Source of the DNA: Clostridiales bacterium 38_11 | Lineage (GTDB): Bacteria; Bacillota; Clostridia; Tissierellales; Dethiosulfatibacteraceae | Length of the DNA: 41,697 nt | Reading direction: 5' to 3' | NCBI GenBank assembly: GCA_001509345.1 | Contig: LGGM01000003.1 | Location: 1-41,697, forward strand | In this document: one piece after another, positions 1 to 41,697 of the stretch | Layout: each line of letters starts with the position of its first letter | Numbering within the stretch: position 1 is the stretch's first letter | Position numbers and translations under genes: made by a program | Notes under the pieces: model-generated | What the model saw: the letters and a program-made list of their open reading frames with translations, nothing else | Told to the model about the DNA's origin: nothing | The model's database searches: none

Positions 1-121
1 TTTAAAAAAGTCCCAAAATTACTTTGTTTGTACTGCTTGCTAATTCTCTAAAGAATTACGTTGACTATGTGTTATTCTATTGTCTATGTGCGGGCTGTTG
101 TCTGTTGCAACAACGTTAATG

Positions 122-151
122 ATTTTATCACACCTTGTATGCCAATGTCAA
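122..151 (-). promoter_or_regulatory. Predicted sigma-A promoter P2 (TTGACA-N18-TAAAAT), reading out of the left edge
   Basis: Minus strand TTGACAttggcatacaaggtgtgaTAAAAT; -35 at 146-151, -10 at 122-127. Confidence 0.55.
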
Positions 152-206
152 TCATTTTTATTTCAATCTGCCACTGTTTTCATACTCTTTCTTAGGGTGC
201 TTTATA

Positions 207-235
207 AGATTACCATATAAAGTTTAAGGTGTCAA
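207..235 (-). promoter_or_regulatory. Predicted sigma-A promoter P1 (TTGACA-N17-TAATCT), reading out of the left edge
   Basis: Minus strand TTGACAccttaaactttatatggTAATCT; -35 at 230-235, -10 at 207-212. Confidence 0.55.
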
Positions 236-411
236 CACTTTTTGCTGATTTTTTGATATTAGATTTTCGTTGAAATTTCAATATTGTAAGGCAAATTACA
301 GACCACTAGGAGCCGTGGTTATTGATAGTCCTTCCGATTAAAAATATAATCTCTAATTCATTCGTGTTAACAAAAATTTAACATTAACTTCATGAATTTT
401 TATTCGGATTT

Positions 412-480
412 ACAGGGTTCTTGGGTTCAGGTGGTGTTTTAAATGCCATCTGAACCTTAGCACTGTTAGTCATCGGATAA
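412..480. repeat. Dispersed structured repeat, copy A (internally deleted)
   Basis: acagggttcttgggttcaggtggtgttttaaatgccatctgaaccttagcactgttagtcatcggataa matches 24396-24526 except for a 60-nt segment present only in the latter; 11-bp hairpin at 424-434/446-456. Confidence 0.8.
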
Positions 481-512
481 AAAAAATACAGAGTCATTTT
501 CGCGGCTGTATT
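479..512 (-). terminator. Putative rho-independent terminator of lysS
   Basis: aatacag (485-491) / ctgtatt (506-512) stem followed on the minus strand by a T run. Confidence 0.5.
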
Positions 513-560
513 CTTCCATTTTTTCCTATATTTATCTCATGTTTCTAGTTGAGTTGCAAT

Positions 561-2042
561 CTATTCTTCTGTTATCGGTTTCATAGTTGGGAATAGTATG
601 ATGTCCCTGATAGATGGTGAATCCGTCAACAAAATAATAACCCTGTCAACACCGATACCAAGTCCTCCGGTAGGTGGTAATCCAACCTCCAATGCATTGA
701 CAAAATCCATGTCCATCATATGTGCTTCTTCATCTCCATCCTCTCTTTGCATTAACTGATCATCAAATCTCTTCTTCTGGTCGATTGGATCGTTCAACTC
801 TGAAAATGCGTTGGCAACTTCCCATGTATTGATAAATGCTTCAAATCTATTGGTAATGTTTGGATTGTACGGATTTCTTTTTGCTAAGGGAGATACTTCA
901 ACAGGGTGATGCAAAACAAACGTTGGCTGAACCAGATCCTTCTCACAAAATTCTTCAAATGCTAAATTGACAATGTGTCCGGTCTTCATGTGTTTTTCGA
1001 CTTTTAAATGAAGCCTTTCTCTAGCAACTTTTTTTGCTTCTTCATCATCATTGTAAGAATAAAAATCTATACCCGTCTTTTCTTTAACCAAATCGTGCAT
1101 TGAAACTCTTCTCCAAGGTGGTGTTAAATCCAATTCAGTTCCCTGGTAGTTTATTTTTGTGGTGCCATTCGCCTTTTCACACATATAGGCTATCACGTTT
1201 TCAGTCAGTTCCATCATGTATTCATAATCGACATATGCTTTATAGACTTCCATTGCCGTATACTCAGGATTGTGTTTTATGGACATGCCTTCATTCCTGA
1301 ACATTTTACCTATTTCATATACACCATCAAAACCACCCACAATCAATCGTTTCAAATACAACTCATTGGCTATTCTCAGGTACATATCAATATCCAATGT
1401 ATTGTGATGAGTCACAAATGGCTTAGCTGAAGCGCCACCGGCTATGGTATTCAATATCGGCGTATCAACCTCTAAAAATCCCCTGTCGTCTAAATACTCC
1501 CTTAATGCTTTTATGATGACACTTCTTTTGATAAATGTTTTCTTGACTTCAGGATTTACTATTAAATCCACATATCTTTGTCTATATCTCAAATCGGGAT
1601 CTTTTAATCCATGATATTTTTCCGGTAAAACTTGGAGGGATTTGGAAAGCAGAGTAATCTCGAGAGCCCTAATTGAGATTTCACCCATCTTCGTTTTAAA
1701 TACCTCTCCTTTGACACCAATAATATCCCCTATATCATACGCAATCAACCGATTGTATTCAACCTCTCCGATGACATCCTGTTTGGCAAAAACCTGTATT
1801 CTACCTTCATTGTCTTGGACATCATAAAACCCCACTTTGCCTTGACCTCTTTTAGACATGATTCTACCTGCGCAGGACACTTGACTTCCCTCTAGATCAT
1901 CGAACCTTTCCTTAATAGACATGCTTTGATGGGTAACATCATATTTTTCAATTTTAAACGGATCCATATTTTCTTCAATAAGATTGTTTAGCTTCTCTCT
2001 CCTGATTATTCTCAATTCATTGAGATTCTCATTTTCAGACAA
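561..2042 (-). CDS. lysS: Lysyl-tRNA synthetase (class II)
   Basis: Full-length ORF with class II motifs ([49 protein letters not shown]); TTG start ([10 protein letters not shown]) preceded by AGGAG preferred over 2051. Confidence 0.96.
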
Positions 2043-2060
2043 AAAAATCACTCCTTCGCA

Positions 2061-2534
2061 CTATTCAATGCTAACAATTTCGTACTTGACATAATATCCG
2101 CTAGGCGTTGAAACTTCAAGCACCTCTCCAGCTTTTTTGCCTAAAAGAGCTTTCCCCAATGGTGATACATTAGATATTCTCCCTTTCATAGGATCCGCTT
2201 CCACTGAACCTACAATCTTGTACTCCATGACCTCATCATATTCGATGTCTCTCGTCTTAACTTTACTTCCCAGTTTGACCAGCTCATTGCCAGACACTTC
2301 TTCTATGAGTTTGGCGTTTTTTATCATATTTTCAATTTTTAATATTCTTTTTTCAATTTCGCCTTGTTCGTTCTTAGCTTCGTCGTATTCAGCGTTTTCG
2401 CTGATGTCTCCAAAAGCCAGAGCCGCTTTGATTTTTTCAGCTACTTCTTTTCTTTTTACCAGCTTGAGCTGTTCAATTTCAACTATCAACTCTTCTAAAC
2501 CCTCTCTGGTAAGCAGAATCTCGTTATTCATCAT
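2061..2534 (-). CDS. greA: Transcription elongation factor GreA
   Basis: 157 aa; LTREGLEEL...GDISENAEYDEAKNEQ...SPLGKALLGKKAGEVLEV. Confidence 0.96.
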   Translation of the reverse strand: MMNNEILLTREGLEELIVEIEQLKLVKRKEVAEKIKAALAFGDISENAEYDEAKNEQGEIEKRILKIENMIKNAKLIEEVSGNELVKLGSKVKTRDIEYDEVMEYKIVGSVEADPMKGRISNVSPLGKALLGKKAGEVLEVSTPSGYYVKYEIVSIE

Positions 2535-2606
2535 TTGTTATCTCCCTTTAGGTAAGTTTATTTATTCTAAAAAGTATAAAATATGTATCTGCGCTTGTCA
2601 AGGTAT

Positions 2607-3596
2607 TTAAGCGCTTTCTTCTCTTTTATCCAATGACTGAATAAAATCATAAATGACTCGTTTAAGTTCATCACGGTTCTGGACTTGATTAAACCTGTTT
2701 CTGTATTCCGCTGCACCATGCAAGCCTTTAATGTACCAACCACAATGTTTCCTAATCTGGAGAACAGCAACCCTTTCCGATTTTTCATGTGTCAGCATAT
2801 CAAGGTGTGTCATCACCTGTTCTAGCTTTTCTTGATAATCAGGATAATCAGTGCTAGTCTGATTTTTCAGACCATTCATGATCTGTTTGAAAATCCATGG
2901 ATTCCCAAGTGCTCCCCTTCCAATCATAATACCATCACATTGGGTTTCATCTAACATTTTCCTGGCATCTGAGAAGGAAAAAATATCTCCGTTGCCGATC
3001 ACAGGAATACTCAAGTTTGCTTTTAATGCTGCAATCGCATTCCAGTCAGCTTTTCCAGAGTAGAATTGGTCTCTTGTTCTAGCATGCAAGGTCAAGGCAT
3101 CAGCACCGCTTTCCTGAAGCATTTTAGCAAAATCCATGTAATTAATGTTGTTTTTATCCCAGCCTTTACGGATTTTGACGGTAACAGGCTTAGATGATAC
3201 GTGTTTGATTCTTTTGACAATTTCCATAGCCAATCTGGGTGTTTTCATTAAAGCACTGCCATCACCATTATTGACTATTTTAGGTGCAGGGCAGCCCATA
3301 TTAATATCCAGTATGTCAAATGTATCTAGATAATTCAATTTATCTTTTACAACTTGTGCCATAATCAGGGGATCCGATCCAAAAATCTGCATTATGACAG
3401 GATGGTTAGATGGTTTAATATCCATCAATTGTTCAGTTTTTTTATCTTTGTAGTATATACCTTTTGCACTGATCATTTCTGTTGTGACCACTCCAGCTCC
3501 ATGCTCTTTGCAAATGGTCCGAAAAGTCTTATCTGTGATCCCTGCCATTGGTGCTAGTATCACACTATTTTTCACCTCGACGTTGCCTATCTTCAT
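2607..3596 (-). CDS. dusB: tRNA-dihydrouridine synthase (DusB family)
   Basis: APMAGITDKTFR, DINMGCPAPKIVNNGDGSALM, HARTRDQFYSGKADW, GNGDIFS. Confidence 0.94.
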   Translation of the reverse strand: MKIGNVEVKNSVILAPMAGITDKTFRTICKEHGAGVVTTEMISAKGIYYKDKKTEQLMDIKPSNHPVIMQIFGSDPLIMAQVVKDKLNYLDTFDILDINMGCPAPKIVNNGDGSALMKTPRLAMEIVKRIKHVSSKPVTVKIRKGWDKNNINYMDFAKMLQESGADALTLHARTRDQFYSGKADWNAIAALKANLSIPVIGNGDIFSFSDARKMLDETQCDGIMIGRGALGNPWIFKQIMNGLKNQTSTDYPDYQEKLEQVMTHLDMLTHEKSERVAVLQIRKHCGWYIKGLHGAAEYRNRFNQVQNRDELKRVIYDFIQSLDKREESA

Positions 3597-3601
3597 TTAA
3601 T

Positions 3602-4393
3602 TCATTCCTTTGTCATTATAACTTCATATTTTTGGGGGTCGATAATGTCTGTATTTCCGCTTGGTTGGATAAAACCGAGCTCGCCACAATTGTTAAAGCC
3701 TATGATTTTGCACTCCATCCACTTTTTATTTCCGTGTTTTCTCAATTGTACATGATTGGCAAATTGACTTAAGTATTGTTCCCAAGGCTCGTAAATTCTA
3801 TCACAGCTTTTTTTACCGTAACACTCCCCAATTAAATCATCTACATGATTCAAAAGCATAGCAACCATATCTTCCATAACAATATCAGAATTGTAGATTG
3901 CCATCAAAGATATTGCTTGATTATCAAGGCTGTCAGCAAGCATTTCTCTGTCAATATCTATATTGAGGTTGATACTAAGGATGTATTTTTCAATGTTGTC
4001 ACAGGTAATACCATCCACAAAAATAGCACCAAGTTTTTTATCATGAATCATGATATCATTGGGCCATTTGAGTACGGGACTCACCCCCATGTCCTTTAGG
4101 GTATGAAATACGGCACTGCCTCCCAATAATGTTAAAAGGCAGAAATAGTTTTTCTTTCTATCGAGGTCCAAGATGATGCTTAAATACAATCCGCCTTGTG
4201 GGGAAAACCACTCTTTGTTTCGTTTCGTCTTGTTTTCCCATTGCTTATCAGCACATACAACCATCCCATTGGGACTGTGTGAAGCAATAGTGCTTGCTTT
4301 TTTCGCTGTTGACTGCAATGATTCAAATTGAATAAAAGATCGCCCCACGTATTCAGTATTTAATTTATCTTTTAAGAAATGATAATTTAACAA
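3602..4393 (-). CDS. Biotin--[acetyl-CoA-carboxylase] ligase-like protein, no N-terminal HTH, divergent GRGRRG region
   Basis: FSPQGGLYLSIILD, KWPNDIMIHDKKLGAIFVDG characteristic of the BirA catalytic domain; canonical GRGRRG replaced by ENKTKRNKEW. Confidence 0.8.
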   Translation of the reverse strand: MLNYHFLKDKLNTEYVGRSFIQFESLQSTAKKASTIASHSPNGMVVCADKQWENKTKRNKEWFSPQGGLYLSIILDLDRKKNYFCLLTLLGGSAVFHTLKDMGVSPVLKWPNDIMIHDKKLGAIFVDGITCDNIEKYILSINLNIDIDREMLADSLDNQAISLMAIYNSDIVMEDMVAMLLNHVDDLIGECYGKKSCDRIYEPWEQYLSQFANHVQLRKHGNKKWMECKIIGFNNCGELGFIQPSGNTDIIDPQKYEVIMTKE

Positions 4394-4479
4394 AAAATCA
4401 CCCCAATAACTACTGTATGAATAATACTACAAGTCAACTGATTATACAAGTCTGTTCAAGAGTCTGTGCAAGAGTAAAA

Positions 4480-4501
4480 GCATTCATTATCAAATAAATG
4501 C
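4480..4501 (-). terminator. Putative terminator of the class V aminotransferase gene
   Basis: 9-bp stem gcattcatt (4480-4488) / aataaatgc (4493-4501) with one G-U pair, short T tract on the minus strand. Confidence 0.4.
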
Positions 4502-4510
4502 ATTAAAATG

Positions 4511-5584
4511 CTATTTTAGATTGAGAATTTCCTCAATAACACTCAACAGCTCTTTGATTTCGTCTGGTGTTATATCTGCCATGTGGGCTATCCTGAATGT
4601 TTTTTCTTTCAGATCTCCATATCCGTTGGAGATTAAAAATCCCCTCTTTCCTAACTCGGTGTTTAAATCCTTCACGCTGATCTGTCTGGTATTGTCAACT
4701 GTTGTTAGTGTATTTGAAAGATATTTTTCATCCGCAAACAGCGCAAAATGTTGTCTGCCCCAATTCCTTACCAGATGTGCCATCTCCAGATGTCTGTTGA
4801 ATCTATTGTCTAGTCCCTCTGCCAGTATCCTATCCAACTGATAGTCCAGTGCAAACATCAAAGATACATTTGGCGTTGATGGGTATTGGTTGTCCTTTTT
4901 TTCAATAGTCTCATATATTTCAACCATATCAAAATACAGACCTCGGTTTTTTACTGTTTTTGCCCTCTCATATGCTTTTTCGCTCATGGTGCATATAGCA
5001 AGTCCGGGAGGCAATCCCAAAGCCTTTTGGGTTGATGTGATACAAATATCAATTCCAAGCCTATCAACTTCTATTTTTGTTCCGGCAGCTGAGCTCACAG
5101 CATCGACACAAAAAATAACGTTCGGATATTTTCTAATGATTGTTGATATTTCTTCTATTGGATTCATCACACCGGTCGAAGTCTCATTGTGGGTGATGGT
5201 CACCAGATCATATGTATTGGTAGATAGAGCCTTTTCAACAAGTTCAGGTGTAGTTGCCTTCCCCAGCTCAGTCTCATACAAATCTGCCGGTATACCGTTA
5301 CTCATTGCCATCTTGTACCATCTTTTCCCAAATGCGCCAACTGAAAAAACTGCTGCCTTATGAGCAGTACAGCTTCTTATGGCCCCTTCCATAAAGCCAC
5401 TGCCTGATGAAGTCGATAGCATAATTTGATTCTCGGTATAGAACAGTTTTTTGAGTTTGTCACTTATTCCTCTCTGGAGTTGTGAAATCTCCTTGGTTCT
5501 ATGACCAATCATAGGGGTTGCCATCTTGTCCAAGACGTCTTGTCCGACTTCTACGGGACCTGGGATAAATAATTTTTTATGCAT
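4511..5584 (-). CDS. Class V pyridoxal-phosphate aminotransferase (alanine/serine-glyoxylate aminotransferase family)
   Basis: IPGPVEVGQDVLDKMATPMIGHRTKE; HNETSTGVMNPIEEI; CVDAVSSAAGTKIEVDRLGIDICITSTQKALGLPPGLA. Confidence 0.88.
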   Translation of the reverse strand: MHKKLFIPGPVEVGQDVLDKMATPMIGHRTKEISQLQRGISDKLKKLFYTENQIMLSTSSGSGFMEGAIRSCTAHKAAVFSVGAFGKRWYKMAMSNGIPADLYETELGKATTPELVEKALSTNTYDLVTITHNETSTGVMNPIEEISTIIRKYPNVIFCVDAVSSAAGTKIEVDRLGIDICITSTQKALGLPPGLAICTMSEKAYERAKTVKNRGLYFDMVEIYETIEKKDNQYPSTPNVSLMFALDYQLDRILAEGLDNRFNRHLEMAHLVRNWGRQHFALFADEKYLSNTLTTVDNTRQISVKDLNTELGKRGFLISNGYGDLKEKTFRIAHMADITPDEIKELLSVIEEILNLK

Positions 5585-5792
5585 TTTTCCACCTCTCTAA
5601 TATATTTGTTAATAAATTATCATTTATTGTAGTTTGTACAATTATAGAGAATTTTCTATTTTTTTTCAAGACTTATTTAAAAAACTTTTGTTTATTGGAT
5701 AAGGATATAATACAATATATTATACTCAGATCATATATATAGTTGCTATGGTCTGTTTAAACCTTATGAACAAATGAAGTACGAGGTGCATT

Positions 5793-6596
5793 ATGAATAG
5801 ATTGCGTATTGGCATGCCATCATTGATTGAATTAAATTCTTTTAAGGATACGGTAGATTTATGTAGAGAATTGAATCTGAACTTTATAGAACTAAATATG
5901 AATCTACCATCAAATTTTATTGAAAATCTGTCATGCAATGAACTTCTTAAAGTTAAAGAAAACCACAAGATTTTCTACACCATGCATATGCCTGATGATA
6001 TGGATATGGGTGTTTTCTTTCCGTCTGTTCGGGATGGATATGTGAAGCTTGCACTGGATACTGTTGTTTGGGCTCAGAAAGCTGGTGTTGAGCTATTGAA
6101 TTTTCACATCATTGAAGGAGCGAAGATGACGCTCCCTCAAAAGAAAATTTTTATCTATGAACAATACTCTGACATTTTTGTCAGGAATTTTAAAGATTCA
6201 TTTAAAATGGTTTGTCAATCTGCAATAAAAGGCAAAATTGGCATAAACATAGAAAACTCTGGCAATTTTAACCGCTTATTTGCCCAGGAAGCTCTCAATC
6301 ACGTTTTGGCTATGAAAGGAACTGGAATCACATGGGACATCGGTCACGATTCTGCTAACAGTTTTATTGATCACGAGTATCTCATGCAAATGAATCATCG
6401 CATCACACATATGCATTTTCACGATACCAAAGGTCAAAAGGATCATCTGGTTCCATTCGATGGAGAGTTGGATCTGGTTGATCGCATTGATTTTGCCATT
6501 AAAAAAAATATAACAGTGCTGCTAGAGGTTAAAACTATGGCTGCTTTAAAAGAATCTGTTTATATACTAAGACAAAGAAATCTGATTCCCAGCTGA
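5793..6596 (+). CDS. Sugar phosphate isomerase/epimerase (xylose isomerase-like TIM barrel)
   Basis: AP endonuclease family 2-like barrel; TWDIGHDSA, MHFHDTKGQKDHLVPFDGELD. Confidence 0.75.
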   Translation: MNRLRIGMPSLIELNSFKDTVDLCRELNLNFIELNMNLPSNFIENLSCNELLKVKENHKIFYTMHMPDDMDMGVFFPSVRDGYVKLALDTVVWAQKAGVELLNFHIIEGAKMTLPQKKIFIYEQYSDIFVRNFKDSFKMVCQSAIKGKIGINIENSGNFNRLFAQEALNHVLAMKGTGITWDIGHDSANSFIDHEYLMQMNHRITHMHFHDTKGQKDHLVPFDGELDLVDRIDFAIKKNITVLLEVKTMAALKESVYILRQRNLIPS

Positions 6597-6597
6597 A

Positions 6598-7974
6598 TCA
6601 CAGTTTAAATGTATTGATATTCCTAAATCTTATAATGAACACAATCTGATCGTCCTCAAGCTGAGACCAGATTTTACCACCATTTAATTCAACCATTTCA
6701 CGGCTTATTGCCAACCCAAGTCCACTGCCTGAACCATGGGATCTTGACTGGTCTTTGATATACATTCGCTCAAAGATACGTCTCATATCATCATTTTTGA
6801 ACTGCCTCTTGTCAATACTGTTGGAGAAAGTGATGAGAACGTCTTCATTCTCAATAATGGTTCTTATTTTTAAAACACCTGGTTTTTTTGCGTACTTTAT
6901 TGCGTTGTGTATTAGATTTTCAAAAACTCTGACCATTAGTATAGGATCTGCGTAAATAAATGGCTTCTCAGGGTTCAATTCCAACTCTATTTGAAGATAA
7001 TTGTCTTCGATGAGATGAGAATACTCAACTTTGATCTGGTCAACCAATCTATTAACATCAAGATTTGTTTTTTCCAATTTTAAAGCCTCACTTGTCAGTT
7101 TTGAATATTCGAAAAGTTTGCTTATCAATTGTTTTAGTTGTTGGGATTTGTTGTAGCATATCTCAACATATTCAACCAGCTTGTTCTCATCCGGAAATTT
7201 TCTATCTTTAATCAGATTCAGATAACCGATTATCGAAGTAAGAGGCGTACTAAGGTCATGGGCCATGTTGGTGATCAATTCTTTTTTTGATTTTTCCATC
7301 TTCTCTTCGATGGCATTTCTTTCTTTGATTGATTGTCCCATCCTATTGATGTTGCCGGCTAACCAAGTCAATTCATCCTGGCCTGATATTTTGATCTGAC
7401 TTTCCAGATCTCCTTGTGAGATTCTACCCACGGTCTCTGATATTTCATGAATATAATTGATTCTATTATTAGCCAATCTAAAGAATACAAATATGAAGAG
7501 AATAACAGAGATCAGAATAATAACCATTACAAGTACATTCTCTTCGTATGGTCTGTCCTTATAGAGCCCTTCCAAAAAAATGATGCCGTTCTCTCCATTT
7601 AAGTTTATTGCTCGATATAAAATGTAGTCTTTTTGTTGTGGTTCCGCCTGATGGCTTCTATATAATATTGAACCCTGCTCATCAACAATATTGATGAAGT
7701 AAAGACTTGCGTCGAAGTTGAGCGCTCCCAACTTGTCAGCCCAATGATCCTTTGTTTGTTCAATTTCAAGAATTTTTCCCATCTCTTCGATAAGGATTGT
7801 GGCATTCAGTTTTTCTGTTTCATAAATATCTTGCTTTGCTTTGAAATACAAATTTTCCACAATGATATATGACATCATCCCGAACACCATCGATGCAACA
7901 AGGGATATGACAAAAAACCCTAGAAATTCTGTCCTTAAACTCTTTGAGTTCTTATCTTTCAACTTTATAACCAA
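6598..7974 (-). CDS. Sensor histidine kinase
   Basis: Two TM segments, HAMP, NMAHDLSTPLTSIIGYLNLI H-box, N/G boxes (ENLIHNAIKYA, GSGLGLAISREMV). Confidence 0.9.
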   Translation of the reverse strand: MVIKLKDKNSKSLRTEFLGFFVISLVASMVFGMMSYIIVENLYFKAKQDIYETEKLNATILIEEMGKILEIEQTKDHWADKLGALNFDASLYFINIVDEQGSILYRSHQAEPQQKDYILYRAINLNGENGIIFLEGLYKDRPYEENVLVMVIILISVILFIFVFFRLANNRINYIHEISETVGRISQGDLESQIKISGQDELTWLAGNINRMGQSIKERNAIEEKMEKSKKELITNMAHDLSTPLTSIIGYLNLIKDRKFPDENKLVEYVEICYNKSQQLKQLISKLFEYSKLTSEALKLEKTNLDVNRLVDQIKVEYSHLIEDNYLQIELELNPEKPFIYADPILMVRVFENLIHNAIKYAKKPGVLKIRTIIENEDVLITFSNSIDKRQFKNDDMRRIFERMYIKDQSRSHGSGSGLGLAISREMVELNGGKIWSQLEDDQIVFIIRFRNINTFKL

Positions 7975-8647
7975 CTCCCCAAATTGTTTTTATATATTTA
8001 GGATTCTTGTAATCGTCTTTTAGTTTTTCTCTTAATTTTCTGATATGCACGGTTACAGTATTATCTGTGACAAAAAACTCATCTTTCCAAACTCTATTAT
8101 AAATTTTTTCGATGTTGAACACGATACCTTTATTGGAAGCCAATAAAGCCAATATATCGAATTCCGTTTTAGTCAGATGTACCTCTGCCCCATTTAACAA
8201 TACCTGATGCGTATCTATATTGATTATTAAATCATCGATTGTAATAGTGACATCCCCAGTTTCAATGTCTTTGTTAAAAAGATCTACTCTTCTCAAATTA
8301 GCTTTTACTCTAGCTGTCAATTCAAGAGGATTAAAGGGTTTTGTGATGTAATCATCCGCCCCAGCAGACAATCCCATAATTTTATCCATATCCTCGCCCT
8401 TTGCCGATAGGAATAAAATTGGCATTCTCCATCTTTCTCTTATTTTGTAGCATGTTTCCATGCCATCCATTTCGGGCATCATTATATCCAGAATCAAAAG
8501 GTCAACAGTATGATCCTCAAGTATCTCAATTGCTTCTTTGCCATTTTTTGCCAATAGTACATCATAGTTTTCATTCTGAAGATATATCTTTATCATATTT
8601 CTAATATCTTGATCGTCATCTGTCACTAGTATCACTTTATTTTCCAA
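7952..8647 (-). CDS. OmpR-family response regulator
   Basis: LVTDDDQDIRN, LLILDIMMPEMDGME, KPFNPLEL; C-terminal winged helix VTVHIRKLREKLKDD...YIKTIWGVGYK; overlaps the kinase ORF by 23 bp. Confidence 0.93.
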   Translation of the reverse strand: MENKVILVTDDDQDIRNMIKIYLQNENYDVLLAKNGKEAIEILEDHTVDLLILDIMMPEMDGMETCYKIRERWRMPILFLSAKGEDMDKIMGLSAGADDYITKPFNPLELTARVKANLRRVDLFNKDIETGDVTITIDDLIINIDTHQVLLNGAEVHLTKTEFDILALLASNKGIVFNIEKIYNRVWKDEFFVTDNTVTVHIRKLREKLKDDYKNPKYIKTIWGVGYKVER

Positions 8648-8699
8648 TTTTTCCTCCTGTATCGGTTTCTAAAAACACACTATCATACTTTATTAAAAA

Positions 8700-8742
8700 A
8701 GAGACTCTGTCAGATAAAACAAAATCTGTCCATCGAGTCTCT
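8700..8742 (-). terminator. Rho-independent terminator of ftsH
   Basis: agagactc (8700-8707) / gagtctct (8735-8742) with an inner cagat/atctg stem, T run on the minus strand. Confidence 0.7.
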
Positions 8743-8762
8743 GTATCTGATGCTGATATGGA

Positions 8763-10580
8763 TTATGCTCCCAAAAAAATCCTTTCGAATTCTTTCCCGT
8801 CCAATGTTTCTTTTTCCAACAAAGCTTTTGCCACATCATGCAGTTTATTCAGGTTATCCCTCAGTAAGGATTCTGCTTTATGGTATGCCTTATCTATTAT
8901 AGAGCGCATTTCTCTGTCAATTTGGGCAGCCACCTCTTCTGAGTAATTTCTGCTCTTTGCAAAATCCCTTCCGAGAAAGACTTCATCGTCATCACCAGAA
9001 TAGGTCATGGGACCAAGGTTGTCACTCATACCATAATGTGTAACCATTCCCCTTGCAATCTTTGTAGCTCTTTGAATATCATTGGAAGCGCCTGTGCTGA
9101 TGTCATCCAAAACCAGTTTTTCAGCAACTCTGCCTCCAAGTAAATGGACCAAATTTTCTTCCATTTCAGTTTTTGACATATAGTATCGCTCTTCCTCTGG
9201 AAGAATCATTGTGAATCCTCCTGCTCTACCCCTTGGAATAATCGAGATCATATGAACAGGGTCTGAGTTGGGCATCAATCTAGCAACAAGGGCATGTCCA
9301 GCTTCATGATAAGCGGTTAGTCTTTTTTCCTTATCGCTAATGATTTTACTCTTCTTTTCCGGACCAGCTATTACTTTTGTGATTGATTCTTCTATGACAT
9401 CCATATTGATTTGAGTTTCACCCATCCTGGCTGCCAATAAGGCTGCCTCATTTAAGACATTTTCAAGATCAGCTGGAGTGAATCCAGGAGTTCTTCTAGC
9501 AATAACAGTGAAATCAACATCTTCAGCGATAGGTTTCTGTCTGGCATGAATTTTCAATACAGCCTCTCGACCTTTTATATCAGGAATGCCTATATGTACT
9601 TGTCTGTCAAATCTACCCGGTCTAAGTAAAGCAGGATCTAAAATATCCGGTCTATTGGTTGCTGCAATCATAATAATGCCTGAATTGTCACCGAAGCCAT
9701 CCATCTCCACAAGGAGTTGATTAAGGGTCTGTTCCCTCTCATCGTGGCCTCCACCGAGACCTGCTCCTCTTCTTCGTCCCACTGCATCAATCTCATCGAT
9801 GAATATGATACAAGGTGCGCTTTTCTTGGCCTGTTCAAATAAATCTCTGACCCTGGATGCTCCTACCCCGACAAACATTTCAACGAAATCAGATCCGCTT
9901 ATGCTAAAAAACGGTACACCTGCCTCACCTGCTACAGCTCTGGATATATAGGTCTTGCCTGTTCCAGGGGGACCAACCATCAGTACACCTTTTGGAATTC
10001 TAGCCCCTAGCTGTCTGAATCGCTTTGGGTCTTTCAGAAAATCAACAATCTCACTTAATTCTTCTTTCTCCTCATCCAATCCTGCAACGTCGGTGAAAGA
10101 CACTTTTCTCTCTGGGTCTTCCTTGAAAATCTTAGCGCGGCTCTTTCCAAAGGACATGACTTTTCCGCCCCCTCCACCGCCTTGAGATTGATTCATGAAT
10201 ACAAACCAGAATATAGCAAATAACCCTATCATCAATATGGTAGGTAGCATTTGAATGTAAAATGGTGTAGATGGCGTTGGTTCTCCTTCCATTACCACCA
10301 GACCGGATGCGACGCTATCGGCTAAATATTTATCGAAAACAGAGAACAGTGCAACATCGGGTACATAAGAATTAAAGTTTGTACCGTCTTTCAATGTTCC
10401 CGTTACGGTATTATTGACAAATTTTATCTGTGACACATTTTGGGCTTCAAGCTGAGTGACCAGTTCTGTAAAAGTCAGTTCAAGAGTTTCTACAGTCTGG
10501 TTCGACAACATCGTGACAATCAGCAGTATGACAATAAATATCACGATATAGATGCTTATCCCTTTTGCGAAATTTTTCAT
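8763..10580 (-). CDS. ftsH: ATP-dependent zinc metalloprotease FtsH
   Basis: Two N-terminal TM segments, AAA+ [30 protein letters not shown] zinc-binding motif. Confidence 0.97.
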
Positions 10581-10678
10581 TTAGGCCTCCTTTCGGCATT
10601 CGTTTTATGTAAAAAATATTAACTCGAATAGTCGATTTATTATTTTAACACAATCATTTTTTTATTTCAACTACAGTA

Positions 10679-11224
10679 TTAAGCTTTGTAAATTTCCTCT
10701 TTTAATATAAAAATATAAGGAATATTTCTATATTTCTCTGCATAGTCTAATCCATATCCTACAACAAATTCATCCTTTATATCGAATCCTACATATTTTG
10801 TGTCAACATGCGTCTTCCCGCCGGAGGGTTTGCTTAAGAGTGTGCAAATCTCTACACTTTTCGGCCCTCTTGATTTCAGATTCTCCAATAAATAGGACAA
10901 TGTAAGACCCGAATCGATGATATCCTCAACTATGATGATATGTTTATCTTCAACCGTCTTATCCAAGTCTTTGATTATCTTGACAACTCCCGAAGACTTG
11001 GTCGATAAACCATAACTCGATACCGCCATAAAATCAATCTCCAATGGCAGCTTTATCTCTTTCATTAAATCAGACATAAACATTGAAGCGCCATTTAGAA
11101 CACATACAAGCAACACTTCCTTGTCAAGATAGTCATTTGTAATTTGCTTTCCTAACTCTTTAACTTTTGAGATGATTGTTTCTTCATCAATCATGATTTC
11201 CTTGGTAATCTTATCTAAATCCAT
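10679..11224 (-). CDS. hpt: Hypoxanthine phosphoribosyltransferase
   Basis: PRPP motif IIIVEDIIDSGLTLSYLL; VCVLNGASMFMSDLM; position between ftsH and tilS. Confidence 0.94.
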   Translation of the reverse strand: MDLDKITKEIMIDEETIISKVKELGKQITNDYLDKEVLLVCVLNGASMFMSDLMKEIKLPLEIDFMAVSSYGLSTKSSGVVKIIKDLDKTVEDKHIIIVEDIIDSGLTLSYLLENLKSRGPKSVEICTLLSKPSGGKTHVDTKYVGFDIKDEFVVGYGLDYAEKYRNIPYIFILKEEIYKA

Positions 11225-12592
11225 TCAAACCTCCTTGATTTCTATAACAACAATTCTTTTTGTTGATTCATCTATTTTATAATGTTCGCTCATTCTGTAT
11301 GGAGCGACCCAGATAATTTCTTTGTCATCAAGTACTATCGGTGTCTCTTCTCTCTGTTCTCTTGGTATTTTTTCATCTATGAAAAAATCCTTAAGCTTTT
11401 TAGTTCCACTCATTCCTATAGGCGTAAAAACGTCACCATATTTTCTGTTTCTGACTCTGAGATTTCCAACTATTTTATCATAATCGATTGCAATTTTGTT
11501 GTTTTTTTTATTAAAGTCTTGATTTTTTGTTTCATAGCAATCTAATCCAATATTGATTTCTGAGATGAAAACAGGCAACCCCACAGTAATATTATATTCA
11601 AAATCCTTAACTTCAGCTTTACTTTTGATGATAATCTTATCATAAGCTATTTCCAAAATGATATTATCTGGCAAGTAAAGACGCTTTCCGGTCTCCTTCT
11701 GTTGGCATAATGCAATTCCGGTTTCAATATTTGAATACTGGATATTAGTTGTATTTCCTTTCAATTCTTCTATTGCCATCCTGATCAAGCGACTTCTCAA
11801 TCCTATCTTCAAGGCATTGAACTCTTTTAAATCAATATGTATCTGCCCTTTGACAAGGACCCTAAGTTTATCGTAAGCCTCAATCGTTAAACCATATAGT
11901 AATTCATGGTCTTGTGAGGCTGAATTTGATAATCTAATCAAGCTATCTGAAAATTTAGAATTATATTCTTTCTCTATGTATGGAATCAATTCAAGTCTTA
12001 ATCTGTTTCTGCCATAGATCAATTGATTGTTTGTCTTGTCCTCACAGTAATCATAGTTGTGATGATGTAGATAGTTTTCAATGTCTTTGCGTCTGATTCC
12101 CAGAATCGGTCTGATTATATCATTGGATTTTACTGTCATAGCTACCAGTCCATCGATACCTGTTCCTCTTATGATTCTTTGTAAAACTGTTTCTACCTGA
12201 TCATTAAGATTATGTGCTGTTGCTATATAGCCATCACCTTTTTCCTTTAATATTTTTCTAAAAAACCCATATCTTATGACTCTACCAGCTTCTTCGACTG
12301 TCATTTTCAATTCTTTGGCATAGTTAGTTGCGTTTTTCTTCAATACCTGACACTCTATGTTATGATGCCTACACAGCATTTCAACAAATGCTTCGTCGTG
12401 GTCAGCATCATCACCTCTGTACATATGATTAATATGAGCGCAAGTGAGAAGAAAACCCATTTCATTCTGCAATACTCTCAACGCATGAAAAAGAAACACA
12501 GAATCCGGTCCGCCTGACAGACCCAGCACAATGTTTTGACCTTCTTTTATTGCAACATGGCTTCTTAAATTATTTCTCACCTGATCAATCAT
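11225..12592 (-). CDS. tilS: tRNA(Ile)-lysidine synthetase
   Basis: LGLSGGPDSVFLFHAL PP-loop, ATAHNLNDQVETVLQRIIRGTGIDGL; start at MIDQVRNN has an AGGAAG RBS (upstream extension to 12640 less likely). Confidence 0.94.
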   Translation of the reverse strand: MIDQVRNNLRSHVAIKEGQNIVLGLSGGPDSVFLFHALRVLQNEMGFLLTCAHINHMYRGDDADHDEAFVEMLCRHHNIECQVLKKNATNYAKELKMTVEEAGRVIRYGFFRKILKEKGDGYIATAHNLNDQVETVLQRIIRGTGIDGLVAMTVKSNDIIRPILGIRRKDIENYLHHHNYDYCEDKTNNQLIYGRNRLRLELIPYIEKEYNSKFSDSLIRLSNSASQDHELLYGLTIEAYDKLRVLVKGQIHIDLKEFNALKIGLRSRLIRMAIEELKGNTTNIQYSNIETGIALCQQKETGKRLYLPDNIILEIAYDKIIIKSKAEVKDFEYNITVGLPVFISEINIGLDCYETKNQDFNKKNNKIAIDYDKIVGNLRVRNRKYGDVFTPIGMSGTKKLKDFFIDEKIPREQREETPIVLDDKEIIWVAPYRMSEHYKIDESTKRIVVIEIKEV

Positions 12593-12659
12593 AATACACT
12601 TCCTAAAAACAATTCTACTGCTATTATAATCTATTAACAACCTGGTTTGTAGTCCCAGT

Positions 12660-13241
12660 CTATCTGATTAGCCTTTTTTCAGAGATGATTATGTCCATCT
12701 TGATGTCATGTTGTTCATTTGGAATTAAGTCCAATAATTGGAAATCATAGGCAAGTCCAGCAAATCGCACATCCGGGTTGAATCTGGAAAGATATTGATC
12801 GTAATAGCCTTTGCCATATCCAATTCTGCTTTTCGAATCATCAAATGCCACACCGGGTACAATTACAAAATCAATTTCATCAAGCCGAGCAAATTTAACT
12901 CGTTCAATAATTGGTTCAGGATAACCAAACAAACTCTCGGTCAAATCCTCATCCATGTCATTGACATAAACTGGAGTCAGTTTGATTTCGTTTTTTTCAG
13001 TATAAGGTACGACAATCCTCTTATTGTTTTGTTTCAACCACTCAACAATCAAAAAAGTATCCACCTCATTGCCAAAGCTTAGATATATACTGACGCAATT
13101 GCTATTGACAAATTCTTCAACAGTTAGCAGCTGTTCCAATATCTTTTTACTGTTTGTAAATACATAATCCTTAGTTATGGTGTTTCTCATTTCCAGCATT
13201 TCTTTTCTGATCTCTTCCTTGGTTTTCAATACACTCACCAC
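12660..13241 (-). CDS. 5-formyltetrahydrofolate cyclo-ligase
   Basis: KEEIRKEMLEMRN...IYLSFGNEVDT...DFVIVPGVAFDDSKSRIGYGKGYYDQYL. Confidence 0.92.
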   Translation of the reverse strand: MVSVLKTKEEIRKEMLEMRNTITKDYVFTNSKKILEQLLTVEEFVNSNCVSIYLSFGNEVDTFLIVEWLKQNNKRIVVPYTEKNEIKLTPVYVNDMDEDLTESLFGYPEPIIERVKFARLDEIDFVIVPGVAFDDSKSRIGYGKGYYDQYLSRFNPDVRFAGLAYDFQLLDLIPNEQHDIKMDIIISEKRLIR

Positions 13242-13244
13242 CAG

Positions 13245-15845
13245 TTACTCATAATAATATGACAGTGCATCTCTACTTTTATACAATTCAAAGTAGTGCA
13301 TGAAGTGAATATATCGAACACCTTTATCATAGGCTATACCACTTTCCCCAACCCCGGAGGACACAACAAACACTTTGTTGTTATTGTTTTCACGCAAATA
13401 ATGGAACAGATTCCTAAGTACCCCGGCTTCTATTGGATCCAAATCATTAAAATGACTATTAAAACGGATGATGATTGTATCGTTGCTAATCTCTTTCAAA
13501 GCTACCAGACTACTCCACTGGTTACTGTCTGTTCTTTTGATGCCACCTTTAGACACATCAATCTCCACAATATGCATATCATCCAATATGTTGTTACCAA
13601 TAGGAGTTGAGTTTATAAACACTCCTTCGATATTAATCGTTATTTTATCATCGAATATAGAAGGTTTGCCTTTTATGCTGTCTGATACCTGGGTGTTAGC
13701 TGGTACTAAGGAAGTATCCATTTTCTTTAAAGGGTAATTTGCAGTCAGCTTGTCGATGTAAATAGATCCCTTATTGGTCCTATCATTATAGATATTTGCT
13801 ATATATATATTTTTCAATGCAACCGGGAAAACAACATTATTTGGAATACCAGCTGTCACCTGTTTCCAACCATACCAGTCAATTTCCTCAGCAAAGTCAA
13901 TCCGGTACAGGATACCATTAGCGTCAACAATTCTTGCTCTCAGCCAGTGATTGCTTCTGTCACCAAACACCCACATGGTAAAGCTTTTTGGCTCACCTTG
14001 TAGAAGACTCCCTGTTTCTCCAAATTCCACAAATGCAATGGCTTGATCATTCGGTTTCATTGTTGTGAAGTCATAGAAGAGTTTTATGCTGTTTCGACCC
14101 TCAATACTTCTTTCAAAAATTATCATTCTCCCATTTGAATCACTGGGGTACTGGTTGAGCAATAGACCCCCCAGACTTTCAAAATCATGGATGAGTTTCT
14201 CATCATATCCCACATATACTGGAATATTTATTTCTCCTCGGTCAAATCTACCTGTCAGAATACCTTTGCCGGCATTCATTCCAGCTAAAAACACACCAGA
14301 TGTCACATTTCCAATGCTATTGGAAACCTCCCACTCTATTTCTTTGGCTTTAATGATTGCAGTTTTACCGTTGTTATCAATGCCCTTGAAATCCGGTAGT
14401 TTATATTGTTCTGACGTCTGCAATGTAATTTCTTTGAAATCAGATACAAGTTCCTCTACATCATTCAATACCTCAATATCGATTTCGCTGCTGACACCAT
14501 TATAATAAACTTTTAGGGTCGCTTTACCTGATTCTGTGAATATTATACCTTCAGAGCTTTTTCTGATTGCAAGACCGGTCATGGTAACCTTTGCTCTTCC
14601 AGCTTCAAACCTAATTGGTACATTATAATTGTTATAGGCTCTCAAATCATATTCAAAAACCTGGTTTTTAAACAAAACCGTAGTCTTAGGAATGATTTCC
14701 AGATTCATCACTTCTGCATTGGCAGGATATCTGTTGAACACTCCAAATCCCGATACCATCTGTCGCTCCCTTCCGTCTGAAGGATTATTGACCACTGTAT
14801 ACTCACCGATACCATAAAAATCAACCACCATCTGTGTTGACCCACCGCCATCAAGATTCAATGCATTCCAACAACCTAATTCAACTAGTATTGAAGCCAA
14901 TTCTGATTGAAGTGTTCCGATGGAGTGACTGTTTCTGCCATCAACAGTAACCAAAAAAGCTGTGTCTTCTTCTTTATTGATACCTATTGCTGTTCTGGGA
15001 TGTCTTCCCAGTATGCTATCATTATACTGGAAGACCTGCCCATCCTTTACCAAGTGATTGACTCCTCCGGCAGCCCAATCAATATTATTAATATCAAATC
15101 CTAAATCAATGACTGTTTCTATGAAGGTGCCTTCCTGAAAAATGTCGATAATTTCTTTGTTTTTTGAATTGAATACAATCACAAAGCCATCGTCTGGTAT
15201 ATCAATGGGTTTCTCACCAATATGAATACTTCTGATTCTATCCCTATAAACCAATATCTCTACCAGTTCCTTGTTAACAGTGCTACCAAGAGATTGCTTT
15301 CCCCATGAGCTGTTAAGCATGATGACTTCATTGTCCAACGCGCCAACCTTATTAATGGTATGAAGTCGAACCTCTAAACCATTCACTAATAATTTCATTC
15401 TAGGTTCCAGAACTGAAATATCAAATCCTTCAGATCCTTTGACAATGGTTGGATAACCAAATTGATAACTATTAGGCGCTGAAATGACTCTACCCAAGTC
15501 AATTAAAGTACCGAAAGGAAATGAGGGATTATTGATTGAATAGAACTCGCCGTTGATAGCCGCTGTCGAATGCCACTCCTGTGCAATAACGGATAAAGGT
15601 TTTTTGACTGAAATTTCACTAGAATAAATTGGTTTCAAATCTGTATATTGATTATTTAGATCTATCTTTAAAATATTAATATCAAGTGGTCCCTCTGTTG
15701 TTTCTCTGGTAATGCTGATATGCTTCAATCCCTCAGATAAGGAAGTTTCTGTTCTATAGTCCATGATGGTCTTCATCTCAGCATTAATTGATAAACTCAG
15801 AATAAAAGCAATTACTAAAATAAATATTATTAGTTTTCTTTTCAT
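13245..15845 (-). CDS. Secreted phosphodiester glycosidase (NAGPA)-domain protein with long C-terminal extension
   Basis: Signal peptide MKRKLIIFILVIAFILSLSINA; HPRTAIGINKEEDTAFLVTVDGRNSHSIG, NALNLDGGGSTQMVV; start at 15845 preceded by GGGAG. Confidence 0.82.
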   Translation of the reverse strand: MKRKLIIFILVIAFILSLSINAEMKTIMDYRTETSLSEGLKHISITRETTEGPLDINILKIDLNNQYTDLKPIYSSEISVKKPLSVIAQEWHSTAAINGEFYSINNPSFPFGTLIDLGRVISAPNSYQFGYPTIVKGSEGFDISVLEPRMKLLVNGLEVRLHTINKVGALDNEVIMLNSSWGKQSLGSTVNKELVEILVYRDRIRSIHIGEKPIDIPDDGFVIVFNSKNKEIIDIFQEGTFIETVIDLGFDINNIDWAAGGVNHLVKDGQVFQYNDSILGRHPRTAIGINKEEDTAFLVTVDGRNSHSIGTLQSELASILVELGCWNALNLDGGGSTQMVVDFYGIGEYTVVNNPSDGRERQMVSGFGVFNRYPANAEVMNLEIIPKTTVLFKNQVFEYDLRAYNNYNVPIRFEAGRAKVTMTGLAIRKSSEGIIFTESGKATLKVYYNGVSSEIDIEVLNDVEELVSDFKEITLQTSEQYKLPDFKGIDNNGKTAIIKAKEIEWEVSNSIGNVTSGVFLAGMNAGKGILTGRFDRGEINIPVYVGYDEKLIHDFESLGGLLLNQYPSDSNGRMIIFERSIEGRNSIKLFYDFTTMKPNDQAIAFVEFGETGSLLQGEPKSFTMWVFGDRSNHWLRARIVDANGILYRIDFAEEIDWYGWKQVTAGIPNNVVFPVALKNIYIANIYNDRTNKGSIYIDKLTANYPLKKMDTSLVPANTQVSDSIKGKPSIFDDKITINIEGVFINSTPIGNNILDDMHIVEIDVSKGGIKRTDSNQWSSLVALKEISNDTIIIRFNSHFNDLDPIEAGVLRNLFHYLRENNNNKVFVVSSGVGESGIAYDKGVRYIHFMHYFELYKSRDALSYYYE

Positions 15846-15931
15846 TTTATCTCCCATCAATCTATCATAGTGTTTACATTCACACATTATTCCATATGTT
15901 TAGACGCAATGAAAAACATAGTGTTTCTAGA

Positions 15932-16654
15932 TCAAGACCAAAGATTATATTGATCTTTGTTTTTGATGGCTTGAAATAGTCTCTCGCGTCCCTCGGGTAT
16001 TTCTTTATAAATATTCTTAAGAAGCTTCTTCACCTCTTCTCTCTTGCTGGTTTTGTCCATGGGACATATGCTTTGAACGACAGGTATATTGTTATCCTTA
16101 ATAGCCCCTATCACCTGAGCTTCCTTGAGATATATCAATGGTCTTATGTTGAATATATCCTTATTTGATAAATACGTAACTGGTTTGAACGTTGCAATTC
16201 TACCCGAATAAAGCATGCTTAAAAACATTGTCTCAATAACATCATCCGCATGATGCCCTAAAGCTACCTTGTTGAAACCTATTTCTTTAATTTTATTATG
16301 CAAAGCACCATTTCTCATCTTAGAACATAGTGAACACGGGTTTTTCTCTTTCCTTACATGAAAGACTATTTCCTCGATATCCGTGTCCACTATATAGTAA
16401 GGCACATCAATTTCCTGGCAAAACGAACCAACTGGGCTCAAATCAAAGTTTTTAAACCCAAGTGAAACGGTAACACCTGCTAACTCATATTTGACAGGAC
16501 TAAATTTTTGATATAATTTAAGTGCATACAATAATAGCATGCTGTCTTTTCCACCAGAAACACCCACAGCAATTTTATCACCGTCTTCTATCATTTCATA
16601 CGCTTCAATTGCCTTTCTCATACCGCCTAATATCTGTTTCATACATTCCCTCAC
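15932..16654 (-). CDS. TtcA-family tRNA 2-thiolation protein (PP-loop ATPase)
   Basis: VGVSGGKDSMLLLYAL PP-loop; CSLCSKMRNGALHNKIKEIGFNKVALGHHADDVIETMFLSMLYSGRIATF. Confidence 0.85.
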   Translation of the reverse strand: MRECMKQILGGMRKAIEAYEMIEDGDKIAVGVSGGKDSMLLLYALKLYQKFSPVKYELAGVTVSLGFKNFDLSPVGSFCQEIDVPYYIVDTDIEEIVFHVRKEKNPCSLCSKMRNGALHNKIKEIGFNKVALGHHADDVIETMFLSMLYSGRIATFKPVTYLSNKDIFNIRPLIYLKEAQVIGAIKDNNIPVVQSICPMDKTSKREEVKKLLKNIYKEIPEGRERLFQAIKNKDQYNLWS

Positions 16655-16832
16655 GATTAATTACTTTGTTTCTTATGTTATTATAACAGAATATAGCAGG
16701 TTTTAAATAACAATATCAATAAGTTGTTGTATTCCTCAATAACACGCAACTAATTGTTGTGCTAGCAGGGTTTTATTTGTACTTATAATAAGGTATAATA
16801 ACTAAACATGAAAATTTTACGAGGGGTGTTAA

Positions 16833-17312
16833 ATGGGTTTTGTTCTAGAGCATTTCACAAACGAATTATCTGTTTTTTTATTGGCTATGATGCCTATAGC
16901 TGAATTGAGGGGCTCAATTCCATTAGGAATAAGTCTTGGAATCCCACCAATCGAAGTATTTATTATATCAGTCATGGGAAATATCCTTCCTGTTCCAATA
17001 CTTTTGAAAGTTTTCAAACCAATCATTCGGTTTATTGCCAGAACTCGACTATTCAGTCGACCTGCCGGTTATATCTTAAGAAAAGTGGATAAAGGATCCG
17101 AAAAAGTTCTTAAATACGAACTATTTGGATTATTTCTTCTGGTTGCAATACCACTTCCTACAACCGGTGTATGGACGGGATGTGGCGTTGCTTCATTTCT
17201 AAAACTTGGTTATAAGAAGTCTTTGTTGATGATCAGCCTTGGTGTGTTAACAGCTGGTATCATCGTTATTTCATTAAGTCTGTTGGGTGTTGCATTTGTG
17301 AATATGAGGTAA
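16833..17312 (+). CDS. Small multi-drug export (COG2426-like) integral membrane protein
   Basis: AELRGSIPLGISLGIPPIEVFIISVMGNILPVPILL; PLPTTGVWTGCGVA. Confidence 0.8.
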   Translation: MGFVLEHFTNELSVFLLAMMPIAELRGSIPLGISLGIPPIEVFIISVMGNILPVPILLKVFKPIIRFIARTRLFSRPAGYILRKVDKGSEKVLKYELFGLFLLVAIPLPTTGVWTGCGVASFLKLGYKKSLLMISLGVLTAGIIVISLSLLGVAFVNMR

Positions 17313-17343
17313 GACTTCAACAGAAAACCCTCGTTGATAGTTA

Positions 17344-17371
17344 TTGACAAAAATTATCAATATGATATAAT
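17344..17371 (+). promoter_or_regulatory. Predicted sigma-A promoter of riboswitch-metK
   Basis: TTGACA (17344-17349) N16 TATAAT (17366-17371) upstream of the SAM aptamer. Confidence 0.7.
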
Positions 17372-17388
17372 TTGCTTGATAAAAAAGC

Positions 17389-17487
17389 CTTATCAGGAGA
17401 GGTGGAGGGACGGGCCCTATGAAACCCGGCAGCCAATGCCAGTTATGGTGTGAGGTGCCAATTCCCGCGGTATATCCGGAAGATGAG
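17389..17487 (+). ncRNA. SAM-I (S-box) riboswitch aptamer
   Basis: cttatcaggagaggtggagggacgggccctatgaaacccggcagcc...ggtgccaattcc...ccggaagatgag; P1 cttatc/gatgag; directly upstream of metK. Confidence 0.95.
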
Positions 17488-17505
17488 GACCAATATTTGG
17501 ACTAT

Positions 17506-17528
17506 ACTCTTCTCAGGAGGAGTTTTTT
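17506..17528 (+). terminator. SAM riboswitch expression-platform terminator
   Basis: actcttct/aggaggagt hairpin followed by TTTTTT. Confidence 0.7.
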
Positions 17529-17569
17529 ATTGGAAAAACCGGGAATTTAATTTAAGAGGAGGTTAAGTA

Positions 17570-18757
17570 TTGAAAAAATGGCTTTTTACTTCAGAATCAG
17601 TTACGGAAGGTCATCCAGATAAAATATGTGACCAGATATCCGATGGCATACTGGATGCGGTTTTTGAAAAAGATCCTAATGGCAGAGTTGCATGCGAGAC
17701 ATCTGTTACGACGGGATTAGTGCTTGTGTCGGGTGAAATATCAACTGATTGTTATATTGATATACCAAAGGTTGTAAGAGAAACAATCAAAGAAATTGGC
17801 TATACAAGAGCCAAATATGGATTTGATGGTGATACATGTGCTGTGCTGACAGCGATTGATGAACAGTCATCGGACATTGCACAAGGTGTCAATCAAGCAA
17901 TAGAATACAGGGACAACAGTAATAATGAATTTGATCTTATAGGTGCTGGCGATCAAGGCATAATGTTTGGTTTTGCTTGTAATGAAACACCGGAGCTTAT
18001 GCCACTGCCAATCTCGTTGGCTCATAAGTTGGCAAAAAGACTTGCTTTCGTCCGCAAAAGCAAAACACTCAGATATCTTCGACCAGATGGTAAAACACAA
18101 GTCACCGTGGAATACCATGATGATAAACCTGTCAGAGTGGATACCATCGTTATCTCGTCACAACATGATGCCAATGTTCCAATAGCCACCATTGAAAAGG
18201 ATATTTTAGAGCATGTAATAAAAGCAGTCGTTCCAGATTTCTTACTTGATGATATGACCAAGTATTTTATAAATCCTACCGGACGTTTTGTGATTGGTGG
18301 TCCGCAGGGTGATGCTGGATTAACTGGCAGAAAAATAATTGTGGATACTTACGGTGGCTATTCCAGGCATGGTGGTGGGGCCTTTTCCGGTAAAGACCCA
18401 ACCAAAGTTGACAGATCAGCCGCTTATGCGGCAAGATATGTGGCGAAAAATGTCGTTGCCGCCGGTTTGGCCGATAAATGTGAAGTTCAGCTTGCTTATG
18501 CCATAGGAGTGGCTCATCCTGTCTCAATTATGGTTGACACCTTCGGAACCAGCAAAATTGATGAGTCTAGAATTGAGGCTTTGATTGCAGAGAATTTTGA
18601 TTTAAGACCTGCAGCCATCATCAAGAATTTGGATTTGAGAAGACCCATATACAAACAACTGGCATCCTACGGACATTTTGGAAGGACCGATTTGGATTTA
18701 TCGTGGGAGAAAACAGATAAGGCTAATTTACTCAAAGAACAAGCGTTTAACAACTGA
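17570..18757 (+). CDS. metK: S-adenosylmethionine synthetase
   Basis: [62 protein letters not shown] start after AGAGGAGG. Confidence 0.97.
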
Positions 18758-18800
18758 TAATAATTCAGAGACTAGATTTTGGAGATGCATAATGAGTAAT

Positions 18801-18833
18801 AAAAAGTTCTGCCAGTAGCAGAACTTTTTTTTA
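18801..18833 (+). terminator. metK rho-independent terminator
   Basis: aaagttctgc-cagta-gcagaacttt followed by a T run. Confidence 0.9.
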
Positions 18834-18887
18834 TTGTTACTCTTTATTTTATTGCACTATCATACTATAATGTTAGTGAGGTGCGCT

Positions 18888-19229
18888 ATGGCCAAAAAGA
18901 AGCAGAAAAAGAAAAAGTTCGAAATTAATTTGATCAGCATGATTTTTTATGCCTTAGCTTTGTATATGATTTTTACTATCGTCAATCAACGTCTCGATCT
19001 GAATACTATTGAAAACCGGAAGCAAGCCAAAATAGACGAAAAAAAGGATATTGAGTTGGAACTTCTGAATCTTCAGGATGATTTAGCTAAAATAAATGAT
19101 CCGAAACAATTTCTACAAATGGTGGAAAAAATTGCCCGGGATGAATACAAAATGGTCAAGCCCTACGAAACAGTCTATATTGATAAGAGTAAGACTAAAA
19201 ACGAGTTTAATGCAAATGGGAACGAGTAA
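18888..19229 (+). CDS. Septum formation initiator (FtsB/DivIC)-like protein
   Basis: Basic N-terminus, one TM helix, coiled coil, 'QMVEKIARDEYKMVKPYETVYID'; ATG 18888 after GAGGTG. Confidence 0.75.
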   Translation: MAKKKQKKKKFEINLISMIFYALALYMIFTIVNQRLDLNTIENRKQAKIDEKKDIELELLNLQDDLAKINDPKQFLQMVEKIARDEYKMVKPYETVYIDKSKTKNEFNANGNE

Positions 19230-20715
19230 TCATCAGAATTTTTGATATTTCACCTCTAGTGATTGAAGCGTAAGGATCATATGTCTTTGCATCTCTACCA
19301 GTGATTATTTCATACGTGAATACTGAAGCCAGTCCTTTGAGCTCTTCAATTGATATGCTCTGTACATCTTCAAATTCAAAGGCTTTTAATTGTTCAGGAT
19401 ACTCCAGTATCCTGCTGATAGCCAAGGCTGCCTCTATCCTAGTCAGTGGTCTTTCGGGATTAAATTTATCTTCTTCAAGGTCCATTATATTGAAATAAAC
19501 CATCTTTTCAACTGCAGTCACTGCATATGATTGTACTGTATTCTTATCACTGAAACTTCTAGCTGATGCATCACCGAATTCAAAAGACCTACTCAGCAAT
19601 ACCGCAAACTCTTGCCTGGTTACATCATCTTGTGGCGCGAAGGATGTTTCCATTTTCCCTTTTAGGATACCGTCTGCATATAATTCTAGGATATATTGTC
19701 GTGCCCAATGATTATCAATATCGGTAAAACCAGCCATATTTGTGACTTCCGAAGAATTGGGGTTTTCAATTTCGCTGGTTTCAATTACCTCATCTATTTT
19801 GTCCAGTTCGATGTCCTCTTGCTCTTCAATCTTGACCAACCAGTTTCTGGCCGCCCAGCCTAACCCTTCTCCACTCTCCGTTAGAAGATAGTACCAATAA
19901 TAACCGCCTTCCATTTCTGCTTCTTTTCCTACTATGTATATTTCTCCATCATTCAGGGTGCCAATTACCTTACCATCAGGAAGTTCTCTCAGATTCAAAC
20001 CTGAAGTCGTAGCCATGAACGACACTTCTATCTTGTCACCGATGTCCGCCAATGTGATATCTCCCAAATGATTCTCCTCTGGTGTCGGAACATTCAGCGT
20101 TCTGCTAGGTGTGCCAATATCCGGCAAATAGGTGATCTCTATCGGATTGATTGGCTGATTGTATTCATTCCTTATCACCATGTAAATCAAATCCTGAAAT
20201 GTATAACTTTTACCTGAAGCATAAGCCACATTGGGGTTGTTGCTTGCTACAAATCCATTGTATCCCCACAAAGCAAAATACCAATTCTCCAAAATATTGG
20301 GGTCCATGTCGCCTACAGAGGGCAAGTAAGCCCACTGCGTTGTTGATGCACTGGCATCCCATTTTTCCATTAGAACATCTATGCCCGCTTCAATATTGTA
20401 GGCGATGTCATATCTCAATCTATAATCGTCATACAAACTCCTGGAGTTGTTTACCTGCATAAGTCCTATACTACCTGCGGATCCGGTTCTAACTGAACGA
20501 CTTGTTTCATCATAGTGTCTGAAAACAGACTCAACTCTTGCTAAAGCCATGACTACAACTGAAGGTACCCCTCTTTTTTGAGCAATTTCAGTTATCATTT
20601 TTTCCAACTCTTCTCTTGGTGGATTAATATAATCCGCAAAAGCCAATTCTATTGAATTTATTAAAAGTAAAAGAATCAAAATAAATATTATCTTTTTCAT
20701 AGCACTCTCCATCAA
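19207..20715 (-). CDS. Secreted SLT transglycosylase-like protein with SH3-like and SLH repeats
   Basis: Signal peptide MKKIIFILILLLLINSIELAFA; ALARVESVFRHYD...GSAGSIGLMQVN; SH3-like GLNLRELPDGKVIGTL; SLH 'FTDIDNHWARQYILELYADGILKGKMETSFAPQDDVTRQEFAVLLSR'. Confidence 0.83.
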   Translation of the reverse strand: MMESAMKKIIFILILLLLINSIELAFADYINPPREELEKMITEIAQKRGVPSVVVMALARVESVFRHYDETSRSVRTGSAGSIGLMQVNNSRSLYDDYRLRYDIAYNIEAGIDVLMEKWDASASTTQWAYLPSVGDMDPNILENWYFALWGYNGFVASNNPNVAYASGKSYTFQDLIYMVIRNEYNQPINPIEITYLPDIGTPSRTLNVPTPEENHLGDITLADIGDKIEVSFMATTSGLNLRELPDGKVIGTLNDGEIYIVGKEAEMEGGYYWYYLLTESGEGLGWAARNWLVKIEEQEDIELDKIDEVIETSEIENPNSSEVTNMAGFTDIDNHWARQYILELYADGILKGKMETSFAPQDDVTRQEFAVLLSRSFEFGDASARSFSDKNTVQSYAVTAVEKMVYFNIMDLEEDKFNPERPLTRIEAALAISRILEYPEQLKAFEFEDVQSISIEELKGLASVFTYEIITGRDAKTYDPYASITRGEISKILMITRSHLH

Positions 20716-22424
20716 ATTTGACTGATAATATCCATAACTTCATTGATCAGACTCTTACTCACGGTTTTTGCTGTATCAATATCCTTCCCTGTGATCGAAA
20801 AATAAATTTTAATTTTTGGTTCTGTCCCTGAAGGCCTCAGCACAAACCAAGATCCATTATCCAATAAGAACTTTAGGACATTGGATTCAGGCAGTCCCGT
20901 GTTCATCAGTTTGTTCTCCATCATATTTTTTATCTTTCCTGTTTGATAATCACTGATAGAAGCAACCTTAAATCCGCAAATATGGTCTATTTTAGCGTTT
21001 CTGAAGTGTTCCATGATTTGAATGATTTTTTCTCCGCCTTCTTTCCCTTCCATGGTCAGAGATCTTAGATCATCTACATAATAGCCATGCTGAACATACA
21101 AGTTTTCCAATTCGTTCAAAAGGTCACTTCGGAGCATTTTATAATAGGCGGCCATTTCACACGCAATCAGAGTCATGGTAATAGCATCCTTATCTCTAAC
21201 GAAAGGGCTCATGGTATATCCTATGCTCTCCTCATACCCTATAATGAAATCTTTTTCTCCGGTTTTCGCAAACAACTCCATTTTTTCACCGATATACTTG
21301 AAACCGGTTAATGTATCCAAGCACGCAGCACTATAATTTTCTGCTACTTTTCTACCCAATTCACTGGTTACGATTGTTTTGATGACCAATGGATTGGTTG
21401 GCATTGAATTTTTTTCTTTCAAGGTTGACAATATGTAATTAATGAACAAAGGACCAACTTGATTGCCGCTCAACAATTTATATTCGCCGGATTCAGATTT
21501 CACAGATAGCCCCACCCTGTCAGCATCAGGATCATTGGCTATCACTATATCCGCATCAACCTCTACAGCTTTTTTGTAAGCAAATTCAAAAGCCTTTTCA
21601 TCTTCCGGATTTGGATATCTGACTGTAGTAAAATTCGGGTCTGGCTCGAGTTGCTCCTCGACCAGAAAGACCTTATCGTATCCACATTCACGCAGAACCC
21701 TTCTTACTGGAACGCTACCGGTTCCATGTAAAGGTGTGTAGACGATTTTTATGTCTTTATCAAGATTTTTTCTTAGTCTCATGGCTTTTACATTATTAAT
21801 AAACTTATCATCTATGTCATGTCCGAGTAAAACTATATCTCCTTTATCCAGCGCATCGGTGTAAGAAATTGTTTGAATAGATTCAAAAGATACCTTTTCA
21901 ATCATTTCAACAAGCTCTTCAGCCATCTCAGGCAACATTTGACACCCATAATCCCAATAGACCTTAAAACCGTTATATTCAGGAGGATTATGACTAGCGG
22001 TAAAAACTATGCCTGCTGTGCATCCCAATTCTCTCACTGCAAAAGATAACTCTGGTGTGGATCTTATACCATCATACAAGTAGGTCTTGACACCTGATGC
22101 GGCAAGTACACGAGCTGCCATGACAGAAAAATCTTTTGACTTGTGGCGGGAATCATGTGCTATCACACAGCTTTTGTTTTCACGCTCCGATTGATTGATG
22201 AAATCAGCCAAACCCTGAATGGCTCTAGCGACAATATGCTTATTGATACGATTGGTTCCTGCGCCAATCACTCCTCGCATACCGCCTGTGCCAAATTCCA
22301 AATTCTTATAGAATCTATCCTTTATTTCTTCCTGATTCCCTGAGATTGTTTTTAATTCCTCTTTAATGTCCTGATCAATGTAAGGACTTCTCAACCATTC
22401 ATTGTAACGATCCAGATATATCAT
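20712..22424 (-). CDS. Phosphoglucomutase/phosphomannomutase
   Basis: FGTGGMRGVIGAGTNRIN, TASHNPPEYNGFKVYWDYG, NDPDADRVGLSV, RPSGTEPKIKIY. Confidence 0.93.
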   Translation of the reverse strand: MIYLDRYNEWLRSPYIDQDIKEELKTISGNQEEIKDRFYKNLEFGTGGMRGVIGAGTNRINKHIVARAIQGLADFINQSERENKSCVIAHDSRHKSKDFSVMAARVLAASGVKTYLYDGIRSTPELSFAVRELGCTAGIVFTASHNPPEYNGFKVYWDYGCQMLPEMAEELVEMIEKVSFESIQTISYTDALDKGDIVLLGHDIDDKFINNVKAMRLRKNLDKDIKIVYTPLHGTGSVPVRRVLRECGYDKVFLVEEQLEPDPNFTTVRYPNPEDEKAFEFAYKKAVEVDADIVIANDPDADRVGLSVKSESGEYKLLSGNQVGPLFINYILSTLKEKNSMPTNPLVIKTIVTSELGRKVAENYSAACLDTLTGFKYIGEKMELFAKTGEKDFIIGYEESIGYTMSPFVRDKDAITMTLIACEMAAYYKMLRSDLLNELENLYVQHGYYVDDLRSLTMEGKEGGEKIIQIMEHFRNAKIDHICGFKVASISDYQTGKIKNMMENKLMNTGLPESNVLKFLLDNGSWFVLRPSGTEPKIKIYFSITGKDIDTAKTVSKSLINEVMDIISQI

Positions 22425-22451
22425 AACAACAATACCTCCATTTAAACATCA

Positions 22452-23315
22452 TCAGGATGTGATGGTTTTTAAATAATCCATAAAATCACTTTTGATGTCC
22501 TCTTTTCGAAGTGCAAACTCGACAGTTGCCTTTAAAAATCCTAATTTATCTCCAACATCATAACGCTCACCTTGGAATTCATAAGCATACATCTTCTCTT
22601 TTTGTGCCAGTTCTTTGAGTGCGTCTGTCAGTTGTATCTCTCCTCCTGCCCCTGGTTTCGTGTGTTCAAGCACCTCAAATATACCAGGGGTTATTATGTA
22701 TCGTCCCAGTATGGCAACGTTTGTAGGTGCATTTTCCCTATTGGGTTTTTCAATCAGATCATCTACAAGATAAAGCTTGTCACTGATTTTTTCCCCAGAT
22801 ACAATGCCGTACTTATCCACATCATCAGGTGAAACGCTTTGTACTCCCAGAATCGTTGACTGATATGTTTCAAATTGTTCCATCAATTGCAACAGGCAGG
22901 GCTTCTCTGAATAGACGATATCATCACCAAGAAGTACTGCAAATGGTTCATCTTTGATAAAGGTTTTTGCACAATGGATAGCATGTCCCAACCCATTAGC
23001 TTCTTTTTGTCTAATATAATGAATGTTGGCCATTTCCGAAATATCCTCGACAATTTTTAGCAATTCATACTTGCCCTTTTGTTTCAGAATGACTTCCAAT
23101 TCAAAGGATTTATCAAAATGGTCTTCTATTGCTCGTTTGTTTCTACCTGTAATAATTAATATATCCTCTATTCCGGAGCTGACTGCTTCTTCGACTATGT
23201 ACTGAATAGTGGGTTTGTCTACTACGGGTAACATTTCTTTCGGCTGCGCTTTGGTAGCAGGTAAAAACCTGGTGCCTAAGCCAGCAGCGGGAATGATAGC
23301 TTTTTTCACTAACAT
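22452..23315 (-). CDS. galU: UTP--glucose-1-phosphate uridylyltransferase
   Basis: KAIIPAAGLGTRFLPATKAQPKEMLPVVDKPTIQYIVEEAV. Confidence 0.95.
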   Translation of the reverse strand: MLVKKAIIPAAGLGTRFLPATKAQPKEMLPVVDKPTIQYIVEEAVSSGIEDILIITGRNKRAIEDHFDKSFELEVILKQKGKYELLKIVEDISEMANIHYIRQKEANGLGHAIHCAKTFIKDEPFAVLLGDDIVYSEKPCLLQLMEQFETYQSTILGVQSVSPDDVDKYGIVSGEKISDKLYLVDDLIEKPNRENAPTNVAILGRYIITPGIFEVLEHTKPGAGGEIQLTDALKELAQKEKMYAYEFQGERYDVGDKLGFLKATVEFALRKEDIKSDFMDYLKTITS

Positions 23316-24334
23316 CAGTATCTTTTCCTTTCATCTGTCAAGAGAGCGCTGGAGTAAACGTCTATGTTGTCCAAGGCCTTGCCTGTTCCAAGTGCAACAC
23401 AAGATATCGCATCTTCAGCAACCCTGACAGATACCCCTGTTCTCTTTGCAATTAGCTTATCCAGTCCATGTAGTAAGCCACCGCCTCCAGTCAGAATAAT
23501 ACCTTTTTCACAGATATCAGCTGCTAATTCAGGTGGTGTCCTTTCCAAGACAGAGTGGACGGCATCTGCAACAGATGTAACAGTTTCTTCCAATGCTTCC
23601 AGCATATCTGTGGATGAAATTGTCAAATTTTTTGGTAGTCCGGTAACAAGATTCCGTCCCCTTACCTCAACAAATTTTTCCTCTTCTTCAGGAAAAGCTG
23701 CCCCAATCTGAATTTTCAAATCTTCAGCACTTCTCAGACCAATCATTACATTATATTTTTTTCTGATGTATCTTACAATTGCTTCATCAAATTTATCCCC
23801 TGCAATCTTGATTGATTTACTAACCACAATTCCACCAAGTGACAATACAGCAACATCAGATGTACCACCGCCCATATCGATCACCATATTGCCGGATGGT
23901 TTTGATAAATCTATTCCAGCACCGATAGCAGCAGCTACAGGCTCTTCAATCAGATAAGTCTTGCTTGCTCCTGCCTGGTTGCAGGCATCAATAACCGCTC
24001 TTTTTTCAACCTCTGTAACACCACTGGGCACGCAGACGATAACCCTTGGCTTAAATATTGTGCCACCTATTGCCTTCTTAATAAAATACTTGATCATTTT
24101 TTCTGTAATGTCAAAGTCTGAGATGACGCCATCTCTCAATGGTCGTATTGCAACGATATTGCCTGGCGTTCTGCCGAGCATCATACGCGCCTCTTCTCCA
24201 ACAGCCAGAATTTTGTTGGTATTTCTATCAATCGCAACTACAGATGGCTCCTGCAAGACAATCCCCTTTCCTTTTATGTAGACAAGCACTGAAGCAGTGC
24301 CTAAATCAATTCCCATATCTGTTCTAAATCCCAT
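23315..24334 (-). CDS. MreB/Mbl-family rod-shape-determining actin homolog
   Basis: MGIDLGTASVLVYIKGKGIVLQEPSVVAIDRNTNKILAVGEEARMMLGRTPGNI. Confidence 0.94.
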   Translation of the reverse strand: MGFRTDMGIDLGTASVLVYIKGKGIVLQEPSVVAIDRNTNKILAVGEEARMMLGRTPGNIVAIRPLRDGVISDFDITEKMIKYFIKKAIGGTIFKPRVIVCVPSGVTEVEKRAVIDACNQAGASKTYLIEEPVAAAIGAGIDLSKPSGNMVIDMGGGTSDVAVLSLGGIVVSKSIKIAGDKFDEAIVRYIRKKYNVMIGLRSAEDLKIQIGAAFPEEEEKFVEVRGRNLVTGLPKNLTISSTDMLEALEETVTSVADAVHSVLERTPPELAADICEKGIILTGGGGLLHGLDKLIAKRTGVSVRVAEDAISCVALGTGKALDNIDVYSSALLTDERKRY

Positions 24335-24363
24335 AATCTTCCTCCGTTATTTATTATCACTAT

Positions 24364-24391
24364 ATTATACATTATTTTTTTAAATTATCAA
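24364..24391 (-). promoter_or_regulatory. Predicted promoter of the mreB-like gene, abutting the repeat edge
   Basis: Minus strand TTGATA (24386-24391) N16 TATAAT (24364-24369). Confidence 0.55.
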
Positions 24392-24526
24392 CAAGGTTCT
24401 TGGTTCTTGGGTTCAGGTGGAGTTTCAAATGCCATCTGAACCTTAGAAACCGTTATCCAGAGACTCTACAGTGCTTATCTACCACTTATAGAAGTGGGGA
24501 TCTTAGCACTGTTAGTCATCGGATAA
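24388..24526. repeat. Dispersed structured repeat, copy B (full)
   Basis: Two nested hairpin units (24410-24442 and 24453-24526); matches copy A on both sides of a 60-nt segment absent there. Confidence 0.8.
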
Positions 24527-24531
24527 AGTTC

Positions 24532-25398
24532 TTATTTAATTTTTCTGGAATAAGCAAGACCTGTGTCTGTAATTGATATTCCTCCCTTTGCTGTTTCTTT
24601 AAAATTCTCATGCATGCCTTTACCTACATTATACATTGCCTCAACCACTTCATCAAATGGAATGACTGATACAATCCCAGACATAGCAATATCAGCGGAA
24701 ATCATAGCATTGGCCACACCAGAAGCATTACGTTTGGAGCATGGTGATTCAACCAACCCCGCAACAGGATCGCAAATTAGACCCATGATATTCTTAAGCG
24801 CTATAGCAGCCGCATCAAGTGACTGTAAAGGACTTCCGCCATTCATTTCAACCAAGGCGGCAGCAGCCATAGCAGCGGCAGAACCGCACTCAGCCTGGCA
24901 TCCTCCTTCTGCCCCTGAAACAGTAGCGTTTGTAGATATGATTTTCCCTACACCCGCTGAAGTGATCAAACCCCTCATCATAGCTTGTCGTGAGAGCCCG
25001 TTTTTTTCTGCTATTGTTATAATTGCCGCGGGGATTATACCGCAAGACCCTGCTGTTGGAGCTGCGCATATTTTACCCATTGAAGCATTATATTCAGAAC
25101 AGGCAAATGCCCGAGCCATTGCCTTGGTAGTCCACCTTCCTGATAAAGTCCTATCAGAATCAGCATAAGCCATCATAGCCTTTCCTTCTCCTCCTATAAT
25201 ACCCCCCAGTGTTTCAACCTTGTTATCTATTGGGTAGGATATTGAATTTTCCATGATTCGGAGTGTTTCTTCCATTCTATTGAATATATCCGATTCCGAG
25301 GTATGCTGATTCTCTATTTCATCCAGAAGAACGATCTCCCATATAGGCTTGTTTAATATATCACATGCTTTTAAAATGTCATTTCCACTATTGTACAT
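24532..25398 (-). CDS. sdaAA: L-serine dehydratase, alpha subunit
   Basis: CAAPTAGSCGIIPAAI; AEGGCQAECGSAAAMAAAALVEMNGGSP; CDPVAGLVESPCSKRNASGVANA. Confidence 0.93.
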   Translation of the reverse strand: MYNSGNDILKACDILNKPIWEIVLLDEIENQHTSESDIFNRMEETLRIMENSISYPIDNKVETLGGIIGGEGKAMMAYADSDRTLSGRWTTKAMARAFACSEYNASMGKICAAPTAGSCGIIPAAIITIAEKNGLSRQAMMRGLITSAGVGKIISTNATVSGAEGGCQAECGSAAAMAAAALVEMNGGSPLQSLDAAAIALKNIMGLICDPVAGLVESPCSKRNASGVANAMISADIAMSGIVSVIPFDEVVEAMYNVGKGMHENFKETAKGGISITDTGLAYSRKIK

Positions 25399-26080
25399 TT
25401 TTGTTCTCCCTCACAGGCTTGATTTCAATGACAAATATCATTTCTTCCAGTCGCTTTATTTTTCCCAGAACTTCAACCGAGACTATTTCATCGGTTTCTA
25501 TAATCATCGAGGCTTCATTTTTGCTGATATCTCTTCTTACTTTCATATTACCGATATTTATGTTGTTATCCGCTAATAAAGTTGTTACTTTACTGATGAT
25601 TCCTTTCTTGTCGACATGCTTTGTCACAATTGTAAAATAATCTCCTGTCAATTCAACATTAAATGTATCTATGGCATTTACAATGACCGCACCTCCACCA
25701 ATGGAAGAGCCTGTAACAGTTATGTGTGTGCCATCGTGTCTTTCAAGTGCAAACCTTGCTGTATTGGGATGAACGCCTGGAATCTCACCTTTTTCAAACA
25801 AAACATCTATTCCTGCTTCCTTTGCTATCTCCAATGAATATCTCAGCTTATCATCATATGGTTCCATCCCCAGTATTCCCGCTACCAGCGCCATTTCTGT
25901 TCCATGGCCTTTGGCTGTTTCAGCAAAGGATCCATATAATGTGATTTTGGCAGATTTTATATCACCATCAGCAATATATCTGGCTATTTTCCCAAGTCTT
26001 GCAGCGCCTGCGGTATGGGAACTTGAAGGTCCAACCATGATAGGTCCTAAAATATCAAAAATTGAATTATACTTAGCCAT
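25388..26080 (-). CDS. sdaAB: L-serine dehydratase, beta subunit (with ACT domain)
   Basis: IFDILGPIMVGPSSSHTAGAARLG...GSFAETAKGHGT; start at MAKYN (26080) has GAGG spacing; the ORF extends to 26098. Confidence 0.92.
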   Translation of the reverse strand: MAKYNSIFDILGPIMVGPSSSHTAGAARLGKIARYIADGDIKSAKITLYGSFAETAKGHGTEMALVAGILGMEPYDDKLRYSLEIAKEAGIDVLFEKGEIPGVHPNTARFALERHDGTHITVTGSSIGGGAVIVNAIDTFNVELTGDYFTIVTKHVDKKGIISKVTTLLADNNINIGNMKVRRDISKNEASMIIETDEIVSVEVLGKIKRLEEMIFVIEIKPVRENKNVQ

Positions 26081-26241
26081 TATCGGTATTCCTCGCATTA
26101 AGATTTATCTTCATAAGATTATGTCAGATATAAATATTATAACAGATTATTGTTTTTTTTTCTTGCATAATATAACAGAATAATATAGCAGTAATTGTCT
26201 GTTATTAGTCTAGATGAGTCAGGTCGGAGAGACAAGTCGCT

Positions 26242-26270
26242 TTGACTTGGATACTCCCGTATGGTATAAT
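26242..26270 (+). promoter_or_regulatory. Predicted sigma-A promoter of the KamA-family gene
   Basis: TTGACT (26242-26247) N17 TATAAT (26265-26270); inverted repeat CAAGTC-N5-GACTTG (26233-26249) overlaps the -35. Confidence 0.7.
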
Positions 26271-26376
26271 ATTTTAACATTTCTGTGAATTTAATCTGAA
26301 CCCCTTCTGTAATCTATCGAAATTTCGTTGAATTTGAAAAAACTAACAAAAATTTAATATATGGGGAGTGATATTG

Positions 26377-27489
26377 ATGTTGTCTTGGATGGATATGCTT
26401 AAAGATAACATAATTAAAATCGAGGATTTAGACAATGTGCTACAGATGTCGCCCGATGAAAAACAACATATGATTGAAGTATCTAAAAGACATCCTATGC
26501 GAATTACCAAGTACTATTTTGATTTGATTGATTGGTCTGATAAAAATGATCCAATCCGTAAACTTTCCGTTCCCCATGGAATGGAATTGAATGACGCCGG
26601 AGATTATGACACCAGTGGAGAAGCAACAAACACAAAAATGCCAGGCTTGCAGCATAAGTATACTGCTACAGCATTGGTCCTAACCACCAATGTATGCTAC
26701 ATGTATTGTCGTCACTGCTTTAGAAAGAGAATGATAGGTTACTCGACTGAAGAAGTCAATCATCGCATGACAGAATCCATTTCCTATATAAGAGATCACC
26801 ATGAAATAAACAACGTATTGCTTTCTGGTGGTGATTTTTTTACTATTTCTAATAAAATTATTGAAAAATATCTGAAGAATCTGAGTTCGATTGACCATTT
26901 GGACTTCATAAGACTCGGCTCGAGAACGCCTGTGGTTTTTCCACAAAGAATTTATCTGGATGAAGATCTTCTAAACATTTTACAGAAATACGCTTCCATC
27001 AAAGAAACGATTGTAATAACCCAGTTCAATCATCCGAAGGAATTGACTGAAGAGGCAAAAAAAGCAATAGACGCACTCAAAAATATCGGTATTGCCGTTA
27101 GAAATCAAGCAGTGCTGCTAAAAGGTATAAACGATGATCCAGATGTCATGGCCAAATTGCTCAGTGGGCTAACCGCCATGGGAGTTCATCCTTATTATGT
27201 ATTCCAATGCAGGCCTGTTAGATTTGTTAAAAGCCATTTTCAGGTGCCTCTATACGAGGGGATTGAAATCATATCCGAAGCCAAAAGCAAACTCAACGGT
27301 ATCAGTAAGGGATTCAGATACGCTCTATCCCATCCTGATGGTAAGATAGAAATCTTTGGAAAAACGGATAGCGATTTTATTTTTAAATTTCATCAAAACA
27401 AAAATGATAAGGATAATGACAGATTATTCATGCAACCTATCCATAAAACAGCTACCTGGCTGGATAATAATCTCAAACCAATAGAATAG
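26377..27489 (+). CDS. KamA-family radical SAM protein (lysine 2,3-aminomutase-like)
   Basis: CYMYCRHCFRKR radical SAM cluster, NNVLLSGGDFFTIS, GGGGAG RBS before ATG 26377. Confidence 0.85.
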   Translation: MLSWMDMLKDNIIKIEDLDNVLQMSPDEKQHMIEVSKRHPMRITKYYFDLIDWSDKNDPIRKLSVPHGMELNDAGDYDTSGEATNTKMPGLQHKYTATALVLTTNVCYMYCRHCFRKRMIGYSTEEVNHRMTESISYIRDHHEINNVLLSGGDFFTISNKIIEKYLKNLSSIDHLDFIRLGSRTPVVFPQRIYLDEDLLNILQKYASIKETIVITQFNHPKELTEEAKKAIDALKNIGIAVRNQAVLLKGINDDPDVMAKLLSGLTAMGVHPYYVFQCRPVRFVKSHFQVPLYEGIEIISEAKSKLNGISKGFRYALSHPDGKIEIFGKTDSDFIFKFHQNKNDKDNDRLFMQPIHKTATWLDNNLKPIE

Positions 27490-27510
27490 ATAGAATTGAA
27501 ATACGAATTA

Positions 27511-27540
27511 AACGAGGTGAACAAGACACCTCGTTTTTTA
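27511..27540 (+). terminator. Rho-independent terminator of the KamA-family gene
   Basis: aacgaggtg (27511-27519) / cacctcgtt (27527-27535) perfect stem plus T run. Confidence 0.92.
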
Positions 27541-27586
27541 TTTTTTAATATATTTATACATTTTATTAAATTTTTATATATTACTC

Positions 27587-27614
27587 TTGACTTTATAATG
27601 GATAGTTGTATAAT
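27587..27614 (+). promoter_or_regulatory. Predicted sigma-A promoter of argCJB
   Basis: TTGACT (27587-27592) N16 TATAAT (27609-27614). Confidence 0.65.
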
Positions 27615-27647
27615 AAAAATATTATTCCATTCAATGGAGGAAAATAG

Positions 27648-28691
27648 ATGATTAAAGCAGGTATAATTGGAGGAACAGGTTATGCAGGGCAGGAACTGGT
27701 TAGATTGCTTCTCATGCACCCTAATGTTGAAATAAGCTTCATATCCTCATCTACCCACGATGGTGAAAACTACTCTAAATTGTTTATGAATTACTACAAT
27801 ATATTGAATATTAAATGCATAGAAGCGCCGTACAATATAGTAGATCAGGGCATAGATGTACTGTTCATCGCTTTGCCACACAATCATTCTTCAAAAATGC
27901 TAACTAGAGAGATACTTGAAAAATTGAAAATAATCGATTTAAGTGCTGATTTCAGATTATCAAATGTCGATACCTATAACCAATGGTATAATTCGACCCA
28001 TCCCAGTCCTGATCTTGTTGATTCAGCTGTCTATGGATTATGTGAACTAAATAGAGAAGCAATTAAAAAAGCAAATCTAATTGCTAACCCAGGCTGCTAC
28101 ACAACCTGCAGCATATTAAGTCTTGCACCATTATTAATCAAATCTTTAATTGATCTTGATTCAATAATGATTGATGCAAAATCCGGAATAACTGGTGCTG
28201 GTAAGAATTTGAGTCAAGCTACGCACTATGCAGAATGCAACGAAAACATGAATTCATATAATCCTATCGGGCATAGACACATCCCTGAAATTGAAGAGAA
28301 TCTCTCGCTTCTTGCTGGACAAACGATCAAATTGAGTTTTGTGCCTCATCTAATGCCTGTGAACAGGGGTATTTTGACAACAATCTATTGTAAACCTAAT
28401 CAACCCATAAATTATGATATGATAAGAGAAGCATTCACAGAGCTCTATAGCGAAGAAAAATTTGTCAGGATATTGCCAAAAGGTATTTCCGCTGAGACAA
28501 AGTGGGTTAAGGGATCAAACTATATGGATATAGGAATGTTTCATGATGAAAGAACAAATCGAATCATATTAACATCAGCCCTAGATAATCTGATAAAAGG
28601 CGCCGCGGGTCAAGCAGTTCAGAACATGAATATCATGTTCGGACTTAAAGAAGAAATCGGGTTGGATCAAATATCCATGTTCCCAATATAA
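27648..28691 (+). CDS. argC: N-acetyl-gamma-glutamyl-phosphate reductase
   Basis: AGIIGGTGYAGQELVRLLLMHP; ANPGCYTTCSIL; SGITGAGK. Confidence 0.96.
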   Translation: MIKAGIIGGTGYAGQELVRLLLMHPNVEISFISSSTHDGENYSKLFMNYYNILNIKCIEAPYNIVDQGIDVLFIALPHNHSSKMLTREILEKLKIIDLSADFRLSNVDTYNQWYNSTHPSPDLVDSAVYGLCELNREAIKKANLIANPGCYTTCSILSLAPLLIKSLIDLDSIMIDAKSGITGAGKNLSQATHYAECNENMNSYNPIGHRHIPEIEENLSLLAGQTIKLSFVPHLMPVNRGILTTIYCKPNQPINYDMIREAFTELYSEEKFVRILPKGISAETKWVKGSNYMDIGMFHDERTNRIILTSALDNLIKGAAGQAVQNMNIMFGLKEEIGLDQISMFPI

Positions 28692-28702
28692 GGAGGATTA
28701 AA

Positions 28703-29923
28703 ATGAAAATAAATCATAATGGGGTCACTGAACCATCTGGATTTTATGCGTGCGGAAGATACACAGGAATGAAATATAAGAGAAGAGATTTAGCTATTGT
28801 CTATTCAGATGTGCCAGCTAAATATGCTGCGGTATTCACAACCAATCGAGTCAAGGCCGCATCGATTATCAGAAACAAGCAACTATTGGATAGCAAGTCC
28901 CTGATACAGGCAATAGTCATCAATAGCGGTCATGCCAATTCCTGTACTGGTAAACAGGGAATCATCAACAATCAGGGAATGGCTGAGTCATTGGCGAGTG
29001 TGCTGAATTTGGATGTGAATTCAGTATTGACTGCCTCAACAGGAGTTATTGGCGTTCAGTTGCCTTTTGATATAATTAATAAAGGTATAGAGAAGTCTTG
29101 CATTTTCTTGTCTGATGACCGTCAAGGAGCAATAGATGCAGCCTCTGCCATTATGACAACGGATACTGTTTCCAAGGAAGTATCTGCCCAATTCAATATA
29201 GGTGAAAAATTGGTCAGAATTGGAGCAATGGCAAAAGGCTCCGGAATGATCCATCCCAACATGGCTACCATGCTGGCTTTTATAACAACCGATCTGAATA
29301 TTACACAGTCATTGCTCCAAAAGGCAATGTCTGACAGTGTCATTGATACCTATAACATGATATCAGTTGATGGTGATACCAGCACGAATGATATGGCTTG
29401 TATATTAGCCAATGGTTTGGCAGGAAATGAGGAAATCACAAATGAGAATGACGACTATCAAACCTTCACCAAGGCCTTGAATCTCATCAATATTGAATTA
29501 GCCAAAATGATTATAAAGGATGGGGAAGGTGCAACAAAAACACTTGAAACAACAGTCAAAGGAGCTAAAACCAAAGAAGATGCTCGAATGTTATGTAAAT
29601 CTATTATCCGTTCAAATTTGGTGAAAACAGCTTTTTTTGGGGAAGATGCCAATTGGGGAAGAATCATCTGTGCAATGGGTTATGCTGGTGCAGATATGAA
29701 TCCAGATGGTCTTTCTCTCAGAATCAAAAGTAGATTTGGCAGTATAAGACTTGTTGAGAATGGAACACCCCTCCATTTCAATGAAGAGTTGGCTGCAGAG
29801 ATTCTAAAGGACAATTCCATCGAAATACTGGTCACTTTGTCAGATGGTGATGGCGAAGCAAAAGGATGGGGGTGTGATATGTCATATGACTATATACGAA
29901 TAAATGGAGACTATAGAACATGA
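28703..29923 (+). CDS. argJ: Bifunctional ornithine acetyltransferase/N-acetylglutamate synthase
   Basis: KGSGMIHPNMATMLAFITTD autocleavage motif; INSGHANSCTG; EDANWGRI. Confidence 0.96.
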   Translation: MKINHNGVTEPSGFYACGRYTGMKYKRRDLAIVYSDVPAKYAAVFTTNRVKAASIIRNKQLLDSKSLIQAIVINSGHANSCTGKQGIINNQGMAESLASVLNLDVNSVLTASTGVIGVQLPFDIINKGIEKSCIFLSDDRQGAIDAASAIMTTDTVSKEVSAQFNIGEKLVRIGAMAKGSGMIHPNMATMLAFITTDLNITQSLLQKAMSDSVIDTYNMISVDGDTSTNDMACILANGLAGNEEITNENDDYQTFTKALNLINIELAKMIIKDGEGATKTLETTVKGAKTKEDARMLCKSIIRSNLVKTAFFGEDANWGRIICAMGYAGADMNPDGLSLRIKSRFGSIRLVENGTPLHFNEELAAEILKDNSIEILVTLSDGDGEAKGWGCDMSYDYIRINGDYRT

Positions 29924-30735
29924 TTGGGGATAAAACAGATTGTGAAAAAGTATATGTGATTAAGTTGGGGGGGGCTATACTGGAGTGCGGTGAATCCTTG
30001 AAGTCTTTTGCAGAACAGATTCATAAACTACACGCATCAAAAATAGCTGTCATCATTATACATGGCGGCGGCAATGACATCAATCAAATGTTAAAACGTC
30101 AAGGCATTGAACCCAGATTTGATAAGGGTCTTAGAATTACTGATTCGCAAACGATAGAAGTGGTGGAAATGGTTCTTTCCGGGAAAAACAACAAGAGAAT
30201 TGTCTCGGAGCTGCAACTTAGAAAACTGAATGCAGTTGGAATAAGTGGAAAGGATCATAACTTGATACTATGTAAAAAACAAGCTTCTGATGGTCTGGAT
30301 TTGGGTTTTGTGGGAGAAATCACAGATATTGATCAGACAATCATTCGATTGTTGATTAGCAACAATATAATCCCGGTAATCTCTCCAATAGGGACAGATA
30401 AGATTGGTCTGACTTATAATATCAATGCCGATGCGGCTGCATCTGCAATAGCTTCATCACTTGAAGCACAGAGGTTGATTTACATGACGGATGTCGATGG
30501 TGTTTATATGAATTTTAAAGATAAGAATAGTGTAATTCCCAAAATAACACCTGAATACGGTAATTCTCTTATAAATGACGGTATTGTTTCAGAAGGCATG
30601 ATCCCAAAGGTTAAGAATTGCATCGAAGCGCTATACTCAGGCATAGATAGTGTTCATATTATCAATGGCAAGACCAGGAATGTTTTAGAAAAAATTGAAA
30701 TGAACGTCCAAGTTGGAACGACCTTTTACAGATAA
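29920..30735 (+). CDS. argB: Acetylglutamate kinase
   Basis: VIKLGGAILE, IIHGGGNDINQML, NINADAAASAIASSL, GMIPKVKNCIEAL; ATGA overlap with argJ. Confidence 0.95.
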   Translation: MIGDKTDCEKVYVIKLGGAILECGESLKSFAEQIHKLHASKIAVIIIHGGGNDINQMLKRQGIEPRFDKGLRITDSQTIEVVEMVLSGKNNKRIVSELQLRKLNAVGISGKDHNLILCKKQASDGLDLGFVGEITDIDQTIIRLLISNNIIPVISPIGTDKIGLTYNINADAAASAIASSLEAQRLIYMTDVDGVYMNFKDKNSVIPKITPEYGNSLINDGIVSEGMIPKVKNCIEALYSGIDSVHIINGKTRNVLEKIEMNVQVGTTFYR

Positions 30736-30957
30736 ACACTCCAAATCAACTAATTTAGAATGTTTTTGATTTAGCCTGGTATAATATCTATCCTTGAAAA
30801 GTCAACTCTATAGGTACTCCTTAGATACGAATTTAGAGGTGAAAGGCATCAACAATTGAATTATCCGCGCAAAATACTTTTGTGACGCCTGATTCACATT
30901 TTGTTCTATCTTTTTTAAATCAATCATTATCTTTGGGTACATGGGTTTCTCTTTTTA

Positions 30958-32334
30958 TCATATTTTTGTATTTATTCTCATTGATTTCGCCATCAACTTA
31001 AATGCGACCTCTGGGTATTCCTTTGACATGGCACCCAATGACGCCATAATATAGTCATTATCAATCAGTATCTCAGCTTCTGCGGTGGGAAACATTTCAC
31101 TGCCTTTAACATTGGCAATTACCTTCTTAATGATTTCCGTTCTTTGTGGTAGCCTCGTTAGCGCACCCCCTGTTCCGACTATATACTTAATCTTTGTCAG
31201 GTCTTTGCCTTCAGCCACTTTTTTCCTACCAGCCGTCGAATAAAGATCCCGGAACTTGCCTGCATGTCTCTGTAGTGATAAAGAAACAGCTTTTTCAGTC
31301 AGTAATTCGACAAATCTAATCTGTAGATTGCTTGTTGGAATCGGTGGGTGATCTAAGATTAAACAATCGACTGCTTCAACCGTTATCTTAAGACTTTTTG
31401 AAATTTCTTCAATACCAATCAAATCAACAATATTTTTCATATTGATGTAGACACCCAAATCACCTTCAACCGTCCTTTTCGATTTAGGCTCAGGATTGAT
31501 TAGAATTCTTTCTATTTCCTCAGAGCCTTCAGTTACAGAATGCACATCAGTTGTAGCCCCCCCGACGTCAAAAGTTACTACATCTCCTATTCTGTCATAG
31601 AGCAACTGACAGGCAATCATCACGGCTCCCGGTGTGGGTACGATACTTCCGTTTACCATATCCCTTACGTGTTCCATTCCTGGAGCATGTATGATATGCT
31701 TCTCAAATACATCTTGTATAACACTTCTTGTCGGTTCAATATTCAACTGATCTATTTTGGGATATACATTTTCAACAATCCACAATTCGATTTTTTTACC
31801 TTCAAAAATTTCTCTTATTTCATCCTGGTTTTCAATGTTCCCAGCATAAATCACAGGAATGTCAAGTGCTAACCCAGCTATGATTTTTGCATTATAAATA
31901 GCAGTATCTCTTTCCCCGTAATCTACACCGCCTGCTAATAATATAATATTTGGATTAATTGACTTGATTTTATTCACATCTGTCCTTCTTAGTCTGCCAG
32001 CGGTTACCATGTGAATGTTTGCACCAGCCCCTAGTGCCGCTTCCTTTGCGGCTCTCACTGTCATGTCATAAACCAGACCATGAACAGTCATTTTCAGTCC
32101 ACCTGCAGCTGAACTAGTTGCCAAAAAGCGATCATATGTGATTTCTGGGATTTTCAGCTTTGTTTTGAGATCATCGAATGCTTGGTTTAATCCAATGATA
32201 ACATCCCCCTCTAAAACACTGGTAGGCGCTTGGCCCTGACCCATGAAACATGGGTCAGGACCGTCTATTTCATTAAAAGCGTTGATAACAGTAGTTGTAC
32301 TTCCTATTTCTGCTACCAATACATCAATTCTCAT
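30958..32334 (-). CDS. GlmL/MutL-family ASKHA protein, putative ornithine aminomutase reactivase
   Basis: VLVAEIGSTTTVINAF, VVTFDVGGATTDVHSV, YIVGTGGALTRL; 4-bp overlap with oraE. Confidence 0.85.
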   Translation of the reverse strand: MRIDVLVAEIGSTTTVINAFNEIDGPDPCFMGQGQAPTSVLEGDVIIGLNQAFDDLKTKLKIPEITYDRFLATSSAAGGLKMTVHGLVYDMTVRAAKEAALGAGANIHMVTAGRLRRTDVNKIKSINPNIILLAGGVDYGERDTAIYNAKIIAGLALDIPVIYAGNIENQDEIREIFEGKKIELWIVENVYPKIDQLNIEPTRSVIQDVFEKHIIHAPGMEHVRDMVNGSIVPTPGAVMIACQLLYDRIGDVVTFDVGGATTDVHSVTEGSEEIERILINPEPKSKRTVEGDLGVYINMKNIVDLIGIEEISKSLKITVEAVDCLILDHPPIPTSNLQIRFVELLTEKAVSLSLQRHAGKFRDLYSTAGRKKVAEGKDLTKIKYIVGTGGALTRLPQRTEIIKKVIANVKGSEMFPTAEAEILIDNDYIMASLGAMSKEYPEVAFKLMAKSMRINTKI

Positions 32335-34541
32335 TTCTGCATATCCTTTCTCTTCTTTACAAGAAACGTTGCTACATGAATACCTTTAGAGCCTTTACCA
32401 AATCCTGCATCAACGCCGCTTTGCACCGCTATCTCCGGAGTGACCTGAGTTCCCCCGGTGATAATGATGATTTTGTCCCTGATACCTTTTTCAACGCAAA
32501 GTTCGTGGATTCTTTTCATATTTTTGTAATGAATATCGTCATGGCTGATAATTGTAGAAGCCATGATGGCATCTGCCTTCAATTCGATAGCCGCATCCAC
32601 CAGTTTTTCAAGAGGACATGACGTCCCAAGATACTCGACCTCTATTCCAAATTTTTCTATACCACCATGCTTGATATCAATTACTTCTCTTAACCCTACA
32701 GAATGCTCGTCTTGGCCAACTGTTGCAGCGACAACCTTCATCGGATTTCTTTCGATTTCATCCCATAGCTCCTCAAAACTGAGTATTTCAGGCTCATCCG
32801 GTATTTCCAATGTTGATATGTCCAGATCAAAATCAAGCTTCCCTTTAACCTGAACCCTTACACCTTCAGACGGATGGAGAACTTCTACGTGTATTGCCTC
32901 CGGATCTCTCAAGTTCATCTTTTTGGCAAATTCAATTGCAGCGAATTCTGCGATTCTTTTTGATGTTGGAAGACATAGTTCAACAACTACAGTACCATCA
33001 GCAAGCCATTCCATTTCAGGTTTAATCATGTTGGTGTTTCTGTATTTTTCTGATTCTGCCATTCTGACATTCACATTGTCATTCTCATCCAGCTCATCAA
33101 TGAAAACAATCTTATCTGGATCTTCTAATGTGCACCCGCCAATCAGTGAAGCCGGATTATCTATGGCATCCTTATCGTATTGTGCTACGTTATTATAACC
33201 GAAGTGTGCTGTAACTGGCGCAAAATAATCATCATCTCTTTTATAAACTGTATTTGCCCCAATGCCATCATGAATTTTTCTGCCAATTCCGTCGCCGTTT
33301 CTTTCGGGATACATGCCTGAATCAACAAAAAATCCTTTTTCAACAGCCTCGAAATAACCACCAACTTCTAGGAGCTCCTCAAAGTATAGTATGGATCTTT
33401 CTTTCAATTCTCTAACTTTCTCAGGTAAAAACCCTTCCGTCTTAAGCTCTATCATCTCCATCAATCCGTCGAGACCGATTAACGTCTGACTGGCCGTGTC
33501 GCATGCTTCTATGTTATACATATGCCAAGGCACATTTCTGCCCTCATCCGGTGTAATGGTTGATTGAATATCCGCTCTGGTCATTTTTGATATCAGCATA
33601 TTCATGACATGTGTTACTGTTGCTTCTCTAGATGAAGAAGTGATATATTTTGTGTTCTGCTGTGCTCTCATCTTATACTCTGTAAACAAGTCACGTAAGG
33701 CAACTGCGTAGGGCAAATCATATTTAGTACAAGGTACTGGTGCCGCTGAAGGAGGAACTGTCGACAACGCAATATTCTCCTTCTTCATACCCGCTTTAAA
33801 GGAATAGATCGAATTAATCGCATGTTGAACCATCAACTCAGGCATTACCTTCCATGCATCTCTAGCAGTTGCATTTGCATTATGTGCACCGTCTATCTGA
33901 GCCATATCAACGTGTGCCATGATTTTTTTCGATTCTGCCGCATCCACGAAAGATCTGACCATGTTGATATTTCTATACAAAACATTGTATTGAGGATCCT
34001 GATGAGCGCCATTCACACCCTCTTCTGCGAACATGACAGCTATTTCAGGTCCTGCAACGCCCGATACATACGAATGGTAATTGATAGGTCTTCCAACCTC
34101 ATCTTCAATAAAATCCAAAGCCTTTCTTTGTGCTCTGACCTGTTTTCTGGATATTGGAATGCCGCCAATACCTTGAGGCGATCCTTCAATCAACCCATCA
34201 TAATGTGACTGACCTGCGGTTCTGATAACCATGATATGATCAGCGCCATGCCATGCCGCCATTCTCATCCTTCGTATATCATCCTCAAATCTACCGGATG
34301 CTATTTCAGTTGTTATTGTTTCCTGGGGTTGAGGATTCAAATTGTCAAAGTATTGTACGGCGGCAGGTATGCCTATAGAATTCTTCAATGGTTCAGAACA
34401 ATCAGAATACTGATGTCCTCCCATCACTAAATTATCTATCTTTTTTCTCCAAACCCATCCTTTTCTTTTAGGTCTGTAATTTTCCAGGTCTTTTAGAATA
34501 TCATGCATATCCAATTTTTCATTAGGATTGTATTGTTTCAT
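32331..34541 (-). CDS. oraE: D-ornithine 4,5-aminomutase large subunit (B12/PLP)
   Basis: GADHIMVIRTAGQSHYDGLIEGSPQGIGG; C-terminal cobalamin-binding GQDEHSVGLREVID; cluster context; start at MKQYNPNEKLD after AGGAGG. Confidence 0.93.
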   Translation of the reverse strand: MKQYNPNEKLDMHDILKDLENYRPKRKGWVWRKKIDNLVMGGHQYSDCSEPLKNSIGIPAAVQYFDNLNPQPQETITTEIASGRFEDDIRRMRMAAWHGADHIMVIRTAGQSHYDGLIEGSPQGIGGIPISRKQVRAQRKALDFIEDEVGRPINYHSYVSGVAGPEIAVMFAEEGVNGAHQDPQYNVLYRNINMVRSFVDAAESKKIMAHVDMAQIDGAHNANATARDAWKVMPELMVQHAINSIYSFKAGMKKENIALSTVPPSAAPVPCTKYDLPYAVALRDLFTEYKMRAQQNTKYITSSSREATVTHVMNMLISKMTRADIQSTITPDEGRNVPWHMYNIEACDTASQTLIGLDGLMEMIELKTEGFLPEKVRELKERSILYFEELLEVGGYFEAVEKGFFVDSGMYPERNGDGIGRKIHDGIGANTVYKRDDDYFAPVTAHFGYNNVAQYDKDAIDNPASLIGGCTLEDPDKIVFIDELDENDNVNVRMAESEKYRNTNMIKPEMEWLADGTVVVELCLPTSKRIAEFAAIEFAKKMNLRDPEAIHVEVLHPSEGVRVQVKGKLDFDLDISTLEIPDEPEILSFEELWDEIERNPMKVVAATVGQDEHSVGLREVIDIKHGGIEKFGIEVEYLGTSCPLEKLVDAAIELKADAIMASTIISHDDIHYKNMKRIHELCVEKGIRDKIIIITGGTQVTPEIAVQSGVDAGFGKGSKGIHVATFLVKKRKDMQK

Positions 34542-34917
34542 TATGGTTGCCTCCTTTGAAAATAGATAAGGCATCTTCCCAGTGCATTCCTTCAATCATC
34601 TGAAGACCTACTTCTCTGATAGAGATGTTTTTTTCTTTAGATATTCTGTAAACGATATGTCCGACACCTTTTCCTATCAATCCCCTATCGATAGCCCCTT
34701 CGACCAACGGTTTCGCTTCAATGCTTGAAAATCCCATTCTTAGAAGAACAGATCTTTCAATCGAAGGACTGGTATGAGTTCTTGCCATTTCCAAAAGCGG
34801 ATCTACTGTTTTTTCTGCCAATTCCCAAAATTTTTGTTTTAATTCCTCATTGGTTAAACCAGCCAGATGCTGTCTTCTGGTTTCAAAATCATCTTCTCTT
34901 TTTAAATAGCCTTTCAT
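34522..34917 (-). CDS. oraS: D-ornithine 4,5-aminomutase small subunit
   Basis: ARTHTSPSIERSVLLRMGFSSIEAKPLV; directly upstream of oraE. Confidence 0.92.
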   Translation of the reverse strand: MKGYLKREDDFETRRQHLAGLTNEELKQKFWELAEKTVDPLLEMARTHTSPSIERSVLLRMGFSSIEAKPLVEGAIDRGLIGKGVGHIVYRISKEKNISIREVGLQMIEGMHWEDALSIFKGGNHNETIQS

Positions 34918-34922
34918 TTTAT

Positions 34923-36341
34923 CTATATCCTTTCGATAACTGATTTGACAAACTCAATACTGGTTTTGGAATCTGCTGCCATAAAGACCAGATCGTCATC
35001 TGTCGGATGTTTGATGCCTGTGTTTTCGATACAATTCCTCACGTATGATTCTCTTAGATCCAACATATCCAAATCAACAGCCTTAATCAATCCCGGATGA
35101 TGCGGCAATATGATATTGTTGCCGGGTATCTCTTCTTTTGGATTGCCTGCTAATATGTCTATACCATTCTCCCTGGCAAATGTCATCTGTGGTTGTATGT
35201 GTTTGCCCGCGCCGGTGTATTCCGTTTCCTGAACGACCAGAATCTGATCTCTATCCATTGCCTGTGCGATGGAGAAGGCAGCTGCCAAAGAGGTGTTCCC
35301 AGCAGGTCCGCGTTCCAAGCCTTCCAGTTGTGCCAACATCTCCGTCGTGTAAAAGACCTCGCCCTGGTTGACTGTTACGTATCTGTCCATATATCTCAAC
35401 GGTCTTCCCGCGGATCTCGGAACATCCGAGCGATCCGGCCATGTTGTGAATGGCATGCCAAATCCTGTATGACCTGTGGTGAATGACTTCTTGTTGAACT
35501 GACTGTCGCTGGCCATGTGCAACCCTTTCAGATTGACACTGGCCGCTATGATTTGTACATTTGCCGCGCCGTATTTTATCAGTCCTCTGGCTGTACCTGT
35601 CAGATTGCCACCGCCAGCATTTGTCGCTATGACGGCATCAGGAAGTCTTCCCTCTCTTTTCATCATCTGATCTGCCAATTCATAACCCAGTGTTTCCACT
35701 CCTGCTATTCCAAAAGGCGTGTATAGTGAGGCATTGAAGTAACCCGTATCTTCCAACAGCATCAGGAAATAATAGAAAAGCTCCGGCCCGACAGAGAGCT
35801 GAACAACCTCCGCTCCGTACGCCTCGCATTTTCTGGCTTTCTCAACGATTTCAGGCTGCCCTTTTCCTTTTGAATCATAGCATTCCTGAACGATGATGCA
35901 ATTCAATCCCCTGATACATGCCTGGCTGGCAACCGCCGCGCCATAGTTGCCGCTTGTGGCCGCAATGACACCTTTGTATCCCAGCCTCTTAGCATGGTAA
36001 ACACTGATAGCCGATCGCCTGGCCTTAAAACTTCCTGATGGATTTGACGCCTCATCTTTTAGAAAAATTCTGGCACCCTTTCCCGGTCCTGCATATTTCC
36101 TAGCCAAAGTTGTAATATTTTTAAGCTCCAGCAAGGGTGTATTCCCTACTCCAGCCTCACTCTGAATTTTGATCATCTCTTCTAAAGAATAGCCGGTTTC
36201 TCGCATCATTCTTTCATAGTCAAAAGCTATGCCACCGGATTCAAAATCCTGATAATCAATGCCTACGGATGCTTTCATAATCTCTGATTTTCTAGCCATA
36301 ACCGCGTTATAACTGTTAACTCTTGTCATCAGATTCACCAT
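34923..36341 (-). CDS. ortB: 2-amino-4-oxopentanoate thiolase, beta subunit
   Basis: PLP fold type II: FLKDEASNPSGSFKARRSAISVYHAKRLG; cluster context. Confidence 0.9.
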   Translation of the reverse strand: MVNLMTRVNSYNAVMARKSEIMKASVGIDYQDFESGGIAFDYERMMRETGYSLEEMIKIQSEAGVGNTPLLELKNITTLARKYAGPGKGARIFLKDEASNPSGSFKARRSAISVYHAKRLGYKGVIAATSGNYGAAVASQACIRGLNCIIVQECYDSKGKGQPEIVEKARKCEAYGAEVVQLSVGPELFYYFLMLLEDTGYFNASLYTPFGIAGVETLGYELADQMMKREGRLPDAVIATNAGGGNLTGTARGLIKYGAANVQIIAASVNLKGLHMASDSQFNKKSFTTGHTGFGMPFTTWPDRSDVPRSAGRPLRYMDRYVTVNQGEVFYTTEMLAQLEGLERGPAGNTSLAAAFSIAQAMDRDQILVVQETEYTGAGKHIQPQMTFARENGIDILAGNPKEEIPGNNIILPHHPGLIKAVDLDMLDLRESYVRNCIENTGIKHPTDDDLVFMAADSKTSIEFVKSVIERI

Positions 36342-36636
36342 CTTTCAACATTCCCTTAACCTGTCTTCCAATGTACAACAGCTCCGGCACACATTTGCCG
36401 TAATTATGGTCATAAGAAGGATTTATTGCTATCAATTTCCCACTTATTTTTCTGCCAATATAGGTCTCGACAGTAACCTCTTCACCTATTTCAGCTGTAT
36501 CGTTAATTAAAAAGCCTTTGTCCCACAATTCCATCGGTACTTTGCTGGTGTCCTCGGGAACCTGTGGCGCTCGTTGATTAGGTGTCAGAATAACTTTGTA
36601 GATTCTGACCCAATCTCCTTTTTTTGCTTTCATCAT
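36316..36636 (-). CDS. ortA: 2-amino-4-oxopentanoate thiolase, alpha subunit
   Basis: 106 aa; KKGDWVRIYKVILTPNQRAPQVPEDT...PSYDHNYGKCVPELLYIG; overlaps ortB start. Confidence 0.9.
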   Translation of the reverse strand: MMKAKKGDWVRIYKVILTPNQRAPQVPEDTSKVPMELWDKGFLINDTAEIGEEVTVETYIGRKISGKLIAINPSYDHNYGKCVPELLYIGRQVKGMLKDGESDDKS

Positions 36637-36654
36637 TGCCTCCTTCTTACTTAG

Positions 36655-37707
36655 TTATCGGACAAAATCCCTAAAATCTCCCATTATTGCTCTCGGTACC
36701 GGTAAGTCTATCATTGTTTTTAACCCAGGAGCTGCATTGATGATATGAGGAATCATATTAACACACATTGCAATTGTTCCCAATCCACCATCAATCTCAG
36801 GCTTTATGGACATGTTCACTTCAGGCGTTCCTTTAATTGTAATATAATCACCTGTCTGGGTTCCGCCCATTTCAGGCTCGATCTGCTGAGGATGCTTCAT
36901 GTCAATCTTCATTTCGCCATTCACATAACCCTGCCCTCTCATGTTGACGCCTGTTACATTACCGGCTTTTGCAAATCCATATTTTGATTTTCTATCGACA
37001 GTTGTCATTATGGGATCCATTTGCTGTTCAAATTTATCGACTTTCCAACCGATTGCATCGGCTATCATATGCACAGATTCTGGAAATCCCACGTGTCCTG
37101 ATAAAGTGTCATTTTTGACACTTGCTAAAAACTCTTCTTTTGTGATGCCTATGCCTTGCTCTTCCATTACTTTTGGACCGAATGGTGACAAGCTGTTTAC
37201 CCTCTTACACTCTATGGATTGCACATCTGTCATACACCCGGTTAAGCATACTGCCAGCAAATCCATAATAAGACCGGGGTTGATTCCGGTTCCTAAAACC
37301 GACACGCCATTCTCTTTTGCTAATTTGTCTATCTTTTCTGAAAGCTCTGGTTCCTGAGCCCAAGGATAAGCCATTTCTTCTGCGCTTGATACGACATTTA
37401 TTTTTTTCTCAAGACAGAACTTGATTTTGTCAAAGGCCTCTCTGGTAAAAGAATCGGTACACAAAACAACCACATCTGCCGCTTTTTCCGTAATGATGTC
37501 CTCATAAGAACCCAATAGCACGTCTTTTCTATCTCCTATTTCGTTATTCAAATAGTCATACATACTTGTACCTATTTTACTACCCCTTCCAACGACACCT
37601 ACAATATCGACACCTTTTTTGCTTAGCAGCATATCAGCTATTCCTGATCCCATGGCTCCCAGTCCCCATATAATAACCTTTACATTTTCTTTCATGTTAT
37701 CCTCCAA
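36655..37707 (-). CDS. ord: 2,4-diaminopentanoate dehydrogenase
   Basis: Rossmann N-terminus VIIWGLGAMGSGIADMLL; DapB-like ORF leading the ornithine operon. Confidence 0.88.
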   Translation of the reverse strand: MEDNMKENVKVIIWGLGAMGSGIADMLLSKKGVDIVGVVGRGSKIGTSMYDYLNNEIGDRKDVLLGSYEDIITEKAADVVVLCTDSFTREAFDKIKFCLEKKINVVSSAEEMAYPWAQEPELSEKIDKLAKENGVSVLGTGINPGLIMDLLAVCLTGCMTDVQSIECKRVNSLSPFGPKVMEEQGIGITKEEFLASVKNDTLSGHVGFPESVHMIADAIGWKVDKFEQQMDPIMTTVDRKSKYGFAKAGNVTGVNMRGQGYVNGEMKIDMKHPQQIEPEMGGTQTGDYITIKGTPEVNMSIKPEIDGGLGTIAMCVNMIPHIINAAPGLKTMIDLPVPRAIMGDFRDFVR

Positions 37708-37785
37708 ATTTTATTTGATAAATCTCAATAATCACCCATGATAGCTTTTGATACAGGTAAATACATTAATGATACAACAATAAGA

Positions 37786-37801
37786 TGCATAAACCATGCC
37801 A
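37786..37801 (-). promoter_or_regulatory. Predicted sigma-54 (-24/-12) promoter of the ord operon
   Basis: Minus strand TGGCATGGTTTATGCA; GG-N10-GC spacing exact versus TGGCACGNNNNTTGCA. Confidence 0.8.
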
Positions 37802-37890
37802 ACCTTATAAATTATATGTCTTTCTAGACCTATTCATTCTAGACGCTCCCAAACAGTCAATTCTGAAAGCGTTTTCTCTATGTGAAAATT

Positions 37891-37906
37891 AGCAAAATAT
37901 TTTGCT
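37891..37906. promoter_or_regulatory. Predicted upstream activator site, palindrome AGCAAAATATTTTGCT
   Basis: Perfect 16-bp palindrome ~85-105 bp upstream of the sigma-54 promoter; 14-bp core repeated at 39773-39786. Confidence 0.75.
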
Positions 37907-37942
37907 TTTTAATGCGCCACTTTTTTTGCTCTTCCTAAATTC

Positions 37943-37971
37943 TTGACACTAATACAAATAGGATTTATGAT
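37943..37971 (+). promoter_or_regulatory. Predicted sigma-A promoter of dgkA
   Basis: TTGACA (37943-37948) N17 TATGAT (37966-37971). Confidence 0.75.
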
Positions 37972-37991
37972 TATAAAGTGAGGTGTTTGCC

Positions 37992-38339
37992 ATGAATAAA
38001 ATCATTAATTCTTTCATTTACGCTGCAAGAGGTATCTCATACGTTTACAAAACTCAGAGAAATTTTCGAATACAGATAATAATGATGATTGTTGCTACTG
38101 TCATCGGATTATTGTTGAACATTTCAGCTATCCACTGGGCCATTCTTTTTATGATTTCATGTCTGGTATTAACTTTGGAAATCGTAAACACGGCCATTGA
38201 AACCATTATAGACATGATTACCGACGAGTATCATGTGAATGCTGAAAAAGCAAAAGACGCGGCAGCTGGAGCAGTGCTGATAGCGTCATTTTTTGCTGTG
38301 GTGATAGGATTCATTATATTCCTATCTTATATTTTCTAA
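37992..38339 (+). CDS. dgkA: Diacylglycerol kinase (undecaprenol/DAG kinase family)
   Basis: EIVNTAIETIIDMITDEYHVNAEKAKDAAAGAVLIAS; three TM helices. Confidence 0.93.
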   Translation: MNKIINSFIYAARGISYVYKTQRNFRIQIIMMIVATVIGLLLNISAIHWAILFMISCLVLTLEIVNTAIETIIDMITDEYHVNAEKAKDAAAGAVLIASFFAVVIGFIIFLSYIF

Positions 38340-39714
38340 GTTTGTATTGTAGTCCCTGCCTTTTGATTCCCAATATATCAGCCGTTTTACTAATATTATT
38401 GTTGTTATCATAGAATAACTTAATGATAATATCTTTTTCAATTTCGTTCATAACTTCCTCAAGTGATTTTTGCTTGCTGATAATTTTCTCGGTTTTGTCT
38501 TCTGTGTAAAAAGAATTAGAATGACTGGCACTTAGATTCAATATGTTCCGTATATAATAAGGCATATGTTTCAATTGCAATGTCTCCCCGTCTTTCATCA
38601 TACTCATAGCACCTTCAATGATATGCTTAAGCTCCCTTATGTTACCTGGCCATTCATATTTCCTAAAGAAGCGTAAAACCTCGTTGGAAACCCCTTTAAG
38701 TTTTTTATTCAGTACATCCTCATAATACTTAATGTAATATTCAGTAAAAAACTCGATGTCTCCTTCCCTTTCCTTTAAATTTGGTATTCTGATATTGATG
38801 ACACTTAGACGGTAGAATAGATCCTCTCTCATCTTTCCTTCCTTTACCAGTTCAATGGGATCTTTGTTGGTGATGGCTATCACTCTCACATCAACGTGAT
38901 TTTCCACATTAGATCCAATGGGTCTGTATCTCTTGGTTTCCAAAACTCTTAAGATTTTAGACTGGAGAGACATAGGCATTGAATTTATTTCATCCAGTAT
39001 CAGCGTTCCACCATCAACCTGCTTTAACAATCCCTCTTTGTTTTCGGCTCCAGTGAAACTACCTTTGGTAGTTCCAAACAGAATACTCTCCAATAGATTT
39101 TCAGGTATAGCCGCACAGTTTTCCGCCACAATAGGCTTATCCCTTCTGAGACTTGCATTATGGATACTTTGAGCGAACATCTCCTTTCCAGTACCTGAGT
39201 CGCCTACAATCAATATATTTGAAGAGGTCACAGCCACTTGTTTGCATTGCTCGATGATATCGATGATTTCCCTTGAATTACCCAATATATCACTAAAAGA
39301 GAATGTTCCTTTCTTAGAATCAACAACCTCAGAATAAAGCTCCAACATTTTTTCTGACATCTTTCTCATGTAGGTGATGTCTTGAGATATCTCAAAGCTA
39401 CCTATAATTTTACCCTTCTCCATGATAGGATAAGTTGAGTTTACAGCCACGATTTTTTTACCCTGCTTTGAAATGTACTCCTGGTACTTTGATTTGATTG
39501 CCTTGCCTTTCTTTAGCACCTCCATATGTGTACTCTCATAACCTAAAGCCGGGAGGACTTGGAGAAGATTTTCCTCTATAACGTCCTCAGCTTTCATACC
39601 TTCAATCTCCGCCATAGCCTTATTGTAAATGACTGTTTTCCCATCGTCACCGACCACATGGACGCCTTCTTCAAGCTTAGCCAATATCTGTTCATAGACT
39701 TTTAATCTGTTCAT
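38314..39714 (-). CDS. Sigma-54-dependent enhancer-binding regulator (PAS - AAA+ - Fis HTH)
   Basis: GDSGTGKEMFAQSIH Walker A, GSFTGAENKEG loop, LILDEINSM Walker B, YEWPGNIRELKH, C-terminal Fis HTH. Confidence 0.94.
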   Translation of the reverse strand: MNRLKVYEQILAKLEEGVHVVGDDGKTVIYNKAMAEIEGMKAEDVIEENLLQVLPALGYESTHMEVLKKGKAIKSKYQEYISKQGKKIVAVNSTYPIMEKGKIIGSFEISQDITYMRKMSEKMLELYSEVVDSKKGTFSFSDILGNSREIIDIIEQCKQVAVTSSNILIVGDSGTGKEMFAQSIHNASLRRDKPIVAENCAAIPENLLESILFGTTKGSFTGAENKEGLLKQVDGGTLILDEINSMPMSLQSKILRVLETKRYRPIGSNVENHVDVRVIAITNKDPIELVKEGKMREDLFYRLSVINIRIPNLKEREGDIEFFTEYYIKYYEDVLNKKLKGVSNEVLRFFRKYEWPGNIRELKHIIEGAMSMMKDGETLQLKHMPYYIRNILNLSASHSNSFYTEDKTEKIISKQKSLEEVMNEIEKDIIIKLFYDNNNNISKTADILGIKRQGLQYKLRKYKIGI

Positions 39715-39770
39715 TTTATAAGCCTCTCAAGTTTTATTTATGAAACAATTATAGCGCTAAAAAAAAGAAA

Positions 39771-39788
39771 ATGCAAAATATTTTGCAT
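39771..39788. promoter_or_regulatory. Predicted activator site, palindrome ATGCAAAATATTTTGCAT, upstream of the regulator gene
   Basis: Perfect 18-bp palindrome sharing GCAAAATATTTTGC with 37891-37906. Confidence 0.7.
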
Positions 39789-39799
39789 TATCATAGGTT

Positions 39800-41137
39800 T
39801 TAAATACTTTGCAAACTCTTCCATGTATACCAATACATAACTGTTCCACCAATAGTGTAAGCGACCACTAATGCACTAAATACACCGGTTATACCAAAAT
39901 AGTTTGCTAACATCAAGGCAATCGGTAGGTAAATGGCTGTCATCTGCAAAGCTGATAATCCAGCAGCTTGAATTGGCTTATTGATTGCATTCAATATAGC
40001 GACATTGTTCAGCAGCATCCCTTGAAATCCGTATCCGATGGGGATTATGGAAAGATACAGAATTGTCACCCTTTGAACTTCAACACTATTATTGAATATA
40101 GGTGCAATAAATCTTGCTGTCAGGTTAAGAATAATCAATATGCCGATGCCGTAAATAAAAATCATTTTTCTAGTAACTCGCATGCCCTCGCGTATCCGAT
40201 CAATCTTTCCTGCACCGTAATTTTGCCCTGCAAATGGAACCATGATGCTTGACATCGCATTGATAAAAGCCAATGTGAAGAATTCTATTCTTGTTCCCAC
40301 CCCATAACCTGCAACCGCTTCGTTTCCATACTGGGATAACAACCTTGTCACAATTCCCGTGCTAAGAGGTGTTATCATTCTAACTAACGCTGCCGGTATG
40401 GCCACATATAGAATCTTTTTCCATGAATCAATGATGCTTATGATTTTTTGAATTCTGAATTTTATGATTCTTTCTCTGACAATCATAATATAGAGAGAGA
40501 AGGTAAAAGTAATCATTCGACTGATTACGGTTGCTAAAGCTGCCCCTCCTATTCCCAGTTCCGGGAATATACCAACCCCGAATATAAGTAAGGGATCCAA
40601 TATAACATTAACACCGGCTGCAACCATCATCACTATAGAGGGGGTTTTGGTATCTCCAAGAGCCCTGATAATACTATTCCCAACCATTGGGATAACAACA
40701 AAAGGCATGCCGTAAAACCAGATGGACATGTATTCTCTGATGTAAATTAGCATTTTACCGTCCGCACCCAGTACAGTGAATGTCTGATCAACGATATTTA
40801 ATCCAATAATGGTAGTCACTATGACAAAAATCCATGATAGGATAATACTATCTGTTGCAATTCTTATCAGGCCTTCCTTATCTCCACTGCCGAATGCTCT
40901 TGAAATAAGGGAAGATGTTCCAATGCCCATTCCTAGCGCTAAACTATTAATAATCAGCACAACAGGAAAGGTAAAAGAAACAGCTGCCAATTGTTCCGAT
41001 CCTAGCTGACCTATAAAGTAAGTGTCCGTTATGTTAAAGACTACTAAGCTTAAAGTCCCGAAAATCATCGGTATGGTCAGCTTTATAATCGATTGACTAA
41101 CTTTTCCTTCTGTTAGATTATTTCTAAAAGAAGTCAT
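39800..41137 (-). CDS. MATE family efflux transporter
   Basis: About 12 TM helices; LTIPMIFGTLSLVVFNITDTYFIGQLGSEQLAAVSFTFP. Confidence 0.93.
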   Translation of the reverse strand: MTSFRNNLTEGKVSQSIIKLTIPMIFGTLSLVVFNITDTYFIGQLGSEQLAAVSFTFPVVLIINSLALGMGIGTSSLISRAFGSGDKEGLIRIATDSIILSWIFVIVTTIIGLNIVDQTFTVLGADGKMLIYIREYMSIWFYGMPFVVIPMVGNSIIRALGDTKTPSIVMMVAAGVNVILDPLLIFGVGIFPELGIGGAALATVISRMITFTFSLYIMIVRERIIKFRIQKIISIIDSWKKILYVAIPAALVRMITPLSTGIVTRLLSQYGNEAVAGYGVGTRIEFFTLAFINAMSSIMVPFAGQNYGAGKIDRIREGMRVTRKMIFIYGIGILIILNLTARFIAPIFNNSVEVQRVTILYLSIIPIGYGFQGMLLNNVAILNAINKPIQAAGLSALQMTAIYLPIALMLANYFGITGVFSALVVAYTIGGTVMYWYTWKSLQSI

Positions 41138-41148
41138 GTTCCCTCCAT

Positions 41149-41166
41149 CAACAGGGTTCTTGGGTT
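41149..41166. repeat. Edge fragment of the dispersed repeat (copy C)
   Basis: acagggttcttgggtt (41151-41166) is identical to 412-427; atcaaca[a/g]ggttcttgg shared with 24388 onward. Confidence 0.5.
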
Positions 41167-41174
41167 TGGATTAC

Positions 41175-41201
41175 AAAAAATACGGTCTAATTGACCGTAT
41201 T
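41175..41201 (-). terminator. rpmE rho-independent terminator
   Basis: aatacggtc (41179-41187) / gaccgtatt (41193-41201) stem with T run on the minus strand. Confidence 0.85.
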
Positions 41202-41215
41202 CCTTATCCTTGTTC

Positions 41216-41425
41216 TTAGTCTCTACCATATTTTTTCTTGAATTTGTCAACACGTCCACCCTTGTCCACAAATTTTTGCTTTCCTGTGAAGAACGGATGG
41301 CATTCTGAACAAATCTCAACTCTTATCTCATTATCGACTGAACCAGTTTCAAATGTATTGCCGCAAGCACATGTCACTGTGACTATCTTATAATCTGGAT
41401 GTATTCCTTTTTTCAATGTATTCAC
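41216..41425 (-). CDS. rpmE: 50S ribosomal protein L31 (zinc-binding form)
   Basis: [30 protein letters not shown]...[31 protein letters not shown]. Confidence 0.97.
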
Positions 41426-41532
41426 CTCTTTCCAAATAAGCTTATATAATAAACTATTATCTTTATCTGTTACAACACCATAAGATTATAGCACAGCAAA
41501 AATATTTTTTCAATAATTATTATTCTATCTTT

Positions 41533-41697
41533 TTATTTTTTTATTTTATCAACGTCCATTATTTCTTTCGCATTATCCATAAAATCCATGTTTGTTTTTG
41601 TGCTTAGAAGACCTGACAGAAACTTTTCAGTGACGTAATCGACCGGATAATTGCTCAATGCTTTTCTCAATTGCCAGATCGTTTGAAGTTCATTCTG
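41533..41697 (-). CDS. rho: Transcription termination factor Rho, C-terminal fragment (runs off the window)
   Basis: Minus-strand translation QNELQTIWQLRKALSNYPVDYVTEKFLSGLLSTKTNMDFMDNAKEIMDVDKIKK*; adjacent to rpmE. Confidence 0.85.
   Translation of the reverse strand, partial: QNELQTIWQLRKALSNYPVDYVTEKFLSGLLSTKTNMDFMDNAKEIMDVDKIKK

Follow-up and report, generated by a model that had tools for sequence, protein, structure and literature searches.

The structured repeat flanked by an mreB-like gene on one side and a gene for a serine dehydratase alpha chain on the other in Clostridiales bacterium 38_11 is very probably a PATE (palindrome-associated transposable element), here a nonautonomous, noncoding element of ∼130 bp with two subterminal hairpins, moved in trans by an HUH/Y1 single-strand transposase of the IS200/IS605 type. 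The window, by which we mean the whole 41,697-nt stretch of DNA that was analyzed, holds one full-length copy. A mobile element of this kind, one of the possibilities raised when the sequence was first read without database searches, is supported because the copies have empty sites without duplication, a fixed target, conserved ends, covarying hairpins, and a left end (LE) like that of IS605. The placement of the target in the left flank, the subterminal position of the hairpins, the lack of duplication, and the strand orientation of the ends together argue for single-strand transposition as practiced by IS200/IS605 elements.

PATEs have been described mainly from halophilic archaea. The repeat appears to represent a new PATE-like family, since it shows the features by which PATEs are defined (PMC3119063), except that kinship to IS605 was seen at only one of its two ends. 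No Rfam family and no published description of the repeat was found, within a partial coverage of the literature.

Boundaries and Architecture of the Element

The element of the window occupies positions 24387–24522 on the minus strand, as defined by the empty site in a congener and by an alignment of 49 copies. The minus strand is the top strand of this copy, which reads 5′ CCGATGAC...CTTGTTGAT 3′. Across the family, the top strand extends from CCGATGAC to CTGTTGAT over ∼129 bp, with a range of 129–136 bp. The window copy measures 136 bp because of a small internal duplication, a copy-specific tandem GTTCTTG-GTTCTTG in the right end (RE; ∼24396–24410) whose extra bases occur in 1 of the 49 copies. 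The sequence-only reading had assigned a full-length copy to 24388–24526. The copy is indeed complete, but the empty sites move its boundaries to 24387–24522 and assign 24523–24527 to the target, a pentamer TTTAT on the minus strand (ATAAA on the plus strand) that copies and empty sites alike identify as host-derived left flank, outside the element. At the other extremity, the last element bases form the right-end terminal pentamer TTGAT (24387–24391, minus strand), as seen from a comparison of 56 right ends. Terminal inverted repeats are absent, CCGATGAC and CTGTTGAT not being inverted repeats of each other in the 49-copy alignment. The element contains no gene or open reading frame, and at 129–136 bp, it is too short for a transposase.

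Both hairpins lie on the minus strand and are supported by folding and covariation. The RE hairpin (24410–24442) pairs GGTTCAGGTGG at 24410–24420 with CCATCTGAACC at 24432–24442. The nested LE hairpin (24453–24526), the inner part of which resembles IS605 left ends, is built from the stems TTATCC/GGATAA (24453/24521), GACT/AGTC (24462/24514), and ACAGTGCT/AGCACTGT (24468/24505) and from an inner stem CCACTT/AAGTGG (24482/24492). All of these stems are present exactly where they had been noted before. The outermost four pairs of the LE hairpin include the flanking target TTAT, and GGATAA is nearly invariant across the family. Compared with dinucleotide shuffles, the window copy folds with z = −6.6 as single-stranded DNA and z = −6.7 as RNA, and 0 of 200 shuffles folded as well.

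Insertion Sites and Target

The flanks of ten copies from the genome holding the window (G000) were searched in its congener G001, an Eubacteriales MAG, and seven loci could be aligned. Five of them (the window copy, L003, L012, L014, and L016) are precise empty sites in G001; the remaining two are occupied in both genomes. At the five empty sites, the joined flanks restore the site, and the readable junctions show neither duplicated nor missing bases. For example, G000 reads GGTTTGT, then the element, then TAGAACC, whereas G001 reads GGTTTGCTAGAACC. The target pentamer is also present in the G001 empty sites.

In 55 left flanks, the element lies 3′ of a TTTAT-like pentamer that stays in the flank. 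The exact TTTAT occurs in 25 of these, and the successive positions carry T (84%), T (85%), T (80%), A (82%), and T (95%). The last five bases of the right end are TTGAT in 45 and TTAAT in 9 of 56 ends (54 of 56 together), beyond which the same 56 ends reveal no flank consensus. The target repertoire comprises TTTAT, TTGAT, and ATTAT, the same set as in group A IStrons (PMC4227781). A small, noncoding, dispersed, high-copy element might also be the MITE of a DDE transposon, which would have terminal inverted repeats and would duplicate its target. However, this origin is contradicted by five empty sites that lack a target duplication, by the absence of terminal inverted repeats, and by a copy whose left pentamer is not the same as its right one. 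We regard it as wholly improbable.

A terminator-like hairpin with a T-run immediately precedes 13 of 57 insertion points in G000 and G001 and 80 of 1950 control TTTAT/TTAAT sites, the controls being mostly coding sites and the T-runs themselves containing the target, and we make no claim of targeting from these counts.

Copy Number and Spread

Further copies are abundant. The genome holding the window has at least 35 element loci, of which 21–23 are full length, and copies are also numerous in the congeners G001 (at least 27) and G002. Copies inside one genome are on average 90–92% identical; thus, no very recent transposition is seen. With a covariance model built from the 49 copies, relatives were found in at least 15 of 249 genomes of the order and in at least 30 of 391 genomes sampled from the class Clostridia, both figures being lower bounds because few candidates were scored per genome. 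Collections of phage, plasmid, and viral contigs gave no match to the element.

Covariation and the Small-RNA Alternative

Within the genus, covariation is modest, with 18 doubly changed cells against 9.4 in shuffled alignments. Class-wide, the stems covary strongly: 86 cells are changed on both sides against 38.9 ± 4.4 after shuffling, and 29 pairs against 20.5, values that 0 of 500 shuffles reach. Slid controls on the same alignment gave 17–52 doubly changed cells. The LE stems ACAGTGCT/AGCACTGT, ACAATTC/GAATTGC, and CCGCCACTTA/TAAGTGGCGG are interchangeable in this way. Both the covariation and the relation to IS ends described below uphold the initial view of a structured mobile repeat. 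In most copies, the top strand of the RE stem keeps a conserved A·C mismatch (135 A·C vs. 38 G·T cells), which recalls the mismatches that single-strand transposases use (PMC8266576); on the plus strand of the window, these mismatches read as G·U pairs.

It is useful to weigh here the proposal that the repeat spread because it benefits its host, either as a conserved small RNA or as an element of mRNA processing. Strong hairpins, covariation, a mostly intergenic location, and plus-strand G·U pairs in place of top-strand A·C mismatches would all fit such an RNA. However, covariation and top-strand mismatches are equally expected of single-stranded DNA hairpins bound by a transposase. Copies occur in both orientations relative to genes, and Rfam searches at gathering and permissive thresholds returned only chance-level matches for the element, none of them above the gathering score. 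Moreover, the patchy presence between congeners and the insertion into a comM-like gene in genome G487 look selfish. A small-RNA function is not needed to explain the data, and we consider it very unlikely.

Kinship with IS605 Left Ends and the Putative Mobilizing Enzyme

The LE hairpin resembles, in both sequence and nesting, the left ends of IS605 elements with tnpA. At Y1/TnpB loci of three genomes (G030, G248, and G287), the covariance model matches sequences immediately 5′ of tnpA and in the same orientation as that gene. The match in G030, a decayed element, has E = 0.0016, and the other two are weak (E = 0.18 and 0.45). In G248, where tnpA and tnpB are intact, the whole nested LE hairpin aligns (TAGTGCgTAAGTCTCCCAuCUUCUACAAGTGGGAGATGcaAGCACTA). 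Palindrome kinship to IS605-type ends was seen for the LE, the RE hairpin matching none of the IS605 right ends seen. The IS605 elements with a matching LE sit 3′ of TTTAAC, not TTTAT, as read by eye. Because guide sequences within the element set the target of IS608 (PMC5934647), this difference is compatible with the same enzyme.

An omega-RNA-like relic of an IS200/IS605-type end had also been envisaged for this repeat. In favor of a TnpB-guided relic of an IS605 right end, the inner hairpin CCCACTTCTATAAGTGGG does resemble the RE hairpin of an IS605 in G004. However, once the outer stem is taken in, the extended match is with the left ends that precede tnpA, and neither G000 nor G001 contains a match to the TnpB domain (PF07282). 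We give this reading almost no credence.

Longer copies in which the same ends enclose a transposase gene, another suggestion of the sequence-only reading, did not appear: when the model was run on Y1 loci, an incomplete sample, it revealed no transposase gene flanked by both ends. For this reason, the mobilizing enzyme is inferred to be an IS605 TnpA or a RAYT-type relative.

RAYT genes also raise the prospect of a REP/RAYT-type system, in which a domesticated Y1 transposase (RAYT) spreads hairpins as in REPtrons. In G000, one RAYT-like Y1 gene is intact and another survives as a remnant, two element copies adjoin a RAYT-like gene in G487, and a degenerate copy adjoins a RAYT fragment in G248. 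In all, an association of element and RAYT gene was seen at two loci (L319 and L285). However, the G487 copies are insertions into the adjacent comM-like gene, most of the RAYT genes examined have no element within 1.5 kb, and no copy lies near the G000 gene. In G001, with its at least 27 copies, no Y1 transposase was detected, a point that weighs on the IS605 reading as well. In addition, the GTAG-type tetranucleotide is absent from the hairpin foot in the 49-copy alignment, and REPs differ from these ∼130-bp elements, whose ends are defined and whose two hairpins are unlike each other. A REP/RAYT-type system is therefore an unlikely, though not negligible, account.

Under the PATE reading, the transposase would bind both hairpins on the single-stranded top strand and would cut at two points, 3′ of TTTAT in the flank and 3′ of TTGAT at the right terminus. 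A single-stranded circle would thereby be excised and then joined 3′ of a new TTTAT, the target being chosen, as in IS608, through base pairing to element sequence. Copies would later decay via deletions at short repeats beside the hairpins. More speculatively, the repeats may form a class-wide lineage of two-hairpin parasites that has outlived any single autonomous IS by relying in trans on diverse Y1 transposases, whether IS605 TnpA or RAYT, with hairpins that co-evolve by compensatory change and that serve in some genomes as a scaffold for tandem arrays of small mobile modules. This broader picture is possible but less likely than not.

Comparison with Known Systems

The closest parallel is provided by the PATEs of Haloquadratum walsbyi (PMC3119063), which likewise have near-terminal palindromes, no terminal inverted repeats, no target duplication, and no gene. 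They also show IS605-related ends, a kinship seen here at the LE, as well as repeat-mediated core deletion (PMC3119063) and, in some cases, targeting by other small repeats, both of which recur here. By comparison, the element described here is bacterial (Clostridia), is shorter at ∼130 bp, and consists almost wholly of two unlike hairpins; one recognizable architecture extends across a class, and the partner transposase is putative. A bacterial, ends-only IS605 derivative is known from Halanaerobium hydrogeniformans (PMC7290912); that PATE-like sequence is a single 271-nt remnant with part of tnpB, whereas ours is an amplified family without tnpB.

Among autonomous elements, IS608 and ISDra2 (PMC5934647, PMC2806898) also insert 3′ of a short T-rich site kept in the left flank, which for ISDra2 is TTGAT (PMC2806898), and have subterminal hairpins at both ends. 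In contrast, the present element has neither tnpA nor tnpB, and its hairpins are much larger. Group A IStrons (PMC4227781), found in Firmicutes, likewise lie 3′ of TTGAT, ATTAT, or TTTAT, but they carry a group I intron and open reading frames and end in TCAG. REP/REPIN-RAYT systems (PMC8266576) resemble the element in that hairpin repeats, mostly intergenic, are tied to Y1 transposases; REPs, however, are 20–50 nt long and have a GTAG-type tetranucleotide that the element lacks.

A bacterial PATE-like family that is well bounded, covariance-modeled, and spread over Clostridia, and for which empty sites and an exact target are known, may be useful in several ways. First, it would make it possible to test directly which Y1 enzyme mobilizes ends-only elements in trans. 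Second, it would allow a test of whether element sequence determines the target. Finally, the covariance model aids annotation, since such repeats fragment assemblies (as in G016 and G032) and can resemble regulatory RNA.

Decay, Nested Modules, and Neighboring Features

The window also contains a reduced copy (408–476, minus strand; target 477–481), in which both ends are kept and the LE hairpin is gone. A second copy had been proposed at 412–480; it exists, but the empty-site correction places it at 408–476. Because G001 holds a whole element at the same place, G000 has lost what lay between two CTTAG repeats. The reduced copy is thus, judging from this comparison, an old full copy whose LE hairpin was deleted between the CTTAG repeats. 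Hairpin loss at different short repeats is seen in further copies.

Several additional arrangements deserve mention. Tandem “half left ends” recur in G000 and G001 (L010, L168, L171, L173, L184, L241, L244, L252, and L254). Each consists of ∼34 nt of the LE, cut in the hairpin loop immediately after CCACTTCTAT and joined to a full element (CCGATG...). They possibly reflect aberrant joining by TnpA, since the hairpin loop resembles the target; slippage at TAT is an alternative. In G016, copies at L125, L197, L203, and L205 contain one to three middle modules of ∼50 nt (AAGTAGATAGCCAAAATC...GATTTTGTGCTAGTCACTT). By eye, ∼35 of 40 bases of this module agree with an insert in the RE-hairpin region of a G030 IS605 (L140, ∼1640–1700). 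The module may be another small mobile repeat with palindromes as its targets, comparable to SMR-A of Haloquadratum. An open reading frame suspected in the long G016 copies (...EYYTYIKSKI*) proved to be this nested noncoding module. In G487 (L342, 3299–4663), a RAYT-like transposase is followed, as an in-frame fusion, by the comM-like gene that two element copies interrupt.

At the window insertion itself (24364–24391), the TTGAT end creates a near-consensus promoter, TTGATA-16-TATAAT (11 of 12 positions), upstream of the mreB-like gene. The congener G001, which lacks this insertion, has a poorer −35 there. Promoter donation as a general role of the TTGAT end was rejected, −10-like hexamers at 16–18 nt not being enriched (5 of 53). 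Elsewhere in the window, Rfam identifies a SAM riboswitch (RF00162, 74 bits) at 17387–17489 on the plus strand.
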